Positions 1 through 64,000 of a stretch of 64,000 nucleotides of DNA are shown piece by piece (position 1 is the first letter of the stretch; every line of letters starts with the position of its first letter). A model generated the notes under the pieces. That model was not told where the DNA came from. It searched no databases and saw nothing but the letters and a program-made list of their open reading frames with translations. The stretch is from an uncultured Pelagibacteraceae bacterium. Its GTDB lineage: Bacteria > Pseudomonadota > Alphaproteobacteria > Pelagibacterales > Pelagibacteraceae. Where the stretch lies: assembly GCA_902533445.1 (NCBI GenBank), contig CACALX010000007.1, forward strand, positions 1 through 64,000. The letters run 5' to 3'. Both the position numbers and the translations under genes were made by a program.

Positions 1-505
1 TATGTGAAGCAATATTATCAGCTATTTGAGAAGGATCTTTTAACTGCTTAATTGTGTTTATTGTTTCGTTCGAAATTTTCTTATTTATTGAAGTTAACTT
101 TTCTAATCTTCTTAACGCAGTAGCTGCTAAAGGAAATAAATCCTCATCTTTTGGTAAGATGTCATTGAAATATGTATATTCACACATAATAAATTTTTCA
201 TTATCTTTAAAGTCTAAAATTTTAACTCTTTTAATTCCTTCTACTAAAACTTTTACTGTTCCATCTGGTAACTTTAATAATTGCAGGATGCTTCCCTCAC
301 AACCATACATAAATACATCTGTTTTCTTGGGATCATCAATTTCTGAGTTTTTTTGTGTTACAAGAATGATCTTCTTATCTTTTTTCATCACTTCATTAAG
401 TGCAGAAATAGATTTATCTCTTCCTACGAACAGAGGAATTACCATGCTTGGAAAGACGACAATGTCTCTTAAAGGTAATAACGGCAATGATATTTTAACA
501 TCCAT
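1..505 (-). CDS. lon: ATP-dependent protease Lon, N-terminal part (runs off left edge)
   Basis: Reading the minus strand from the ATG at 505-503 gives a protein beginning MDVKISLPLLPLRDIVVFPS and continuing through VIPLFVGRDKSI to the window edge without a stop, about 168 residues. This is the Lon substrate-binding (LAN/PUA-like) domain, with its LPLLPLRDIVVFP start and later GxxGxV/VEG segments. The AAA+ and Ser-Lys protease domains lie outside the window. Lon degrades misfolded and regulatory proteins in the cytosol. Placement directly after clpX and clpP on the same strand is the usual alphaproteobacterial tig-clpP-clpX-lon order. The gap to the clpX stop is 60 bases, so lon may have its own promoter there. 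Confidence 0.93.
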   Translation of the reverse strand, partial: MDVKISLPLLPLRDIVVFPSMVIPLFVGRDKSISALNEVMKKDKKIILVTQKNSEIDDPKKTDVFMYGCEGSILQLLKLPDGTVKVLVEGIKRVKILDFKDNEKFIMCEYTYFNDILPKDEDLFPLAATALRRLEKLTSINKKISNETINTIKQLKDPSQIADNIASH

Positions 506-565
506 ATGAATAATATGGATATTATATATTATATTGCAATAGGTTTTTGTTACTTATTAAGGATA

Positions 566-1834
566 TTAAGCCGCTGATGTTTTGCCGGACTTAGATTTAT
601 TTTCACCTTTAGAATGAACTAAAATTGGTTGTGATTGACCTTTTGCAGCTCCTGCATCAATAATTACTTCCTCAATGTTGTCTTGACTTGGTAGATCATA
701 CATAGTTTTTAATAATATATTTTCTAATATTGATCTCAATCCTCTCGCTCCTGTTTTTTTACTAATTGCTTTTTGAGCTATTTCTTTAAGAGCATTTTCC
801 TTAAATGTTAATTTTGCTCCATCTAACTTAAATAATTCTTGATACTGTTTAGTTAAAGAGTTTTTTGGTTCTTGTAAAATTTTGATCAATGATTTTTCGT
901 CTAAATCTTCAAGGGTTGCTATCATTGGTAGTCTTCCGATAAACTCTGGTATCAATCCAAATTTCAATAAATCCTCAGGCTCTAGTCCCTTCATCCACTC
1001 TCCTGTTTTCTTATCTTGAGTGTTCTTTACATCCGCTCCAAATCCAATCGAAGTACCTTTATCTCTTTGAGAAATAATCTTGTCTAGCCCAGCAAATGCG
1101 CCTCCACAAATAAAAAGAATATTGGTTGTGTCTACTTGTAAAAATTCTTGTTGAGGATGTTTTCTGCCTCCTTGAGGTGGAACACTTGCAACTGTTCCTT
1201 CCATTATTTTTAATAAAGCTTGCTGAACTCCTTCTCCAGATACATCTCTTGTAATAGATGGGTTCTCAGATTTTCTACTAATCTTATCAACTTCGTCGAT
1301 ATACACTATTCCACGTTGTGCTTTTTCAACATTGTAATCTGAAGCTTGAAGTAATTTTAAAATAATATTTTCAACATCTTCACCAACATATCCTGCTTCG
1401 GTCAATGTTGTTGCATCTGCCATTGTAAATGGAACATCTAAAATTCTAGCAAGAGTTTGTGCTAATAGAGTTTTACCACAACCAGTAGGACCAACTAATA
1501 AAATATTAGATTTTGATAACTCTACATTCTTACTAGTTTTATTTTCATAATTAAGTCTTTTGTAATGATTGTGTACAGCTACTGACAGAACTTTCTTAGC
1601 ATGTGATTGACCAATTACATAATCATCTAGTACTGTACAAATTTCTTTTGGTGAAGGAAGACCGTCTTGGTGTTTAACAAAAGTATCTTTGCTTTCCTCT
1701 TTTATAATATCCATACAAAGCTCAACACATTCATCACAAATAAATACAGTTGGACCTGCAATTAATTTTCTAACCTCGTGTTGGCTTTTTCCACAAAAAG
1801 AACAGTAAAGAATATTTTTATTATTTGTACTCAT
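566..1834 (-). CDS. clpX: ClpX, ATPase and substrate-unfolding subunit of ClpXP
   Basis: A 422-residue protein of the usual ClpX length. The N-terminal zinc-binding domain has C11-x2-C14 and C33-x2-C36. The AAA+ module follows, with Walker A GPTGCGKT near residue 115, Walker [11 protein letters not shown], the pore-loop GYVGEDVEN segment and the IGF loop region (GTSIGFGAD) that docks on ClpP. The C-terminal small domain contains [11 protein letters not shown]. ClpX unfolds tagged proteins and feeds them to ClpP in the cytosol. It lies between clpP (90-base gap upstream) and lon downstream, all on the minus strand. The C-terminal tail is short and Lys/Ser-rich. Confidence 0.97.
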
Positions 1835-1924
1835 AATTTTTTTAAACGAATCAATTTCATTACTTTATTATAGATGACTAATACTAATCAAGATTGGATT
1901 AGTAAGTAATCAATATATTGTGTA

Positions 1925-2536
1925 TTATGATCTTTTTTCTACTACTTCGTCAATGAGACCAAATGATTTTGCGACATCAGCGGTCATGAAATTATCTCTC
2001 TCTAAAGCAGATTTTATTTCATCAACAGTTTTGCCTGTATGTTTTGAATAAATTTCATTTAACCTTTTCTTTAATGACAAGACTTCATTAGCATGAATTT
2101 CTATATCTGTAGCTTGTCCTTGAAAACCTGCTGAAGGTTGATGAACCATTATTCTTGAGTTCGGTAAAGAAAACCTTTTACCTTTAGTTCCTGCAGCCAA
2201 CAAAAATGATCCCATTGATGCAGCTTGTCCGATACATAAAGTTGATATATCAGGTTTTACATATTGCATGGTATCATAAATCCCAAGACCAGCTGTAACC
2301 AGTCCACCAGGACTGTTGATATATAAATAAATTTCTTTCTTGGGATCTTCAGCTTCTAAAAATAATAACTGAGCTGTTACCAAGGATGCAATATTGTCAT
2401 TTATCTGACCTGTTAAAAAAATAATTCTTTCCTTTAGAAGTCTTGAATAAATATCATAAGCTCTTTCACCTTTAGATGATTGCTCTACAACCATTGGCAC
2501 TAAATTGCTCATATGTTCAGATAATTTTGTTATCAT
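1925..2536 (-). CDS. clpP: ClpP serine protease subunit
   Basis: A 203-residue protein of normal ClpP length. The catalytic Ser is S107 in GQAASMGS, His is H132 in VHQPSAGF, and the Asp is in the LIDEV segment near the C terminus. The [10 protein letters not shown] motif lines the active site. It forms the proteolytic chamber of ClpXP/ClpAP. It sits 32 bases downstream of the trigger factor gene and 90 bases before clpX, the conserved tig-clpP-clpX order. No propeptide is obvious. The start [19 protein letters not shown] aligns well with the family N terminus, although the M9 codon is an alternative start. Confidence 0.97.
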
Positions 2537-2568
2537 AAGTTGATTCGATATAGTTATACAACTTGTGA

Positions 2569-4002
2569 TTACTTTTTGCTAACTTTTTTTGTTTTTTTAG
2601 TTGCTGGTTTTGCTTTTGTTGTTTTTGTAGAAGGTTTTTTTTTCTCTGAGGCTTTTGCTGCAGGTTTCTTTTTTGTTTCTTTTTTAGGTTCATGATCATG
2701 ATCGTGATTATGTTTATGTGCTTCTTTTAAGATTTTTTCCGCCTCATCTTTTGAAATTTCTTTTTTATTTGGTTTACCTTTTTCTTTTATAAGATTTAAA
2801 ATTTTATCTTCATAGACTGTCCCTCTTAGACTGGCTAAAGCAGATGGATTTTTTTGATAAAAATCCATAACCATTTTCTCTTGTCCTGGCATCATTCTTA
2901 ATTGTTTTTGAACTTCAGCTTGAATTTCTTGTTCACTAACTTTAATTTGATTTTTTTCACCAAATTCGTTTAAGATTAATCCAGTCTTAATTCTTGTTTT
3001 TGCCTTTTCCTCAAAAGAGTTTTTATTCTTTTTAGCCTCATCTTCAGACATACCTTGTGAAAGAATTTTAACTTCTTCATCGACTAAGTTTCCTGGAACT
3101 TCTTCAACTTTAATTTTTTCAATTTCATTTAAAATTTGATTTTTTGAAACTTGATCTAAAGAATTTTTATATTCATCATTTATTTGTTTTGAAATTAAAG
3201 CTTTAAGATCTTTCAAATCTTTAGCTCCTAAATTTTTTGCAAATTCATCATCTATTTTCACCTCTTGTACTTGTTTGACTGATAAAATTTTACAATTAAA
3301 TTTTGCTTTTTTATTAACCAATTCTTTTTCAGGGTAATTCTCAGGAAGTGTTGCTTCAACAACTTTCTCATCACCTTTTTTAACCCCAATTAGCTGCTCA
3401 TCGAAACCTTTCAAAAATAAATCTTTACCTAATGTAAGCTGTGTATTTTTTCCTTCACTTCCTTTAAATTCTTTTCCATCAATTGTTGCTTTGTAATCTA
3501 ATGCAACTAGATCACCTTCTTTTGCTTTTGTTTCTTCTCGACCTTCTTTAAAATTTGGTTGATTCTTAGCAATTTCTTTTATTCTTTTATCTGTCTCGCT
3601 ATCATCAATTTTGACAGTGTATTCATCAAATTTAATGTTTTCTAATGATTTAATCTCTACTTTAGGTAATTCTGTAACTGACAATACATATTCTAATTCT
3701 TTATCTTCACCATATGTTTTTAGATCTAATTTTGGTTGACCAGCTGGTTTAATTTTTTTTTCTTCTAGCGCTTTGGTAGATGTATCTTTTAAAACTTTGT
3801 CTAACACCTCGCCAAATACAGCTTTGCCAAACTGTCTCTTTAAAATTTCTTTCGGTACTTTTCCTGGACGAAAACCTTTTAAATTTACTGTTCCTTTGAT
3901 CTCTTCATATTTTTCATCCATATAAGAGTTCATGGTCTCTTTATCGATAAAAATTTTTAGATCTTTATTTAAACCTTTTTTATTTTCAACAGTAACTTTC
4001 AT
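2569..4002 (-). CDS. tig: Trigger factor with a long His/Lys-rich C-terminal tail
   Basis: A 477-residue ribosome-associated chaperone and peptidyl-prolyl isomerase. The N-terminal ribosome-binding domain contains the signature [17 protein letters not shown] (about residues 43-59). An FKBP-type domain follows (about 155-240, with [14 protein letters not shown]), then the helical chaperone arms. The family usually ends near 430-450 residues. Here residues 429-477 add a histidine/acid stretch ([10 protein letters not shown]) followed by a Lys/Ala/Thr/Pro-rich histone-like tail. The tail could bind metal or RNA; that is inference. It is the first gene of the tig-clpP-clpX-lon run and begins just downstream of a same-strand tRNA-Leu. 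Confidence 0.96.
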
Positions 4003-4012
4003 AATTTATTAA

Positions 4013-4097
4013 TGGTAGGGCGAAAAGGACTCGAACCTTCACCGATTGCTCGACTGGTTCCTAAGACCAGCGCGTCTACCAATTCCGCCATCGCCCC
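4013..4097 (-). tRNA. trnL: tRNA-Leu, anticodon UAG
   Basis: The minus strand from 4097 folds as a class II (long variable arm) tRNA. The 7-bp acceptor stem is GGGGCGA pairing with TCGCCCT (one G-U pair). The D loop contains TTGGTAGACGC. The anticodon arm is CTGGT-CTTAGGA-ACCAG with anticodon TAG. The variable arm is typical of leucine tRNAs, and the T arm carries GGTTCGAGTCC. CCA is encoded at 4015-4013. It reads CUN leucine codons. It lies 11 bases upstream of the trigger factor start, on the same strand. Confidence 0.96.
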
Positions 4098-4180
4098 AGT
4101 TAAATTAGGTGCTTTATATATTATTGAACTCATTTGTCCAATCCGAATAATAGTGTAAAAGGATATAAAAATATAAAAAA

Positions 4181-4432
4181 ATGATTGTTTCACCTTGTAT
4201 TAGTATTTGTAAAACAGATCCTTCGACTGGCTATTGTTATGGTTGTGGAAGAAATAACGAGGAAAAAAGACTGTGGAAACTTGAGGAAACAACGGATGAT
4301 TGGAAAAAAGAAAATTTAAATGAAATTGAAAAAAGACTGACTGGTTGGCAACTTGAAAGTTTTAAAGAATCTTATTCTTACAAAATCAATAACGGTATAT
4401 CTCTTTTCAAAAAAAACTTGATTAAAGAATAA
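4181..4432 (+). CDS. DUF1289 family small cysteine protein
   Basis: An 83-residue protein starting MIVSPCISICKTDPSTGYCYGCGR. Four cysteines in the first 25 residues (C-x3-C ... C-x2-C) match the DUF1289 (predicted Fe-S or Zn binding) family. The rest is a charged helical stretch with the typical W-x-x-L and LTGWQ segment. The function of the family is not established. It starts 83 bases from the tRNA-Leu gene, divergently transcribed, and is followed after 6 bases by a small membrane protein gene on the same strand. Confidence 0.85.
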   Translation: MIVSPCISICKTDPSTGYCYGCGRNNEEKRLWKLEETTDDWKKENLNEIEKRLTGWQLESFKESYSYKINNGISLFKKNLIKE

Positions 4433-4438
4433 AATAAT

Positions 4439-4612
4439 ATGAGCAAAGTTAAAATTGTAAGCATTATTTATGCTATAGGAATAATCATAGGTGCTTTATT
4501 CTTTAATGTTTGGGGCGTAGATACAACTCCATTTAAAACATTGTCCGTATTTGCATGGACCGTGATATTTATAATAGCTTTATTTTTTGCAGATAAGAAT
4601 GAGAAAAAATAA
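4439..4612 (+). CDS. Small two-helix membrane protein (57 aa)
   Basis: ATG at 4439 opens a 57-codon frame beginning MSKVKIVSIIYAIGIIIGAL and ending in the charged tail ADKNEKK. Two hydrophobic segments (about residues 5-21 and 36-50) are separated by a short loop containing WGVDTTPFKT, so a two-pass inner-membrane protein is likely. It starts 6 bases after the DUF1289 stop and ends 3 bases before the stop of a convergent small gene. That tight packing is typical of real genes in this genome. No family is recognised. Confidence 0.7.
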   Translation: MSKVKIVSIIYAIGIIIGALFFNVWGVDTTPFKTLSVFAWTVIFIIALFFADKNEKK

Positions 4613-4615
4613 GTT

Positions 4616-4768
4616 CTAAATATTTTTTTTATCTTTTTTTATAATTTTAGAGTTTTTTTCCTGATTTAAATTTTTTTTTCTAAAGTCAAATCTTGAATTT
4701 GAAATATTTGATCTATGTCTTGCAAAAGACTGTTTTTGCGCTTGTCGCATTGCTCTTTTTGAAGACAT
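4616..4768 (-). CDS. Small basic protein, unrecognised (50 aa)
   Basis: ATG at 4768 opens a 50-codon minus-strand frame, MSSKRAMRQAQKQSFARHRS followed by a Lys/Asn-rich tail. It is strongly basic with no hydrophobic segment, so it is a possible nucleic-acid or ribosome-associated peptide (inference only). It begins 10 bases after the stop of the histidine phosphatase gene on the same strand, and ends 3 bases from the convergent 57-aa gene. The fit in the gap supports it, but low-complexity AT-rich DNA could yield such a frame by chance. Confidence 0.5.
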   Translation of the reverse strand: MSSKRAMRQAQKQSFARHRSNISNSRFDFRKKNLNQEKNSKIIKKDKKNI

Positions 4769-4778
4769 ATTTGTTACT

Positions 4779-5336
4779 TTAATATTCTATTTCTAAAGTA
4801 TCAATTACTTTTAAATTTTTATCTGAAATTACAATCTCGCCGGATGATGGTGCGTAATTTAAAAGCTCAGATATTACTACGTAATGTGTAACAAAAATTA
4901 CATTTTGTTTTTGATCCCAATTTTTTAAGAACTTTTTAAAATCTATAACTTGTTTCTTTCTATTTTTAGAAAATTTTGCACTAAAGAAAGAATTCAAAAA
5001 ATTTTTTGTTTCAAATTTTTTGAAGGCTATTTCCGCAGTTTCTTTACACCTACACCATTCACTTGAATAAATTTTATTAATTGAAATATTGTTAGTTTTA
5101 AAGAAATTACCAATTTTTTTAGATTGTACTCTTCCCTCATCGTTCAAATTTCTTTGTGTCTCACATATGTTAATATCAAAATTAGGAGGATCTCCTCCTC
5201 CTGGTGCATAAGCATGACGAATAAATATTAATTTACCACCTTTTTGAAGCTCATTAATCAAAGCTTCATTTGAATCTGCTTTAATTGGAGAATTTAAAAA
5301 TATAAATATAATTAAAAAATATTTTAAAATTTTCAT
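4779..5336 (-). CDS. Exported histidine-phosphatase superfamily protein
   Basis: A 185-residue protein with an N-terminal signal peptide (MKILKYFLIIFIFLNSPIKA, cut near 20). The phosphohistidine motif is IFIRHAYAPG (RHA in place of RHG). A second conserved Arg lies in YSSEWCRCKETAE, and the late catalytic His is in VIFVTHYVVISELL. This matches the phosphoglycerate-mutase-like histidine phosphatase fold, acting in the periplasm. The substrate is unknown. Its start codon is separated from the divergent uracil-DNA glycosylase start by only two bases, so each promoter must lie inside the other gene. Confidence 0.82.
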   Translation of the reverse strand: MKILKYFLIIFIFLNSPIKADSNEALINELQKGGKLIFIRHAYAPGGGDPPNFDINICETQRNLNDEGRVQSKKIGNFFKTNNISINKIYSSEWCRCKETAEIAFKKFETKNFLNSFFSAKFSKNRKKQVIDFKKFLKNWDQKQNVIFVTHYVVISELLNYAPSSGEIVISDKNLKVIDTLEIEY

Positions 5337-5338
5337 TA

Positions 5339-6019
5339 ATGAATAATAAATTAAAACAACTAAATAAGAAAATTATTAAATGTAGAAAATGTCCTAGATT
5401 AATTAATTTTATTAAAAAAATATCTACTAAAAAACGAAAACAAAACATTAACGAAACTTATTGGGGAAAACCAGTTCCTGGATTTGGTAAAACAAATTCT
5501 AAATTATTAATTTTAGGTTTGGCGCCGGCTGCTCATGGTGGAAACAGAACAGGAAGACCTTTTACTGGAGACAAATCAAGCGATTTCTTGTTTTCTTGTT
5601 TAAAAAAAGCAAATATTTCTAATCTATCTTATTCTGAAAGTTTAAATGATGGATTGGAATTAAAATTCACTTTTATAACCAATATACTAAAATGTGTTCC
5701 TCCAGGCGACAAACCAACTAGTGAAGAATTGTTAAATTGCTCTAATCATTTTGAAAGTGAGATCGAAAATTTAAGCAAAATCCAAACAATTGTTGCTTTA
5801 GGTAAAGTTGCTTTTGATAATTGTATTAAATATTACAAAAGTAAAAATAAATTAAATAATAAGTATATTTTTAAGCACGGGAAATATTATAATTTACCAA
5901 ATAAAATCAAATTGTACGCGTGTTATCATCCAAGCCCTAGAAATGTAAATACAAAATTAATATCCGAAAAAATGATGGTTAATTTTTTCAAAAAAATAAA
6001 AAGAGCAACAGCTATTTAG
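5339..6019 (+). CDS. Uracil-DNA glycosylase, family 5 (UDGb) type
   Basis: A 226-residue protein. Iron-sulfur ligands are visible as C15-x2-C18 near the N terminus and a later C-x14-C pair (NILKCVPPGDKPTSEELLNC). The catalytic motif is GLAPAAHGGNRTGRPFTGD, the form typical of family 5 (UDGb) enzymes, and the second motif HPSPRN is near the C terminus. It excises uracil and related deaminated bases from DNA to start base excision repair. The stop overlaps the convergent thioesterase gene by 8 bases. The first Met is 2 bases from a divergent gene, so a leader is nearly absent. Confidence 0.9.
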   Translation: MNNKLKQLNKKIIKCRKCPRLINFIKKISTKKRKQNINETYWGKPVPGFGKTNSKLLILGLAPAAHGGNRTGRPFTGDKSSDFLFSCLKKANISNLSYSESLNDGLELKFTFITNILKCVPPGDKPTSEELLNCSNHFESEIENLSKIQTIVALGKVAFDNCIKYYKSKNKLNNKYIFKHGKYYNLPNKIKLYACYHPSPRNVNTKLISEKMMVNFFKKIKRATAI

Positions 6020-6428
6020 ATTTTAAAATATAAGGCTCAAAACTATTTAAAACTATCTCAGGAATTTTTGTAGGTTTTCCAATTGTATTTACAAACACCA
6101 AATGTATTTTTGCATCCACAATTAACAAATCATCTCTATAAATTGACTGATCCATTACAAAAGAAGTTTTTGATAAAGAGGTAATAAATGATTTTATTGT
6201 TAAATTATCTTCTAAGTATGCTGATTTTTTATATTCAATATTGCACGATTTAACTATTATTAAAGAGTTAAACTCATCTTTAATTTTTAAATTACTTAAA
6301 CCAATAGCTAATAAAGCGTCTGTTCTAGCTCTTTCAAAGTATTTTAAATAATTTGCATAATAAACCACTCCTCCTGAGTCGGTATCTTCATAGTAAATTT
6401 TAACGTTAAGGCTAAAAGTTTTATGCAT
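6012..6428 (-). CDS. ybgC: YbgC-type acyl-CoA thioesterase (hotdog fold)
   Basis: A 138-residue single hotdog domain. The active-site segment YYEDTDSGGVVYYANYLKYFERAR (about residues 12-35) carries the catalytic Asp and the helix typical of the YbgC/4-hydroxybenzoyl-CoA thioesterase family. It hydrolyses short acyl-CoA or acyl-ACP substrates. In other proteobacteria ybgC heads the tol-pal cluster; no tol-pal genes are visible here. It converges on the uracil-DNA glycosylase gene with an 8-base overlap. Confidence 0.88.
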   Translation of the reverse strand: MHKTFSLNVKIYYEDTDSGGVVYYANYLKYFERARTDALLAIGLSNLKIKDEFNSLIIVKSCNIEYKKSAYLEDNLTIKSFITSLSKTSFVMDQSIYRDDLLIVDAKIHLVFVNTIGKPTKIPEIVLNSFEPYILKSK

Positions 6429-6486
6429 TGTTCATTAATATCAAATAATGAGAAATTTTTATACAAACTAAGATATAATAAATACT

Positions 6487-6627
6487 ATGAAAGTTTATAT
6501 AATTTGGTTGATTGGAGTAATTTTATGGAACTTTGGTGTTCCTAATGCTACACCAACAGAGGACGTAATTGTAGCAATCATCCTGTCATTCCTGAGTATG
6601 GGGTTAAAAAAATATACTAAACTTTAA
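6487..6627 (+). CDS. Small membrane protein (46 aa)
   Basis: ATG at 6487 opens a 46-codon frame beginning MKVYIIWLIGVILWNFGVPN. Two hydrophobic stretches (about 3-15 and 27-38) flank a short acidic loop (PTEDV) and the protein ends in KKYTKL. Its TAA ends at 6627, immediately abutting the stop of the convergent DUF3047 gene at 6628. That end-to-end packing, and the gene's exact fit between two larger genes, argue that it is real. No family recognised. Confidence 0.68.
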   Translation: MKVYIIWLIGVILWNFGVPNATPTEDVIVAIILSFLSMGLKKYTKL

Positions 6628-7278
6628 TTAATTTGCTGAAAAATAAATATTCTGAAAATAGGCTATAGATTTCATTTTTGAGTTATCCGTATCCGCCATA
6701 ACTGCTAAGCCATCTAACTCATCTAAATCCAGATCGTGGAATTTCTTAAAGTCTTCTTTTACATTTGATTTAACTGTGACCCATTCATTTAAATTAGTTT
6801 TTGTTGTTGCCATTACATTATCTATAGATTTTTTTGTGTAAGGATTTGGCCAACTTTGTCCAACATCATTGTTGCTTGAAAATACATAGTTAACTGCTCT
6901 ATTTGATAATGGTGTTGCACCTGTTTTTTTAACCGCAAAAACTCTAGCAGCAAAATCATGTCCTTTTTTAGTGTCTTCCTTAATTCCTGACAAATCCTTC
7001 TCAATTTTCCATGTAATATTTATAAAAGGAGTCTTGTTAAGATCAATTTTAAATTCTTTTCCAAGACCAGAAGCTGCATTATCAGCAACCGCTTTTAGGA
7101 AATTTCCATTTTCATTTGTACCGACAGTATAGATTGTCTCGTTCTTTGCTCCTCTTACTTTTCTGACAGTTAATTCTGAAAGTTCTGCTTCTGTAAACTC
7201 AAACACTATAACTTCATTTGCAACTACTGAACTGATTGAAATTAATAAAATTGAAATGATTTTAAAAAATATTTTCAT
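6628..7278 (-). CDS. DUF3047 family exported protein
   Basis: A 216-residue protein with a signal peptide (MKIFFKIISILLISISSVVA, cleavage near 20). The body shows the DUF3047 pattern: NITWKIEKD, then HDFAARVFAVKK, then NRAVNYVFSSN, ending in GLAVMADTDNSKMKSIAYFQNIYF. DUF3047 proteins are beta-rich exported proteins of unknown function. Convergent with the preceding 46-aa gene, with stops directly adjacent. A 75-base gap upstream separates its start from a divergent 44-aa gene and probably holds both promoters. Confidence 0.85.
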   Translation of the reverse strand: MKIFFKIISILLISISSVVANEVIVFEFTEAELSELTVRKVRGAKNETIYTVGTNENGNFLKAVADNAASGLGKEFKIDLNKTPFINITWKIEKDLSGIKEDTKKGHDFAARVFAVKKTGATPLSNRAVNYVFSSNNDVGQSWPNPYTKKSIDNVMATTKTNLNEWVTVKSNVKEDFKKFHDLDLDELDGLAVMADTDNSKMKSIAYFQNIYFSAN

Positions 7279-7353
7279 AAATTAAGTTCTTAATACATTA
7301 TTTAGACAAGATTTAAACATGCAAAAATCAATATTAATTTTTAAATAACTAAT

Positions 7354-7488
7354 ATGAAAACAGTTTCAATTTTTTTACTTTTAATTTATTGGTCAATAAT
7401 GATATCTGCGCCAGTTATGTCTAATGACCTCAAAATGAGTAGTTCTAGAGCTATAAAGTTAAATTCTAATTCTAAGGTATCAATATAA
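7354..7488 (+). CDS. Small secreted or membrane-anchored peptide (44 aa)
   Basis: ATG at 7354 opens a 44-codon frame beginning MKTVSIFLLLIYWSIMISAP and continuing with a polar tail rich in Ser and Asn. The first 20 residues look like a signal peptide, possibly cleaved near residue 19-22, leaving a peptide of only about 25 residues. Its 3' end overlaps the convergent alcohol dehydrogenase gene by 17 bases. No family recognised; the frame could be chance, but the signal-like start and position in an otherwise empty gap support it. Confidence 0.45.
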   Translation: MKTVSIFLLLIYWSIMISAPVMSNDLKMSSSRAIKLNSNSKVSI

Positions 7489-8476
7489 TTTTAGGTGCAA
7501 CACATGTACCATCATGAATTTGTTTAAAGGCATCACCACCATTTTTTAAATCTCTAAATTCAATCCAATCTAGAGAGCCTATCTCTTTATTAGCTAATAT
7601 TGCTAATGTTAGCTCAAAATCCTTATTGGTATAACAATAAGTTCCTATGACCGTAACTTCTTGAAGTGTCATTTTTCTAAAATTAAAGGTTCCAGCTGGC
7701 TGAGTTAAGCCTATGTGAATGATTGATCCACCTGGTTTAACTACTTCAATAGCTTGTTGTCTTGAAATTTCTAAACCTACTGTATCAAAAACAATATCAA
7801 ATTTATTGCTCTCTATTTCGTTATGGTCTGGTGTAACATATCTTGCATCTAAATATTTGGAGCATTCATTCAATCTCAATTTATTTGGATCGGAGAGAAT
7901 AATATTTTTACTATTTTTAATTTTAGACAAAATTAAACCACATAATAATCCGATTGCACCACCACCTTGGATCAAAATTTTACAATCAGACAAAGATTTT
8001 TTTAAAGATTGCTCACCAATTAATACTGCATGTAGAGAAACTGCAGTTGGCTCTGCTACTGGAGCCTCATTTTTATCTAATCCATCTGGGATTTCATAAA
8101 TATTTGTATCAGGTGTCGATACAAACTCTGCAAAAACACCCTGTCTTTCAATTGGTTTATTCATCCCTAAAATAATTCTGTGAGGACAAAGATGTTCTCT
8201 TCCACTTGTGCAGTATTCACATTTACCACATGTTATTAGAGGATTTAAAACAACATCTTTACCCTTAAATTTACCATTTTGAACTTCACCACTAACTTCA
8301 TGGCCTAATATTAATGGAGGAATTCTTCTTTCATCATGTCCATGATACGCGTGCATATCTGAACCACATATTCCCGAAGCGTGGATTTTTAAAATACTCT
8401 CACCTGAAACTTCAATTGGATTAGGTTCATCCCTGTAAACTAGTTCTTGTGTTCCGGTATATACTAAAGCTTTCAT
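7472..8476 (-). CDS. Zinc-dependent alcohol/polyol dehydrogenase (MDR family)
   Basis: A 334-residue medium-chain dehydrogenase. Catalytic zinc ligands are C37 (GICGSD), H59 and E60 (GHEVSGEV). The structural zinc is held by C83, C86, C89 and C97 (CGKCEYCTSGREHLC). The NAD(P)-binding motif is QGGGAIGLL near residue 170. It resembles L-idonate, sorbitol and threonine 3-dehydrogenase subgroups; the exact substrate is not decidable from sequence. The gene begins 2 bases after the stop of the NCS1 permease, so the two are probably co-transcribed and may share a substrate pathway. Confidence 0.88.
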   Translation of the reverse strand: MKALVYTGTQELVYRDEPNPIEVSGESILKIHASGICGSDMHAYHGHDERRIPPLILGHEVSGEVQNGKFKGKDVVLNPLITCGKCEYCTSGREHLCPHRIILGMNKPIERQGVFAEFVSTPDTNIYEIPDGLDKNEAPVAEPTAVSLHAVLIGEQSLKKSLSDCKILIQGGGAIGLLCGLILSKIKNSKNIILSDPNKLRLNECSKYLDARYVTPDHNEIESNKFDIVFDTVGLEISRQQAIEVVKPGGSIIHIGLTQPAGTFNFRKMTLQEVTVIGTYCYTNKDFELTLAILANKEIGSLDWIEFRDLKNGGDAFKQIHDGTCVAPKIILIP

Positions 8477-8477
8477 A

Positions 8478-9935
8478 TTATTTTTTTGCCAACAAGTAAT
8501 ATGTTATCCAAGCTACAAATGCACCAATTAACCACGCATAAGACTGTAAAAACATCAAATTTGTATTCCAAATTGTTGATGCTGAAAAAATAAAACCTAA
8601 AAATAAGGAATAAATACCTTTTAAATGCCAGCCTCCTGAATAAAAATATAACCCTTCACCATCAATAGAATAAATATCATTATTACTTAATTCTTTATTT
8701 TTTATTAAATAATAGTCTGCAATCATAACTCCAAATAGAGGTCCAAAAAATGCAGCAAAGGTATCGATAAAAGATAAAATACCAATCTGACTTATTATAG
8801 TAAGCCAAAATATTGACACCACAAATCCTAAAAATCCAATAATTAAACTAGATGATTTCAAATTTAATTTATTAGGAATAAAATTTATTAATGAATATTG
8901 AGAAGGTATAAAATTTGAAACCAAATTAGTAGATAAAGAAGCAACAATAATAAAAAGCAAAGCAATTATTGTAATGGTTAAATTGTCAAATTTTCCAATA
9001 ATATCATTTGGACTTGTTAAAATAGAATTTAGATCTAAAAACTTTAAATTAAGAAAAACATCAGATCCAATTACAATAAAAACTGAAAAAAAAGAAAAAA
9101 CAATTAAATTTAAAATTAAAGATAAATTCCCTTTTTTAAGTTCTTTTTCGTTTTTAACATACCGAGAAAAATCACCAAAATTTACCAATATAATTGAAAA
9201 ATACGCAAACACAGTTCCAGCAATAGTGATCACAGGCCAAATATTATCTTTATCAATTAAATTCTTATAATTAAATATTTCAACAAATGCTTTTGAGGTA
9301 CTTTTGACATCATTAAGCAATACAACAAAAAAAAAGAACAATATTCCAGAGTAAACTATAATTGCTGAGTAATTAACTATTTTTTTATTAAAATTTATAC
9401 CAATGCTAAATAAAAAGCTTTGAAATAAAATAGCAATGATTATTGAGGTCCAATCAATAACATTCAAACCTAGTATAAAAATTAAAAAAATATTATTTTC
9501 AAGAATTGAACTATCAAAACTAAATAAAGAAATTCGAATTAAATATGTAAATGCTTTTGACAAAAAATATGTTTGAATACCGAACATAAAGATACCCACC
9601 AAGCATCTCAAAAATCCAAAATATTGAGCACCTTTAAACCCTAAAGAAGTTCTAAGAAGAACAGCAAATGGTAAACCATATTTTTGAGAAGGTTTGCCAA
9701 TTAAATTAGAGAGAAAATATACTAATAATGCACCGATTATAGTTCCAAAAAAAACTACAAAACTGTTTAAATTATACACAATGTACAAGGAAGCAATTAA
9801 TGAAAATGCAATCACGCTCTGAATATTTACTGCCCAAAAGCTAAATAAATCTTTCCAATCCCAAACTTTATAATTAGGATTTACACTCACTAGATCCCAA
9901 TTTGATAGAGAGTATTTAACTTTTTTACGACTCAT
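8478..9935 (-). CDS. NCS1 family nucleobase/hydantoin-type permease
   Basis: A 485-residue integral membrane protein with about 12 hydrophobic segments. The N-terminal region contains NWDLVSVNPNYKVWDWKDLFSFWAVN, which corresponds to the NCS1 start, and the segment GKPSQKYGLPFAVLLRTSLGFKG matches the NCS1 G-x-x-x-G-IPF-V-L-R-S-S-FG motif in altered form. The family imports cytosine, allantoin, hydantoins, uracil or thiamine precursors with Na+ or H+. It is followed after 2 bases by an MDR dehydrogenase on the same strand. Substrate not assignable. Confidence 0.86.
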   Translation of the reverse strand: MSRKKVKYSLSNWDLVSVNPNYKVWDWKDLFSFWAVNIQSVIAFSLIASLYIVYNLNSFVVFFGTIIGALLVYFLSNLIGKPSQKYGLPFAVLLRTSLGFKGAQYFGFLRCLVGIFMFGIQTYFLSKAFTYLIRISLFSFDSSILENNIFLIFILGLNVIDWTSIIIAILFQSFLFSIGINFNKKIVNYSAIIVYSGILFFFFVVLLNDVKSTSKAFVEIFNYKNLIDKDNIWPVITIAGTVFAYFSIILVNFGDFSRYVKNEKELKKGNLSLILNLIVFSFFSVFIVIGSDVFLNLKFLDLNSILTSPNDIIGKFDNLTITIIALLFIIVASLSTNLVSNFIPSQYSLINFIPNKLNLKSSSLIIGFLGFVVSIFWLTIISQIGILSFIDTFAAFFGPLFGVMIADYYLIKNKELSNNDIYSIDGEGLYFYSGGWHLKGIYSLFLGFIFSASTIWNTNLMFLQSYAWLIGAFVAWITYYLLAKK

Positions 9936-10001
9936 AGTTAAATAATAAACTAATTAAGTGTGATACAATATCTTTTTTTAAATACTTAAATTTAAATACT
10001 T

Positions 10002-10898
10002 ATGAAAAAATTTATCACGAATAACATTGGTTATTTTGCAATGTTGATGGCAGTTATTGGATTTGGTTCTGGTCCACCATTTGTGACTTTAGCATTAAAA
10101 GAATTTTTCATAATTGATTTACTGGCTGTAAGATTTTTTATTGCTTTTTTATTGATGCTTTTTTTCTGTATTTTAATGAGGGTAGATATTTCAATTAAAG
10201 AGGTTGGTTTAAAACCTTTTTTAATGGGATTGTTAAATCCATTTCTTGTAACACTTTCGTTTCATATAGGCTTACTATTAACAAGTCCAGTTAATGGTGT
10301 AGCTATAATTAGTACACTTCCTCTTATACAACCTTTTGTGGCTAAAATTTTTTTAAATGAAAAAATAGAAATGAAAGTAATTATAGGTGTATTTGTCACT
10401 TTAATAGGAACATATTTATTACTTACTAGTCAATTTAAGTTAGGAGTTGGGAATTATCTAGGTGACTTAATTATTTTTCTAGGAATGCTTTGCGCATCAA
10501 CTAACGAGGTAATTGGAAGAAAATTTATGCAAACAAAAGTAAATCAGTTATCTGTAAATACTTTTCAATATTTTACTGGTTTTGTACTTTCTTTTTTAAT
10601 TCTTTTTATTATTTGGCCAAATTCTAGTTTTGAATACACTTATCATTTAGAACTTACACCTTCAGTAATGGCTGCTCTAACTTTATCCTTTATAACCTTT
10701 GCGGCATATTTATTTTATAATTATGCTTTAAGAAGACTTCCTTTGGGACGTATAAGCTTAATGTATCCACTTACTGGTCCAATTGGAGCAACTTCAGCAT
10801 GGTTTGTTATTGATGCTGAAATTAATTTTAAAATATTTTTATCTTTGGGAATAATTTTAATAGGAACAATAATTCCTTATATTAATAAAAAGTCTTAA
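10002..10898 (+). CDS. EamA/DMT family transporter
   Basis: A 298-residue protein with ten predicted membrane helices arranged as two EamA repeats (about residues 12-140 and 152-295), typical of drug/metabolite transporters. Members export amino acids or other metabolites. The first repeat contains GFGSGPPFVTLALKEF and the second the LPLGRISLMYPLTGPIGA segment. It is divergent from the NCS1 permease across 66 bases and converges on dctM with a single base between the stops. No clue to substrate. Confidence 0.87.
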   Translation: MKKFITNNIGYFAMLMAVIGFGSGPPFVTLALKEFFIIDLLAVRFFIAFLLMLFFCILMRVDISIKEVGLKPFLMGLLNPFLVTLSFHIGLLLTSPVNGVAIISTLPLIQPFVAKIFLNEKIEMKVIIGVFVTLIGTYLLLTSQFKLGVGNYLGDLIIFLGMLCASTNEVIGRKFMQTKVNQLSVNTFQYFTGFVLSFLILFIIWPNSSFEYTYHLELTPSVMAALTLSFITFAAYLFYNYALRRLPLGRISLMYPLTGPIGATSAWFVIDAEINFKIFLSLGIILIGTIIPYINKKS

Positions 10899-10899
10899 A

Positions 10900-12240
10900 T
10901 TAGGGAGATGGATACATTACTTCAGGTAACCAAAGTGCAATTTGAGGAAATATTATTATTAATGTTAATCCAATTAATTGGATAACCATAAATTGCATCA
11001 TTCCTATATATATATCTTTTAAATCCCAATCAGGAACTACCCCTTTTAAAAAATAAGCAGACAATGCAACAGGAGGAGATAGCCATGCGGTTTGCAAATT
11101 GACTGCTACTAAAATTGCAAACCAAGTTAAATTAAATCCTAGTTCCTGCACTAAAGGCAAAAGAATTGGTAATACAATTAATACTATCGGTACCCACTCT
11201 AATGGCCATCCTAATAAGAAGATAACTGCCATCATTATTGCTAAAATCCAATATTTATTAATTTCCAAGTTAAGTAAATAATCAGTTAAAAGTGATGGAG
11301 TACCTAACTTAGAAAAAACTGCTCCAAAAAAATTAGATGCAGCAACAAGAAACATAATCAAAGCTGTAATTTCTAAAGTTTTAATTAAAGCCTCTTTTAA
11401 TCCTTTGAAAGTCATTTTTTTATAGGCCAAAGCTAGAACAATAGATCCAAAAGCTCCCATACCAGCTCCCTCAGTTGGAGTTGCTAAACCAAACAAAATA
11501 CTTCCTAACGCAAAAAATACTAAAGCTGCTGGTGGAACTAAGCCCATAAAAAATTCATACCAAACTTTACCCATATTCGTTGGTCTTTGATTGGCTGGTA
11601 AAACTGGACCTAGTTTAGGATTTAAAAAACATCTTAAAGTAGTGTATCCTGCGTACAAGCATGCAAGCATTATTCCAGGGATTATTGCTGCAGCAAATAA
11701 ATCTGTAACTGGAATTTCTAAAACAGGACCCATAACTACTAACATAATGCTTGGTGGAATTAAAATTCCAAGAGTTCCACCTGCACAAATTAAACCGGCT
11801 GACAATCTTGTGTCATAACCAGATCTAATCATCGTCTTACCTGCCATAATTCCTAAAATTGTAACTGAAGCTCCAACAATTCCTGTTGCTGCAGCAAATA
11901 TTGTAGATACAAACATAACTGCATAAAATAATGCACCTCTAGTTTTAGAAAGCATTAGTTGTACAGCATTAAACAATCTTTCCATTAAGCCAGCTTGTTC
12001 CATTAGAATTCCCATGAAAATAAAGAGCGGGACTGCCGCGAGGGTATTCTCGGTCATTATCATATTGAATTGGAGCGTCATTAGGTAAAAAACTAATTTT
12101 CCAAAACCCCAATAACCAAATACAAGGCCTAAAAATATTAAAGTGAACGAAATTGGAAAACCAACAAAGATTGCAAATAACATGCAACCAATCATTATTG
12201 CACCAATTATTTCAGGTGTAAAAAATTCCATTATGGCCAT
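10900..12240 (-). CDS. dctM: TRAP transporter large membrane subunit (DctM)
   Basis: A 446-residue protein with about 12-13 membrane helices and the DctM family patterns, including GFPISFTLIFLGLVFGYWG near the N terminus, GTLGILIPPSIMLVVMG in the middle and TPTEGAGMGAFG. It carries the solute with Na+ in TRAP systems. It overlaps the dctQ gene by 10 bases, the normal translational coupling. It ends one base from the convergent DMT transporter gene. It belongs to the run SDR-ALDH-MmsB-dctP-dctQ-dctM. Confidence 0.95.
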   Translation of the reverse strand: MAIMEFFTPEIIGAIMIGCMLFAIFVGFPISFTLIFLGLVFGYWGFGKLVFYLMTLQFNMIMTENTLAAVPLFIFMGILMEQAGLMERLFNAVQLMLSKTRGALFYAVMFVSTIFAAATGIVGASVTILGIMAGKTMIRSGYDTRLSAGLICAGGTLGILIPPSIMLVVMGPVLEIPVTDLFAAAIIPGIMLACLYAGYTTLRCFLNPKLGPVLPANQRPTNMGKVWYEFFMGLVPPAALVFFALGSILFGLATPTEGAGMGAFGSIVLALAYKKMTFKGLKEALIKTLEITALIMFLVAASNFFGAVFSKLGTPSLLTDYLLNLEINKYWILAIMMAVIFLLGWPLEWVPIVLIVLPILLPLVQELGFNLTWFAILVAVNLQTAWLSPPVALSAYFLKGVVPDWDLKDIYIGMMQFMVIQLIGLTLIIIFPQIALWLPEVMYPSP

Positions 12241-12887
12241 CTTCCTTTTACAAAGGCATAGTAGCTCTTAAGAACTTCAGATATTCCTTGTACCAATAAC
12301 AAAAAAGCTCCAATAGGCATACAGCTTTTGAGTGGCCACATGACAGGCATCCATGTAGTATCCATTGCTCTTTGAATTCTGACTTTACCACCTAAACATT
12401 CCATTAAATCTGATCTTCCACAAATAGATGTGTAAGCGTAATCAAAGCTAACCCAGAAAAATACTAAGAAACCCGGGAAAAAAAATAATAAGTATAAAAA
12501 TAAATCTACTTTGGCTTGATTTCTTACTTTCCAATTTCGATATAAAAAATCAGCCCTTATATGTATTCCTTTTGATAAAGTATATGCTGCACCCAACATA
12601 AATAAAGCACCAGCTAACATTCTACTAACATCAAACGACCAAAGAGTTGGACGGTTAAAGAAATGTCTTCCGATTACTTCATATACCATTGCAAATATTA
12701 AAGGCACTGTTATCCAGCAAACAATTTTGCCAGTAACAAGCATATTTCTGTCAATAAATTCTATTGTTTTTGCCATCCAAGGATCCATGTCCTTTGGCAT
12801 TTTTGTGCTAGTACGACGTTCAGCGATAAGCTCATCGGTTATGTCCAGATTCTCACTAACGTTCTCTTTAGACTTTTTATCAACCAT
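12231..12887 (-). CDS. dctQ: TRAP transporter small membrane subunit (DctQ)
   Basis: A 218-residue protein with four hydrophobic helices, beginning about residue 50 after a charged N-terminal extension of roughly 45 residues. The DctQ signature region is VIGRHFFNRPTLWSFDVSRMLAGALFMLGAAYTLSKG. The insert CGRSDLMECLGGKVR between helices 3 and 4 has two cysteines. It forms the membrane complex with DctM. It overlaps dctM by 10 bases and is preceded by a hairpin that separates it from dctP. Confidence 0.92.
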   Translation of the reverse strand: MVDKKSKENVSENLDITDELIAERRTSTKMPKDMDPWMAKTIEFIDRNMLVTGKIVCWITVPLIFAMVYEVIGRHFFNRPTLWSFDVSRMLAGALFMLGAAYTLSKGIHIRADFLYRNWKVRNQAKVDLFLYLLFFFPGFLVFFWVSFDYAYTSICGRSDLMECLGGKVRIQRAMDTTWMPVMWPLKSCMPIGAFLLLVQGISEVLKSYYAFVKGRWP

Positions 12888-12915
12888 TGAGCAATTAATT
12901 AATTTTGATTATTAA

Positions 12916-12947
12916 AAAACGGGGATAAATTTAATTACCCCCGTTTT
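12916..12947 (-). terminator. Hairpin between dctP and dctQ (attenuating terminator)
   Basis: A 9-bp perfect stem, AAAACGGGG at 12916-12924 against CCCCGTTTT at 12939-12947, with a 14-base AT-rich loop region. On the minus strand the 3' side ends CCCCGTTTTTTAAT, a good U-run, so it looks like an intrinsic terminator. It lies in the 70 bases between the dctP stop and dctQ start. Partial read-through would give more binding protein than membrane subunits, a common arrangement in solute-binding-protein operons. Confidence 0.75.
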
Positions 12948-12957
12948 AAATTAAGTT

Positions 12958-14046
12958 TTATTGTTGTTTTGCAAAAGCAGTTCCGATTGAAGCGTCAGAT
13001 GTTTCCATTTGCGCAATAAAAGGTACTACAATTTTTGCATGTGCAGTCATGTGCTCATAAACTTCTTTAAAGAAAGCATTTTCTGCAGCATTCTTTTTAA
13101 GAGTTGCTTGAGCAGCATTCATGTACTCAGTGAAATAATCAGCTGGTGTATCCCATAATTTTACACCATGATTTTCAGTAAGATCAATCAATGCTTTTCC
13201 ATTTTCTACAGCTCTATTAGTGATGTTTCTAGTTATCATCGCTTCAGATGCAATTTCCATTGCATATTTTTGATGATCAGTTAGAGAATTATATACATCA
13301 CCATTGATGTAAATATCACCATTAACTACGTTTTGGTGTAAACCTTGTAGGTAGTAGTTTTTTAGAACTTTTTGGAAACCAAAAACTGAGTCTGGCTTTG
13401 GACAACACCATTCAGCAGCATCGATAGTTCCTTTTTCAAGTGCAGGTAAAATATCTCCACCTGACATAGAAACTGATGCAACACCAATATCTTTATAAGT
13501 TTGTCCTGGAATTCCTGGAGGAGTTCTGAATCTGTATTTTCTGAAATCATCCATGCTTGTAATTGGCTCTTTGAACCAACCTAATGCCTCAGGTCCAGAT
13601 GAAGCCATCACAAAACCTTTAACATTCATACCCATTTCATCCCAAAGTCTGTCGTATAACTGTTTTCCACCGTTATCAAAATACCATGCTAACCATGATT
13701 TAGTTGATAATCCGATTCCTCCACCTGCAACAGGTGAACCGAACAACATAGCAGCTGGGTGATAGTTAGACCAGTAGTGAGTCCAAGCAGCACCACCATC
13801 AACTAAACCTTTGTCAACAGCTTCTAGTGTTTCTTTCATACCAACAACTTCACCTTTTGATAAAAGTTCAAATACTAACTCTCCTCGAGTTAATTGAGTA
13901 ACTCTATCAGTCCACATCTTTACGATTTGACCATCGTAAGAAGTTTTAGGAAAAGTAAGTTGGATTTTTAAAGTTTTAGCAGAAGCAGTACTAATTAATG
14001 ATACCGCAAAAACTAAAGCTAAAATCATTGAAGTGATTTTTTTCAT
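12958..14046 (-). CDS. dctP: TRAP transporter solute-binding protein (DctP, TakP-like)
   Basis: A 362-residue periplasmic binding protein with a signal peptide of about 23 residues (MKKITSMILALVFAVSLISTASA). The segments KYRFRTPPGIPGQTYKDIG and GDILPALEKGTIDAAEWCCP match the branch of DctP proteins that includes TakP, which binds 2-oxo acids with a metal. Here the AEW-x-x-P core is kept. The actual ligand is inference: an organic acid, possibly a 2-oxo or hydroxy acid. It sits 128 bases downstream of the mmsB-like dehydrogenase and upstream of dctQ and dctM on the same strand. Confidence 0.93.
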   Translation of the reverse strand: MKKITSMILALVFAVSLISTASAKTLKIQLTFPKTSYDGQIVKMWTDRVTQLTRGELVFELLSKGEVVGMKETLEAVDKGLVDGGAAWTHYWSNYHPAAMLFGSPVAGGGIGLSTKSWLAWYFDNGGKQLYDRLWDEMGMNVKGFVMASSGPEALGWFKEPITSMDDFRKYRFRTPPGIPGQTYKDIGVASVSMSGGDILPALEKGTIDAAEWCCPKPDSVFGFQKVLKNYYLQGLHQNVVNGDIYINGDVYNSLTDHQKYAMEIASEAMITRNITNRAVENGKALIDLTENHGVKLWDTPADYFTEYMNAAQATLKKNAAENAFFKEVYEHMTAHAKIVVPFIAQMETSDASIGTAFAKQQ

Positions 14047-14174
14047 TTATTTCCCTCTCTTTATTTATTTATTAAGACTTAATAATTTTTGTAGTAAACA
14101 TTATTGAAATAAGAAAGTAAAGTGATTAAAATAATTATATATAAATTTTAAATATAATTTTTATTAATTCTAAA

Positions 14175-15101
14175 CTAATCTTCGCCTTTAGGGTCAAAAG
14201 GATAATCCCATGCATCACCACCAATTTTTTTTGAAATACCTGAGTAATCAGTATCCGCATCACCTTCCTCACAAAAATCTGAAAAAATTTTTAAAGCAGC
14301 TTTTCCTAAAGGTGTGCTTGCATTAACTGAGGTAGCTGCGTCATTTGCTAAATTTAAATCTTTTTTCATCATAGCTGCTGTAAAACCTGGTCTATATTTA
14401 TTATTTGAAGGAACCCCGTCTGTTAAATCAGGTAAAGGAGTATAGTTTGTGAGTGCCCAATTGTTACCTGATGCTTCTTTGATTATTTTATGAACTTTTT
14501 TTATATCCATTTTTAATCTTTTTGCCAACATCAAAGCCTCGGATGCTGCTATCATCGAAATTCCAAGAGACATGTTGTTACAAATTTTTACACCAACCCC
14601 ACTTCCTTGATCTCCCGCATGTAGTATTTTTTGTCCCATTATCTCTAAAAGTGGTGAAGCTAATTTTACTGCATCATTACTACCACCAACTAAAAAATTC
14701 AATTTTCCTACTCTAGCACCCATCACCCCACCAGTAACTGGAGCGTCAATCATTTTTATTCCCAAAGACTTTGCTTCATCTCCTACATTTAATGAAGTTT
14801 CAATATCTATTGTTGAACATTCAATAATTAAACAATCTTTAGAAATTTTTTTTAAAATTCCATTCTCTCCAAGATATAATTCATAAACATGTTTTCCCTC
14901 TGGTAACATTGATATTACAGATGATGCATTGGATAAAAGATCATCTAAAGAATTTACAACATTTAAACCTGTCTTTTTTGCAATTTTAATTGCGTGTTCT
15001 GAAACATCGAAAACTTTAACCTGTTTTCCAGCTTTTACTAATTGTTGTGCCATGGGATTTCCCATGTTTCCTACTCCAATAAATGCAATATGATTACTCA
15101 T
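14175..15101 (-). CDS. 3-hydroxyisobutyrate dehydrogenase-like beta-hydroxyacid dehydrogenase
   Basis: A 308-residue protein. The NAD(P)-binding Rossmann motif is FIGVGNMGNPMA (residues 7-18). The substrate-binding DAPVTGG lies at 119-125, and the catalytic Lys is K172 in GVGVKICNN. These are the hallmarks of the 3-hydroxyisobutyrate/tartronate semialdehyde reductase family. Together with the adjacent aldehyde dehydrogenase it could oxidise a short branched or hydroxy acid. It overlaps the ALDH gene by 8 bases and precedes dctP, so substrate uptake and oxidation may be linked. The exact substrate (3-hydroxyisobutyrate, 2-hydroxy-3-oxopropionate or other) is open. Confidence 0.88.
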   Translation of the reverse strand: MSNHIAFIGVGNMGNPMAQQLVKAGKQVKVFDVSEHAIKIAKKTGLNVVNSLDDLLSNASSVISMLPEGKHVYELYLGENGILKKISKDCLIIECSTIDIETSLNVGDEAKSLGIKMIDAPVTGGVMGARVGKLNFLVGGSNDAVKLASPLLEIMGQKILHAGDQGSGVGVKICNNMSLGISMIAASEALMLAKRLKMDIKKVHKIIKEASGNNWALTNYTPLPDLTDGVPSNNKYRPGFTAAMMKKDLNLANDAATSVNASTPLGKAALKIFSDFCEEGDADTDYSGISKKIGGDAWDYPFDPKGED

Positions 15102-16611
15102 CTATATTCGAACTCCCTCTATTAATTAATACTGTTTTACTTTGAGTGAAATGATTGATCATACTATCAAATGCATATTCTTTTCCAAGACCACTCATTT
15201 TTAATCCACCATAAGAAACATTTGCTCTTGGAGCCACACATTGATTAACTTGAACAAAACCTGCATCTATTTCCTCAACAAATTGAAGTGCTCTTGATAG
15301 ATTTTGTGTCCATAAAACTGCTGACAATCCAAAAGGAGTATCATTTGCACTTTCAATAACTTCGTCAAATGATTTAAATGGAATTGCACAAGCAACTGGA
15401 CCAAATATTTCTTCCTGACACACAGGTGATTTTACTGGAACCCCCGACAATAAAGTAGGTTCATAAAAAAAACCTTCTTGGTATTCACCACCTTTTTTTT
15501 GATTACCTCCATGTAGAACTTTTGTTGATGAGTTTTCTTTTGCAATATTCATATAATGTAATGTTCTTTTCATTTGATCCTCTGAAATTATTGCTCCTAC
15601 ATCTGAATTTTCATCTAAAGCATTTCCCATTTTAAGATTTTTTAATCTATCAACAACGCCATCTAAAACTTTTTCATAAATTTTTTCTTGTATATAAACT
15701 CTTGAGCCAGCGGTACATGCTTGTCCTTGTCTGGTATATCTCATACCATCGATTACGCCAGGTATAGCAATATCAAGATCTGCATCGCTCATGATTATAT
15801 TAGGATTTTTTCCACCGAGTTCTAATGTTACCGGACAAAGTTTTGGAGCTGCTTTTTGAGCAATAATTTTACCAACATTAAATGAACCAGTGAAAGTAAT
15901 TTTTCTTACATCTGGATGAGACAAAAGTGGCTCTCCGCATTCTTCTCCATAGCCAGAAATGACATTTAAAACTCCTGGAGGAAGTTCTTGTTGAAAAATC
16001 TCTACTAATAGTAATGCACAGAAAGGTGCTTGTTCAGCTGTCTTTAAAACAACAGTATTACCAGCTACAATTGCTGGAGCTATCTTTGCAACAGTTAAAA
16101 ATAAAGGAGCATTCCAAGGAACGATAGCGCAAACAACTCCAATTGGATCTCTTGTTGTGTAGTGTAAAGTATTTGCAATATTTGGAGGATAATTCTCACC
16201 TTTAATCTCTCCAGATAAACCAGCAAACATCCTAGTTAATTCAATTGAGGCAGAAGTTTCTGGTTTAGCTTGTGTTCTTAAAGCGTTCCCTGTGTCCAGC
16301 GCTAGTAAAGTTTCAATCTCATCTCTTCTTTGCTCAAGTTTTCTAGCACCTAATTCTACCAATCTTCCTCTTTCTCTTGCTGGTACTTTCTTCCATTCTT
16401 TAAAAGCATTTAGAGAAGATTTAACTGCAAGATCAACTTCAACCTTATTGCATTGGGGAGCTTCACCTATATTTTCTCCTGTGCTTGGATTTATCACATC
16501 AATTTTATTATTAGTAGATGGTGAGATTAATTTACCGTCTATTAAAATTTTATTTGATAATCTTTTTGCATTTTTATTTGCTTTTTCAAAATTACTTAAA
16601 AAGTCACTCAT
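15094..16611 (-). CDS. NAD(P)-dependent aldehyde dehydrogenase
   Basis: A 505-residue enzyme with the full ALDH fold. The catalytic Cys is C299 (RQGQACTAGSR) and the general base Glu is E264 in LELGGKNPN. The NAD-binding PWNAPL is near 165, and FTGSFNVGK is at 240-248. It oxidises an aldehyde to the acid in the cytosol. The 8-base overlap with the hydroxyacid dehydrogenase and the 2-base gap after the SDR gene point to one operon. It resembles betaine-aldehyde and other broad-specificity ALDHs rather than the CoA-acylating MmsA type, which argues against a simple valine pathway. Confidence 0.92.
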   Translation of the reverse strand: MSDFLSNFEKANKNAKRLSNKILIDGKLISPSTNNKIDVINPSTGENIGEAPQCNKVEVDLAVKSSLNAFKEWKKVPARERGRLVELGARKLEQRRDEIETLLALDTGNALRTQAKPETSASIELTRMFAGLSGEIKGENYPPNIANTLHYTTRDPIGVVCAIVPWNAPLFLTVAKIAPAIVAGNTVVLKTAEQAPFCALLLVEIFQQELPPGVLNVISGYGEECGEPLLSHPDVRKITFTGSFNVGKIIAQKAAPKLCPVTLELGGKNPNIIMSDADLDIAIPGVIDGMRYTRQGQACTAGSRVYIQEKIYEKVLDGVVDRLKNLKMGNALDENSDVGAIISEDQMKRTLHYMNIAKENSSTKVLHGGNQKKGGEYQEGFFYEPTLLSGVPVKSPVCQEEIFGPVACAIPFKSFDEVIESANDTPFGLSAVLWTQNLSRALQFVEEIDAGFVQVNQCVAPRANVSYGGLKMSGLGKEYAFDSMINHFTQSKTVLINRGSSNIDE

Positions 16612-16613
16612 AA

Positions 16614-17393
16614 TTACAATTCACCTTCTCTTGTTTTAGCAGCTAACCAACCACCATCAATTTTAATCTCCGATCCATTAATAAAATCAGATTCATTGCA
16701 AGATAAAAAAATTGCTGCACCAACTATATCAGATGGTAGTCCCCACCTACCGACAATTGTTTCTTTTCCCCATTGCTCACCATGAGTTGGGTCTTCTGCA
16801 TATTTTTTATTAAATGGTGTAGATATTAGACCTGGACAAATTGTATTGACATTTATATTTGTTCCCTTCAAATCTATAGCAAGAGCTCTAGTTAAACCCA
16901 GTATTCCACTTTTGGCTGCAACATATCCTACACGATCAGGTCTCCCCATAAAACTAGCAATCGAACCAAAATTAATTATTTTACCTTTACCTATTTTTTT
17001 CATCTCAGGTATTACTGCCTGACAACAAATGTATGGTCCAGTAAGATTAACAGAAATCATGTCATTCCAATCACTTAAGTCATGATTTTCAAGTTTTTTA
17101 ACATGTCTTATCCCAGCGTTATTAATCAATATATCTATTTGATCAAACCTATTAATTGTTTCTGATGTCAAGTTTTTAACACTTGCTTCGTTTGAAACAT
17201 CTGTTTCTACATAAATTGCATCACCACTATTTTTTATGATTTCTGCAACAACATTAGAAGAATTTTCTTGATCTAAATCTGCAACAACAACTTTAGCTCC
17301 CTCTTTAGCAAGGCCTAAAGAAATTTCTTCTCCTATACCTTTTCCACCACCTGTAACAATTGCAACTTTATTTTTTAATTTCATTTTTAACAC
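16614..17393 (-). CDS. SDR family NAD(P)-dependent oxidoreductase
   Basis: A 259-residue classical short-chain dehydrogenase. The cofactor motif TGGGKGIGEE is near residue 15, NNAG near 90, and the catalytic Ser/Tyr/Lys set includes the GYVAAKSG segment. The C-terminal INGSEIKIDGGW is a typical SDR ending. It is the first gene of the minus-strand catabolic run (SDR, ALDH, hydroxyacid dehydrogenase, TRAP). The start could be M1 or M4 (MLKMKLKNK). The upstream 77 bases are shared with a divergent HxlR regulator that may control it. Substrate unknown. Confidence 0.88.
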   Translation of the reverse strand: MLKMKLKNKVAIVTGGGKGIGEEISLGLAKEGAKVVVADLDQENSSNVVAEIIKNSGDAIYVETDVSNEASVKNLTSETINRFDQIDILINNAGIRHVKKLENHDLSDWNDMISVNLTGPYICCQAVIPEMKKIGKGKIINFGSIASFMGRPDRVGYVAAKSGILGLTRALAIDLKGTNINVNTICPGLISTPFNKKYAEDPTHGEQWGKETIVGRWGLPSDIVGAAIFLSCNESDFINGSEIKIDGGWLAAKTREGEL

Positions 17394-17470
17394 TAAATAT
17401 TATTTCATGATCAAATACAAAAAAAAATTATTGTTTTTAAGCTCTAAAAAATAGGTATACTTTTAATACT
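17394..17470. promoter_or_regulatory. Divergent promoter/operator region between SDR operon and HxlR regulator
   Basis: A 77-base, very AT-rich spacer between two divergent start codons. It must contain both promoters and probably the operator for the HxlR protein. The only symmetric element noticed is the 6-base palindrome GTATAC at 17453-17458, within AGGTATACTT. No exact consensus for an HxlR operator can be confirmed from one site. Confidence 0.4.
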
Positions 17471-17860
17471 ATGAAAAAATTTGAGAGTATTAATAACTTT
17501 TTAAAATTAATAGGTGGAAAATGGAAAATTAAAATTTTAGCTGAATTACACATGGGACCTAGAAGATTTTCTGAATTAAAGACCAATTTAGATGGTATTA
17601 CTGCGAGAATGTTAATTAGAGAATTGAGAAATTTAGAAAATGATACTCTAATAAAAAAAAGGATTAACAATAAAATAAATGATTATATTTTAACTGATTT
17701 CGGTAAATCCAGCGCTTACATAATTGAAGCTATAAACGATTGGGGAAATAATAAGAAACGTAAAATTAATAAAGTGATTGAAAATGATTATCGTGTAATT
17801 GATTTATTTCAGGAAGAAATACGTATCAAAAAGCTACAGAGTCAAAGAATTAAAAAATAG
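17471..17860 (+). CDS. HxlR family winged-helix transcriptional regulator
   Basis: A 129-residue protein. Residues about 10-95 form the HxlR winged helix: LIGGKWKIKILAELHMGPRRFSELK, then GITARMLIRELRNLENDTLIKK, then the wing NDYILTDFGKS. The usual redox or ligand-sensing Cys near the N terminus is absent. It probably acts as a homodimer. Divergent from the SDR-ALDH-hydroxyacid dehydrogenase-TRAP genes, it is the obvious candidate regulator of that operon. It ends 3 bases from the stop of the convergent FKBP-rhodanese gene. The C-terminal 35 residues are charged and helical. Confidence 0.88.
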   Translation: MKKFESINNFLKLIGGKWKIKILAELHMGPRRFSELKTNLDGITARMLIRELRNLENDTLIKKRINNKINDYILTDFGKSSAYIIEAINDWGNNKKRKINKVIENDYRVIDLFQEEIRIKKLQSQRIKK

Positions 17861-17863
17861 AAA

Positions 17864-18607
17864 CTAATTGTAACTTACAAGGGGTTTATTACTTTTTATC
17901 CAAGATTGAATTCCACCTTCGAGAACATACACATTTGTAAAACCTAAATCTTCAGCAAATGCATTTCCTAAAATTTCAGCAGTTTTTCCATCATGACTTA
18001 TAAAAATTAATTCTATTCCTTGGGACTCAGCACCTGCCAAGGCTCTAATTTTGTCCATTAAATAAACATTAAACTTACCATTAATATCAAAAGCTGTTTC
18101 TTGAAACGATCCTTTAATGACACCAGTCTTTTTCCATTGATTATCGAGCCTAATATCCAATGCCACAGCATTTTCTTTTATTAATTTTTCTAGTTTTTCA
18201 TTGTTAATTTTTTCATAATTAGGACTCAAAACATCTAGAATTTTAAATTCAAAAATCAAATTTGAATTTGGTGGTATCAATTCACCCGCTCCCTTTTCAC
18301 CATAAGCCAGCTGTGCAGGTATTTTTATTTTTCTTTTTGATCCTTTATTTGTTCCTATTATTCCTTGTTCAAATCCTGGAATAACTTCTTTCATACCAAT
18401 TTGAAAAACTAAAGGTTTATCTTTACCAACATTAGTGTCAAAGACTGTTCCATCTTCAAAAAAACCTGTATATTCAATTTTTACCCAAGAATGATTTACA
18501 ACTTTTAAACCATCTCCTTTTGTATCATTAATGATTTCAATATTATCTGCTAAAAGAAAGTTAGTTTTTAAAAGTATTAAAATAATTATTAAAAAAATTT
18601 TTTTCAT
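17864..18607 (-). CDS. Exported FKBP-type prolyl isomerase fused to a rhodanese-like domain
   Basis: A 247-residue protein in three parts. Residues 1-20 are a signal peptide. Residues about 33-126 are an FKBP domain (VKIEYTGFFEDGTVFDTN, QIGMKEVIPGFEQGIIG, LAYGEKGAGELIPPNSNLIFEFKILDV). Residues about 135-245 are a rhodanese-like domain (AVALDIRLDNQW ... LEGGIQSW). The rhodanese active-site loop reads FISHDGKTA (202-210), with Ser-His where the catalytic Cys normally sits, so sulfur transfer is unlikely. It probably folds or binds proteins in the periplasm. It overlaps the monooxygenase gene by 4 bases. Confidence 0.9.
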   Translation of the reverse strand: MKKIFLIIILILLKTNFLLADNIEIINDTKGDGLKVVNHSWVKIEYTGFFEDGTVFDTNVGKDKPLVFQIGMKEVIPGFEQGIIGTNKGSKRKIKIPAQLAYGEKGAGELIPPNSNLIFEFKILDVLSPNYEKINNEKLEKLIKENAVALDIRLDNQWKKTGVIKGSFQETAFDINGKFNVYLMDKIRALAGAESQGIELIFISHDGKTAEILGNAFAEDLGFTNVYVLEGGIQSWIKSNKPLVSYN

Positions 18608-20202
18608 TTAAGAGATATATTAAAACCCTTATACATTTTTTTTCTAACTTTATTACAGATTTCTCTATACTGAGGCAATCCTGCTGGATAAGGTATAAAA
18701 GTTTTTGGTTTACCTGGAATATTATCACCTTTATACCAAGAATTTTTTGCTTTCATAAAAAGAGATTTTTTAGCTAGTGTATTAATTTTTTTTACCCAAT
18801 TTTCAGCTTCTTTAGCCTCAGGTTCAACTGAAAGACTATTTGATTTTTCTAAATATCTAATAAATTCTGAAATCCATTCTACATGTTGTTGAATTTGTGC
18901 AGGAACATTGGTTAATACTGAAGGACTACCAGGTCCAGATATTATAAAAAAATTTGGAAAATTTGGTATCATTAAGCCTAAATATGTTATCGGACCATTT
19001 TTCCAATATTTGTTTAATTTAATATTTTTTCTTCCAGTTAAATTTAAAGACAAAATAGGTCCTGAAAGCGCATCATAACCTGTTGCAAAAATTATTTTAT
19101 CAAATTTAAATTCCTCATTCTTTGTCTTTATCCCGTTTTTTGTAATATTAACAATTGGATTTTCCTTTAAATCAATTAAACGAACATTTTTTTTATTAAA
19201 TGTTTCAAAATAATCTGTGTTTAAAGTTGGTCTTTTTGAAGTAAATGGATGACCAAAATCTGTGAGCTTTTTTGCAATTTCTTTATCTTTAACAATATTT
19301 ATAATTTTTTCCTTTATATAATTTGAGACTATTTTATTGGCATTTAATTTTTTAGTTATATCGCCAAAACATGCTCTAAATGACAAACCTCCATTTAGCC
19401 ATGCTTTTTCTAAAATTTCTAATCTTTTACTCTCATTAAAATCAAAAATAGATTTTTTCGAAAATTTAAATGCATGACCACCAGGTGTCTTTGTAAGTAA
19501 ATTTTTAATTTGTTTGTAACTTTCTTTGGTATTTTTAATAAATGTTTTTGTAAGTTTTCTGTTTCTTGCAGGAACACTATAATTTGGTGTCCTTTGAAAT
19601 ACTGTGAGTGATTTTGCAGATTTTGCTACAACTGGGGCAATTTGTATTCCACTTGATCCTGTTCCAATTTGTGCAACTTTTTGATTTTTAAAACTTATTT
19701 TTTTATCTGGCCATCTTCCACTATGATACCATTCTCCTTTAAAACTTTTAATACCTTTGATATTTGGAATATTCGCTGCAGATAATGATCCGACTGCACT
19801 TATTAAATATTTGCAATAAAATACTTTTTTTTTATCTGTTTTTACTCTCCATAAATTTTTTTTATCTAGATAATCAGCTGAAATGACTTTATTGTTAAAA
19901 ATTATATCCTTTCTTAAGCTAAGCTTTCTCTCTACATATTTAAGATAACTCAGGATTTCTTTTTGCTTAGGATATCTTTCTTTCCACTTCCAATTTTTGT
20001 AAATTTCTTCAGAAAAAGTATAGCAATAAATATGGCTCTCGGTATCACATCTCGATCCTGGATATTTATTCCAATACCAAGTCCCTCCTACTTCTTTACC
20101 TTCTTCGATAACAAGTGTTTTTAAACCTAGTTGATCTCTACATTTATATAATTGATATAAGCCGGAAAAACCTGCTCCTATAATTATTGCATCTAAATAC
20201 AA
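18604..20202 (-). CDS. Flavin-dependent Baeyer-Villiger type monooxygenase
   Basis: A 532-residue flavoprotein. The FAD motif is IIGAGFSGL at 7-15, the NADP motif is IGTGSSGIQ near 176, and the Baeyer-Villiger fingerprint F-x-G-x3-H-x3-W-P appears as FKGEWYHSGRWPDK between them. The family uses NADPH and O2 to insert oxygen into ketones, or oxygenates S/N compounds. The natural substrate is unknown. The gene overlaps the FKBP-rhodanese gene by 4 bases and follows a PhyH-type dioxygenase after 8 bases, so two oxygenases share one operon. Confidence 0.9.
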   Translation of the reverse strand: MYLDAIIIGAGFSGLYQLYKCRDQLGLKTLVIEEGKEVGGTWYWNKYPGSRCDTESHIYCYTFSEEIYKNWKWKERYPKQKEILSYLKYVERKLSLRKDIIFNNKVISADYLDKKNLWRVKTDKKKVFYCKYLISAVGSLSAANIPNIKGIKSFKGEWYHSGRWPDKKISFKNQKVAQIGTGSSGIQIAPVVAKSAKSLTVFQRTPNYSVPARNRKLTKTFIKNTKESYKQIKNLLTKTPGGHAFKFSKKSIFDFNESKRLEILEKAWLNGGLSFRACFGDITKKLNANKIVSNYIKEKIINIVKDKEIAKKLTDFGHPFTSKRPTLNTDYFETFNKKNVRLIDLKENPIVNITKNGIKTKNEEFKFDKIIFATGYDALSGPILSLNLTGRKNIKLNKYWKNGPITYLGLMIPNFPNFFIISGPGSPSVLTNVPAQIQQHVEWISEFIRYLEKSNSLSVEPEAKEAENWVKKINTLAKKSLFMKAKNSWYKGDNIPGKPKTFIPYPAGLPQYREICNKVRKKMYKGFNISLK

Positions 20203-20210
20203 AATTTTAA

Positions 20211-20972
20211 TTAAATTATGTGGTTTTTAAAAATTTTACTTCCACCTTTATTTTCACCACTTACTAAATGTAGTTCTCTTTGTAGTGAATATCCTACTTT
20301 GTCTTCTATTGTTTTGGCGCCCACATGATCAAAAAAAGATGTAGCCGGCATATATCTATATGTAAGTCCCGCTCTTCTTTTTCCAGAATTGTTTGCTCTT
20401 GATCCATGAAATAAATAAACATCATGCAATGAAAACATTCCAGGTTTTAAATGCACTGATTTTGCTTTGTCTTTAATTTCATCAATATTTTTTAGAGTTT
20501 GATTCAAAGTAACATTTGTGGAATCTAGTGTGTTGTGTTCTGCCAACTTTCTATCTAAATGTGATCCAGGTATATACTGTAGTGGACCATTTTCTTCTGT
20601 GACTTCATCAATTGACAGCCAAACAGTCACTGATTCCAGTGGTTTTATGGGCCAGTACTCACCATCTTGGTGCCAAGGTGTCTCTTTTCCATTTTTTTCT
20701 TTTTTACAAAATAATGATGATCCCCAAAGAATTATATCTTCTCCGATCAATTGCTTAACCTCTCCTATAATTTCTGGAAACATTGCGAATTCCAAAAATT
20801 TACTATCTCTCTCATACAAACCACTTACAAATTCATTATTTTCATCTTTGTGATCTTCAAGGTATTTGTCTAAAGCTGAGTTTAAATCTTTTACTTTATC
20901 TGAGGATAATTGAGTTGAGCTTTTTACTAAGCCATCAAAGTTATAAGTTTTAATTTGATCAACTGAAAGCAT
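20211..20972 (-). CDS. Phytanoyl-CoA dioxygenase (PhyH) family 2-oxoglutarate/Fe(II) oxygenase
   Basis: A 253-residue double-stranded beta-helix oxygenase. The facial triad is H101-x-D103 (TPWHQDGEYW) and H189 (YLFHGSRANNS), with Arg199/200 positioned to bind 2-oxoglutarate. NGPLQYIPGSHLDRKL matches the PhyH core. It hydroxylates a small molecule in the cytosol; the substrate is unknown. First gene of the PhyH-BVMO-FKBP run. Its promoter lies in the 97-base gap shared with the divergent PanB-like gene. Confidence 0.86.
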   Translation of the reverse strand: MLSVDQIKTYNFDGLVKSSTQLSSDKVKDLNSALDKYLEDHKDENNEFVSGLYERDSKFLEFAMFPEIIGEVKQLIGEDIILWGSSLFCKKEKNGKETPWHQDGEYWPIKPLESVTVWLSIDEVTEENGPLQYIPGSHLDRKLAEHNTLDSTNVTLNQTLKNIDEIKDKAKSVHLKPGMFSLHDVYLFHGSRANNSGKRRAGLTYRYMPATSFFDHVGAKTIEDKVGYSLQRELHLVSGENKGGSKIFKNHII

Positions 20973-21069
20973 TTTAAAATATAGTGAATATTAACTTTAA
21001 TGTCAAATTTTAAGTTTATTAAATATATATAATGTCTATATTCAATTTTTATATTGCTAATGTTTCAGA

Positions 21070-21888
21070 ATGAAAAAAATTTATACTTGGTCGGCTAAAC
21101 CTGCTGAACGAAATCTAACTGTTAATGATCTTAAATCTTCTAAAGGAAAAAAAAAATTTACTCAAGTTAGGGCAAATACATTTGATGAAGCTTTTGCAGC
21201 AGAAGAAGCTGGTATTGATATGATTGTTGCAAATGCAAGAAATATTATTGAAGTTAGAAAAGGTTCAAATAATTTATTCTTAACAGCGTCATTATTTTGG
21301 GAGGAATTTGTTACTAAAAAAGAAATTTTAAAAGGTGCGTTTAAAGCATTAGAAAATGGAGCTGACGCAATTTTTACTCCGAGAAACCCTAAAGTTATAG
21401 AAATGTTATCTAATGAAGATATTCCTGTTATGGGTCATCTTGGTTTAGTTCCAAGAAAATCATCTTGGTTTGGTGGTTTAAGAGCTATCGGTAAAACTCC
21501 AAAAGAAGCTTATGAGCTTTTCCAAAAATTTAAAGATTTAGAAAATGCAGGAGCCTTTGCAGTAGAAGGTGAAGTCATCCCAGAGAATGTAATGAAAGAA
21601 ATTTCAAATAGAACAAGTATGATAACTGTGTCTATGGGCTCAGGTAAAAAAACTGATGTTATATATTTATTTATGGAAGATATTTGTGGTGATACTCCAA
21701 TACCACCTAGGCATGCGAAAGCCTACGGAAATTTATTAAAACTTAAACAACAAGTAAATATTGAAAGATTAAAAGCATTAAAAGCTTTTAAAAAAGATGC
21801 ATTAAGTGGAAAATTCCCTCAAAAAAAACAATCAGTAAATATAAGCAACCAAGAATTTAAAAAATTTTTTAATTTACTGAATTCATAG
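21070..21888 (+). CDS. Divergent PanB-like (ketopantoate hydroxymethyltransferase superfamily) protein
   Basis: A 272-residue TIM-barrel protein of the PEP mutase/PanB superfamily. The stretch IPVMGHLGLVPRKSSWFGG (118-136) and the catalytic-Glu region GAFAVEGEVIPE (161-172, E168) are clearly PanB-like. However, the position of the first PanB metal ligand (usually VGDS) reads VANARN at 53-58, and the second (usually DMPF) reads LTASLFW at 71-77. Both metal-binding Asp appear lost, so it may not make ketopantoate. A GMC oxidoreductase follows after 34 bases on the same strand. Confidence 0.8.
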   Translation: MKKIYTWSAKPAERNLTVNDLKSSKGKKKFTQVRANTFDEAFAAEEAGIDMIVANARNIIEVRKGSNNLFLTASLFWEEFVTKKEILKGAFKALENGADAIFTPRNPKVIEMLSNEDIPVMGHLGLVPRKSSWFGGLRAIGKTPKEAYELFQKFKDLENAGAFAVEGEVIPENVMKEISNRTSMITVSMGSGKKTDVIYLFMEDICGDTPIPPRHAKAYGNLLKLKQQVNIERLKALKAFKKDALSGKFPQKKQSVNISNQEFKKFFNLLNS

Positions 21889-21922
21889 ATTATTCAATTT
21901 TTTTACTTTATAAGCAACTGAA

Positions 21923-23518
21923 ATGGAAAGCTTTGACTTTATAATTCTTGGAGCAGGATCAGCTGGTTGTGTCCTAGCAAATAGATTATCTGAAAACCCT
22001 AATCACAAAGTATTATTACTTGAGGCAGGTGGAAAAGATAACTATCCATGGATTCATATCCCAGTTGGTTATTTTAAAACTATGCATAACCCTGATGTTG
22101 ATTGGTGCTACAAAACTGAACCTGATGAAACTATGAACAATATTTCTATAAGGTATCCTAGAGGAAAAACCTTAGGAGGAAGTTCTTCAATTAACGGACT
22201 TTTGTATATTAGAGGACAACACAGAGATTATGACCTTTGGCGACAATCAGGAAACACTGGGTGGAGCTGGGATGATGTTCTCCCCTATTTTAAAAAGGCT
22301 GAAAACCAAGAAAGAGGTGCAAATGAATTTCATGGTGTAGGTGGTCCTCTTTCTGTATCAGATCAAAGAATACAACTACCTTTACTAAATGAGTTTCAAA
22401 ATGCTGCTGAGGAATTTGGAATTCCAAAAACTAAAGATTTTAATACAGGTGACAATCATGGTTGTGGATATTTTCAAGTAACTGAAAAAGATGGATTTAG
22501 ATGTAGTACAGCGGTTGGATACCTTAAACCAATTAAAAATAGAAAAAATTTAAAAATCATAACAAAAGCTCATGTAAAAAAAATAAATTTTGAAAACAAA
22601 ATAGCTAATGAAGTAGAGTTTTGGCAGGAAAATGAATTAAAAAAAGTAAAAGTTCTAAAAGAGGTAATTCTTTCTTCAGGAGCAATTGGTTCTCCCCAAA
22701 TTTTACAAGTATCAGGAATTGGAAATCCTGAGCTTTTAAAAAATTTAGGAATTGATGTCATTCATCAATTAAATGGTGTTGGAGAAAATTTACATGATCA
22801 TTTGATGTTTAGACCAATCTATAAAATTAACGGCATTAAATCTTTAAATAAAAAAGTTAATAGCTTGTTTGGAAAATTAATGATTGGTTTAGAATATATT
22901 TTTAAAAGAAGTGGTCCAATGACTATGGGTGCAAGCCAATTATGCATGTTTGCGAAAAGTGATCCATCTTTGGAATTACCAGATTTACAATGGCATGTTC
23001 AGCCAATGAGCATGGACACTCTTGCTGCAACAAAAAATCATGATTTTCACGCTTTTACCCCTACTGTTTCAAATGTTAGACCAACAAGTAGAGGTTATGT
23101 GCGAGTAGTTGATAAAGACTCAAGAACTTATGCAAAAATTAAACAAAACTATCTTTCTACTGATCACGATAGAATGGTAGCTGCCAAAGGGCTAAAATTA
23201 ACTAGAAAGATAGTAATGGAATCAGAAACTTTTAAAAAATATTCGCCAGAGGAATATAGGCCTGGTATTCATATTAATGATGATGAGGAGCTAGTCAAAG
23301 AGGCATCTAATTTTGCACAAACCATCTTTCATCCTGTCGGTACATGTAAGATGGGGCAAGATGAAATGTCAGTTGTAGATGAAAAATTAAAAGTTAGAGG
23401 AATAGAAAATCTTAGAGTTATTGATGCATCAATAATGCCAAACATTACTTCAGGAAATACTAACGCACCTACGATTATGATTGCAGAAAAAGGTGCTGAC
23501 ATGATACTACAACAATAA
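21923..23518 (+). CDS. GMC family FAD-dependent oxidoreductase (choline dehydrogenase-like)
   Basis: A 531-residue enzyme. The FAD motif is [19 protein letters not shown] at the N terminus, the GMC signature [20 protein letters not shown] is at about 80-100, and the second signature [17 protein letters not shown] is near 255. The catalytic His is in [10 protein letters not shown]. It oxidises an alcohol to an aldehyde. It resembles BetA, but the N-terminal arrangement is shared by many alcohol dehydrogenases of this family, so choline should not be assumed. The stop overlaps the terC start (TAATG). Confidence 0.92.
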
Positions 23519-24111
23519 TGTTTGCAGAATTTTTTACTCCCGAACAAATTGCTATTTTAACACAAATAATTTTTATTGATTTAGTACTAGCTGGTGACAA
23601 TGCCATAATAATTGGAATGGTAGCTTCAAAATTTCCTCTTGAGCAAAGGAAGAAGGTTATATTTTGGGGAATTGGTGGTGCAGTAATTTTAAGAATAATA
23701 TTAACGTTACTAACAGCTTATTTGTTACAAATTACTGGACTAAGACTTATTGGAGGAATTTTACTTCTTTATATTGTTTACAAACTATATGTTGATGTAA
23801 TTAAAGGATCAGACTCTGAAGAAGATATAAAAGTAGATAACTCAAGCTTTTTAAAAGCAATTTGGACTGTATTACTTGCTGATTTTACAATGAGTTTAGA
23901 TAATGTTTTAGGTGTTGCTGGTGCTGCAGGTGATCATTATGGATTACTTGTGTTTGGATTAGTTCTGTCAATTGTTTTAATGGCAACTGCTGCAACATTA
24001 ATTTCTGGATGGATAAAAAAATACAAATGGATTGCATGGGTTGGGTTATTAGCAATATTAATAGTAGCTGTTGAGTTGATTTATACAGATATTAAAATAA
24101 TATTCTTTTAA
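23518..24111 (+). CDS. TerC/YjbE family integral membrane protein
   Basis: A 197-residue protein with seven hydrophobic segments. Two conserved acidic motifs in membrane helices mark the TerC family: LAGDNAIIIGM near residue 22 and TMSLDNVLGVAGAAG near 122. TerC-like proteins are implicated in metal (Mn2+) export or metal loading of exported proteins. Its ATG overlaps the stop of the GMC gene, and its stop overlaps the ATG of the next SDR gene, both as TAATG, so translation is probably coupled. Confidence 0.9.
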   Translation: MFAEFFTPEQIAILTQIIFIDLVLAGDNAIIIGMVASKFPLEQRKKVIFWGIGGAVILRIILTLLTAYLLQITGLRLIGGILLLYIVYKLYVDVIKGSDSEEDIKVDNSSFLKAIWTVLLADFTMSLDNVLGVAGAAGDHYGLLVFGLVLSIVLMATAATLISGWIKKYKWIAWVGLLAILIVAVELIYTDIKIIFF

Positions 24112-24869
24112 TGTATCTTCAAAAAATTAATCTTAAAAATAAGTACGCACTAGTTACTGGTGCTGGAAAAGGACTGGGCAGAGCTTGTTCCATTGCACTT
24201 GCAGAAGCTGGGGCAACTGTAATAGCATTAAGCAGAACTCATTCTGATTTAAATAAATTAGGAAAAGATATTAAAAAAATTAAAGGTAAAGTAATTAAAG
24301 TTCCTTGTGATGTAATGAATTATAAAGATCTAAAATCAAAATTAGAAAAAATCAAAATTATTGATGTCTTAGTAAACAATGCTGGGACTAATATTCCTGA
24401 GCCTTTTGAAAAAATTAAACAAAAAAGTATGAACTACTTAGTAGATTTAAATCTAAAAGCTGCATTTAATGTTGCACAATTAGTAGTTAAGAAAATGCTT
24501 AAAAATAAAAAGAGACCTGGCTCTATTATTAATATGTCTTCCCAATTAGGTCATGTTGGTATGGGCGGGAGAAATGTTTACAATATGACTAAATTTGGGA
24601 TTGAAGGTTTGACGAAAGGTATGGGTGTAGAGTTAGCTAAAAGAAATATAAGAGTTAACACAGTAGCTCCTACGTTTGTTGAAACTCCAATGGTTAAAAA
24701 TTTCTTTAAAAATAAAAAATTTAAAAAACTAGCACTTGGAAATATTCCAATGGGAAAAGCAGCAACTGAAAGTGATGTAGCAACAACAGTTTGTTTCTTA
24801 GCCTCACCTGCTTCCTCAATGATAACTGGAACATCAATTATAATAGATGGTGGATGGACAGCTCAGTAA
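24111..24869 (+). CDS. SDR family oxidoreductase (gluconate 5-dehydrogenase-like)
   Basis: A 252-residue classical SDR. The cofactor motif is TGAGKGLGRA near residue 17, NNAGTN near 90, catalytic Ser in IINMSSQLG and Tyr/Lys in YNMTKFG. It ends GTSIIIDGGWTAQ. It resembles gluconate 5-dehydrogenase or 3-oxoacyl reductase-like SDRs; the substrate is not determinable. Its start codon overlaps the terC stop and its 3' end overlaps the M23 peptidase gene by 16 bases. Confidence 0.88.
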   Translation: MYLQKINLKNKYALVTGAGKGLGRACSIALAEAGATVIALSRTHSDLNKLGKDIKKIKGKVIKVPCDVMNYKDLKSKLEKIKIIDVLVNNAGTNIPEPFEKIKQKSMNYLVDLNLKAAFNVAQLVVKKMLKNKKRPGSIINMSSQLGHVGMGGRNVYNMTKFGIEGLTKGMGVELAKRNIRVNTVAPTFVETPMVKNFFKNKKFKKLALGNIPMGKAATESDVATTVCFLASPASSMITGTSIIIDGGWTAQ

Positions 24870-25654
24870 TAAATAGATTTTTTCTAATATTTTTCTTTTT
24901 TTTTTCAACTGCAAACGCGATAGAATTTCAAGGTAAATTCTTACAAGGTCATTTTATTTTAGGGAAAACAAATCCTGGTGCTAAGATAATTGTTGGAAAA
25001 AAAGAGGTAAGAGTATCAAAAGATGGTTTTTTTGTTTTTGGCATTGATAGAGATCAAAAATACGATCTTATTTTTACAAAAATCTTTGATGGAAAAAAAA
25101 CTACAATAACTAAAAAAGTTTTAAAAAGAAAATACAACATTCAAAGAATAGATGGCTTGGAAGAAAGCAAAGTAACCCCACCCGAGTCAGTCTATAAAAG
25201 AATAAAAAAAGAAAACAATGCAATTGGTGAAGCAAGAGCAATTAATTCTGAATTACAGTTTTTTAAACAAAAATTTATAATGCCTGTTGAAGGTATAATA
25301 AGTGGTGTTTATGGTAGTCAAAGAATTTTAAATGGTAAACCTAGATGGCCACATTACGGAATTGATATAGCTGCAAAACAAGGGACGATGATAAAATCCT
25401 CAGGATCAGGATTAGTTACAATGGCAAAAGATGACTTGTACTACACAGGAGGAACGGTAATCATGGATCATGGTCATGGAATTTCTACTATTTATTCTCA
25501 CCTAGAAAGTGTTTTGGTTTCTGTAGGTGATTTAATAAATCAAGGTGATATTATTGGAACTGTAGGATCAACAGGAAGATCTACGGGACCTCATCTAGAT
25601 TTTAGAATAAATTGGTTCCAAACAAGATTGGATCCAATGTCTGTCTTAAAATAA
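24854..25654 (+). CDS. M23 family metallopeptidase (LytM domain), exported
   Basis: Taking the ATG at 24854 gives 266 residues starting MDSSVINRFFLIFFFFFSTANA, a convincing signal peptide. An upstream Met would add residues encoded inside the SDR gene and is unlikely. The C-terminal LytM domain has PHYGIDIAAKQGTMIKSSGSG (H-x3-D), then YSHLESVLVSVGD, and finally GPHLDFRINWF. The last metal-ligand motif is H-L-D instead of H-L-H, a variant also seen in other proteobacterial M23 proteins. It cleaves, or regulates cleavage of, peptidoglycan cross-bridges in the periplasm. Confidence 0.88.
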   Translation: MDSSVINRFFLIFFFFFSTANAIEFQGKFLQGHFILGKTNPGAKIIVGKKEVRVSKDGFFVFGIDRDQKYDLIFTKIFDGKKTTITKKVLKRKYNIQRIDGLEESKVTPPESVYKRIKKENNAIGEARAINSELQFFKQKFIMPVEGIISGVYGSQRILNGKPRWPHYGIDIAAKQGTMIKSSGSGLVTMAKDDLYYTGGTVIMDHGHGISTIYSHLESVLVSVGDLINQGDIIGTVGSTGRSTGPHLDFRINWFQTRLDPMSVLK

Positions 25655-25670
25655 TTTTTACAAAATAAAA

Positions 25671-26531
25671 ATGAATTATAAATCAAAAGAAAAAATAGGA
25701 ATTATTTTTGGAATAATTGCATACTTTTCATTTTCAATTCTAGATGCAATTCAAAAAACAGCTGTAATACACTACTCTATATTTCAATTATTATTTATTA
25801 AATATACTTTTGTACTATTGTTAAGTTTGATAGAGGCAAAAAGAGCTAACAATAATAATTTTTATAAATCTAATAATTTAAAGCTTCAAATTGTCAGAAG
25901 TTTATTATCAATATTGGAGTCTGGTTTTTTTGTCTTATCTTTTAAATATTTATCTTTAGCTAATGCACATAGCATAGGTGCGTTAGCTCCTATCATTATA
26001 GTTGTTTTGTCAGTATTCATTTTGAATGAAAAAGTTTCAATCAAAACATGGATAGCAATCTTTGTTGGTTTCATCGGAGTGTTAATAATAATTAGACCTG
26101 CATCTGATGTATTTAATATCAATTCTTTCATTCCATTATTGGCTGCTTTTTTTCTAGGCCTATATCAAATAGCTACAAAAAAAATTACTGAATATGATGC
26201 TCCAGAAGTATCATTATTCTATTCTTCTTTAGTAGGTATTTTTATCACTTCAATAATGGCATTTAGTTTTTGGCAACCAGTAGATATTAAATCTTTATAT
26301 TTCTTTTTACCAATTGGTTTGTTTTTTTCATTGGGTATTTATTTTCAAATATTGGCTTTGAAAAACGCAAGAGCTAGCATAATTCAACCATTTCATTACA
26401 CTTTAATTTTTTGGGCAATCATTTTTGGATTTTTCTTTTACTACGATATCCCAGATTTATTTACTATTATAGGTGCAATAATAATTACAACTTCGGGAAT
26501 ATTTGTTATTAATCAAACATCAAACAAATAA
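25671..26531 (+). CDS. EamA/DMT family transporter
   Basis: A 286-residue membrane protein with ten hydrophobic helices in two EamA repeats. The first repeat includes YFSFSILDAIQKTA and the KYLSLANAHSIGALAPIIIVVLS segment, and the second ends LKNARASIIQPFHYTLIFWA. It is likely a metabolite exporter or importer. It lies 16 bases after the M23 peptidase and 13 bases before the hydratase-like gene, all on the plus strand. Substrate unknown. Confidence 0.87.
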   Translation: MNYKSKEKIGIIFGIIAYFSFSILDAIQKTAVIHYSIFQLLFIKYTFVLLLSLIEAKRANNNNFYKSNNLKLQIVRSLLSILESGFFVLSFKYLSLANAHSIGALAPIIIVVLSVFILNEKVSIKTWIAIFVGFIGVLIIIRPASDVFNINSFIPLLAAFFLGLYQIATKKITEYDAPEVSLFYSSLVGIFITSIMAFSFWQPVDIKSLYFFLPIGLFFSLGIYFQILALKNARASIIQPFHYTLIFWAIIFGFFFYYDIPDLFTIIGAIIITTSGIFVINQTSNK

Positions 26532-26544
26532 ATTAAAAAAAAAT

Positions 26545-27321
26545 ATGGCAAAAACACTTAAAGATAAAATTTCTGATAAATTAGTAAATGCTTTTTTAAC
26601 AAATAAAATTATTTCACCAATACCTAGTAAATTTACAAAAAAACTTACTGAAGCGGACAAATTTAGAAAATTTTGTGAGAGCAAAATTAAAGATCCAATT
26701 GTAGGTTTTAAAGCTGGTGGAACAGGAATTCCATTAATGAAAAAACTAAAAGAAAAAGAACCATTTATTGCTTCTGTTTTTAAGAAGAATTTAATTAAAA
26801 GTGGAAAAAAAGTAAAAATAAATAAATCCACTTTAGGAATTGAACTTGAAGTTTGTTATTTAATAAAAAAAACTTTTTTTTCATCAAAAGGCAAAATAAC
26901 TAACAATAATGTAACAAAATATATTTCTCACATGGCGCCTTGTATTGAGGTTGTTGGATACAGGCAAAAAAGAAAAGGTATTACCTCTTTTGGGGATTTA
27001 AGCAGTGATTTTGGTGGAAATATTAAATTTTTAATAGGACAAAAGAAAAAATTTAAAAAAATTAATATAGGTAATTTAAAAACGAATATTGCTAATAAAA
27101 AAGCTAGGCAAAGTGTAGATGGAAATACTGGTGCTGTTTATATCAATCCAATAAATTCTTTAAGATTTGTTTTAAATAAAGTTAAAAAAGATAAAACAAT
27201 TTTAGATAAAGATTTTTATGTTTTTACCGGATCTACAGTTGGAGTTGTCCCAATAGTTAAAAAAGGAATACATTCTGCTAAAATTGAAAAACTTGGATCT
27301 GTAAGAGCAATAATTACATAA
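26545..27321 (+). CDS. 2-keto-4-pentenoate hydratase / FAH superfamily protein
   Basis: ATG at 26545 gives 258 residues (MAKTLKDKISDKLVNAFLTN). An earlier in-frame ATG lies within the DMT gene and is not needed. The motif GIELEVCYLIKK near residue 95-106 corresponds to the metal-binding E-x-E of MhpD-type hydratases, and APCIEVVGYRQ follows, as in that family. It hydrates 2-keto-4-pentenoate or decarboxylates 4-oxalocrotonate in catechol meta-cleavage, but no other meta-cleavage genes are nearby, so the real substrate is uncertain. Confidence 0.78.
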   Translation: MAKTLKDKISDKLVNAFLTNKIISPIPSKFTKKLTEADKFRKFCESKIKDPIVGFKAGGTGIPLMKKLKEKEPFIASVFKKNLIKSGKKVKINKSTLGIELEVCYLIKKTFFSSKGKITNNNVTKYISHMAPCIEVVGYRQKRKGITSFGDLSSDFGGNIKFLIGQKKKFKKINIGNLKTNIANKKARQSVDGNTGAVYINPINSLRFVLNKVKKDKTILDKDFYVFTGSTVGVVPIVKKGIHSAKIEKLGSVRAIIT

Positions 27322-27396
27322 TATTTTAATATTAAGGATAATTTTATTTATAGAATAGGTATGTAAAAATAAGACAATCATGTTTTTTTAAAATTT

Positions 27397-28482
27397 TTAA
27401 ACTATTCCTTTTTTTCTTAAATAAAGAACTTCTTCAGCTCTTTTTATACATGCAAATTCTAGATTATCTTTGGATCTTTTTAGAATTGCATCAATAATCA
27501 ATGGACTTTCATCTTTAGCGCAAGAGTAATTTTTTATAGCTTCTGAGACATCATATTCAGTAATTATATTTTCTATCAATTTTCTTCTAACGATAATTCC
27601 TTTTTTTTTTTCTAACTTGCCTGAAATAATTGATACGCTTAATGATACCAACGCACTTATTATAAAATAAATATATGCTCTTTCACTTAATTTTTTGACT
27701 TCTTCATCAATAAAACCACATTTTTCTAAACTAGATTTAATATGAGATTTATATAATTTGAAACGTGAAAAAGGAAATTCTCTACTTAAACCATCAGAAA
27801 CTGCGGTATTTAAGTTTGGATAAACATGACGTGAATAAAGTTGTTGTTTTATATATTTTGCTGATTTAGTAAAAGCAAGAACGTACCATGAAAAAATTTG
27901 ATCTTCCATATATCTTAATTTTTCGTCAAAAAATAAATTATTATCAGTAATTATAGAACGTCTTATCAGTCTTCCTGTTAAATCAAACAAACTTACCGTT
28001 GGTAAGGTGTTATAAAATCTTCTTCTCATTTCATCCATAATTTCAGATTTGCCCAAGTTTTGATTTGAATTGTAAATAAAAATGTTCTCTCTTTTGTTTT
28101 TTGAATTATCAATCCATTTTTTGTCACAGATTACCACATCATAATTATTTTTTACTGCTATATCGTACATTATATTGAGCGTATTTGGCTCAATTTCATC
28201 GTCAATATCAAAAAAAAATACATACTCTCCAATAGAATTTTTTAAGCCAAAATTTCTAGCTGCTGACGGTCCTAAATTTGATTTCATAGAAAATAATTTA
28301 GTATGATTTATTTTTTTTTTATTTAATAAATCAAAACTGTTATCAGTCGATCCATCATTAACCATTAATATTTCATAGGGTTTTTTAAAATTTACATTTT
28401 TTATTACCGTGAGAAAATTTTCTATATACTTTTCAGCATTATAAAAAGGAACAATGATACTTATTAAAGGTTTTTTTTGCAT
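27397..28482 (-). CDS. Family 2 glycosyltransferase
   Basis: A 361-residue GT-A fold enzyme. Residues 6-16 read ISIIVPFYNAE, NDGSTDNS is near 40, and the metal-binding D-x-D lies in FFDIDDEIEP near 95. These are standard GT2 motifs. It transfers a sugar from a nucleotide sugar, probably to a cell-surface glycan. The C-terminal 150 residues are a helical region without a clear name. It lies 33 bases after a radical SAM gene on the same strand, forming an isolated two-gene locus. Confidence 0.9.
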   Translation of the reverse strand: MQKKPLISIIVPFYNAEKYIENFLTVIKNVNFKKPYEILMVNDGSTDNSFDLLNKKKINHTKLFSMKSNLGPSAARNFGLKNSIGEYVFFFDIDDEIEPNTLNIMYDIAVKNNYDVVICDKKWIDNSKNKRENIFIYNSNQNLGKSEIMDEMRRRFYNTLPTVSLFDLTGRLIRRSIITDNNLFFDEKLRYMEDQIFSWYVLAFTKSAKYIKQQLYSRHVYPNLNTAVSDGLSREFPFSRFKLYKSHIKSSLEKCGFIDEEVKKLSERAYIYFIISALVSLSVSIISGKLEKKKGIIVRRKLIENIITEYDVSEAIKNYSCAKDESPLIIDAILKRSKDNLEFACIKRAEEVLYLRKKGIV

Positions 28483-28515
28483 TAAACAGTGTATAGGCTA
28501 ATTTTATTTAAAAAA

Positions 28516-29748
28516 TTAACTATAAATTTTATATGGAATTGGTTTAGATACTTGTTCTCCACCTTCTATCATACCTCTACCATCATAACCTACAGAGCTT
28601 GAAGGATCATATGGTCTGCCATCACAAAAATCACAAGCAGGAAAAAACTGTCTACCTTTGATGAAATTTTTTAATTTAATTTTTAAATTATTTGTTTCAT
28701 TTAATAGCTCAATATAGTCAGCTTGATTATTTGGAACTGCTTTCAATGTATATGCGTTTGCGATGAATGGACAGGTGTAAAGCCTACCATTTAAAAGTGT
28801 ATAAAGTTGTGTGCTACAGCATTCTTTAAAAACTTCTTTTAACTTTGAAGGTGTTCTATTGTGTTGATGAATTCTACTACAATCAACCCAATTTTCAGGC
28901 GGACTTCTATTGTAAGTAATGTTGAAGTAATCAAGTTTTTCAATCATTTTTTCGATATTCTTTGATAATTTTCCATAGTCTGTAATTGTAAAATTAACCT
29001 TTTTTTTATCAAAAGACTCTAATTGATCATCTTTTGGAGCTATTGTCCCATTTGTATAAACAAATATTTTAGCTGTTGGGTTGTTCTTTGATATATCATT
29101 AACAACATCAGCCCACCCTTTGTTCATTAAAGGTTCACCACCTATTACTCTAAATTCTGAAATGTGGTCAACATTTTTATATAATTTATCTAAAGCCTGT
29201 AGTATTTCTTGATGATCTGTATTTTTAGCATCAGTATAATATTGCATAAGATTTGAACAATTTCTGCATTTTAATGAGCATTTAGTCGTTACCATAACAT
29301 CCAAGCTTCTCATATAAGTTTTATCTCCATCAAAATAAAAACGATGACTTTTTTTATTAACCTCAATTTTTTCTTTCATAAATAAATTGGAAATTTGATA
29401 ATTATGATTATTAATTTCATAATTTTCTAATATCTGTAAGGGTGAGTAAAACTCATTATAACCAAGTTCAAATAACGGATCTAAACATTTTTGTATATCA
29501 TGATAAGCAATTATTATACGCGCATTTGGAAATCTTTCAGGTAATGAAGGGGTATGAACAACCTCTAATCCGCAAATTTTTTTTTCTGATTTTCTTTTTT
29601 CACTATCACATAAAGCTGAAATAACAATTCCCGAATCAAGACAAGCTTTAATAATTGCCTCAACCTCTCTAACTGCTGCAGCAATTATTACTGGTGGTCC
29701 TGGTTTCTTTAAGACATCTAAACAATTATAATTAGCTTTCATTTTCAT
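28516..29748 (-). CDS. Radical SAM protein with N-terminal Rossmann-like domain
   Basis: A 410-residue protein. Residues about 15-110 form a Rossmann-like domain (VIIAAAVREVEAIIKACLDSG, ALCDSEKRK, LFELGYNEFYSPLQ), similar to the sugar-binding or CoA-binding-like modules in glycan genes. The radical SAM core then starts with C157-x3-C161-x2-C164 and continues to RVIGGEPLMNKGW. C-terminal cysteines (CSTQLYTL...YTC and CDFC) suggest an extra cluster, as in SPASM/twitch proteins. The substrate is unknown. It sits upstream of a GT2 gene, so modification of a sugar or a peptide attached to the surface is possible. Confidence 0.85.
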   Translation of the reverse strand: MKMKANYNCLDVLKKPGPPVIIAAAVREVEAIIKACLDSGIVISALCDSEKRKSEKKICGLEVVHTPSLPERFPNARIIIAYHDIQKCLDPLFELGYNEFYSPLQILENYEINNHNYQISNLFMKEKIEVNKKSHRFYFDGDKTYMRSLDVMVTTKCSLKCRNCSNLMQYYTDAKNTDHQEILQALDKLYKNVDHISEFRVIGGEPLMNKGWADVVNDISKNNPTAKIFVYTNGTIAPKDDQLESFDKKKVNFTITDYGKLSKNIEKMIEKLDYFNITYNRSPPENWVDCSRIHQHNRTPSKLKEVFKECCSTQLYTLLNGRLYTCPFIANAYTLKAVPNNQADYIELLNETNNLKIKLKNFIKGRQFFPACDFCDGRPYDPSSSVGYDGRGMIEGGEQVSKPIPYKIYS

Positions 29749-29829
29749 ACAATTTTAATTAAACAACTTAAGGTTTATTTTATATATATTTTCGAATCAA
29801 ATATATACTAATGTTTCTGATAATTTAAA

Positions 29830-31134
29830 TTATATTTCAGACCTTGCTCTTAAACGTTCATAAATCAGCCTAGCCCTAACTCCTAAACTTAAAATTGGAT
29901 CAGGTGGAAGCCAAGTAGGTTTATTTCTTGCTTCAATAATTTGTATCTCTTTTGTAATTTCATTACTTGCTTTAATTGCTATTTGTTCTCCAAATAAAGT
30001 ACCAACCCCAATACCAGAGCCGTTATAACAACCTGCAACAAATATATTATCATCTATTTTTTCAAAAATTTGAGAACTATTTCTTGTTCTTGAAACTATG
30101 CCTGACCAAGAAAATTGGATAATATTATCAGGTAATTCAGGAAATCTTTTTTTAATTCCAATCTTTTGTTTAAATGATCTTTTAGTTAATTCAGATTTAG
30201 CCATTTGATAAGAATTGTAAACTTCTGCAGTATTTCTAATTAATATTCTTCTATCTTTTGTCATTCTAATCGTTGCACCCATTGGCCTTACTGGTAATAC
30301 ACCCCATTCTTTTGGTTCGCCAATAGATTTAAATTCTTCATCAGATAACCTTCTTGTCATGCTCGCAGTTAAAGTAATGGGAAAATTATAATTTGATTTT
30401 ATTCCTAGTGATTTTAAAAAACCATTCGTAGCAAAAATAATATTTTTTGTTTTAATTATTCCATTTTTGAAATTACAATAAATAAAATCTTCATTTTTAG
30501 TCCAATTTAATAAACAAGAATTTTCATACAAAAAAACATTGGAAGGTAAAGCATCAACCATTGCTCTAACTAATTTTCCTGGATGTAATAGAATACCACC
30601 CTTGGTGTAAAGTCCGATATTATAAAAACTAGTACCCAATTTTTCAGACAATTCTTTGTTTCCATATAGACTGTGTTCAAAGCCTAACTTAGATAATGTA
30701 TTTGAAAAATTTTCTAAAATTTTTTTATCTTCAATTTTTGATGAAGCAAAATATTTACCACTTTCATTCCAATCACAATCTACTTGATGTTCTTTAATAA
30801 ATTTTTTTACTACATCTATTCCTAATGAATAAATATCAGCTTTCTTTTTATAATTTTGCAATTCTTTATTTGATGTAAAACCATCATTCAAAGTTGTATC
30901 AACCAAATAACCAGAATTTCTTCCACTAGCGCCCTCACCTGCTAGTTGGGCATCTGCTAGTATAATTTTTAAATTTGAATTTATTTTAGCTAATTTTCTT
31001 GCAGCAGACAGACCTGTATAACCAGCTCCTATTATTAACCAATCACACTCGTCGTTTGATAAAAGAAACTTGATGTTTGTTCTTGGATTAAGGTCATTAA
31101 TCCAACTACAGCTATTATCGTTAGTCACTTCCAT
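29830..31134 (-). CDS. FAD-dependent oxidoreductase, DAO family (possible taurine dehydrogenase TauY)
   Basis: A 434-residue flavoprotein with the FAD motif WLIIGAGYTGLSAARKL near residue 35 and GEGASGRNSGYLVDTTL after the second strand, both typical of D-amino-acid-oxidase-like enzymes. The C-terminal GCYNGSGIGVGTLFG closes the FAD site. It is 39 bases downstream of xsc on the same strand. In taurine degraders the large subunit TauY of taurine dehydrogenase belongs to this family and makes sulfoacetaldehyde, the Xsc substrate. That is a contextual inference; no TauX small subunit is visible. It could also be a gamma-glutamylputrescine or other amine oxidase. Confidence 0.75.
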   Translation of the reverse strand: MEVTNDNSCSWINDLNPRTNIKFLLSNDECDWLIIGAGYTGLSAARKLAKINSNLKIILADAQLAGEGASGRNSGYLVDTTLNDGFTSNKELQNYKKKADIYSLGIDVVKKFIKEHQVDCDWNESGKYFASSKIEDKKILENFSNTLSKLGFEHSLYGNKELSEKLGTSFYNIGLYTKGGILLHPGKLVRAMVDALPSNVFLYENSCLLNWTKNEDFIYCNFKNGIIKTKNIIFATNGFLKSLGIKSNYNFPITLTASMTRRLSDEEFKSIGEPKEWGVLPVRPMGATIRMTKDRRILIRNTAEVYNSYQMAKSELTKRSFKQKIGIKKRFPELPDNIIQFSWSGIVSRTRNSSQIFEKIDDNIFVAGCYNGSGIGVGTLFGEQIAIKASNEITKEIQIIEARNKPTWLPPDPILSLGVRARLIYERLRARSEI

Positions 31135-31173
31135 GAAGTGACTTTACGATAATTGATAAATTTTTAAAAGATT

Positions 31174-32958
31174 TTAAGAGTTTAATGAAGGTTGTTTCTT
31201 CATATCTGCTTTGTTGATACCAGCAACTCTTACCGGTTTCTTCATCGCATCTCTTCTAAATGGCTCTCCAAGTTCTTGGTTTAGAATTACTTCTATAAAT
31301 GTTGTAATTCCTTTCTTTTGATCTTCACAAGATTGCTTGATTGCATTTGTTGTTTCTTCCATTGTTCTAACGGTTACACCTTTTAAACCACATGCATCAG
31401 CAACTTTAGCGTAACTTAATTCAGGGTCTAACTCAGTTCCAACAAAATTGTTATCAAACCATAGAGTAGTATTTCTTTTTTCTGCACCCCATTGATAATT
31501 TCTGAAAATTACCATTGTAATTGCAGGCCATTCTTCTCTTGCGCATGAGCTCATTTCGTTCATGCTAATTCCAAAAGCTCCATCACCTGCGAAACCAATT
31601 ACTGGAGTATCAGGGCAACCAATTTTTGCACCTAGTATAGATGGAAATCCATAACCACAAGGTCCAAATAAACCTGGGGCTAAATATTTTCTTGGTTTTT
31701 CAAAAGTTGGGTAAGCATTACCAATGGCGCAGTTATTTCCAATATCACTTGAAATAATTACATCATCAGGCATACCAGATTGAATTGCTCTCCAAGCTTG
31801 TCTTGGAGACATTCTATCTGCATCTCTTTCTCTAGCTTCTTTATTCCAAACTGTTCCTTCATCATCATCTTCATGATCTAAACTTGAAAGTTTTTGTAAC
31901 CATGCAGATTTTGTTTGGTGAATTAAATCTTTTCTAGCTTGTCTATCAATATCTCCAGCATTTGAAGATAGTTTTGCTAAAATTTGCTCAGCAACTAGTT
32001 TTGCATCACCACTTATTCCAACTGTAACTTTTTTAGTTAAACCAATTCTATCTGGATTAATATCTACCTGAATTATGTTTGCATTCTTAGGCCAATAATC
32101 AATTCCATATCCTGGTAAAGTTGAAAATGGATTTAATCTTGTACCTAGCGCTAAAACAACATCAGCTTTTGAAATTAATTCCATTGCAGCTTTTGAACCA
32201 TTATAACCTAAAGGTCCTACTGCTAATGGGTGGCTTCCTGGAAAGCTATCGTTATGTTGATATCCAGAACATACTGGTGCATCTAATTTTTCAGCAAGGT
32301 TTTTAGTTGCATCTATAGCTCCACCAATTACAACACCAGCACCAGAAAGTATTACTGGAAATTTTGCATTAGATAATAAATGAGCAGCTTTAGACACAGC
32401 ATCATTACCTCCACCTTGTCTTTCTAATCTAACAATTGGTGGTAGATCAATATCAACAACTTGACACCAATAATCTCTTGGTACATTTATTTGTGCAGGT
32501 GCAGAACCTCTTATTGCTTTTTCAATTACTCTATTTAGAACTTCTGCCATTCTTGAAGGATCTCTAACCTCTTCTTGATAACAAACCATGTCTTTAAACA
32601 AATTCATTTGTTCTACCTCTTGAAAACCACCTTGACCCATTGTTTTATTTGCAGCTTGTGGTGTTACCAATAATAGAGGTGTATGGTTCCAGTAAGCTGT
32701 TTTAATTGGAGTTACTAGTCCTGTAATTCCTGGTCCGTTTTGCGCAATAACCATTGACATTTTACCAGTAGCTCTGGTGTAACCATCAGCAATTAAACCA
32801 CCATTTGTTTCATGAGCAACATCCCAAAATGTAATTCCTGCATCAGGGAAAATATCTGAAATTGGCATAAACGCAGAGCCGATAATTCCAAAAGCGTGCT
32901 CAATTCCATGCATTTGTAAAACTTTTACAAAAGCTTCTTCTGTTGTCATTTTCGTCAT
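31174..32958 (-). CDS. xsc: Sulfoacetaldehyde acetyltransferase
   Basis: A 594-residue thiamine-diphosphate enzyme. The start MTKMTTEEAFVKVLQMHGIEHAFGIIGSAFMPISDIFPDAGITFWDVAHE and the block APLLLVTPQAANKTMGQGGFQEVEQM-like region at about 90-115 are diagnostic for Xsc among acetolactate-synthase-like enzymes. The TPP-binding GDGAFGISMNEMSS lies near 465. It converts sulfoacetaldehyde and phosphate to acetyl phosphate and sulfite in the cytosol. It faces suyAB across a 112-base promoter region. No phosphotransacetylase gene is in the window. Confidence 0.94.
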   Translation of the reverse strand: MTKMTTEEAFVKVLQMHGIEHAFGIIGSAFMPISDIFPDAGITFWDVAHETNGGLIADGYTRATGKMSMVIAQNGPGITGLVTPIKTAYWNHTPLLLVTPQAANKTMGQGGFQEVEQMNLFKDMVCYQEEVRDPSRMAEVLNRVIEKAIRGSAPAQINVPRDYWCQVVDIDLPPIVRLERQGGGNDAVSKAAHLLSNAKFPVILSGAGVVIGGAIDATKNLAEKLDAPVCSGYQHNDSFPGSHPLAVGPLGYNGSKAAMELISKADVVLALGTRLNPFSTLPGYGIDYWPKNANIIQVDINPDRIGLTKKVTVGISGDAKLVAEQILAKLSSNAGDIDRQARKDLIHQTKSAWLQKLSSLDHEDDDEGTVWNKEARERDADRMSPRQAWRAIQSGMPDDVIISSDIGNNCAIGNAYPTFEKPRKYLAPGLFGPCGYGFPSILGAKIGCPDTPVIGFAGDGAFGISMNEMSSCAREEWPAITMVIFRNYQWGAEKRNTTLWFDNNFVGTELDPELSYAKVADACGLKGVTVRTMEETTNAIKQSCEDQKKGITTFIEVILNQELGEPFRRDAMKKPVRVAGINKADMKKQPSLNS

Positions 32959-33007
32959 AAAACTAGAACCTCTCTAAAGAATAAATATATTAATTTTTAC
33001 AATTTAT

Positions 33008-33035
33008 TTGTTAATTTTTGCGATTAATATATAAG
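33008..33035 (+). promoter_or_regulatory. Putative sigma-70 promoter for suyAB
   Basis: In the xsc-suyA divergent spacer (32959-33070), TTGTTA at 33008-33013 and TATAAG at 33030-33035 are separated by 16 bases. They resemble -35 and -10 elements, giving a leader of roughly 30 bases to the suyA start. The genome is so AT-rich that such matches arise by chance, so confidence is modest. No clear Shine-Dalgarno precedes suyA. The rest of the spacer holds nothing symmetric that stands out. Confidence 0.35.
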
Positions 33036-33070
33036 AATTTACAAATTTCAAACAAACAAATCGACACGAT

Positions 33071-33355
33071 ATGGCAACAGATATAATCATACACGATAAA
33101 AAAGACAACGTAGGAGTAGTTGTTATTGAAAAAATCACTCCAAAACAAGACTGTGCATGCTGGATAATGGAAGATGACAGTTCAACAAATATTCAATCAT
33201 TAGATGAAATCCCATTGGGTCATAAAATAGCTATGGTTGACCTTAATGAAGGTGATACAATTCTTAAATATGGTCACGATATAGGTAAAGTGGTCAAATC
33301 AATAAAAAAAGGTGAACATGTTCATGTTCACAATGTGAAAACAAAGAAGTGGTAG
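33071..33355 (+). CDS. suyA: Sulfolactate sulfo-lyase small subunit (SAF domain)
   Basis: A 94-residue SAF-domain protein of the UxaA/GarD N-terminal type. The motifs [26 protein letters not shown] and the closing [16 protein letters not shown] are characteristic of this small subunit. Followed after 4 bases by a UxaA-type large subunit, it makes the SuyA/SuyB pair, which splits (R)-sulfolactate into pyruvate and sulfite. Altronate dehydratase has the same architecture, but the neighbours (xsc, sulfite exporter, APS reductase) favour SuyA. Confidence 0.87.
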
Positions 33356-33359
33356 TATT

Positions 33360-34526
33360 ATGGAAATTCCAAAAAGTTTTTTAGGTTACAAAAGAGAAAA
33401 CGGCAGAGCCGGAACAAGAAATCATGTAATAATTTTACCAGTAGATGATATTTCAAACGCATGTGCTGAAGCAGTCGCAAACAATATAAAAGGAACAATA
33501 GCTCTACCCCATTCTTATGGAAGACTACAATTTGGTGCCGATTTAGAATTGCACTTCAGAACGATGATTGGTACTGGCTGTAACCCAAATGTTGCGGCTG
33601 TAATAGTTATTGGTATTGAGCCTAAATGGACTAAAAAAATTGTTGATGGCATTGCTAAAACTGGAAAACCTGTTGAAGGATTTCACATTGAAAGAACCGG
33701 TGACATTGGAACTACAATGAAAGCATCAAAAAAAGCGCAAGAATTTGTAATGTGGGCATCAGAAAAACAAAGAGAGGAATGTCCAATGAGTGATCTTTGG
33801 ATTTCAGTAAAATGTGGTGAGTCTGATACTACATCTGGTTTAGCTGCAAACCCAACCGTAGGTAACTTAATGGATAAGCTAGAACCATTAGGGGTTCACT
33901 TGTGTTTTGGTGAAACATCAGAATTAACTGGTGCAGAACAAGTTTGTGCAACCAGAGGTGCTACAAAAGAGGCTTCAGAAAAATTTATGAAAACTTGGAG
34001 TTCTTATAATGATTTTATATTAAAAGAAGCAACTGATGATCTTTCTGAAAGTCAGCCAACAGCTGGAAATATAGCTGGAGGATTGACAACAATTGAAGAA
34101 AAAGCATTTGGAAATTTTCAAAAAATTGGAAATTGTAAATTTATTGATGTGCTTGAACCAGCTGAAGAACCTACTAAAGGAAAGGGTTTATATTTTATGG
34201 ATACTTCATCTGCAGCTGCAGAATGTGTAACACTTCAAGCAGCAGCTGGATTTAATATTCATTTGTTTCCAACAGGCCAAGGAAATATTGTAGGAAACCC
34301 AATTGAACCAGTTGTTAAATTAACTGCAAACCCTCTTACTGTTAAAGGCATGGGTGAACATATTGACTGTGATGTTTCTAAAATTCTTTCAAGAGAAATG
34401 AATTTATCAGAGGCAGGTGATGAGCTAATTAAAACAACTTTAAGAGTTGCTAACGGACGATTAACTTGTGCAGAAGCTCTAGGTCACAAAGAATTTGTGA
34501 TGACCAAGCTTTACAGAAGTGCTTAA
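33360..34526 (+). CDS. suyB: Sulfolactate sulfo-lyase large subunit
   Basis: A 388-residue UxaA/GarD C-terminal family protein (usual for SuyB and for the large part of altronate dehydratase). It starts [22 protein letters not shown], continues with [19 protein letters not shown], then [15 protein letters not shown], and has [19 protein letters not shown] with conserved Cys for an Fe site. It forms the sulfo-lyase with SuyA, releasing sulfite and pyruvate in the cytosol. The adjacent YeiH exporter and nearby aprBA give a route for the sulfite. Altronate/galactarate dehydratase is the alternative reading. Confidence 0.86.
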
Positions 34527-34544
34527 TTAAAAAAACTTTATTTT

Positions 34545-35618
34545 ATGGATAAAAATAAGTACCTGGTACTTTTACCTGGTATTATTCTTGCGTTTGTTCT
34601 TTATACACTTTCTCAAGGTTTTAATAATATTATTGGTACTGAGTTATTAGGATATGAAAAAAGCCCCATATCCACTGCAATGATTGCAATCCTTTTAGGA
34701 ATGTTCTTTGGAAATGTTTTTAGTATTAGGGAAAGCTTTGTAAGAGGTTTAGATTTTACTCAAAAAAATATTTTAAAACTTGGAATAATTTGCTTAGGTA
34801 TTCAATTAAAACCTTTTGAGTTTCTAGAATTTGGTGCAATTGCTATTCCTTTAATAGTAATTTGTATCATAAGTGTATTGGTAGTCATTAAACTCTTAAT
34901 CAATAAATTAAAGATTCCTAGAAATATGGCTTATCTAATTTCTATCGGAAGCACAGTATGTGGAACAACAGCCATCATGGCAACTGCTCCTGTTATTGGT
35001 GCCAAAAAAAATGAGATATCCTATGCAATTGCGAACATCACTTTGTTTGGAATTCTCTCAATGTTGATCTATCCATACTTTGCAAATTTTTATTTTAATG
35101 GTGAACCACTTCTAATCGGTTTGTTTTTAGGAACTTCTATACATGAAACAGCGCAAGTAGCAGCTGCTGGATTGATCTATGATCAGCAATTCAATAGTCC
35201 AGAGACTTTAAATGTAGCAACAGTTACTAAACTAATCAGAAATACTTTTTTGATTATTATGATACCCTTGTTTGCGTATCTTTATAACAGAGGCCAATCT
35301 AAAGAAAAAAAATACTCAATAATTGATATTTTTCCCTATTTTGTACTTGGATTTGTTGCAATGATTATTGTTCGAAATGTTGGTGATCAAATTTTTATTA
35401 CTAACAATAGTGAAATTTGGCTTAGCACTGTAGATAGCATTAAATCTTTATCAAAAATATTTCTCACAATGGCAATGGCAGCAATTGGTATGTCTACAAA
35501 TTTGAGAGATATAAAAAGTATGGGATACAAACCTTTTGTGGTTGGATTTGTTGGAATGGCTACTGTTGGAATTGTTTGTTTAGGTACGATTGAATTTTAT
35601 CTTTACTTTTTAAATTAA
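34545..35618 (+). CDS. YeiH/UPF0324 family membrane protein (putative sulfate exporter)
   Basis: A 357-residue protein with about ten hydrophobic helices. The patterns LLPGIILAFVLYTLSQGF, SPISTAMIAILLGMFFGN and ISIGSTVCGTTAIMATAPVIGAKKNEISYAIANITLFG are characteristic of PF03601 proteins, annotated as putative sulfate exporters. Here it follows suyB by 18 bases, which fits export of sulfite or sulfate from sulfonate breakdown. The transported ion is inferred, not shown. Its stop overlaps the stop of the convergent tauE gene by 4 bases. Confidence 0.88.
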   Translation: MDKNKYLVLLPGIILAFVLYTLSQGFNNIIGTELLGYEKSPISTAMIAILLGMFFGNVFSIRESFVRGLDFTQKNILKLGIICLGIQLKPFEFLEFGAIAIPLIVICIISVLVVIKLLINKLKIPRNMAYLISIGSTVCGTTAIMATAPVIGAKKNEISYAIANITLFGILSMLIYPYFANFYFNGEPLLIGLFLGTSIHETAQVAAAGLIYDQQFNSPETLNVATVTKLIRNTFLIIMIPLFAYLYNRGQSKEKKYSIIDIFPYFVLGFVAMIIVRNVGDQIFITNNSEIWLSTVDSIKSLSKIFLTMAMAAIGMSTNLRDIKSMGYKPFVVGFVGMATVGIVCLGTIEFYLYFLN

Positions 35619-36694
35619 GATTTCAATAACATTTGTTTTCTAAACTTTGAAATAAATCTTCTTATAAACGCAGCAGCTACACCTAAAAATATTGCAAACA
35701 TAATTGTAAATAGTCCATAAAAGAAAGGCATCTCTTTAGAAAAATCAATTATAAATTGAGAAAAGAAATTTAATTCTGAACTAGTTACTTTAGTTGCTCC
35801 ATTTATAATTTTTTCTGCAAAAAAAGTATCGTATGCTATTGCTATACCTACAATAAGTAATAAAGTTGCTAATAAAGCTCTTAAACCAGAGCTATTGATT
35901 CTTTCTCCTAATTTTTGCCCGACCTGAACTCCTATGATAGATCCTACAACCAACATAAGAACTAGTAATAAATCTATAGATCCATAATTAAAAGAATGAA
36001 GAAAAGTAACAACTACACTTACAAAAATTGTTACAAACAATGATGTACCAGGAACTAATTTAGTAGGCATTTTAATTATATAAATCATTGCTGGAACTAA
36101 AATAAACGCACCTCCTATTCCCATGATGGCTGCGATAAAACCAACTAATAGACCAATTATAATTGGAGTAAAAATACTCTCATATAATTTAGACTTTGGA
36201 AATCTCATTCTTAATGGAAGACCATGTATCCAATAATGAACATGTAATTTTTTTTTAACTACGATGTTTCTTTTGGCTTTGTCTATTTCACCCAAACTTT
36301 CAACAAGCATTAAGGTTCCAATTATTGCTAATATATACATATAAGCCAGAGAGATAACTGTATCAATTTTCCCAATACCTTTGAAATATGTAAATGTGTA
36401 AATTCCTAAAGAAGTTCCAATTACACCTCCAATCACAATCATTGAACCCATTTTATAATCTAAAGTATTTTTTAAATAATGTGTCGTAGATCCAGAAACT
36501 GAAGTAGCTAAAATATTATTTGCTTCATTTGCAACTGCATATGCAGGAGGTATTCCTAAAAAAATTAGAAAAGGTGTCATTAAAAAACCACCCCCAACTC
36601 CAAATAAACCTGATAGAACTCCAACAATAGCACTTAACAAAAGTATCTCTACAGGATTAACAAATACTTGGGCTATTGGTAAAAATACTTCCAT
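35615..36694 (-). CDS. tauE: TauE/SafE family sulfite exporter
   Basis: A 359-residue membrane protein with two homologous halves. Both begin with the TauE pattern: GVLSGLFGVGGGFLMTPFLIFLGIPP near residue 25 and LVGFIAAIMGIGGAFILVPAMIYIIKMP near 180. A charged loop of about 45 residues joins the halves. The family exports sulfite or sulfoacetate. It is transcribed in the direction of the aprM-B-A genes and lies downstream of a 48-aa membrane peptide. It converges on yeiH with a 4-base overlap, so two predicted exporters sit end to end in this sulfur locus. Confidence 0.9.
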   Translation of the reverse strand: MEVFLPIAQVFVNPVEILLLSAIVGVLSGLFGVGGGFLMTPFLIFLGIPPAYAVANEANNILATSVSGSTTHYLKNTLDYKMGSMIVIGGVIGTSLGIYTFTYFKGIGKIDTVISLAYMYILAIIGTLMLVESLGEIDKAKRNIVVKKKLHVHYWIHGLPLRMRFPKSKLYESIFTPIIIGLLVGFIAAIMGIGGAFILVPAMIYIIKMPTKLVPGTSLFVTIFVSVVVTFLHSFNYGSIDLLLVLMLVVGSIIGVQVGQKLGERINSSGLRALLATLLLIVGIAIAYDTFFAEKIINGATKVTSSELNFFSQFIIDFSKEMPFFYGLFTIMFAIFLGVAAAFIRRFISKFRKQMLLKS

Positions 36695-36723
36695 AAAAAA
36701 TCTAAAACTTTTTAAAGAAAAAC

Positions 36724-36870
36724 TTAGCTAAAAGCAATAAACGTTCCAACTAAAATCACTCCCCAGTAAGCTGTTAAGCTTGCTACAATTCCTGCTTTAA
36801 TAAATATTATTTTAAAATTTGAGAATTTGTTTATAATTTTTAAGTTAGAAAGTAACATTGAATTCGTCAT
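36724..36870 (-). CDS. Small single-helix membrane protein (48 aa) in apr locus
   Basis: ATG at 36870-36868 opens a 48-residue frame: MTNSMLLSNLKIINKFSNFK, then a hydrophobic segment rich in Ile, Val and Ala with TAYWGVILVGTFIAF to the end. One membrane helix is predicted, with a basic N-terminal half. It fills the 232-base gap between the 116-aa apr-associated gene and tauE, all on the minus strand. No family is recognised. It might be an accessory subunit of the adjacent exporter or of the AprM complex (speculation). Confidence 0.55.
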   Translation of the reverse strand: MTNSMLLSNLKIINKFSNFKIIFIKAGIVASLTAYWGVILVGTFIAFS

Positions 36871-36926
36871 TACACCCACAACGAAATTTGTCAAACAATT
36901 ATTTATTATTAAGCAAATTTTTTTGC

Positions 36927-37277
36927 CTAATAGATGGTAGCACCAAAAACTTTAACAACTTCATCCTCAACACCTAAAACCAACCTTCCCAAAAATTCTC
37001 CTGGTATTTCTTTGTTAGTCTGTTTTATCAGAACGGTTATATGTTCTCCTCTTCTAAGACACCCAAAGGGCTCGAACGTTTCATGAAGATTTGTAATTAG
37101 CTTATTGTTAGCCCATTGTTTTCCAAGCTCTACTTCGTTGGCTCCAAATAGCATCTGAGTTGAAAAATCTCTAGTAAATCCACCATAATCTTTAAGATTT
37201 GATGATTTTACTAGATTAAACCAAATAGGTTTAGCCAATTCATATATTTCATCATCTTTTTTTGATAAAATATCCAT
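36927..37277 (-). CDS. Unrecognised 116-aa protein of the apr operon
   Basis: A soluble protein of 116 residues, starting MDILSKKDDEIYELAKPIWF. A helical first half (KSSNLKDYGGFTRDFSTQMLFG) leads to GCLRRGEHITVLIKQTN and a C-terminal beta-rich stretch ending in VLGVEDEVVKVFGATIY. There is one Cys and no known motif. It follows aprA after 27 bases on the same strand, so it is probably co-expressed with the APS reductase. A role in sulfite/APS handling or enzyme assembly is inference from position only. Confidence 0.8.
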   Translation of the reverse strand: MDILSKKDDEIYELAKPIWFNLVKSSNLKDYGGFTRDFSTQMLFGANEVELGKQWANNKLITNLHETFEPFGCLRRGEHITVLIKQTNKEIPGEFLGRLVLGVEDEVVKVFGATIY

Positions 37278-37304
37278 AACTTATCTATTTCTAATTAAAG
37301 TATC

Positions 37305-39164
37305 TTAAGAAGCTTTTTTCTTCTCGTTCTCATCCACTATGTGGTAGACGGGAACCTTCTCCATACTAAATTTACCAGTGTTTGGATCTCTTCTAGAAAC
37401 AGTCAAACAATGCCAATTATCATCATCAAGTTTCATATGATCACCTCTATAATAGTATCCTGGCCATCTAGTTTCTTCTCTAAATAATGTGTGTTCAGTT
37501 ACACACTGAGAAGTTAAAGCTCTATGTTTCAATTCCCAAGCTCTCATCAATTGGTGATAATCCTCAGCACCAACATGCTCAAGATCTTCTTGAAGCCATT
37601 CAAGTAATTCAAGGCCTCTTTTCAACATATTGCCATTAGTCATATAATTAGATGTAATTCCACCTACATATTCATCCATAATCTTCTGTAATCTTTGTAG
37701 GCCTTGGATTGGTGATATATAGCTAGGAGAAACAGTTCCCCCTGTAATTTCGTTTTGGGCAACAGTGAAGTTTTCAAGTGGTTTGTAAACCATAGCTTTG
37801 AAATCCTCACATTGTTTGTCTGAAACCTTAACTCCCTCAGCTTTTTTATCTTCAATATATTTAACAGCAGCTTTTGCAGCTAATCTTCCTTCCGTGAAAG
37901 ATCCAGATGAAAACTTATGAGCACTTCCACCAACAGTGTCCCCTGCTCCAAACAATCCATCAATTGTAAGCATTCTGTTATAACCCCAGAAATATTCCGG
38001 TGGAGATAAATCTTCAGGACCACTTACCCAAGCTCCTGAACAAGTAGCATGTGAACCCATTACATAAGGTTCAGAAGTTGTTAATTCAGGATTTGTGTAT
38101 TTAGGATCAATGTTTTGAGACGCCCATACTACAGCTTGTCCTACTGTCATTCCTAGGAAGTTCTCCCAACCAACTGTTTCTAAATGCGGATCTTGGAAAG
38201 CTTCAGTTGTAACCATATGAATTGGTCCACCACCAGCAGCAACTTCTTGAATAAAAGCATGATTTCTTAAACAAGTAGGTGTTGGATGATGATCAATATA
38301 TTCTCCAACTAGCTCTTTAGTTTGATCATACCATTTCTTTTCATAATTCTCACCGTTGGCATTCTGAGTATATGTTTTTAAGTGTAAGAAATAAGCTCCA
38401 ACAGGACCATAACCGTCTTTAAATCTACATAACACAATTCTATTTTCCATTTGTGTCATTTTAGCTCCAGCAGCAATAGGAAGAGCATATGCTGAACCGT
38501 TACTCCAAGGAGCGTACCAAGTTCTACCCATTCCTTCTCCAACTGCTCTTGGTTTGAAGATATGAGAAGCACCACCAGCTGCAACTATTACAGCTTTTGC
38601 TCTAAAAACATGGAAATCACCTGTTCTCATGTTAAAGCCAACAGCTCCACCAATTCTATTGTCTTGAGACTCATCCATAAGTAGATGAGTGATCATTATT
38701 CTATTATAAATTTTATCAGCAGATTTTTTTGCCGCCTCAGCAACAATTGGTTTATAACTTTCACCATGGATCATGATCTGCCATTTACCCTCTCTTAAAT
38801 ATCTTCCAGTTTGTTCATTTTTCATCATTGGAAGACCCCATTCGTCAAACATGTGAACAGTAGAGTCTACATGTCTTGCCATATCGTAACCTAAATCTTC
38901 TCTAACCATTCCCATTAAATCATTTCTTGCATATCTAACATGGTCTTCAGGTTGATTTTCTCCCCATTGCATTCCCATGTAACAATTGATTGCATAAAGA
39001 CCTTGAGCAACAGCTCCACTTCTATCGATGTTTGCTTTTTCTACACAAACAATTTTCATATCTCTTCCCCAGTGTCTAGCTTCGAAGGTAGCACCTGTTC
39101 CAGCCATACCACCACCAACAACTAATATATCGCAATCCTCGTAATGTGTCTTATGTCTAGCCAT
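37305..39164 (-). CDS. aprA: Adenylylsulfate (APS) reductase alpha subunit
   Basis: A 619-residue flavoprotein of the fumarate reductase/succinate dehydrogenase superfamily. The FAD motif is CDILVVGGGMAGTGATFEA near residue 12, followed by VEKANIDRSGAVAQGLYAINCY, which is typical for AprA. Substrate-loop residues include the HHPTPTCLRNHAF block. With AprB it interconverts sulfite plus AMP and APS. In this setting, downstream of sulfonate lyases and without dsr genes, the oxidative direction is likely. Its start overlaps the aprB stop by one base. Confidence 0.95.
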   Translation of the reverse strand: MARHKTHYEDCDILVVGGGMAGTGATFEARHWGRDMKIVCVEKANIDRSGAVAQGLYAINCYMGMQWGENQPEDHVRYARNDLMGMVREDLGYDMARHVDSTVHMFDEWGLPMMKNEQTGRYLREGKWQIMIHGESYKPIVAEAAKKSADKIYNRIMITHLLMDESQDNRIGGAVGFNMRTGDFHVFRAKAVIVAAGGASHIFKPRAVGEGMGRTWYAPWSNGSAYALPIAAGAKMTQMENRIVLCRFKDGYGPVGAYFLHLKTYTQNANGENYEKKWYDQTKELVGEYIDHHPTPTCLRNHAFIQEVAAGGGPIHMVTTEAFQDPHLETVGWENFLGMTVGQAVVWASQNIDPKYTNPELTTSEPYVMGSHATCSGAWVSGPEDLSPPEYFWGYNRMLTIDGLFGAGDTVGGSAHKFSSGSFTEGRLAAKAAVKYIEDKKAEGVKVSDKQCEDFKAMVYKPLENFTVAQNEITGGTVSPSYISPIQGLQRLQKIMDEYVGGITSNYMTNGNMLKRGLELLEWLQEDLEHVGAEDYHQLMRAWELKHRALTSQCVTEHTLFREETRWPGYYYRGDHMKLDDDNWHCLTVSRRDPNTGKFSMEKVPVYHIVDENEKKKAS

Positions 39165-39634
39165 TAGTAGTAAACTCCTTTTTTAAACGATTCTTTTGGA
39201 ACTGATGGTAACTCACCATCAATATTTAAACCTTCTGGCTCAGTATAAAGTCTTTGTGAATTAATCTCACCTTGGTTTGGTTTGTCACCTTCAGCAAGTT
39301 TTGGAATAAATTTACCCCACGGTTTTGTAGTAATCGGAGAAACAAAGTTTTTCTCTGTTCCATTTCTAAATTTTATCTTCCATGAGATTGTTCCTTTTTC
39401 TTCTTCTCTTCTAACTCTAACGCTATGACCCATAGGAGCAAAATCAGCATAACCTCTCACATCAATTGCATGATTTGGGCATGCTTTTACACATGAATAA
39501 CATTCCCAACAAAAGTTAGGTTCAATATTTTTTGCACGTCTGATATTTTCATCTATGTGCATTATATCTGATGGACAAATATCCACACAGTGACCACAGC
39601 CATCACATCTTGTCATGTATACGAAAGTTGACAT
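39164..39634 (-). CDS. aprB: APS reductase beta subunit (two [4Fe-4S] clusters)
   Basis: A 156-residue ferredoxin-like protein. The two cluster motifs are C10-x2-C13-x2-C16-x3-C20-P and C42-x2-C45-x2-C48-x3-C52-P. The C-terminal tail (about residues 60-156), with a WKIKFRNGTEK strand and a long extension, is the AprB wrap-around segment that holds AprA. It passes electrons from AprA to the membrane anchor. It overlaps aprA by one base and follows aprM after 33 bases. Confidence 0.95.
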   Translation of the reverse strand: MSTFVYMTRCDGCGHCVDICPSDIMHIDENIRRAKNIEPNFCWECYSCVKACPNHAIDVRGYADFAPMGHSVRVRREEEKGTISWKIKFRNGTEKNFVSPITTKPWGKFIPKLAEGDKPNQGEINSQRLYTEPEGLNIDGELPSVPKESFKKGVYY

Positions 39635-39667
39635 AGTTATTTATTCTCCTTTTTTAATTTCATCATA

Positions 39668-40462
39668 TTAATAGTGTTTAGGTTGTTCTCTTTTAATACC
39701 TAAACCAAACTGTTCAGGCGCATCAGCAGGAGGTGGTAAGTTATCTCGAGAACCATCTGCTTCTGCTAAGTTTTTTTGTATTGCTGCACCAGGTTTATAA
39801 AACATGTGTGCAAATTTAGACCAATAAACTCCTCCAAATAAAACTAAATTTGAAAGAACAAATAAAGTCAAAAATAAATAAGATAATCCAGCTTGGCCGT
39901 TAGACTGAGTGTAAGACCACAGCAAACCAAAAGTTGAACAAGCTAATAAAGCTAAAACAAATAAATCAGCTTTAATTATTCTATACCAAGGATGTGCTTC
40001 CGCTGAAACATCTACTCTTAAGAAAAACCAGAACCAATAACCACCAACACATGTAAGTATTGCACCTACATGCCAAACCATAGACCAAGTAGATGAGGTA
40101 GGCTTATCAGCTCCTGTATAACAAAATACTAAAACTGCTGATGCAACCCAAAATAATATTGTTCCATACATTCCAAGAACATGCGCAAGTCTTCTTTTTC
40201 CAAATCCAAGCTCTGCGGTTGTACCGATATCATAAACTGTTGTCTTTGCGATAATTGAAGCTCTTTCTCCTGAACTCAATTCCTTAACAGCATTAGCTTT
40301 TGCTTTTTTGGCATTATTAAAAAAATAAGTAACGTTTTTGTGAACAATCATTTGTATAATTGTTCCTGCTGCAATCAAAATTACCATAGCAATTATGAAG
40401 CTTTGCATTGCAAAAGGTGAAAATGTTTCGGCTAAAATTGAAAAAGGATTTGTTGATAACAT
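39668..40462 (-). CDS. aprM: APS reductase membrane anchor (AprM)
   Basis: A 264-residue protein with about six hydrophobic helices and histidines in or near them (VLGMYGTILFW, SMVWHVGAILTCVGGYWFWFFLRVDVSAEAHPWYRI) that could bind heme. Its place directly before aprBA on the same strand matches the AprM type described in sulfur-oxidising bacteria, where it anchors AprBA and transfers electrons to the quinone pool. The soluble C terminus is Pro/Ala/Glu-rich (about 30 residues). Confidence 0.88.
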   Translation of the reverse strand: MLSTNPFSILAETFSPFAMQSFIIAMVILIAAGTIIQMIVHKNVTYFFNNAKKAKANAVKELSSGERASIIAKTTVYDIGTTAELGFGKRRLAHVLGMYGTILFWVASAVLVFCYTGADKPTSSTWSMVWHVGAILTCVGGYWFWFFLRVDVSAEAHPWYRIIKADLFVLALLACSTFGLLWSYTQSNGQAGLSYLFLTLFVLSNLVLFGGVYWSKFAHMFYKPGAAIQKNLAEADGSRDNLPPPADAPEQFGLGIKREQPKHY

Positions 40463-40561
40463 AATTTTTAATTATTTATAAAGTTAGTTTGAGATTTTTT
40501 TAATCTAGTTAAATAAAGAGTTCAACTAAAAGTATTGGTCAATATTGTCATTAATAACAAC

Positions 40562-40960
40562 TTACGGTTTACGTTTGTAATGTTGTTTATTAGGAATTAC
40601 TGATCTTACCCCACCTTGGGGATTATCAATGTCACCTTCTCTTCTTGGTATTAAATGTATATGACAATGCATTATAGATTGACCTGCAATTTTTCCAGCA
40701 TTTGTACCAATATTAAATCCTTTTACATTAACATCTTTGCTTAGAATTTCATTTTTAACTATTTGGATAAGATCATTGCAGGCAATCAACTCATCATTAT
40801 TCATGTCAAAATAATCTTTAATATGTCGCTTCGGAATTATTAAACAGTGATGATCTGAAACAGGATAAGAGTCGTAACTTGCATAAGCAAGATCGTTTTC
40901 ATGAACAATACCACTTTTTTTTGAATCACAGAATAAACAGGGGTTGTTTGGATCTCTCAT
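40562..40960 (-). CDS. HIT family nucleotide hydrolase
   Basis: A 132-residue protein. The His-triad motif is MHCHIHLIPRR (H-x-H-x-H), and C8-x2-C11 near the N terminus (NPCLFCDSKK) can bind zinc, as in many bacterial HIT proteins. HIT proteins hydrolyse nucleoside phosphoramidates or dinucleoside polyphosphates. The gene lies downstream of pabC by 2 bases on the same strand. The ~100-base gap to aprM, rich in A/T and without a clear hairpin, marks the boundary of the sulfur locus. Confidence 0.9.
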   Translation of the reverse strand: MRDPNNPCLFCDSKKSGIVHENDLAYASYDSYPVSDHHCLIIPKRHIKDYFDMNNDELIACNDLIQIVKNEILSKDVNVKGFNIGTNAGKIAGQSIMHCHIHLIPRREGDIDNPQGGVRSVIPNKQHYKRKP

Positions 40961-40962
40961 GT

Positions 40963-41706
40963 TTAAATAAGAGTATTATATATTTTGCTAAGTTTATTAA
41001 AGGAAATATTGTTTCTACTTTTCCATTTTAATTCATCAATTTTTGAGACAGATGTAACGCCCTTGCCTGATCCAATAAGAATTATCTCCTCATAATCATT
41101 AATTTCTTTAATTGATATATCTTTAAAATTAATTTTAACTTTTTTACTTATAAACTTAAGTGTATTTCCAAAATAACAATTTTCTTTAGGAGAAAATATT
41201 TTTCCATTTTTAACAAAGACTAAATTTGAAGTACCAGTTTCTAAAATTTTATTATTTGCAACTAAAGCAATATCAAATTTAGAAGAGTCAACCTTGCTAA
41301 GTTTTGCTAAAATTTTTTTGTAATAAAGATTTTTATAATTTGGCTCAATTCTTTTATATCTAAATAATAAAAGACTAAAATTTTTTTTTAGTTTTTGTCT
41401 TTTTCTTATGGATATAGATATAAGTTTTTTATTGAGTGCAATTCTAAATAAATTATCAGGACCTTTGTAGAGTTTATTTTTCTTAATTAGATCTAAAATA
41501 ATACTTTTTAAATTTTTTTTTCTTATGCCATATTTTTTTGTAGATTTTATTAAGTTTTCAATATGAGGTTTTAGCAGTATTAACTTAGAATAATTTCCAA
41601 CCATCCTCATTGTTGTAAATACACCTCTAGACCCCCAAAGGTCTTTGAAAGGAACTTCTTTAAGATTACTAAGCTGATAAGATTTTTTTAATAAGAGTTT
41701 TACCAT
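40963..41706 (-). CDS. pabC: Class IV PLP enzyme, likely aminodeoxychorismate lyase
   Basis: A 247-residue class IV aminotransferase-fold protein. The N-terminal WGSRGVFTTMRMVGNYSKLILLKPHIENL is the altered form of the usual G-x-FETxRxxxG...L..HxxRL block. The PLP region includes KKILAKLSKVDSSKFDIALVANNK and ILETGTSNLVFVKNGKIFSP. With pabA and pabB immediately upstream, conversion of 4-amino-4-deoxychorismate to p-aminobenzoate is the likely step. The annotated start overlaps pabA by 38 bases; a later non-ATG start is possible. Confidence 0.82.
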   Translation of the reverse strand: MVKLLLKKSYQLSNLKEVPFKDLWGSRGVFTTMRMVGNYSKLILLKPHIENLIKSTKKYGIRKKNLKSIILDLIKKNKLYKGPDNLFRIALNKKLISISIRKRQKLKKNFSLLLFRYKRIEPNYKNLYYKKILAKLSKVDSSKFDIALVANNKILETGTSNLVFVKNGKIFSPKENCYFGNTLKFISKKVKINFKDISIKEINDYEEIILIGSGKGVTSVSKIDELKWKSRNNISFNKLSKIYNTLI

Positions 41707-42226
41707 TTTCTGTTAAAAAAGATTCTGGATGAAATTGAAATCCGTATATTTTGTTTTGATTATCTTCAAGGCCCATTGGTATTTTTGTTTTACTACATCT
41801 CATAGTTATTTTAATGGAATTTGATTTAAATGGCTCCATTAATTTTAATGAATGATATCTTCCTACATTAAACTGTTGATTGTTTTTAAAAATTTTACTT
41901 TGATTATTTGTTTTTATTTTAGACTGAAAACCATGGTAAATTTTTTTTTGTTGTATTATTTTGCCTCCCTCATTATGTAAAATCATTTGATATCCAAGAC
42001 AAATACCAATAATTTTTTTCTTTCCTTTGTATTTTTTATAGATTTTTGAAGTAGTGGGATAATCCTTTGGTGATCCAGGTCCTGGAGATAAAACAATCAC
42101 ATTACTTTTATCTAACAATTTTTCATTTACTTCATAATAGTTTGAGCAAATTACTTTATCAAATTTTGCAAATTGATGAACAACATTCCAAGTGAAAGAG
42201 TCTTGATGATCAATTATGTAAATCAT
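41669..42226 (-). CDS. pabA: Glutamine amidotransferase, p-aminobenzoate synthase component II
   Basis: A 185-residue class I amidotransferase. The oxyanion motif is VLSPGPGSP, the catalytic Cys is in IIGICLGYQMI, and His/Glu are in YGFQFHPESFLTE. It supplies ammonia to PabB for aminodeoxychorismate formation. TrpG of tryptophan synthesis is nearly indistinguishable, but the partner gene order (pabB-pabA-pabC) favours folate. It overlaps pabB by 4 bases (ATGA) and pabC by up to 38 bases. Confidence 0.87.
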   Translation of the reverse strand: MIYIIDHQDSFTWNVVHQFAKFDKVICSNYYEVNEKLLDKSNVIVLSPGPGSPKDYPTTSKIYKKYKGKKKIIGICLGYQMILHNEGGKIIQQKKIYHGFQSKIKTNNQSKIFKNNQQFNVGRYHSLKLMEPFKSNSIKITMRCSKTKIPMGLEDNQNKIYGFQFHPESFLTENGKTLIKKILSA

Positions 42227-43437
42227 TTAAATAACTCCAATAAAGATTTTGCTTTAATATAATTTTCGTTAAATTCTTTTTTTGGTGAGCTATCCAGCAC
42301 TACTCCAGACGCAGCTGAAATCTCTGATTGATTTTTATAATTTAATATAGACCTAATTATAATATTAAACTTCATATCTTGATTAAATTTAATAAATCCA
42401 AAACTCCCTGTGAAAATATTTCTACTTTCTTTTTCTTGATTATTTAAAAGTTCTAAAGTTCTAATTTTAGGACAACCAATTACAGATCCTCCTGGCATCA
42501 TTGCTTTAATAATATCAATCAATTTAGTATTTTTATTTAATATTCCACCAATTGAAGTCACATAATGAAAGAGATGCTTATATTCCTCAACATATTTTTT
42601 TTTAAGTATTTTTACACTTCCAGGTTTGCAAATTTTGGATAAATCACTTCTTTCCATATCAACTATCATGTTGTGTTCTTTGGTTTCTTTCTCATTATTT
42701 TTAAAATACCTAAGAGCTATATTTTTATTTGATAATAATTTCTTCTTAAAGGTACCAGCTATTGGTTTGGTAATTATTTTATTTTTTTTCTTATCTATTA
42801 ATGTTTCAGGAGAACAGCTTACTATAGAGTAATCCTTATCTTTAATCATAAATGACTCTGGTGAAGAATTGACTCGCATTAATTTCCAAAAAAAATTAAC
42901 AGGATTGATTAAAGATTTATTTTTATATTTTGTGCAAATTTTAATTTGATAGGTCTCTCCTTGTCTTATTTTTTTTGAAAATAATTCAAATATTTTTTTA
43001 TATTTTGTGTAAGAAATATTAATCTTGAAAGGGCTTAGTATTTGAGTTTTATTAAATTGATAATTAAAGGTGTGTTTTTTGATATTAGATATAACTTTAA
43101 TATCCTTTCTAATTTTAATTATTGTCTCAGGTTTATAAAAAATTCCTTTATAAAAATTTATTCTTTTTTTATTTTTTAGATTAATACCAATTAAATTACA
43201 TAAAATTTCATAACCAAAAAAACCAAGATATAAATCTGTTTCTTTTTTAAACTTTTTTTTCTCGATGGAATTAAGAAATTTATGTATATTTTTTTTTGTT
43301 AAAATGATCTTTTTAGAAAAATCAGTATAAATATTGTATCCACCATCTACTTTATAGATTATTAAAGGCTTATCTGATTGATATAGATCCTCTAAATAAG
43401 GGTTGAATTTAAGCTTATGCTGGCTGTGTTCTTTCAA
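42223..43437 (-). CDS. pabB: p-Aminobenzoate synthase component I (chorismate-utilising)
   Basis: A 404-residue protein. The C-terminal chorismate-binding domain has SPESFMI, SCSPETLI, ITKPIAGT, VDMERSDLSKICKPGSV, YKHLFHYVTSIGG, MMPGGSVIGCPKIRTLELL, SGSFGF-like TGSFGFI and the closing AASGVVLDS. The KPIAGT motif fits PabB and anthranilate synthase alike; the neighbouring pabC favours PabB. It makes 4-amino-4-deoxychorismate. The protein is exceptionally Lys-rich. Its start overlaps the MFS gene by 23 bases. Confidence 0.88.
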   Translation of the reverse strand: MKEHSQHKLKFNPYLEDLYQSDKPLIIYKVDGGYNIYTDFSKKIILTKKNIHKFLNSIEKKKFKKETDLYLGFFGYEILCNLIGINLKNKKRINFYKGIFYKPETIIKIRKDIKVISNIKKHTFNYQFNKTQILSPFKINISYTKYKKIFELFSKKIRQGETYQIKICTKYKNKSLINPVNFFWKLMRVNSSPESFMIKDKDYSIVSCSPETLIDKKKNKIITKPIAGTFKKKLLSNKNIALRYFKNNEKETKEHNMIVDMERSDLSKICKPGSVKILKKKYVEEYKHLFHYVTSIGGILNKNTKLIDIIKAMMPGGSVIGCPKIRTLELLNNQEKESRNIFTGSFGFIKFNQDMKFNIIIRSILNYKNQSEISAASGVVLDSSPKKEFNENYIKAKSLLELFK

Positions 43438-44635
43438 TTGCTTTCTCTACTATAGGTAAGTGTATCAGACCTGCAAATAATGATAATGCGATAGATCCGT
43501 ACCATGCATAGTCAAAATTTCCATTTAATTCATAAAATACACCACCTAGATATGCTCCTAGGAAAGAACCAATTTGATGGCTTACGAAAACTATTCCGTA
43601 TAAAAGTCCAACGTATTTTGTGCCAAATATATGCGCCACAATTCCATTTGTTGGAGGAACTGTAGATAGCCATAAAAATCCAAAAGTAACTCCAAAGACG
43701 ACAGAATTAAATATACTTGGTGGTAAAAAAATAAAATAAATAATTGAAACTCCTCTTAATAGGTAAATTGCACTTAATATTTTTTTCTTGCTATACCTTG
43801 TTGCTAAATAACCACTCGTAATTGTACCTGCCATATTAAATACACCAATTAAAGCTAGAACCATTGCAGGTGTCCAGTCAGGTAAACCTTTGTCTGCCAT
43901 ATAAGTAGGAATATGAGTTGCTACTAAAGCAATATGCCAACCACAAACAAAAAAACCTAAAGTTAGATAAATAAAACTCTTGTTTGCAAACGCCTCTTTT
44001 AAAGCTTCTCTTGCAGTTTGATTATTATCTTGATTACTTCCTACAGGTATTTTTGGAGTACTAACAAATAAAGATACTATCAATCCAACTCCTAAAAGAA
44101 GACTGAAATATATGAGAGTATTTTCCCAACCTGTTTCAACTAAAGAATATCTTACCATCAAAGGAGAAACAAAATATCCAAAAGAACCTGCACATGTAAC
44201 AATACCTGTTGCAATAGTTCGATTAGAAGCTGGAAAATGTTTTGCTACAACTGATACTGGGATACCTATTGCTGTAGAACCCAACCCAATTCCGATCATT
44301 ACTCCTAAGGTTAGGGTAAAATAGCCTCCAGTATTAAAACCAGAATAAAAAAATAAAACTCCTACTAAATAAAAAACAAAACCAATAAATATTGCAACTG
44401 CTCCTCCATACTTATCAGTGATTACACCAAATAATGGACTGAATACTCCCCAGAGCAACAACTGCAAACCCATAACAAATCCAAAATGAGAAATAGAAAT
44501 ATCTAAGTCAGTATTGAAATCAAAATAAAACAAACCAAAAGTCTGTCTTATACCTAAAGAAATTATTACTACTATAGATGCAGCTATTAAAGTGATAAGT
44601 GCTTTCTTACTTATAATGAAATTTTCTGAGCTCAT
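43415..44635 (-). CDS. MFS transporter (monocarboxylate/OFA-like)
   Basis: A 406-residue protein with 12 hydrophobic helices in two bundles. The loop between helices 2 and 3 reads GVITDKYGGA, a form of the G-x3-D-R/K-x-G major-facilitator motif. Helix 4-5 has GIVTCAGSFGYFVSPL. It resembles transporters for monocarboxylates or oxalate. It is between metC and pabB on the same strand with overlaps of 4 and 23 bases, but it is not obviously related to either pathway. Substrate unknown. Confidence 0.87.
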   Translation of the reverse strand: MSSENFIISKKALITLIAASIVVIISLGIRQTFGLFYFDFNTDLDISISHFGFVMGLQLLLWGVFSPLFGVITDKYGGAVAIFIGFVFYLVGVLFFYSGFNTGGYFTLTLGVMIGIGLGSTAIGIPVSVVAKHFPASNRTIATGIVTCAGSFGYFVSPLMVRYSLVETGWENTLIYFSLLLGVGLIVSLFVSTPKIPVGSNQDNNQTAREALKEAFANKSFIYLTLGFFVCGWHIALVATHIPTYMADKGLPDWTPAMVLALIGVFNMAGTITSGYLATRYSKKKILSAIYLLRGVSIIYFIFLPPSIFNSVVFGVTFGFLWLSTVPPTNGIVAHIFGTKYVGLLYGIVFVSHQIGSFLGAYLGGVFYELNGNFDYAWYGSIALSLFAGLIHLPIVEKAIERTQPA

Positions 44636-45807
44636 TTAAAACTTTTAAGAGCTTGTTTTATATCAGTTATAAGATCTTCAGGATCTTCTAAACCAATATG
44701 CAATCTAACAATGTACTCATTTTTTGCTAATTTAAGATAATTTCTATTTCCTTGTTCTCTGACATTTTGATGTAAAGCTAAACTTTCAAATCCTCCCCAA
44801 CTATAACCGTGTCCAAATAATTTTAGATTATTTACAAATTTTACAACTGCTTTTTCACTTTTAGCTTTAATTCTTAAACCCATTAAACCTGAAGCACCTG
44901 AATAATATTTCTTCCACATTCTAAAATTGTAAGAGTCTTTTTTGTATGGATATAATAATTTTATATTTTTATATTTAGATAAAAATTCTGCTACTTTTTT
45001 TGCATTTTCTCTGTGCCTATCCAATCTAACATCTAAAGTTCTCAATCCTCTTGTAATTAAATAAGCATCATCAGGTCCTAATCTTAAACCTGTAACTCTT
45101 TCAGTTGCTTTTACTTTTGGAAATACTTTTTTATTAACTGCTAAACTTCCACCCATTACATCAGAATGACCTGAGTAATATTTTGTTGCTGAAACAATTG
45201 CCATATCAAAACCAAGTTTAATAGGTTTTAAAAAATATGGAGTTCCCCATGTATTATCAATTGCTGTTAAAATTTTGTATTTTTTTGCTATCGAAACAAT
45301 TTTCCCTAAATCTTGAAAATCAAAAGTGTTACTTCCTGGGTTTTCTACAAAAATTAATTTAGTTTTTTTTGTAATTGCTTTTTCTAATGTCTTAAGATCA
45401 TGTGGATCATAAAAAGTTGTTTTGATATTAAATTCTTTTAAAAAATCTTGTGTCAAAAGTCTTGTTGGACTGTAAACTGGGTCAGCTGCAATAATTTCAT
45501 CACCAGGTCTTGTAACACTAAAAATTGCAAGGAATACTGCTCCAAATCCAGTAGGTGTTAAAAAAGTAAAATAGCTTTCTTCAAGTTTAGATAAAATTTG
45601 CTGTAAAATATGTGTCGTAGAAGTTCCTTGTCTTCCGTAATCAAAATGTCCACCTACAGGGTTTTTTTTTGCCTTGTCTTGAGTTTTTCTAATATCTTGC
45701 ATCGATTTGAAAATAATCGTTGATGCACGCACAATTGGTGGATTAACTGACTGATTATGAAAGTCTTTCGCTGTATGTTTTAAAAATGTTTTAAAAGAAT
45801 TGCTCAT
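44632..45807 (-). CDS. metC: Cystathionine beta-lyase type PLP enzyme
   Basis: A 391-residue Cys/Met metabolism PLP enzyme. The PLP Lys lies in MAIVSATKYYSGHSDVMGGS. The N-terminal SVNPPIVRASTIIFKS and HFDYGRQGTSTTHILQQIL carry the family's phosphate-binding Tyr/Arg. The form NTWGTPYFLKPIKLGFDMAIVSATKY is more like bacterial MetC than MetB/MetZ. It cleaves cystathionine to homocysteine, pyruvate and ammonia. The exact reaction within this family cannot be fixed by eye. It overlaps the MFS gene by 4 bases. Confidence 0.86.
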   Translation of the reverse strand: MSNSFKTFLKHTAKDFHNQSVNPPIVRASTIIFKSMQDIRKTQDKAKKNPVGGHFDYGRQGTSTTHILQQILSKLEESYFTFLTPTGFGAVFLAIFSVTRPGDEIIAADPVYSPTRLLTQDFLKEFNIKTTFYDPHDLKTLEKAITKKTKLIFVENPGSNTFDFQDLGKIVSIAKKYKILTAIDNTWGTPYFLKPIKLGFDMAIVSATKYYSGHSDVMGGSLAVNKKVFPKVKATERVTGLRLGPDDAYLITRGLRTLDVRLDRHRENAKKVAEFLSKYKNIKLLYPYKKDSYNFRMWKKYYSGASGLMGLRIKAKSEKAVVKFVNNLKLFGHGYSWGGFESLALHQNVREQGNRNYLKLAKNEYIVRLHIGLEDPEDLITDIKQALKSFK

Positions 45808-45881
45808 AATAAAATTTGATATGTTTAAAAGACAATGCTATATCCCGTAAAAAACGTCAATAAATTAATAAATAGGACTAA

Positions 45882-45965
45882 ATGAGTTATCCGAAGAAAC
45901 ATAGGGGTCGAAGAAAACAAGGATCCAAAAAAAGAAGAGCAAAAAGAAAAAATAAGAAGAAATAA
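45882..45965 (+). CDS. Very small, highly basic peptide (27 aa)
   Basis: ATG at 45882 opens a 27-codon frame: MSYPKKHRGRRKQGSKKRRA and six more basic residues ending KNKKK-type. Seventeen or more residues are Lys or Arg. A possible Shine-Dalgarno AGGA lies 8 bases upstream. It ends 5 bases before the convergent mnmA stop. Composition and size resemble tiny ribosomal proteins such as bTHX, although the sequence is not clearly homologous. A ribosome- or RNA-associated role is inference. Confidence 0.55.
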   Translation: MSYPKKHRGRRKQGSKKRRAKRKNKKK

Positions 45966-45970
45966 TCCTT

Positions 45971-47089
45971 TTATTCTTTAATCCAACCACCACCAAGAAC
46001 TCTATGACCATATTGGTCTTTGCTGTAGAAAACGCATGCCTGTCCTGGAGATACTCCATCCTCAGGATTTAACAGATGAACATTTGCAGTATTATTATCT
46101 TTTAAATCTACTTTAGCCTCAAGAAGGCTACCTGTTGATCTAACCTTTACAAATATATTTTGATTAAGGTCTTTTTTATCAGTTAGTAAATTTAAATCTT
46201 TTAAAGATATTTCTTTTTTTCCAAGGTTTTCTTTAGGCCCTACTATAATTTCATTTTTATCTGAATTTATTTTTAAAACATATAAAGCCTCTTTGTCAGA
46301 AACCTTAATTCCCTTTCTTTGTCCAATTGTAAAATTAATAATACCATCATGAACACCAATTACTTTTCCATCTAAATTTTTAATATTCCCTTTTTGAAAA
46401 GAGTCTGGTCTAAATTTCCTAATTACTGATGCATAATCTCCATTAGGCACAAAACAAATATCCTGACTATCTGGTTTATCAGCTACATTTAAATCTAACT
46501 CTTTAGCAATTTCTCTTGTTTTATCTTTTAACATTCCGCCCAATGGAAATCTCAAATAATCTAATTGCTCTCTTGTTGTATTGAATAAAAAATAACTTTG
46601 ATCTCTATTTTCATCAATTGCTCTGTACATATTATTGGTGTTGTCAGATGTAATATTTTTTACATAATGTCCTGTGACTAGTGCATCTGCTTTAAGATCT
46701 TTTGAAACTTCAAACAAGTCTTTAAATTTTACTGTTTGATTACATTGAACACATGGGATCGGAGTTTCACCTTTTAAATAACTGTCAACAAAGTTATCTA
46801 TTACTCCTTGCTTAAATTTATCTTGATAGTATAAAATTTTATGCTCAATATCCAATTTGTGAGCAACACGTTTTGCATCCATAATATCTTGACCTGAACA
46901 ACACTGTTTAGATTGAGCTACTTCTTTTCCATCATCATATAGTTTAAGAGTAATTCCTATAACTTTGTAACCCTCATTTTTCATAATCCCAGCTACAGTT
47001 GACGAGTCTACTCCACCAGACATTGCAACAACCACTGTTGTATCTTCAGGTTTTTTGTTAATTCCAATAGAGTTTAATTCTTTATTCAT
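45971..47089 (-). CDS. mnmA: tRNA-specific 2-thiouridylase
   Basis: A 372-residue protein of normal length. The PP-loop is [15 protein letters not shown] near residue 22, the first catalytic Cys lies in [14 protein letters not shown] and the second in [13 protein letters not shown]. The C-terminal domain (RQRKGIKVS..., [12 protein letters not shown]) is complete. It adds sulfur to U34 of tRNA-Lys, Glu and Gln using persulfide from the IscS relay. It is divergent from the DUF3553 gene across 41 bases containing the short inverted repeat ACTTAT/ATAAGT. Confidence 0.96.
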
Positions 47090-47130
47090 TAGGTGGTATT
47101 TATACTTATTTACAATATAAGTTAAATTAA

Positions 47131-47301
47131 ATGATTTTAGATTATGAACCAGGTGACAAAGTCACTAATCCTGAGAATAAAGAATGGGGCATTGGACAAG
47201 TACAATCAATCATAAAAGATAAGGTTACTGTTAATTTTGAAAATGCAGGTAAAAAAGTAATAAATGCAAAAAATATAGAATTAAAAAAAATTGGTAAATA
47301 A
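47131..47301 (+). CDS. DUF3553 family small protein (56 aa)
   Basis: ATG at 47131 opens a 56-residue protein: [20 protein letters not shown], then [22 protein letters not shown] and a Lys-rich end. The pattern GDKV-x-P-x2-x2-WGIGQVQS and [13 protein letters not shown] is the DUF3553 signature, a small beta-barrel similar to the CarD/UvrD-tail type of domain. Its function is unknown; a nucleic-acid or polymerase-binding role is suggested by the fold type. It precedes cysQ by 3 bases on the same strand. Confidence 0.88.
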
Positions 47302-47304
47302 AAG

Positions 47305-48069
47305 ATGGACTTACAAAAAATTATTGAAGATTTAGTTGATACTTTTTTATCAGCGGGAGACTTGTCCATTCAACTAAGAGAAAAAGGATTAAGCAAAGAA
47401 ATTAAATCTGACAATACTCCAGTTAGTAATGGTGATATTGAGGTAAATAATTTCATATCTTCAAAAATATCAAAAGTAACACCTAACATTCCAATTATTT
47501 CAGAAGAAAGTTCTGAAAATAAAAATAACTCTGAATTAAAAGATTTTTGGTTGGTGGATCCTATAGATGGAACCTATGATTACATAAACGATTTAGAGGA
47601 ATTTACTATTAATGCGGGTTTAATTATTAATAACAAACCTGTTGCAGGTTTAATAAATGCGCCAGCTAAAAAAAGAATGTTTTATTCATACGATAAAGGT
47701 AAATCTTTTGAATTTACTAATAACAAAACAATAAACCTTTCTGAGTTACCATCTAAAAGAACAGAGCCACTTAATTTCATTTCTTACAGTAATAAAATTA
47801 AACCAGAGATACAAAAAATTTATAATGAATTGGGTGTAAAAGAACACACTAGAATGAAAAGTTCTTTAAAATTTTGTGTTGTTGCTGCACGTGAATTTGA
47901 TGGTTATGTTGCTGAACCTCGAGCTTACGAGTGGGATATTGCAGCAGGACATGCAATTTTAGAAAATGCAGGTGGATCTGTGAGAGACTTTAATGGTAAT
48001 AAAATTTTATATGGCAAAAAAGATTTAAAAAATTCAAGTTTAATTTTAAAAAGTAAAAACATAATTTAA
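47305..48069 (+). CDS. cysQ: 3'(2'),5'-bisphosphate nucleotidase / inositol monophosphatase family
   Basis: A 254-residue enzyme. Metal ligands lie in IISEESSE and in WLVDPIDGTYDYINDLEEF (D-P-x-D-G-T), and the second motif is EWDIAAGHAILENAGG. The arrangement fits CysQ, which hydrolyses PAP to AMP and so relieves inhibition of sulfotransfer enzymes; inositol monophosphatase is the close alternative. It follows DUF3553 by 3 bases, and its stop overlaps the start of a 47-aa membrane protein (TAATG). Confidence 0.88.
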   Translation: MDLQKIIEDLVDTFLSAGDLSIQLREKGLSKEIKSDNTPVSNGDIEVNNFISSKISKVTPNIPIISEESSENKNNSELKDFWLVDPIDGTYDYINDLEEFTINAGLIINNKPVAGLINAPAKKRMFYSYDKGKSFEFTNNKTINLSELPSKRTEPLNFISYSNKIKPEIQKIYNELGVKEHTRMKSSLKFCVVAAREFDGYVAEPRAYEWDIAAGHAILENAGGSVRDFNGNKILYGKKDLKNSSLILKSKNII

Positions 48070-48212
48070 TGGATGAACAGTTAAGAATTATTTTAATAAT
48101 AATAGTATCCGTATCAATTTTTGGATTACTAGTTTTTGTTTTTGTAAAAAATTATATTAGAAATAAAATAAACTATCTTGTTGATGAAGAGAAAAAAAGA
48201 AAATTAAAGTAA
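48069..48212 (+). CDS. Small single-helix membrane protein (47 aa)
   Basis: ATG at 48069, overlapping the cysQ stop as TAATG, opens a 47-residue frame: MDEQLRIILIIIVSVSIFGL, more hydrophobic residues to about 29, then a basic tail ending EEKKRKLK. One N-out/C-in membrane helix followed by a charged tail. It overlaps the convergent recX 3' end by 9 bases. The stop-start coupling to cysQ supports expression. No family recognised. Confidence 0.65.
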   Translation: MDEQLRIILIIIVSVSIFGLLVFVFVKNYIRNKINYLVDEEKKRKLK

Positions 48213-48767
48213 TTTAATTATCTTTTCATATTCATTTTTATCAATATCCATTACTTTTTTTGATGTTTCAAAATCAAACCCATTCCTTGCAAGCAAGGAA
48301 ATATCTTTTTTATAAAACAAAGTTCTATTATCCTCTGCTCTTGCAGGTCCTATTCTTTTTTTCTTACATAATTTTATAGCTGAAAAAAAATCCTGATCAG
48401 AATTATCCTCTTTTATTTTCTCAACTGTATCCTTGATAAAACCATCATCAATTCCTTTACCCATTAAATAGTTTCTGATTTTATTTATGGAATTTCCTCT
48501 TTGGATCATGCTCTTTGCTTTGCTTTCTGAATAAAATTGATCATTGATAAATTTATTTTTTTCTAGATCAGATAGAACAATATCAATTAATTTGTTTATA
48601 TCTTTTTTTCTAGAATCTGTTGCAGAAAGTTTCATATATTTTTTTAATAAATATGTTTTAAGTTGTTGTTTTGAGGGTGCATATTTTTCAACATAAGCGA
48701 ACGCAAAATTCCTCATTTCATCAACAGTAACTTGAAGTGTTTTTCTTTTATTTCTTATAGGAATCAT
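48204..48767 (-). CDS. recX: RecX family regulatory protein
   Basis: A 187-residue all-helical, Lys-rich protein. The segments FAYVEKYAPSKQQLKTYLLKKY, SMIQRGNSINKIRNYLMGKGID and DNRTLFYKKDISLLARNGFDFETSKKVM correspond to the repeated three-helix units of RecX. RecX modulates RecA filaments. No recA is in the window. It converges on the 47-aa membrane protein gene and is divergent from the ABA4-like gene across 24 bases. Confidence 0.82.
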   Translation of the reverse strand: MIPIRNKRKTLQVTVDEMRNFAFAYVEKYAPSKQQLKTYLLKKYMKLSATDSRKKDINKLIDIVLSDLEKNKFINDQFYSESKAKSMIQRGNSINKIRNYLMGKGIDDGFIKDTVEKIKEDNSDQDFFSAIKLCKKKRIGPARAEDNRTLFYKKDISLLARNGFDFETSKKVMDIDKNEYEKIIKLL

Positions 48768-48791
48768 CGTTAGATTTTATATAATATAAAT

Positions 48792-49265
48792 ATGATCGAA
48801 CAAATTTATAACTATTTCACAATTGATGTGCTTTATATGTGGATCAATTTAGGAGTTATACCTTTTTGGTTCATCTTAATTCTATTTCCTCAGTCACACT
48901 TAAGCAGGTATATAGTAACTACTATATTTCCTTTTTTATTGTTGAGTGGTGTTTATATTTATATTTTATATAGATCTTTCACAGTTGGTTATGACTTTGA
49001 CGCTAATTTTAGTTTGTATCTTGGTTTAGTCGAGTTATCTCGACTTTTTGAAGACAATCTATACCTAACTCTTTTCTGGACTCATTTTATAGCTATAAAT
49101 TTATTTGTAGGTGGATGGATGGTAAAAGACTCTCAAAAATACTACGTAAATAAAGTATTAATGTCAGTCCCTTTAATAATTACATACTTAATTGGCCCTA
49201 TTGGTTTGTTTATTTATTGGATAATTAGAATTTTTTACGCAAAAAAACTAAATCTATATGAGTAA
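48792..49265 (+). CDS. ABA4-like (DUF4281) membrane protein
   Basis: A 157-residue protein with four hydrophobic helices. The first half contains WINLGVIPFWFILILFPQSHLSRYI; the second half includes FIAINLFVGGWMVKDSQKYYVNK followed by GPIGLFIYWIIRIFYAKK. These match the ABA4-like family, which is linked to carotenoid (neoxanthin) metabolism in plants but has unknown bacterial roles. SAR11 cells use retinal proteins, so a carotenoid link is conceivable, but nothing nearby supports it. It overlaps the next gene by 8 bases. Confidence 0.82.
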   Translation: MIEQIYNYFTIDVLYMWINLGVIPFWFILILFPQSHLSRYIVTTIFPFLLLSGVYIYILYRSFTVGYDFDANFSLYLGLVELSRLFEDNLYLTLFWTHFIAINLFVGGWMVKDSQKYYVNKVLMSVPLIITYLIGPIGLFIYWIIRIFYAKKLNLYE

Positions 49266-49836
49266 TCATATAGATTTTTATTTCGATATTATTAGTCCTT
49301 ACGCCTACATCGCATATAAAAAAATTTTAAAAATTAATAATGTTAATTTTAAATTCAAGCCAATATTGTTAGGTGGTCTGCATAACTTAGCAGGTATTAC
49401 CGCTCCTGCATTTAACAAATATAAAATGAAAAATATGCAAAATGATTGTGAACTTGTTTCAAAAAAAAATAGCATAAGTTTCAAATGGAATTCTAAATTT
49501 CCAATTAACTCTTTAAGTATAATGAGAGGTTATCTCTCTGTTAATGAAAATAAAAAAGAAGATTACTTAAATAGTTTCTTTGAGGCTTATTGGAAAGAAG
49601 ATCAAGATTTATCTAATGAAGATACAGTTAAACAACTATTAAAAAAATTAAAAATCGATGAAAATGATTTTTTTAATTCAATTAGCAACCAAGATATTAA
49701 ACATAAATTAAAACAAATGACTCAAGAAGCCTTTGAAAAAGAAGTATTTGGAGCCCCAACTTTTATAGTAAATAATAAAATTTTTTGGGGACAAGACCGT
49801 CTAGAATACGCTTTAGATGAAATTAAAAATATTTAA
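49258..49836 (+). CDS. 2-hydroxychromene-2-carboxylate isomerase/DsbA-family protein
   Basis: A 192-residue thioredoxin-fold protein with the DsbA-like insertion. It begins IDFYFDIISPYAYIAYKKI, where the Ser replaces the redox Cys-x2-Cys as in HCCA isomerases and kappa-class GSTs. The C-terminal EKEVFGAPTFIVNNKIFWGQDRLEYAL is diagnostic. The family isomerises 2-hydroxychromene-2-carboxylate in naphthalene breakdown, but no naphthalene pathway is here, so a glutathione-dependent isomerase of unknown substrate is safer. It overlaps the convergent rhodanese gene by 4 bases. Confidence 0.87.
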   Translation: MSNHIDFYFDIISPYAYIAYKKILKINNVNFKFKPILLGGLHNLAGITAPAFNKYKMKNMQNDCELVSKKNSISFKWNSKFPINSLSIMRGYLSVNENKKEDYLNSFFEAYWKEDQDLSNEDTVKQLLKKLKIDENDFFNSISNQDIKHKLKQMTQEAFEKEVFGAPTFIVNNKIFWGQDRLEYALDEIKNI

Positions 49837-50177
49837 ACTATTTTAAAACTACTATTGCTGATAGATCCAAAACCACCTTCAATGTGAGAGATGTTTTTGA
49901 AACCTTTTTCAGTTAAGGACTTTACTGACATTTCAGATCTAATTCCTCCAGCACAAAACAAAACTACCTCTTTGTCTTTATCAATTTGGCCTTTTTTAAA
50001 AACATCACTATTAGGATCAAGAAGTGTCTCTAAACTTCCCATAGGTATATGATTGGCTCCTTCAACTCTTCCTGTAAGTTCTAATTCATTTAATTCTCTA
50101 ATATCAATTAGATTGCATTTATTTTCTTGAACCATTTGATAAGCTTCATCGGCATTTATAGTTTTTATATCACTCAT
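49833..50177 (-). CDS. Single-domain rhodanese
   Basis: A 114-residue rhodanese domain. The substrate loop with the catalytic Cys is EVVLFCAGGIRSEMSVKSL, CAGGIR being the active-site form; NLIDIRELNELELTGRVEGANHIPMG precedes it and IEGGFGS closes it. It transfers sulfane sulfur, for example from thiosulfate, to thiols or cyanide. It overlaps the HCCA isomerase gene by 4 bases (convergent). The 87-base gap to the divergent bcp gene holds both promoters. Confidence 0.88.
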   Translation of the reverse strand: MSDIKTINADEAYQMVQENKCNLIDIRELNELELTGRVEGANHIPMGSLETLLDPNSDVFKKGQIDKDKEVVLFCAGGIRSEMSVKSLTEKGFKNISHIEGGFGSISNSSFKIV

Positions 50178-50264
50178 AGAATTTAGTAATTTTTGGTTTA
50201 AGTAAGTTTTAATTTAATTATTTTATTTTAAAATATCAAAAAAGGACTATATAGCTAGAGTATT

Positions 50265-50732
50265 ATGTTAAAAATAAACTCTAAAGCACCTAGTTTTGTC
50301 GTTCCATCAACTTCAAAAGATAAATATTCTTTAAAAGATTCAATTGGTAAATATGTAGTTTTATATTTTTATCCAAAAGATGACACACCTGGATGTACAA
50401 TTGAAACTAATGACTTCAATAAAATGTTAGCAAAATTTAAAAAGCTAGACTGTGAAGTATACGGGATTTCAAAGGATAGCTTAAAAAGCCATGATAAATT
50501 CAGAGATAAGCACAAAATCAAATTTGATTTACTCGCAGATGAAGAGATTAAAGTATTAAAAAAATACAAAGTCTGGGGAAAGAAAAAATTTATGGGACGT
50601 GAATTTATGGGAATAAATAGAACAACTTTTTTAATTGATAAAAAAGGTAAAATCCTAAAAATCTGGGAAAACGTTAAAGTAAAAGATCACGCCAAAGAAG
50701 TCCTGGATACACTAAAAGATATTTCAAAATAA
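50265..50732 (+). CDS. bcp: Peroxiredoxin, Bcp/PrxQ type
   Basis: A 155-residue thiol peroxidase. The peroxidatic Cys lies in YPKDDTPGCTIETNDF. In the E. coli Bcp arrangement a resolving Cys follows five residues later; here that position is Asn/Asp, so the enzyme looks 1-Cys or uses a different Cys (one lies in KKLDCEVYG). It reduces H2O2 and organic hydroperoxides with thioredoxin in the cytosol. A bidirectional hairpin lies after the stop. Confidence 0.93.
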   Translation: MLKINSKAPSFVVPSTSKDKYSLKDSIGKYVVLYFYPKDDTPGCTIETNDFNKMLAKFKKLDCEVYGISKDSLKSHDKFRDKHKIKFDLLADEEIKVLKKYKVWGKKKFMGREFMGINRTTFLIDKKGKILKIWENVKVKDHAKEVLDTLKDISK

Positions 50733-50739
50733 TAAAAAT

Positions 50740-50764
50740 AGGCCCCTTATTTCTAAGGAGCCTT
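50740..50764. terminator. Bidirectional hairpin between bcp and ammonium transporter
   Basis: An imperfect inverted repeat, AGGCCCCTTA paired with TAAGGAGCCT around a short TTTC loop, lies between the convergent bcp and amt genes. On the minus strand the 3' side runs into CCTATTTTTATT, a good U-rich tail for amt; on the plus strand the tail TTTAATAG is weaker. It could serve both genes. Confidence 0.65.
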
Positions 50765-50789
50765 TAATAGTTGTGTATTGAGAGATATT

Positions 50790-52082
50790 TTAGTCTCTTA
50801 TTGCGTAGGCTTTAACACCAACTTCTGCAACATCAGTTCCAAGTTTTTCAGCTTGTGAACTAATTCTAAGACCAATTGTCTGTTTTAGAACTCTGAATGT
50901 GATGTAAGAAAGTACAAAACTAAATACACATACTGAAATCACACCTGTTAACTGTGTTCCAAAATTTGTTCCTGAATTACTTAATGGAACAACTAAAGTT
51001 CCAAAGATACCAGCAAACATATGTACAGGGATTGCGCCTACAACATCATCGATTTTTTTACTTTCTAAAAACTTTGTACCAAAGTACATAATTAATGATC
51101 CTATAGCACCAATTGCAATTGCAAGTAATGGACTTGGAGTTAAAGGTTCTGCAGTAATTGCAACTAAACCTGCTAATGCTCCATTAAGCATCATTACAAT
51201 ATCTGTTTTGCCACCTAGTAATCTTGTAATAACTGCAGCAGCAACTGTACCAGCAGCTCCAGCTAAGTGAGTGTTGACTGCAATTTTACTAATTGCATTT
51301 ACATCATCAAAAGTTCCCATAGCAAGTTGACTAAAACCATTAAATCCAAACCAACCAAACCATAATAAAAAAGTTCCTAATGTAACTAAAGGTATTGAGG
51401 ATGCCGCAAAAGGTACTAAGGATTTTGTTTCCCCTTTTTTATTAAATCTTCCTTCTCTTGCACCTAAAACTATTACACCTGCTAAAGCAGCTGCTCCACC
51501 ACAAGCATGAACTAAAGTTGAACCAGCAAAATCAGAAAAACCTGAAGTTGCTAACCAACCTCCGCCCCACTGCCAGCCCATTGAAATAGGATAAATGATA
51601 CCTGCCATGATCGCTGCAAAAATAAAAAATGGCCAAATTTTAATTCTTTCTGCTACAGCACCAGATACTATTGATGCAGTTGCACATACAAACATGGTTT
51701 GGAAAAACCAATCTGAGTAATCTGAATAACCAGTTGAAAGTTCTGAAGCATCACTCCACATTGAGAATGATCCAATAAACCCGCCTTCAGGAATTCCGTA
51801 AGCTAAATTATAACCACAGAAAAAAAATATTAATGAACAAATTGCAAATTTACCAATATTCTTTGCTGCAATCGTTGAAACACTTTTAGTTGTAACTAGA
51901 CCACTCTCAAGCATACAAAAACCTGCTGCCATGAATGCAACTAAAACACCACCAAGGTAAAATCCTAGGGAATTGAAAATATATTGACCTTCAGCTGACA
52001 TTGTTGTTTCTGCTGAGGCTAAATTAATAAAGCTCAAAAATATTAATAAGCTTAATGATATTCTTTTTAAATAATTAATCAT
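50790..52082 (-). CDS. Ammonium transporter (second of a tandem pair)
   Basis: From the ATG at 52082 the protein is 430 residues, with a signal-peptide-like start MINYLKRISLSLLIFLSFIN and then the Amt fold of 11 helices. An upstream in-frame ATG (52172) would add 30 unlikely residues, and a strong AGGAGAG ribosome site precedes 52082. Channel His equivalents sit in STLVHACGGAAALAG and VGAIPVHMFAGIFGT. It imports NH4+/NH3. It is a close paralogue of the upstream amt gene, with terminators on both sides, so each gene may be controlled separately. Confidence 0.93.
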   Translation of the reverse strand: MINYLKRISLSLLIFLSFINLASAETTMSAEGQYIFNSLGFYLGGVLVAFMAAGFCMLESGLVTTKSVSTIAAKNIGKFAICSLIFFFCGYNLAYGIPEGGFIGSFSMWSDASELSTGYSDYSDWFFQTMFVCATASIVSGAVAERIKIWPFFIFAAIMAGIIYPISMGWQWGGGWLATSGFSDFAGSTLVHACGGAAALAGVIVLGAREGRFNKKGETKSLVPFAASSIPLVTLGTFLLWFGWFGFNGFSQLAMGTFDDVNAISKIAVNTHLAGAAGTVAAAVITRLLGGKTDIVMMLNGALAGLVAITAEPLTPSPLLAIAIGAIGSLIMYFGTKFLESKKIDDVVGAIPVHMFAGIFGTLVVPLSNSGTNFGTQLTGVISVCVFSFVLSYITFRVLKQTIGLRISSQAEKLGTDVAEVGVKAYAIRD

Positions 52083-52183
52083 TATCTCTCCTTTTTTTAA
52101 TGATGACGTTGTAATAAACATTAAAATTTTAAGCATTGCTGATAGGTCAAAAGAGTTATGAGAAATAAGCATATGTGAAAAAA

Positions 52184-52206
52184 AAAGGCCCCATTTCTGG
52201 GGCCTT
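52184..52206 (-). terminator. Intrinsic terminator after the upstream ammonium transporter gene
   Basis: A near-perfect stem AAAGGCCCC / GGGGCCTTT with a 5-base loop. On the minus strand it is followed by a run of T (GGGGCCTTTTTTTTTC), a textbook Rho-independent terminator. It lies about 104 bases beyond the stop of the 52310-53611 gene and about 100 bases before the start of the next amt gene. Confidence 0.85.
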
Positions 52207-52254
52207 TAGTTATTAACTAACTAGAGAGAGAGATAAGTTAATTCTTTGTTCAGA

Positions 52255-52293
52255 GGCTCTTCAATGAGATAACGACATGGAGATCGAAGAGCC
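52255..52293 (-). other. Stem-loop in the 3' region of the first ammonium transporter transcript
   Basis: An 8-bp perfect inverted repeat, GGCTCTTC at 52255-52262 and GAAGAGCC at 52286-52293, encloses a 23-base loop. It sits between the amt stop codon and the intrinsic terminator, so the mRNA would end in two successive hairpins. It may stabilise the transcript or be part of a small RNA; no known RNA family was recognised. Confidence 0.5.
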
Positions 52294-52298
52294 CCTAT

Positions 52299-52310
52299 AT
52301 TGCATGCAAT
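52299..52310. repeat. 12-bp perfect palindrome at the end of the first amt gene
   Basis: ATTGCATGCAAT is perfectly self-complementary and touches the last base of the amt stop codon at 52310. Its half sites (TTGCA/TGCAA) recall the palindrome upstream of the same gene at 53687-53703, though in a different arrangement. It could be a protein site upstream of the second amt gene (about 220 bases away) or chance. Confidence 0.35.
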
Positions 52311-53611
52311 TAGTCTCGTATTGCGTATGCTATTACACCTGTTTCGGTAACGTCTGTACCTTTGGACTCAGCTTCTTTACTTAATCTTATTCCAAAAGTA
52401 GCTTTCATAATTGAAAACACAATGTAAGACACGACAAATACAAAAATGTTAATTGATAGCACACCAATTAATTGTGCACTAAATGATGCATCAGTATTTG
52501 TTAGTGGAACTGCAAGTGTTCCCCAAATTCCAGCAAACATGTGAGCTGGAATTGCACCTACAACATCGTCAAGTTTGAAACTGAATAACAATTTAGTTCC
52601 AAATACAACAATTAAACCACCGACAGCTCCAATGAAGATTGCAGCTAATGGGGTTGGTGCTAAAGGTTCAGCAGTTACTGCAACTAATCCACCAATTGCT
52701 CCGTTTAACATTTGTACAACATCTGTTTTACCATACAACAATCTTGTAATTATAGCTGCGGCCATTACACCACCACAGGCTGCAAGATTAGTATTGATAA
52801 ATATTCCTGATACAGCGACTGCATCATCAAATGTTCCAATAGCTAATTGAGATCCACCGTTGAATCCAAACCAACCTAACCATAGGATAAATACTCCTAT
52901 TGTTACTAATGGAATTGAAGAAGCAGCAAAAGGTTTAATTGCTTTCGCTTCACCTTTGCTATCAAATCTTCCATATCTTGCACCTAACAACATTATACCA
53001 GCTAGTGCAGCTGCACCACCTGTTGAGTGTACTAAAGTTGAACCAGCGAAATCTGAGAAGCCAAGTTCTGCTAACCAGCCTCCACCCCACTGCCAACCCA
53101 TTACGATAGGATAAATAATTCCAGCTAAAATTGCTGCGAATAGAAAGAACGGCCATAGTTTAACTCTTTCAGCCATTGCTCCTGAACAAATTGAAACTGT
53201 TGTTGCACAGAAAACCATTTGGAAATACCAGTCAGAACCATCTGCATATCCAGTATCAACTGAACTTGCATCTGACCATGGAGTAAATGTTCCAATGTAT
53301 CCACCTTCTGGAATTCCATACGCTAAGTTATATCCAAACAACCAAAACATAATTCCGGCAATTGAGTAAAGACCGATGTTCTTTGCACAAATTACTGAAA
53401 CACTTTTTGAAGTTACCATACCAGATTCTAGCATCGCAAAGCCTGCTGCCATAAACATGACCATGAAACCACACATCAAAAATAGTAGTGAATTGAATAT
53501 AGCTTGTACTTCAGCAGAAACAGTTGTCTCTGCCATTCCTGCACTACTCATGTTTAGTAAAAATACTAAGCTTAGTAATGGTGCAGATATTTTCTTTATT
53601 ATTTTAGTCAT
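52310..53611 (-). CDS. Ammonium transporter (first of a tandem pair)
   Basis: A 433-residue Amt protein with a cleavable-looking signal segment (MTKIIKKISAPLLSLVFLLN, cut near residue 27) and 11 helices. The twin-His pore positions are STLVHSTGGAAALAG and VGAIPAHMFAGIWGT; other conserved parts are GFAMLESGMV and WLGWFGFNGGSQ. It imports ammonium, a key nitrogen source for SAR11. No glnK is adjacent. Upstream lies a 17-bp palindrome that may be a nitrogen-regulator site. Confidence 0.95.
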   Translation of the reverse strand: MTKIIKKISAPLLSLVFLLNMSSAGMAETTVSAEVQAIFNSLLFLMCGFMVMFMAAGFAMLESGMVTSKSVSVICAKNIGLYSIAGIMFWLFGYNLAYGIPEGGYIGTFTPWSDASSVDTGYADGSDWYFQMVFCATTVSICSGAMAERVKLWPFFLFAAILAGIIYPIVMGWQWGGGWLAELGFSDFAGSTLVHSTGGAAALAGIMLLGARYGRFDSKGEAKAIKPFAASSIPLVTIGVFILWLGWFGFNGGSQLAIGTFDDAVAVSGIFINTNLAACGGVMAAAIITRLLYGKTDVVQMLNGAIGGLVAVTAEPLAPTPLAAIFIGAVGGLIVVFGTKLLFSFKLDDVVGAIPAHMFAGIWGTLAVPLTNTDASFSAQLIGVLSINIFVFVVSYIVFSIMKATFGIRLSKEAESKGTDVTETGVIAYAIRD

Positions 53612-53686
53612 TAGACCTCCACTTGTTTAAGTGAAGATTTATAGTTTTATTTATTTTTAAAACTAACGCTGATTAGGAAAATTGGG

Positions 53687-53703
53687 TATGCAATATTTGC
53701 ATA
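53687..53703. promoter_or_regulatory. 17-bp palindrome upstream of the first ammonium transporter
   Basis: TATGCAA-TAT-TTGCATA is a perfect 7-bp inverted repeat around three bases, 76 bases upstream of the amt start (53611). It contains CAA-N3-TTG, the form reported for the NtrX response regulator in alphaproteobacteria. That makes a nitrogen-control operator plausible, but the assignment is by eye and from context. Confidence 0.5.
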
Positions 53704-53707
53704 TAGC

Positions 53708-53747
53708 AACAGCCCTAAACGTGTTTTTACTTTACGTTAGGGCTGTT
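53708..53747 (-). terminator. Strong hairpin downstream of hup
   Basis: AACAGCCCTAAaCGT at 53708-53722 pairs with ACGTTAGGGCTGTT at 53734-53747, a 14-bp stem with one bulged A and an 11-base loop. It lies 10 bases after the hup stop. No real U-run follows on the minus strand (GTTGCTATATGC), so it is either an atypical terminator or an mRNA-stabilising 3' hairpin for HU. Confidence 0.65.
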
Positions 53748-53756
53748 AAAAAAATA

Positions 53757-54032
53757 TTATTTATTGAATACTTCTTTTAAAGCTTTCGCTGGTAAGAATT
53801 TTACCTTCTGAGAAGCAGCGATTTGGATCTGTTCACCAGTTCTAGGGTTTCTTCCAACTCTAGCTTTTCTTTTAGCTACTTTGTACGTACCAAATCCAGC
53901 AATTTTCACTGAATCGTCACCTTTTAGAGCATCTAAAATAGTGTTGGTAATTGTATCAAAAGTTCGCTCAGCATCTGCTTTGCTCAAGTTTAATGAGCCA
54001 GAAAGCTTTGCTATTAGTTGTTTTTTGTTCAT
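53757..54032 (-). CDS. hup: DNA-binding protein HU
   Basis: A 91-residue HU/IHF protein of standard length: MNKKQLIAKLSGSLNLSKAD at the start, the GFGTYKVAKRKARVGRNPRTGEQI arm region with the DNA-intercalating RNP, and AASQKVKFLPAKALKEVFNK at the end. It bends and compacts DNA. It is a single gene ending in a strong hairpin, and the 157 bases upstream (54033-54189) are AT-rich and hold only its promoter region. In many relatives hup follows lon, but here it is elsewhere. Confidence 0.96.
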   Translation of the reverse strand: MNKKQLIAKLSGSLNLSKADAERTFDTITNTILDALKGDDSVKIAGFGTYKVAKRKARVGRNPRTGEQIQIAASQKVKFLPAKALKEVFNK

Positions 54033-54189
54033 TTTAGCTCCGGTTTTGTTGGTTAATATTGATAGTTGTCATAAACGTTGATAAATCAAGCTTTTTTTTA
54101 GTGTCTCAAAAATTATGGCACACAATATCTTGTTAAAAATTAAATAAGCATTGATTTTATTGATCTTTTTAACAATTTAGAAATTTAAA

Positions 54190-55302
54190 TTATCTAAATA
54201 AACCAAGGTCTTTTAGGTCATTAAAGGTAGTGAAAAACATCAATGATAGCAACAAAAACAAACCGATTCGAAAAAAGCCTTCTTGTGTTTTTTGAGATAA
54301 AGGCCTTCCTAAAACCTTTTCAAATGCATAAAACATTAAGTGCCCACCATCTAACATTGGTATAGGAAACAGATTAATTAACCCTAGACTTATTGAAATA
54401 TAAGCCATCATACTAATAAAAGCTAACACGCCGAAGGTTGCTACTTGCCCTGATATCTTTGCAATCCTTATAGGGCCACCAAGTTGCGAGGTATCCGCTT
54501 TACCCATGATCATTCCACCAATGTATTTTAAAGAAGAAACACTTACAAAATAGACTTCATTTGCTGCATGATACAATGCTTGTGCTGGTCCTAATTTAAC
54601 ATGATTAATTTTATCATTGTAGGCACTTAATTTTATACCAACCATTCTTTTATTAATTTTATTTCCTAAACCATCTTCACCTTCAACAATATTAGGTTTT
54701 ACTTTTAAAATTAATTCTTCGTATGAACGCTTAACTTTAAAATCTATAAAGTCACTTGTGGACATTGTGATGTATTTAGAAACTTCCATGATACTTTTAA
54801 CTTCATTGCCATCAATTTCTAAAATAATATCCTCATTTTTTAATCCACCAACCATTGCAGGACTATCTTTTTGAACTTCACTGATTACAGCAGGAGTAAA
54901 ATCTTTTCCAACAAAAGTATAAATACAAAAGAAGATTGCTAAAGCTAATAAAAAATTTGCTAAAGGACCACCAAATACAATTAAAACTCTTTGATATAAA
55001 GGTTTTAAAATAAATAACTTATCTCTTTCTTCTTCATTATACTTTTCTAAAATTTCTTCGTGATCAGCTTGTGAATAAACATTACGATCTCCAAAAAATT
55101 TGACATATCCACCTAAAGGAATTGCACATACTTTCCATCTTGTTCCGTGTTTGTCATTCCAACCAAATAATTCTTTACCAAATCCAATAGAAAAATCAGT
55201 AACCCCTACACCAAACTTTCTAGCAAAATAATAGTGTCCATATTCATGAATAAATACAACTACCAAAATAAGAATTAAAAACGGAACTATATAACTAAGC
55301 AT
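54190..55302 (-). CDS. rseP: RseP-type site-2 intramembrane metalloprotease
   Basis: A 370-residue protein. The zinc motif HEYGH lies in VVVFIHEYGHYYFARKFGVG near residue 19, the second ligand region NLFPIPMLDGGHL is near 320, and one PDZ-like domain (SEVQKDSPAMVGGLKNEDIILEIDGN) lies between. It cleaves membrane-bound anti-sigma factors or signal peptides in the inner membrane. E. coli RseP has two PDZ domains; only one is clear here. No bamA or uppS neighbours are present downstream, unlike the usual order. Confidence 0.93.
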   Translation of the reverse strand: MLSYIVPFLILILVVVFIHEYGHYYFARKFGVGVTDFSIGFGKELFGWNDKHGTRWKVCAIPLGGYVKFFGDRNVYSQADHEEILEKYNEEERDKLFILKPLYQRVLIVFGGPLANFLLALAIFFCIYTFVGKDFTPAVISEVQKDSPAMVGGLKNEDIILEIDGNEVKSIMEVSKYITMSTSDFIDFKVKRSYEELILKVKPNIVEGEDGLGNKINKRMVGIKLSAYNDKINHVKLGPAQALYHAANEVYFVSVSSLKYIGGMIMGKADTSQLGGPIRIAKISGQVATFGVLAFISMMAYISISLGLINLFPIPMLDGGHLMFYAFEKVLGRPLSQKTQEGFFRIGLFLLLSLMFFTTFNDLKDLGLFR

Positions 55303-55637
55303 AATTTTATATTTTAATTGAATATCAAATTAATCACAACCCCTCATTAATCGTAATAGATCTTCTCTTTTATAGTTTCTTTTAAAAAAGCCTTGGAATG
55401 ACCTAATCTTCCTTTGTTAATTGGATCATTATTACAGAAGAGACTATAAAAGCAATTGAAGATACAAATGTACCCTTCAAGCATTTTAAAACCACCAAAG
55501 AAGGATATATTAGAAGAAAATTTTTTTGATAAATAAAAAGTGCTTAGCTAAAAGGAGAGTTATCCTAACCTAAGTTGCCTATAAAAAATGATCCAAATTT
55601 TCCTGAAATAGAAAAAAAAGTTTTACATCAATTAAAT
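55303..55637. other. 335-base region without a recognisable gene
   Basis: The longest spacer of the window. No ATG-initiated frame of convincing length is present. Two stop-to-stop plus-strand stretches look coding-like but lack start codons: 55407-55529 (for example EDTNVPFKHFKTTKEGYIRR) and 55569-55688 (LPIKNDPNFPEIEKKVL, running into the antisense of the next gene). They may be remnants of lost genes or chance in AT-rich DNA. The rseP promoter probably lies next to 55303. Confidence 0.5.
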
Positions 55638-56819
55638 TTAAAAAGAATAACTAGTATAAAATTTTATATTAGCTTCATCTTTAAATGAAGATTGATGAGT
55701 ATCCTTTTCTAAATTTAAAGGTTGATAAATATCTATCCCAGCTCTTAGCAATGAAAAAAACCTGCTTTCATAATTAAATGTTAAAGCACGTGTATTTTTA
55801 TCTAAATCATTTTGAAGAGAGATAAAATACTGAGTGTCTTCAATATCGTTAAGAACAAGACGAGCTCCTAAAAAAAGATCCTTTTGATAACCATGGTGCG
55901 AGTTTGAGCTACGCGTATCATATGAATATTCAACAATGTTAGCTAAATCCCAATTCTTTTCATAAATTCCATAATTGGTATGTTCAAACCCAAGAATTAA
56001 ATTTATATAATCTTCTATATTACCATTATAATCATATTCATTTTCACGATAAACAATTTCACTTTTATACAAAGTATCTTCACGTGTTGCCTGTAGATCT
56101 AAACCAAATTGAGTAATTTCTGAATACTTTGGAATAAACTTACCAGAACTTAAAACTAACGCAGGATCTTTTGAATTACCTTCATAATAAGAAAACCCAT
56201 AATCATATTCGTTAAGATAACCAGACCAACGTAATGCCATTCCAATATTATCTTTACTAGCTCCATCGGCATAAGTGTTATTGGTATCAATATTTAAAGC
56301 TAATTGAGGTCTAACTTTAGAGGTAGGATACGTATTAGTTGTTGCAGGTAAAAGAAAAAAATTTAATTCACTAGTTTCAAAATATTTTTTGACATTTATC
56401 ATTGTTTGACCTTTTTTTTCACCTTCAGCAAGACCAGTAGAAAAGTCTTTTGAATTGATGATATCTACAGGGTTATAAAATTCATTTTTTCCCCAAAAAA
56501 TTATATTATTACCAACTAAAAAATTTAAATCATTGTTTGTATATTCTAGATAAGCCTCATTAAAATCAATGTTCTCAGCTGCTTCAGGATCTGAAAACAT
56601 TGAGTTAATTTTTAATTTTCCAGATAAATTATTGTTCTCAAAAAAGAAATTATATTTGAGTGATGAAGTGTTCAGATTATTTTTTCGATCATCTCCTTCG
56701 ACATCATCAAAAAATATTGATGAACTAACTTCTATCTCACCGTATTGCTCTGTATAAGTTTCTGCGAAAGATTTAGAGCTTAAAAGAGTAAATAAAATAA
56801 AAATATATCTTATAATCAT
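55638..56819 (-). CDS. Outer-membrane beta-barrel protein of an RND/LolA-like operon
   Basis: A 393-residue protein with a signal peptide (MIIRYIFILFTLLSSKSFA, cut after residue 19), no other hydrophobic helix, and many alternating beta strands. It ends in the aromatic FYTSYSF typical of outer-membrane barrels. The segment NNIIFWGKNEFYNPVDIINSKDFSTG resembles DUF1302-like porins. As the last gene of a three-gene operon with a LolA-like protein and an RND transporter (4-base overlaps), it could be the outer-membrane exit of that system. Exact family not certain. Confidence 0.8.
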   Translation of the reverse strand: MIIRYIFILFTLLSSKSFAETYTEQYGEIEVSSSIFFDDVEGDDRKNNLNTSSLKYNFFFENNNLSGKLKINSMFSDPEAAENIDFNEAYLEYTNNDLNFLVGNNIIFWGKNEFYNPVDIINSKDFSTGLAEGEKKGQTMINVKKYFETSELNFFLLPATTNTYPTSKVRPQLALNIDTNNTYADGASKDNIGMALRWSGYLNEYDYGFSYYEGNSKDPALVLSSGKFIPKYSEITQFGLDLQATREDTLYKSEIVYRENEYDYNGNIEDYINLILGFEHTNYGIYEKNWDLANIVEYSYDTRSSNSHHGYQKDLFLGARLVLNDIEDTQYFISLQNDLDKNTRALTFNYESRFFSLLRAGIDIYQPLNLEKDTHQSSFKDEANIKFYTSYSF

Positions 56820-57619
56820 CTAGCCATTCTGGCTAATTTCTCAGGTCTAAAATCATTCAAAGATAAGTTTGTTTGAAATTGATAATTTTCCCAAGCAATC
56901 ACAGTCGATTTTCCTGTTTGAAGATTAGTCATTTCTAAGGTATCTGCTCTCCAAAATTTATCTAAGTATTTTTGATAACCCTTGAAATGTAGTTCTTTTT
57001 CTAAATCCCCTCTTCGATTATAAAATTTAACTGATTGGTATAATAATTCATCAGTATCAACATAAATTATTCTTTTAGAATAACCTGATTTTTTATTTTT
57101 AGGTGTTGCTTCAATTAAATGACATATAAGAGAAGCCTCTGTTAGACACGGCCCATCTTCAAGCCAAGTAAATGTATAATCTTCTGGCTCATCTGTTGAT
57201 AAATCTTCATAAGAAAATTCAGAAGAAACAAATTTACCAGTACGATTAGATGAGGAAATTCTTTTTACTCTTTTTAAAGCTGGAAGGTATAACCATTGAT
57301 CATCATCTTTAGGCTCAATATTTGCATGAGTTAAAAGAGAAGTGCCCTTTACATCTCTTGGTTCTGTAAAAACGATAATACTTTTATCTCCTAAGGTATC
57401 CTCTAATTCTTCGAAGATTAAATTTTTAAATTTTCTAACACTTTCGTTTCCAGATTTGTCTTTTAAAACCATCTGACCTTCAACTGTGCTATCGACAAAA
57501 CCATTATCTAAAGCAATACTTTTTTCAATAATTTCTAGACCTTTTTCTTCATTGGTTTGAGCAAATGAAGATGTGCACCAAAATATCAGGGTTAAACAAA
57601 TTGATATTATAGATTTCAT
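56816..57619 (-). CDS. LolA-like outer membrane lipoprotein-sorting protein
   Basis: A 267-residue periplasmic protein with a signal peptide (to about residue 20). The block RDVKGTSLLTHANIEPKDDDQWLYLPALKRVKRISSSN followed by GKFVSSEFSYEDLS is the signature of the LolA-like PF17131 family found next to RND/MMPL transporters. The fold is an open beta-barrel that can hold a lipid. It probably shuttles a lipid or lipoprotein between the RND pump and the outer-membrane partner. It overlaps both neighbours by 4 bases. Confidence 0.88.
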   Translation of the reverse strand: MKSIISICLTLIFWCTSSFAQTNEEKGLEIIEKSIALDNGFVDSTVEGQMVLKDKSGNESVRKFKNLIFEELEDTLGDKSIIVFTEPRDVKGTSLLTHANIEPKDDDQWLYLPALKRVKRISSSNRTGKFVSSEFSYEDLSTDEPEDYTFTWLEDGPCLTEASLICHLIEATPKNKKSGYSKRIIYVDTDELLYQSVKFYNRRGDLEKELHFKGYQKYLDKFWRADTLEMTNLQTGKSTVIAWENYQFQTNLSLNDFRPEKLARMAR

Positions 57620-59922
57620 GATGATGCTCTCCTTTTTGTTTTAAAGTTATCAATCATAATTAATATTGGTGGTAACAGTAAATAATCCACAATGAGGGCA
57701 AAAACAACTGTGATTGCTGTAAGCTGAGCCATGTCTTTATTAACAGTAAATCCAGATTGAGCTAAAACACAAAAACCTAAAAACAAACCTATCGTTGTTG
57801 TCGTTAGTGCCATTCCTACTTTTTGAAAAGCATCACGAACACTGTCTTCTGGTGACTTTCCATTTTTTCTTGCCTTTGCATATTTCAACATGAAGTGAAC
57901 AGAGTCGTCGACAACTATTCCAAGTGTCATCGCTACTACAATAGATACGGCTAAGGTTACACTTCCTGTATAATATCCCCATAACCCAAAAGCCATAGCA
58001 GCTGGTAATAAATTAGGAATTAAACTCATCAATCCGTATTTAATATTTCTAATAACCAGCAAAATAATAAATGAGATACCAATAAGAGCAAAGCCTGTCC
58101 CCTTTAACATCGCTGGAACATCTCTTGAAGAGATTTGTGAAAATACTTGTGATGGACCGGTTGATTTTGACATTAACTCCGGTGCATTCTCTTTAAACCA
58201 CCCTTGAATTGTTTTATCTAAATCTAAGAATTCTTTTGTTGTCGCGTTTGCAACATTTGCTGTTACTCTAAGAGCAGATTTATCAACGTTGATTTGATCT
58301 GTTAGATCTAAACCATAACCAAGTGAAAGTTCATATAAAAATAAATATTGAGCTGCTTCAAGCTCAGAAGAAGGAATTTTATAAAATGATTGATCATCAT
58401 TATTAAAGTTCTGGTTCAATCTTTTAACGACATCCGTATAAGATCTTACACTAGTGACCTTTGGTTGGTTTCGCATAAATTCAACAAGATCATTAACTTT
58501 CTGTAGATATTCTGGGTCATTGATCCCATTTTCTTTTCCAGAATTGATTGAGTATTCTAATGCATTAAGCCCACCAAATTTTTCTTCGTAATAATCAATT
58601 GATTGTCTTAGTTCATATTTTTTGTCGAAATATCTTAAAAAATCGTCCTCTAAAGATATTTTAGTAATTCCAAAAATCAGTACTGCTGCAATAGTAGCTG
58701 TTGAAAATAAAAGAAAATTTTTTCTTTTAATAACAAACTCTGCTAATCCAGACATGCTTTTATCCATATAAGCTTGCGAACTAATTTTTTTCATTGGTAA
58801 TAAACTGATCAATGCTGGAAGCATTGTAAGAGTATAAAAAAGAGCAGCTATTACACCGACAAAGACAATATTTCCAAGTTGTCTAAAAGGAGGTGAAATA
58901 GAAAAATTCAAAGATAAAAATCCGATAGCTGTTGTAAGACAAGCAACAGTGATTGCAGGTCCATGATCAATAATCGCTGTTCTCACCCACTCATTTCTAT
59001 CTGGAGTAATCATCATTGTTTGACGAACTGATGATAAGATATGAACTGCACTAGCAACTGTTAAAGTCATTACCATCAACGGTGCAACAACGGTTGCATT
59101 ATTAATATTCGTTCCAGACCAACCTAAAGCACCCAAAGAAGATCCAGCACATAAAATGATAATGATAAATATTAAACCAACTCCAAAAATACTTCTTAAA
59201 ATGATTGCAACTGAAACTAATGTAACAACAATCATCAATGGAGTTAGAGTAGTAGAGTCGTCCTGACCAGACTCGCTGTATTGGTTATTAAGCGGTACAA
59301 AACCAACCATCCTAACTTCTATGTTTGGATTGTTCGCCTCAAATTTTTCTTTTAATTTTTTAGCCTCTCCCATAACAAAAGGCACCTCAACAATGGCGTT
59401 TTTGCCTGGAAGTCGAAACAGAACATTAACCTGTGTGATTGAATTATCTTTATTGATAAAAGTATTTTTGAGTTCAATTCGAGAGTTAGCTACCTTTTCT
59501 GCGTTTGAGACATCTTCAGGTGAAATATTATCAATATCGGTAATCAAATCTTCCACAACAAGACTATCCTCTTCGGCATAACTATTTTGATAGTTAGTTA
59601 AAGAGTTTACAGTTCTTATATAAGGAAGTAGCCAAGCTTCTTCTGTTAATTCACCTACCGCTTTCAAAGTTTCAGCACTAAAAACATTTTTGTCTTTTGG
59701 AGATATAACAAAAATTAAGTTATCATCTTTTGAATACGCTGCCTCAAAATTATCAAGAGCAATACGGTCAGGATTATTTTTATCAAAAAAAACTCTAGCG
59801 TCTGTATCGAAATTAAGGTTTGGCGCACCCGCCATCAACCCTAATGCAACCAAAAAACCAAATATAATAACAACAATTCTTCTTTTAAGAACAAAGTCTG
59901 CAAGTGCTGGAAAAAAATTCAT
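57616..59922 (-). CDS. RND superfamily transporter, MMPL/HpnN-like
   Basis: A 768-residue inner-membrane protein with 12 helices in two repeats, each with a large periplasmic loop (about residues 40-220 and 420-610). The second repeat keeps the MMPL proton-relay motif GIVVDDSVHFMLKYAKARK; in the first the equivalent reads TVASAVHILSSVRQ, with the Asp pair lost. This is a single-protein RND, similar to lipid and hopanoid transporters. It is the first gene of the operon and probably powers transfer of a lipid to the LolA-like protein. Confidence 0.9.
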   Translation of the reverse strand: MNFFPALADFVLKRRIVVIIFGFLVALGLMAGAPNLNFDTDARVFFDKNNPDRIALDNFEAAYSKDDNLIFVISPKDKNVFSAETLKAVGELTEEAWLLPYIRTVNSLTNYQNSYAEEDSLVVEDLITDIDNISPEDVSNAEKVANSRIELKNTFINKDNSITQVNVLFRLPGKNAIVEVPFVMGEAKKLKEKFEANNPNIEVRMVGFVPLNNQYSESGQDDSTTLTPLMIVVTLVSVAIILRSIFGVGLIFIIIILCAGSSLGALGWSGTNINNATVVAPLMVMTLTVASAVHILSSVRQTMMITPDRNEWVRTAIIDHGPAITVACLTTAIGFLSLNFSISPPFRQLGNIVFVGVIAALFYTLTMLPALISLLPMKKISSQAYMDKSMSGLAEFVIKRKNFLLFSTATIAAVLIFGITKISLEDDFLRYFDKKYELRQSIDYYEEKFGGLNALEYSINSGKENGINDPEYLQKVNDLVEFMRNQPKVTSVRSYTDVVKRLNQNFNNDDQSFYKIPSSELEAAQYLFLYELSLGYGLDLTDQINVDKSALRVTANVANATTKEFLDLDKTIQGWFKENAPELMSKSTGPSQVFSQISSRDVPAMLKGTGFALIGISFIILLVIRNIKYGLMSLIPNLLPAAMAFGLWGYYTGSVTLAVSIVVAMTLGIVVDDSVHFMLKYAKARKNGKSPEDSVRDAFQKVGMALTTTTIGLFLGFCVLAQSGFTVNKDMAQLTAITVVFALIVDYLLLPPILIMIDNFKTKRRASS

Positions 59923-60160
59923 AACAATTATTTAGGCGATTTGTGCTTACTTGTTTTAGGTGGATAATACAAGTAGGCAATATGCATACGTGGTATTCAC
60001 AAAAATTTAATATTCAAAATAAGAGGTCTATTTAGAGTTATTATTTGCCTTTAAACTTATATATACAGAAAACAAAATAAGACCCACAAGGACAATTCCT
60101 ACAAATAACTTTAAATATTTATTAAAAAAATATATCTAAAAACTCAATCGTTAAATATCA
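59923..60160. other. 238-base promoter spacer with a startless small frame
   Basis: This AT-rich gap holds the promoter of the RND operon. On the minus strand, a frame ending at the TAG complement 60028-60030 encodes about 34 residues with a clear membrane helix (LFVGIVLVGLILFSVYISL). It has no ATG, GTG or TTG before the helix and an in-frame stop just upstream. It may be a decayed or unusual-start small membrane protein. Confidence 0.4.
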
Positions 60161-60709
60161 TTATTTATTTATTTTAATTTTCTTATAATCTTTCATCCAT
60201 TTGTCAAAGATCCTTATTGCATCATCCATATCTTTAGTTTTGTTAGGATGATTTTTTGCTCTTCCAAGCATAGTTGCAATAACATTTACTTGATACTTAA
60301 TTGATCTTTTTTTAATCGCTTCAACTGTAAAAAGCGCCTTCTCTTTATTCTTAAAACCTAAACCATGTAAAGTTGTCTCAGGTCTATAATCAGAAAATAA
60401 TGAAAGATTTAAAGGTTTAAAACTTTTATCTTTAATCATTTTATTCATTGGCATTTTATCAACCAAAGTAAATATCTTTTTAAAATTTATTGTATCAAAC
60501 CTAGCTTTTTCAGTTCCATCAAAGCCAATTAAACTAACACTAAATTTTTTAGCTTTGTCTAATCTTGTAACTAATTTGATAAATTGTTTGTGAAATTCTT
60601 TTATGTGTTTTTGATAAATATTTTTTGAATTTTTATACTCTTCATTTGTGTAATTTGGAGTATTTAAAACTAACAATCTACATTTCCATATATATTTTTT
60701 AAAATTCAT
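60161..60709 (-). CDS. DUF4174-like protein with a C-terminal extension
   Basis: A 182-residue, Lys-rich soluble protein. The first 90 residues (KKYIWKCRLLVLNTPNYTNEE ... KKFSVSLIGFDGTEKARFD) have the IWK-RLLVL and LIG-x-DG-x-K pattern of DUF4174, a thioredoxin-like family. The second part (TTLHGLGFKNKEKALFTVEAIKKRSIKYQVNVIATMLGRAKNHPNKTKDMDDAIRIFDKW) is helical and not recognised with certainty. There is only one Cys (residue 10). Function unknown. The assignment of the first part is by eye and tentative. Confidence 0.7.
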   Translation of the reverse strand: MNFKKYIWKCRLLVLNTPNYTNEEYKNSKNIYQKHIKEFHKQFIKLVTRLDKAKKFSVSLIGFDGTEKARFDTINFKKIFTLVDKMPMNKMIKDKSFKPLNLSLFSDYRPETTLHGLGFKNKEKALFTVEAIKKRSIKYQVNVIATMLGRAKNHPNKTKDMDDAIRIFDKWMKDYKKIKINK

Positions 60710-60741
60710 TGGTATAATAGTTATTTTAGTTAAAAGTATAT

Positions 60742-60945
60742 ATGAAGGAAAAAGTTATTAAATCTCATTTTAAGAAAAAAGCGCTATCTAAGCTTGCTTT
60801 AACGATAAGCTTTTTCTTGGTTCTTTTAACTTCAACTGGATACATATTTAATTCTAAGGCAGCAATTTTTCTGTTTTATATTTTTAGTTTTGCATTTATT
60901 TACAATTTACTAATCAATTTCTTATTAGAAAAATATGATATTTGA
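60742..60945 (+). CDS. Small two-helix membrane protein (67 aa)
   Basis: A 67-residue frame beginning MKEKVIKSHFKKKALSKLAL, with a basic N terminus and two hydrophobic segments (about 18-35 and 40-60) ending in LEKYDI. It is divergent from the DUF4174-like gene across 32 bases and is followed after 2 bases by a 49-aa frame on the same strand. No family recognised. Confidence 0.65.
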   Translation: MKEKVIKSHFKKKALSKLALTISFFLVLLTSTGYIFNSKAAIFLFYIFSFAFIYNLLINFLLEKYDI

Positions 60946-60947
60946 TC

Positions 60948-61097
60948 ATGATTAAAACATTAATTAAATTAAAATTGTTAAAATATGCATTGGTTGGTGG
61001 TGCTCTTGCAGCTTATGCTATTAAGAAATATTACGATAAAAAAAATAAGAACAAAAAAACAAAAATTAAAAAACCTTTGCTTCTTACACGATATTAA
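60948..61097 (+). CDS. Small basic membrane-associated protein (49 aa)
   Basis: ATG at 60948 opens a 49-residue frame: MIKTLIKLKLLKYALVGGAL, AAYAIKKYYD, then a run of Lys/Asn and the end PLLLTRY. A Gly/Ala-rich helix (GGALAAYAI) could sit in the membrane. It begins 2 bases after the stop of the 67-aa gene, suggesting co-translation. No family recognised. Confidence 0.6.
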   Translation: MIKTLIKLKLLKYALVGGALAAYAIKKYYDKKNKNKKTKIKKPLLLTRY

Positions 61098-61151
61098 GAT
61101 TTTATTTCACTTTCATTAAATTTAATTAATCACTATTATTAAAGCTAACTA

Positions 61152-62573
61152 ATGAAAAAATTAATTTATATTATTCTTTTTGTTTTTTTTACTAACCTTG
61201 TAAAAGCAAATGAGTTTTTTGAGGATATTACATATCAAATTTTAGATAATCCTCCTCGTTTAAGTTATGGAATTTCAGTAACTGATATCAATCAAGATGA
61301 TGATTATGAATTTATAGTTACTGGATTTGGATTTAATAATTTAGCCTTAAAATATAGAAAAGGTGTTTTATTAAACAAAGTAGATCAGAAAATATTCTTA
61401 GATAAAGATCGTAGAACAATTGGGGTTGCTGCTTGCGATATTGATCAAGATGGATTTGAAGAAATTTACTTTCTAAATACTGATACTTATAGTGGTGAAA
61501 AAAAATACTCAGATCGATTACTCGACATCAATGACAATAAATTTATTGATTTATTTGAACTTGAAATCAATCAAGAAAATCTGAACCTTACAGCAGGTCG
61601 TTCTGTAGTTTGTGTTGATCGAAATGGAGATGGAGCATACGGAATTTACGTTGCAAATTATGGTGGTCCGACCAGATTTTATGAAAAAGAAGGACGGAGA
61701 ATTGTTGATAAAGCAAAACAGCTTGGCATAGATAAAATTACAGGTGGAAGAGCTGTTATATCTGGAAACATATTGTCAGGTCGATCAGATATATTTGCAG
61801 CAAACGAGAGAGGTGAAAACTTTCTGTATTATAATCAAGAAGGAGAATTTGTTGAACTTACAAAAGATTATCAAGTTGAAGATCTTTTTGAAAATGGAAG
61901 AGGAACTGCTCTAAGTGATATTTTATACCGTGGTCAATTAGATATCTTAACTTCGAATTGGGAAGGACCTCACCGTGCCTTTGTATTAGATGGTAATCAA
62001 TTTAAAGATATTGCAGATCAAAACTTTAGTGAACCTTCAAGAATTAGAACTGTTATCTCAGCAGATTTTGATAACGATGGTTATGACGAAGTATTTATGA
62101 ATAATATTGGAGAACCTAACAAGTTATTTAAAATTTTAGATAATGGAGTTTTTCAACCCATTAAAATCAATAATGCATTAGAGACTAATGGTTTAGGTAC
62201 TGGTGCAGCTGTTGCTGATATAGATAACGATGGAATTCTTGAATTACTTATTTCTCACGGAGAGTCTGGTTATCAACCATTAACCCTCTATAAGGCTAAT
62301 ATAAAAGATACTAATTACATAAGGATTAAACCTCTTAACAAGTTTGGAGCTCCTGCAAGAGGTGCAACAGTTACTCTTAAATCTAATTTGAGAACACATT
62401 CAAAAACCATTGATGCTGGATCTGGATATTTATGTCAAATGGAACCAGTGGCACATTATGGAGTTAGAAAAAATGAAAAAAACCTTAAATTTGAGGTTAC
62501 TTGGACAAATGGCAAAACTGATAATTATGTTATTAAAAATTTAAACCAGACAATAGAGGTAAAACAAAAATAA
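61152..62573 (+). CDS. Exported FG-GAP/VCBS repeat protein with ASPIC/UnbV-like C terminus
   Basis: A 473-residue protein with a signal peptide (MKKLIYIILFVFFTNLVKA). It carries repeated calcium-binding-like D-x-D-x-D-G motifs: TDINQDDDYEF, CDIDQDGFEEIY, VDRNGDGAYGIY, ADFDNDGYDEVFM and ADIDNDGILELL. These mark blades of an FG-GAP beta-propeller. The C-terminal GAPARGATVTLKSNLRTHSKTIDAGSGYLCQMEPVAHYG is an ASPIC/UnbV domain. Such proteins are secreted or surface-bound. It pairs with the Cys-rich gene 3 bases downstream. Confidence 0.88.
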   Translation: MKKLIYIILFVFFTNLVKANEFFEDITYQILDNPPRLSYGISVTDINQDDDYEFIVTGFGFNNLALKYRKGVLLNKVDQKIFLDKDRRTIGVAACDIDQDGFEEIYFLNTDTYSGEKKYSDRLLDINDNKFIDLFELEINQENLNLTAGRSVVCVDRNGDGAYGIYVANYGGPTRFYEKEGRRIVDKAKQLGIDKITGGRAVISGNILSGRSDIFAANERGENFLYYNQEGEFVELTKDYQVEDLFENGRGTALSDILYRGQLDILTSNWEGPHRAFVLDGNQFKDIADQNFSEPSRIRTVISADFDNDGYDEVFMNNIGEPNKLFKILDNGVFQPIKINNALETNGLGTGAAVADIDNDGILELLISHGESGYQPLTLYKANIKDTNYIRIKPLNKFGAPARGATVTLKSNLRTHSKTIDAGSGYLCQMEPVAHYGVRKNEKNLKFEVTWTNGKTDNYVIKNLNQTIEVKQK

Positions 62574-62576
62574 TTA

Positions 62577-63272
62577 ATGAAAAAAAATTTAATTATCATT
62601 CTAACTTTATTTTTTACTTTATTTGCTAATACAAATTCTTTTGCTAATGAAAGAAATTATTATGAGGAATTAATTAGTAATTGGTTAGAAATATTTCCAG
62701 ACAAAAATAGAAATGCTGCAGGTCCTAAGTTTTTTAGTCATATTATAAAGAAAAAAGATTTAACTTATAAAGATTTTGTCGAGTTCAATAAATTATATTG
62801 TGCCGTATCAGGTTCCTTAATCGATCCAAATGCCAGACCTCAAAAAGTTTATATGAGTGAAGTTGAAACTGACAAAAAAATTTGTGGTAATTACTATCAA
62901 TGTTGTATTCCTTGTTCCTGTGATGTTATGAAGTATGCAAAAGTCGAAAAAATGAAACATCAATTTATTGATATTGAAAAAGAATTTTATGTAATAACAA
63001 TTAAAAGTCCCTGTCAAAAAAGAGATTTTCCAAGATATGTGAACAGAGATTACTTTTGTGATGGTGAAAACTTAGCAGAAGACCAAGTGATAGTTCTTAA
63101 TGGTAGACTGGTTATAGGATTATATCATGAGGGTAAATTATGTGATCAAGCAACTATTGATGTAGTAGATAATGATGAAGTTACAGGTAGATTTTGTGAA
63201 TTTAGAAACAATACCCCATTGGATCAATTACAAGGCGGTATGGGTGATATATTTATCAAACTAGCAAGATAA
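62577..63272 (+). CDS. Exported Cys-rich protein of unknown function
   Basis: A 231-residue protein with a signal peptide (to about residue 23, ANTNSFA). The mature part carries at least nine Cys, several in CGNYYQCCIPCSCDVMK (about residues 100-116), others in SPCQKRD, DYFCDG, GKLCDQ and GRFCEFR. The cluster looks like a metal- or disulfide-rich site. No family recognised. Its start lies 3 bases after the FG-GAP/UnbV gene stop, so the two are probably one functional unit in the periplasm or on the surface. Confidence 0.8.
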   Translation: MKKNLIIILTLFFTLFANTNSFANERNYYEELISNWLEIFPDKNRNAAGPKFFSHIIKKKDLTYKDFVEFNKLYCAVSGSLIDPNARPQKVYMSEVETDKKICGNYYQCCIPCSCDVMKYAKVEKMKHQFIDIEKEFYVITIKSPCQKRDFPRYVNRDYFCDGENLAEDQVIVLNGRLVIGLYHEGKLCDQATIDVVDNDEVTGRFCEFRNNTPLDQLQGGMGDIFIKLAR

Positions 63273-63285
63273 TTTTAGTATATTA

Positions 63286-64000
63286 TTACAACACTAAGCA
63301 ATGAACACTAAATAGTTTTTTGTCATCTACCCAAGTTTTTTTAATTTTCCATCCTGCTTTAATTGCTAAGTTTTTAAATGATTGAATTGTATATTTATGA
63401 GAATTTTCGGTATGGATCTCTTCATTTTTTTTTATTGAATAATTTGAGCCATTAATTGAAATTTTATTATTTTTTTTAGCTTTTAATTTCATCTCAATTC
63501 TATTTTTTGATTTATTATAAATTGCTAAATGTTTGTAAGAGTTCAAATCTATATTTCCACCCAATTCAGAGTTTATTCTTTTTAGAATATTTTTATTAAA
63601 TTTTTTTGTTACTCCTTTTTTATCATCGTAGGCAGAAATTAATGTTGGAATATTTTTAACTAGGTCAGCACCAATAATAATTTTTTTAGCTTTAAATTTT
63701 GTTTTAAGCATTTGTAAAAATTTAATTGCATCTTTTTTGTTAAAATTACCAATGGTTGATCCTGGAAAAAAAATAGTTACATTTTCTGAAGGGAGAATTT
63801 TGAAAGGTAATTTATTATTACCTGAAAAATCATATCCTATTGGCGTTATTGCTATTTTTGGAAATTTCTTTTTAAAAGTTTTTGATACTTTTTTTATGTA
63901 ATCCTCTGATATATCTAATGGTATATATTTTTTTGGTGTATCTAAATTATTCAAAAAAATAGATATTTTTTTAATATCTCCTGCGCCTGGTTCAATTAAA
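63286..64000 (-). CDS. egtD: L-histidine N-alpha-methyltransferase EgtD, C-terminal part (runs off right edge)
   Basis: The minus-strand frame is open to the window edge, encoding about 237 residues. A TTG at 63954 could be read as a start, but codons upstream encode LIEPGAGDIKKISIFLNN, the SAM-binding motif of EgtD, so the true start is outside. Later blocks are TIFFPGSTIGNF, IIIGADLVKN, ISAYDDKKGVTKKFNKNILKRIN, NRIEMKL and IHTENSHKYT, all typical. It trimethylates histidine to hercynine in ergothioneine synthesis. It converges on the Cys-rich gene with a 13-base gap. Confidence 0.9.
   Translation of the reverse strand, partial: LIEPGAGDIKKISIFLNNLDTPKKYIPLDISEDYIKKVSKTFKKKFPKIAITPIGYDFSGNNKLPFKILPSENVTIFFPGSTIGNFNKKDAIKFLQMLKTKFKAKKIIIGADLVKNIPTLISAYDDKKGVTKKFNKNILKRINSELGGNIDLNSYKHLAIYNKSKNRIEMKLKAKKNNKISINGSNYSIKKNEEIHTENSHKYTIQSFKNLAIKAGWKIKKTWVDDKKLFSVHCLVL

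What the first reader, a model, noticed from the sequence alone, without database searches (positions are those of the whole stretch)
55638..59922. Three-gene RND - LolA-like - beta-barrel operon as an envelope-spanning lipid route
Seen: an MMPL/HpnN-like RND pump, a PF17131 LolA-like periplasmic protein and an outer-membrane barrel, joined by 4-base overlaps. Each could handle one compartment, together moving a lipid or lipoprotein from inner to outer membrane. The RND keeps the DD proton relay only in its second half. The cargo is unknown.
Basis: partly seen in the sequence, partly recalled or inferred. Interest (0 to 1): 0.6.

Follow-up and report, generated by a model that had tools for sequence, protein, structure and literature searches.

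The report
Three-gene exporter for greasy molecules
A rare, movable three-gene cassette in an ocean SAR11 bacterium most likely forms a route that pumps a still unknown fatty or oily molecule from the inner membrane through the outer membrane; relatives occur across many bacteria, and two have been tied to lipopeptide production or to solvent-like terpenes.

Summary
RND, LolA-like (PF17131) and barrel genes lie in that order with two 4-base overlaps, and the RND keeps its Asp pair only in the second half. The genome is SAR11-like. Only 2 of 121 genomes of its genus carry the cassette, and its SAR11 copies share no neighbouring genes outside one close pair.

The triad is a real unit. In a phylum survey all 40 strong barrel matches lie within about 1 kb of a LolA-like gene. 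RND and LolA-like are fused in seven alphaproteobacteria and one Acinetobacter record. The three gene trees largely agree.

Canonical LolA is a separate gene in 7 of 7 near-complete SAR11 relatives, so lipoprotein sorting is unlikely. The carrier model matches P. gingivalis LolA3, which binds LolB only weakly. The barrel model resembles OprD/Occ and AlgE and is a remote DUF1302 relative.

Best reading: a compact variant of the DUF1302-DUF1329-RND cassette (Castellaniella AmeABCD; Acinetobacter A1S_0116-0117 in the acinetin-505 operon) that moves a hydrophobic or amphiphilic small molecule outward. Cargo and direction in SAR11 are inferred. It is a new variant of a partly described kind.

The parts
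57616..59922 (-). RND/MMPL transporter, 768 aa; two periplasmic loops; TM10 VVDDSVHF (D672, D673, H676); TM4 VASAVHIL lacks the Asp (S291)
   Evidence: ORF; PF03176 125 bits, TIGR00921 158.8 bits below its cut-off 351.9; motif columns in 100 relatives
56816..57619 (-). LolA-like periplasmic carrier, 267 aa, signal-peptide-like N-terminus (SFA/QT) and no lipobox Cys; LolA3-type
   Evidence: PF17131 194 bits, DUF1329 69 bits; 46% identical to 3bk5; model pLDDT 92.2; VIA Z 33.1 to 3bk5, 30.8 to LolA3 9tp6
55638..56819 (-). Outer-membrane beta-barrel, 393 aa, C-terminal Phe, conserved FWGKNEFYNPVDIIN segment; OprD/Occ- and AlgE-like fold; remote DUF1302 relative
   Evidence: Model pLDDT 91.8; VIA Z about 23 to Occ/OprD and 22 to AlgE; hhalign 97-98.5% to DUF1302 proteins next to distant LolA-like genes
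57616..57619 (-). ATGA overlap RND/LolA-like
56816..56819 (-). ATGA overlap LolA-like/barrel
54190..55302 (-). RseP-type PDZ metalloprotease, last gene of the conserved ammonium transporter-HU-RseP block; the cassette begins just beyond it (boundary, not part of the system)
   Evidence: synteny with G098, G012, G022, G004

Best explanation
The three genes encode one envelope-spanning export route for a hydrophobic or amphiphilic small molecule. Inferred steps: the RND protein takes the molecule from the inner membrane or its periplasmic face using the proton gradient, relying on the Asp pair of TM10. The LolA3-type protein, docked at or near the RND, shields the greasy part across the periplasm. 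The barrel, of the OprD/AlgE fold class, lets it into or through the outer membrane. It is a compact, mobile variant of the DUF1302-DUF1329-RND cassette. Shown: gene order, overlaps, near-obligate association of barrel and carrier, RND-carrier fusions, congruent trees, folds, and lateral mobility. Inferred: outward direction, cargo class and physical contacts. Unknown: the cargo in SAR11.
For: Association: RND adjacent in 69 of 76 and barrel in 62 of 72 named loci with enough flank, both in 55 of 68; all 40 strong barrels in 397 genomes lie within about 1 kb of a LolA-like gene. Fusions: seven alphaproteobacterial RND-LolA reading frames that keep a signal-peptide-like segment as an extra hydrophobic stretch, and a 1216-aa Acinetobacter RND-LolA followed by the barrel. 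Trees: distance correlation RND-LolA 0.92, LolA-barrel 0.79, RND-barrel 0.76, 0 of 999 permutations reaching them. Regulation: 20 of 23 same-strand upstream genes in relatives are TetR repressors. Cargo leads: the Acinetobacter pair matches the A1S_0112-0119 operon for the lipopeptide acinetin-505 (PMC5376624); a Sulfitobacter plasmid copy follows a type I polyketide synthase; deletion of AmeABCD lowers monoterpene tolerance and raises Nile Red influx (PMC6394551). Mobility: SAR11 cassettes share the three genes and no flanks, apart from the close pair L099/L100. Canonical LolA is separate in SAR11.
Against: No experiment exists for this branch. The window has no TetR and no biosynthetic gene beside it. 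The barrel does not reach Pfam DUF1302, there is no AmeC, and the TM4 Asp needed in standard RND relays is missing. A water-filled Occ/AlgE-type barrel is not an obvious exit for a very greasy molecule. Thalassolituus relatives were read as alkane transport into the cell (PMC6304351). Some carrier loci lack the RND or the barrel. The barrel tree has 10-15 strong conflicts with the other two, so some barrel swapping occurs.
Confidence: 0.6

Rival explanations
1. Anterograde transport of an endogenous membrane lipid to the outer membrane, as HpnN is thought to do for hopanoids or BstABC for sterols. RND loads the carrier, the barrel helps insertion.
For: LolA/LolB fold with hydrophobic groove in the LolA3 homologue (PMC13103446); RND belongs to the lipid-moving MMPL/HpnN superfamily; BstABC is a precedent for one protein per compartment (PMC10942540).
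Against: Present in 2 of 121 genus members and mobile without linked lipid genes; TetR control in relatives suggests induction by a compound; the barrel is porin/exporter-like.
Confidence: 0.2
2. Uptake of hydrophobic nutrients: the barrel admits the molecule, the carrier ferries it inward, and the RND works with or against import.
For: Thalassolituus TOL_3187 (MMPL plus LolA-like) and TOL_3188 (porin-like) rise on n-C28 alkane (PMC6304351); best fold matches include Occ uptake channels and a BenF-like porin.
Against: RND pumps of known direction export (general knowledge); the Acinetobacter copy lies in a biosynthetic operon whose product is found in the medium (PMC5376624); ameABCD deletion increases dye influx (PMC6394551).
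Confidence: 0.12
3. A dedicated lipoprotein-sorting branch in which the LolA-like protein carries a lipoprotein to the outer membrane.
For: Pfam and GO names; LolA/LolB fold.
Against: Separate canonical LolA in 7 of 7 relatives; LolA3 lacks LolA's Arg and LolB's exposed Leu and binds LolB only weakly (PMC13103446); no lipoprotein gene is shared among the flanks.
Confidence: 0.05

Closest known systems
Castellaniella defragrans AmeABCD (DUF1302 barrel, DUF1329 LolA-superfamily, COG4447, HAE3 RND)
   Same: Inner-membrane RND, LolA-fold periplasmic protein and outer-membrane barrel in one operon; conserved cassette (PMC6394551); the window LolA-like protein passes the DUF1329 cut-off and the barrel is remotely DUF1302-related
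   Different: Gene order differs (barrel first), AmeB is 451 aa, a fourth periplasmic protein AmeC is present; window carrier 267 aa, barrel 393 aa, no AmeC. Ame sequences themselves were not compared here
Acinetobacter A1S_0116-A1S_0117 in the acinetin-505 operon
   Same: RND and LolA-like fused in one protein, next gene a barrel of the same superfamily (285, 132 and 49 bits); the paper notes A1S_0116 as RND and A1S_0117 as porin-related (PMC5376624)
   Different: Linked to NRPS genes; RND and carrier fused; far in sequence
Bacteroidota MMPL-LolA3-DUF1302 operons
   Same: MMPL-LolA-like-DUF1302 order seen in Prevotella nigrescens; fold of P. gingivalis LolA3 (9tp6) matches at Z 30.8
   Different: Two ABC transporter genes are linked; such operons are strongly induced by low iron in P. 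gingivalis and Prevotella intermedia (PMC10434189)
Thalassolituus TOL_3187/TOL_3188
   Same: MMPL plus LolA-like in one protein and an adjacent porin-like protein (PMC6304351)
   Different: Induced by n-C28 alkane; sequence not compared here
HpnN and BstABC lipid transport systems
   Same: MMPL-type RND with a lipid cargo; Bst has one protein per compartment (PMC10942540)
   Different: HpnN and BstA scores far below cut-offs; Bst periplasmic and outer-membrane parts belong to other families

Membership tests
PF17131 LolA_like | Profile score above the gathering cut-off | tested here: met
   193.6 bits against 30
PF07044 DUF1329 | Profile score above the gathering cut-off | tested here: met
   69 bits against 23.1, but the best stretch covers only profile 266-367 of 368
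LolA3 family NF053579 | Curated cut-off 83 bits | tested here: not met
   17.8 bits; fold nevertheless Z 30.8 to LolA3
Canonical LolA (Lol pathway) | PF03548 profile match | tested here: not met
   No PF03548 hit for the window protein; separate PF03548 gene in 7 of 7 relatives
MMPL/RND superfamily | PF03176 match in both halves | tested here: met
   125 bits, two stretches
HAE3 subfamily TIGR00921 | Curated cut-off 351.9 bits | tested here: not met
   158.8 bits, its best NCBIfam match
HpnN hopanoid transporter | TIGR03480 cut-off 751.85, NF052374 cut-off 1100 | tested here: not met
   108.5 and 49.6 bits
DUF1302 (PF06980) barrels | Profile score above the gathering cut-off 23.2 | tested here: not met
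   No hit in any of 38 barrels of this family; remote link through DUF1302 proteins, hhalign 97-98.5%
AmeABCD cassette | Four-gene set including AmeC (COG4447) | tested here: not met
   Only three genes in the window and in SAR11 copies
AmeABCD cassette | RND, LolA-superfamily protein and outer-membrane barrel co-encoded | tested here: met
Tripartite RND efflux pump (HAE1 with MFP and TolC) | Membrane-fusion protein and TolC-type channel encoded with the pump | tested here: not met
   The cassette holds only RND, carrier and barrel and shares no flanks; barrel best matches Occ/OprD and AlgE
Envelope-spanning exporter | Physical contact of RND, carrier and barrel | not testable with these tools
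   Fusions and co-inheritance are indirect evidence only

The most novel reading that the evidence does not exclude
The RND-LolA3-barrel triad is a distinct, widespread class of trans-envelope exporter in which a dedicated lipid-carrier chaperone, in places covalently part of the pump, replaces the membrane-fusion protein and TolC. SAR11 strains acquire it as a three-gene module, running on a one-sided (TM10-only) proton relay, to shed or display a specific amphiphile.
Probability: 0.3. Interest if true: 0.75.

Novelty: new variant of a known kind. Interest (0 to 1): 0.45.

Why it matters
It links threads that the papers read here treat apart: the orphan LolA3 protein whose partner is unknown, the presumed acinetin-505 exporter of Acinetobacter, terpene tolerance in Castellaniella, and an alkane-induced pair in Thalassolituus. 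If they are one machine, LolA3's missing partners are its neighbouring RND pump and barrel, and the cargo question can be tested in easily grown bacteria. It would also show SAR11, with some of the smallest free-living genomes, picking up a complete envelope transport module.

Tried and rejected
Lipoprotein sorting: rejected as the main reading because canonical LolA is separate in relatives and LolA3 binds LolB only weakly (PMC13103446). The own-genome search for PF03548 found none, but the genome is 87% complete, so no weight was put on it. Hopanoid transport: HpnN models far below cut-off. Phage or virus origin: no relative in viral contigs; the two 'phage' records with a hit are Acinetobacter contigs carrying the NRPS region, bolA and tRNA genes, probably host DNA. 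Own promoter: the consensus scan gave fewer matches than shuffles, no conclusion. Terminator: no convincing site at the 3' end. Among the listed structure matches of the barrel no FadL-, LptD- or TolC-type entry appears, which excludes nothing. Literature searches for a paper describing the triad as such found only the Castellaniella, Thalassolituus, Acinetobacter and Bacteroidota items.
Full report
Observation. Three minus-strand genes lie at the stated coordinates in the order RND (57616-59922), LolA-like (56816-57619), barrel (55638-56819), joined by two ATGA overlaps. Pfam gives MMPL for the first and LolA_like plus a partial DUF1329 match for the second; the third has no family. NCBIfam places the RND nearest HAE3 (TIGR00921) but far below cut-off, with HpnN lower still. 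TM10 carries D672-D673, while the TM4 position is S291. In an alignment of 100 triad pumps D672 is invariant, D673 is present in 91 and the TM4 Asp in 72. Ser or Gly at TM4 is shared by all SAR11 copies examined and the fusion-bearing alphaproteobacteria, and His by the sister family of the order.

Host and mobility. The nearest named record is an uncultured Pelagibacteraceae genome (92% for the LolA-like protein), so the window is SAR11-like (inference). Among 121 genomes of the genus only two carry the LolA-like gene, although many of those genomes are incomplete. In another family of the same order the barrel was found in 12 of 16 genomes, and the full triad in all 11 loci read. SAR11 and near relatives (window, L017, L098-L102) share the three genes at 49-99% identity; no flanking gene is shared, except between the near-identical pair L099/L100. 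In the window the cassette starts just past a conserved block ending in RseP. The same block is present in four other genomes, three of which lack the cassette, and is followed there by other genes. In the RND and LolA-like trees the window clade is sister to Neomegalonema-type sequences, not to the sister family of its own order. Lateral transfer is the simplest reading.

Is the triad a unit? Phylum survey (397 genomes): 88 have a LolA-like match and 44 a barrel match. All 40 barrels above 400 bits lie within about 1 kb of a LolA-like gene, by comparing the two coordinate lists. Of 41 close LolA-like loci in the gene-order analysis, 34 show contiguous RND>LolA>barrel. In 80 named loci spread over Pseudomonadota, Nitrospirota, Gemmatimonadota, Latescibacterota, Planctomycetota and others, RND is adjacent in 69 of 76, barrel in 62 of 72 and both in 55 of 68 with enough flank. 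These loci were chosen by similarity to the window's carrier, so the counts describe this subfamily. For distant carriers (under 250 bits) the strict order breaks down, but several have LolA>RND>DUF1302 or RND>LolA>unknown protein. Seven alphaproteobacterial loci have RND and LolA-like in one reading frame, with the former signal peptide kept as an extra hydrophobic segment; whether it is later cleaved is unknown. Patristic distances correlate at 0.92 (RND-LolA), 0.79 and 0.76, and strong split conflicts are few for RND-LolA (6) and more for the barrel (10-15). Upstream same-strand neighbours are TetR regulators in 20 of 23 cases; the window has none.

Structures. The carrier model (pLDDT 92.2) matches 3bk5 from Vibrio at Z 33.1, P. 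gingivalis LolA3 at 30.8, a Desulfovibrio DUF1329 protein at 30.3, P. gingivalis LolB at 15.2 and LolA proteins at about 10-12.7. The LolA3 paper reports a hydrophobic groove, absence of the LolA Arg and LolB Leu, only weak LolB binding, and suggests a separate function (PMC13103446). The barrel model (pLDDT 91.8) matches OprD/Occ channels at Z about 23 and AlgE at about 22, barrels known to have 18 strands (general knowledge). I did not count strands in coordinates. Foldseek alone ranked other porins and AlgE first with modest TM-scores.

Link to known systems. Barrels beside distant carriers (L081, L082, L088, L095) pass the DUF1302 cut-off, and these plus L091 align to the window-type barrel family at hhalign probability 97-98.5%, sharing a WG...D..NP motif. 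The window triad is therefore a remote, compact counterpart of DUF1302-DUF1329-RND cassettes such as AmeABCD. Deletion of ameABCD lowered monoterpene tolerance and raised Nile Red influx (PMC6394551). An Acinetobacter record carries a 1216-aa RND-LolA fusion and a barrel between NRPS and phosphopantetheinyl-transferase genes. That layout corresponds to A1S_0112-0119; deletion of its gene A1S_0114 abolishes the lipopeptide acinetin-505, and A1S_0116 is described as RND and A1S_0117 (424 aa) as porin-related (PMC5376624). The identification with A1S numbers rests on gene order and sizes. A Sulfitobacter plasmid copy follows a type I PKS. A Prevotella plasmid has MMPL-LolA-like-DUF1302 behind two ABC genes, like the low-iron-induced operons reported in P. 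gingivalis and P. intermedia (PMC10434189). That PGN0947 (LolA3) is the carrier of the P. gingivalis operon is an inference not checked here.

Mechanism and confidence. Most likely the triad exports a hydrophobic or amphiphilic small molecule: RND as proton-driven loader, LolA3-type carrier as shield, barrel as exit. The lack of linked biosynthetic genes and the patchy distribution in SAR11 fit either a generally available cellular amphiphile or protection against an outside compound. Direction is inferred from relatives. The TM4 change suggests a relay running on TM10 alone; this is testable but unproven.

Novelty. The Castellaniella authors already proposed a new HAE3 subfamily with periplasmic and outer-membrane partners. 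What is added here is the three-gene variant without AmeC, its breadth, the fusions, the tight barrel association, presence as a mobile cassette in SAR11, and the connection to LolA3 and acinetin-505. I found no paper in the library that unites these, but subscription papers are not held. Hence 'new variant of a known kind'.

Noticed in passing
window 50790-53611: Two tandem ammonium-transporter genes; the relatives G012 and G022 have only the second one at this place, so the first looks like an accessory copy shared with G098.
   Followed up: partly
window 60161-60709: DUF4174-like gene upstream of the cassette, found in G098 (89% identity) but not in G012, G004, G009 or G022: also accessory, at a different distance from the cassette there.
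   Followed up: partly
window 61152-63272: FG-GAP/ASPIC-UnbV repeat protein followed 3 bases later by a 231-aa protein without any family.
   Followed up: no
G000 contig C13 7273-9210: A second MMPL-type RND gene (804-aa frame) elsewhere in the genome, while the genome holds only one PF17131 gene, the one in this cassette.
   Followed up: no
L064, L069, L078: Close LolA-like genes with no RND or barrel nearby but behind genes of about 306-315 and 374-376 aa: perhaps the carrier works with another transporter type there.
   Followed up: no
L193 (Pseudoalteromonas plasmid, NZ_CP118497.1): RND and LolA-like genes are followed directly by gamma-mobile-trio recombinase genes where the barrel would be expected.
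   Followed up: no
G429 C1 590097-590734: Broken barrel remnant with two stop codons and no LolA-like gene nearby, the only sizeable barrel-family piece found apart.
   Followed up: no
L080 and sister-family loci L018-L026: TM4 Asp replaced by Ser or His in several separate lineages while the first TM10 Asp is invariant.
   Followed up: partly
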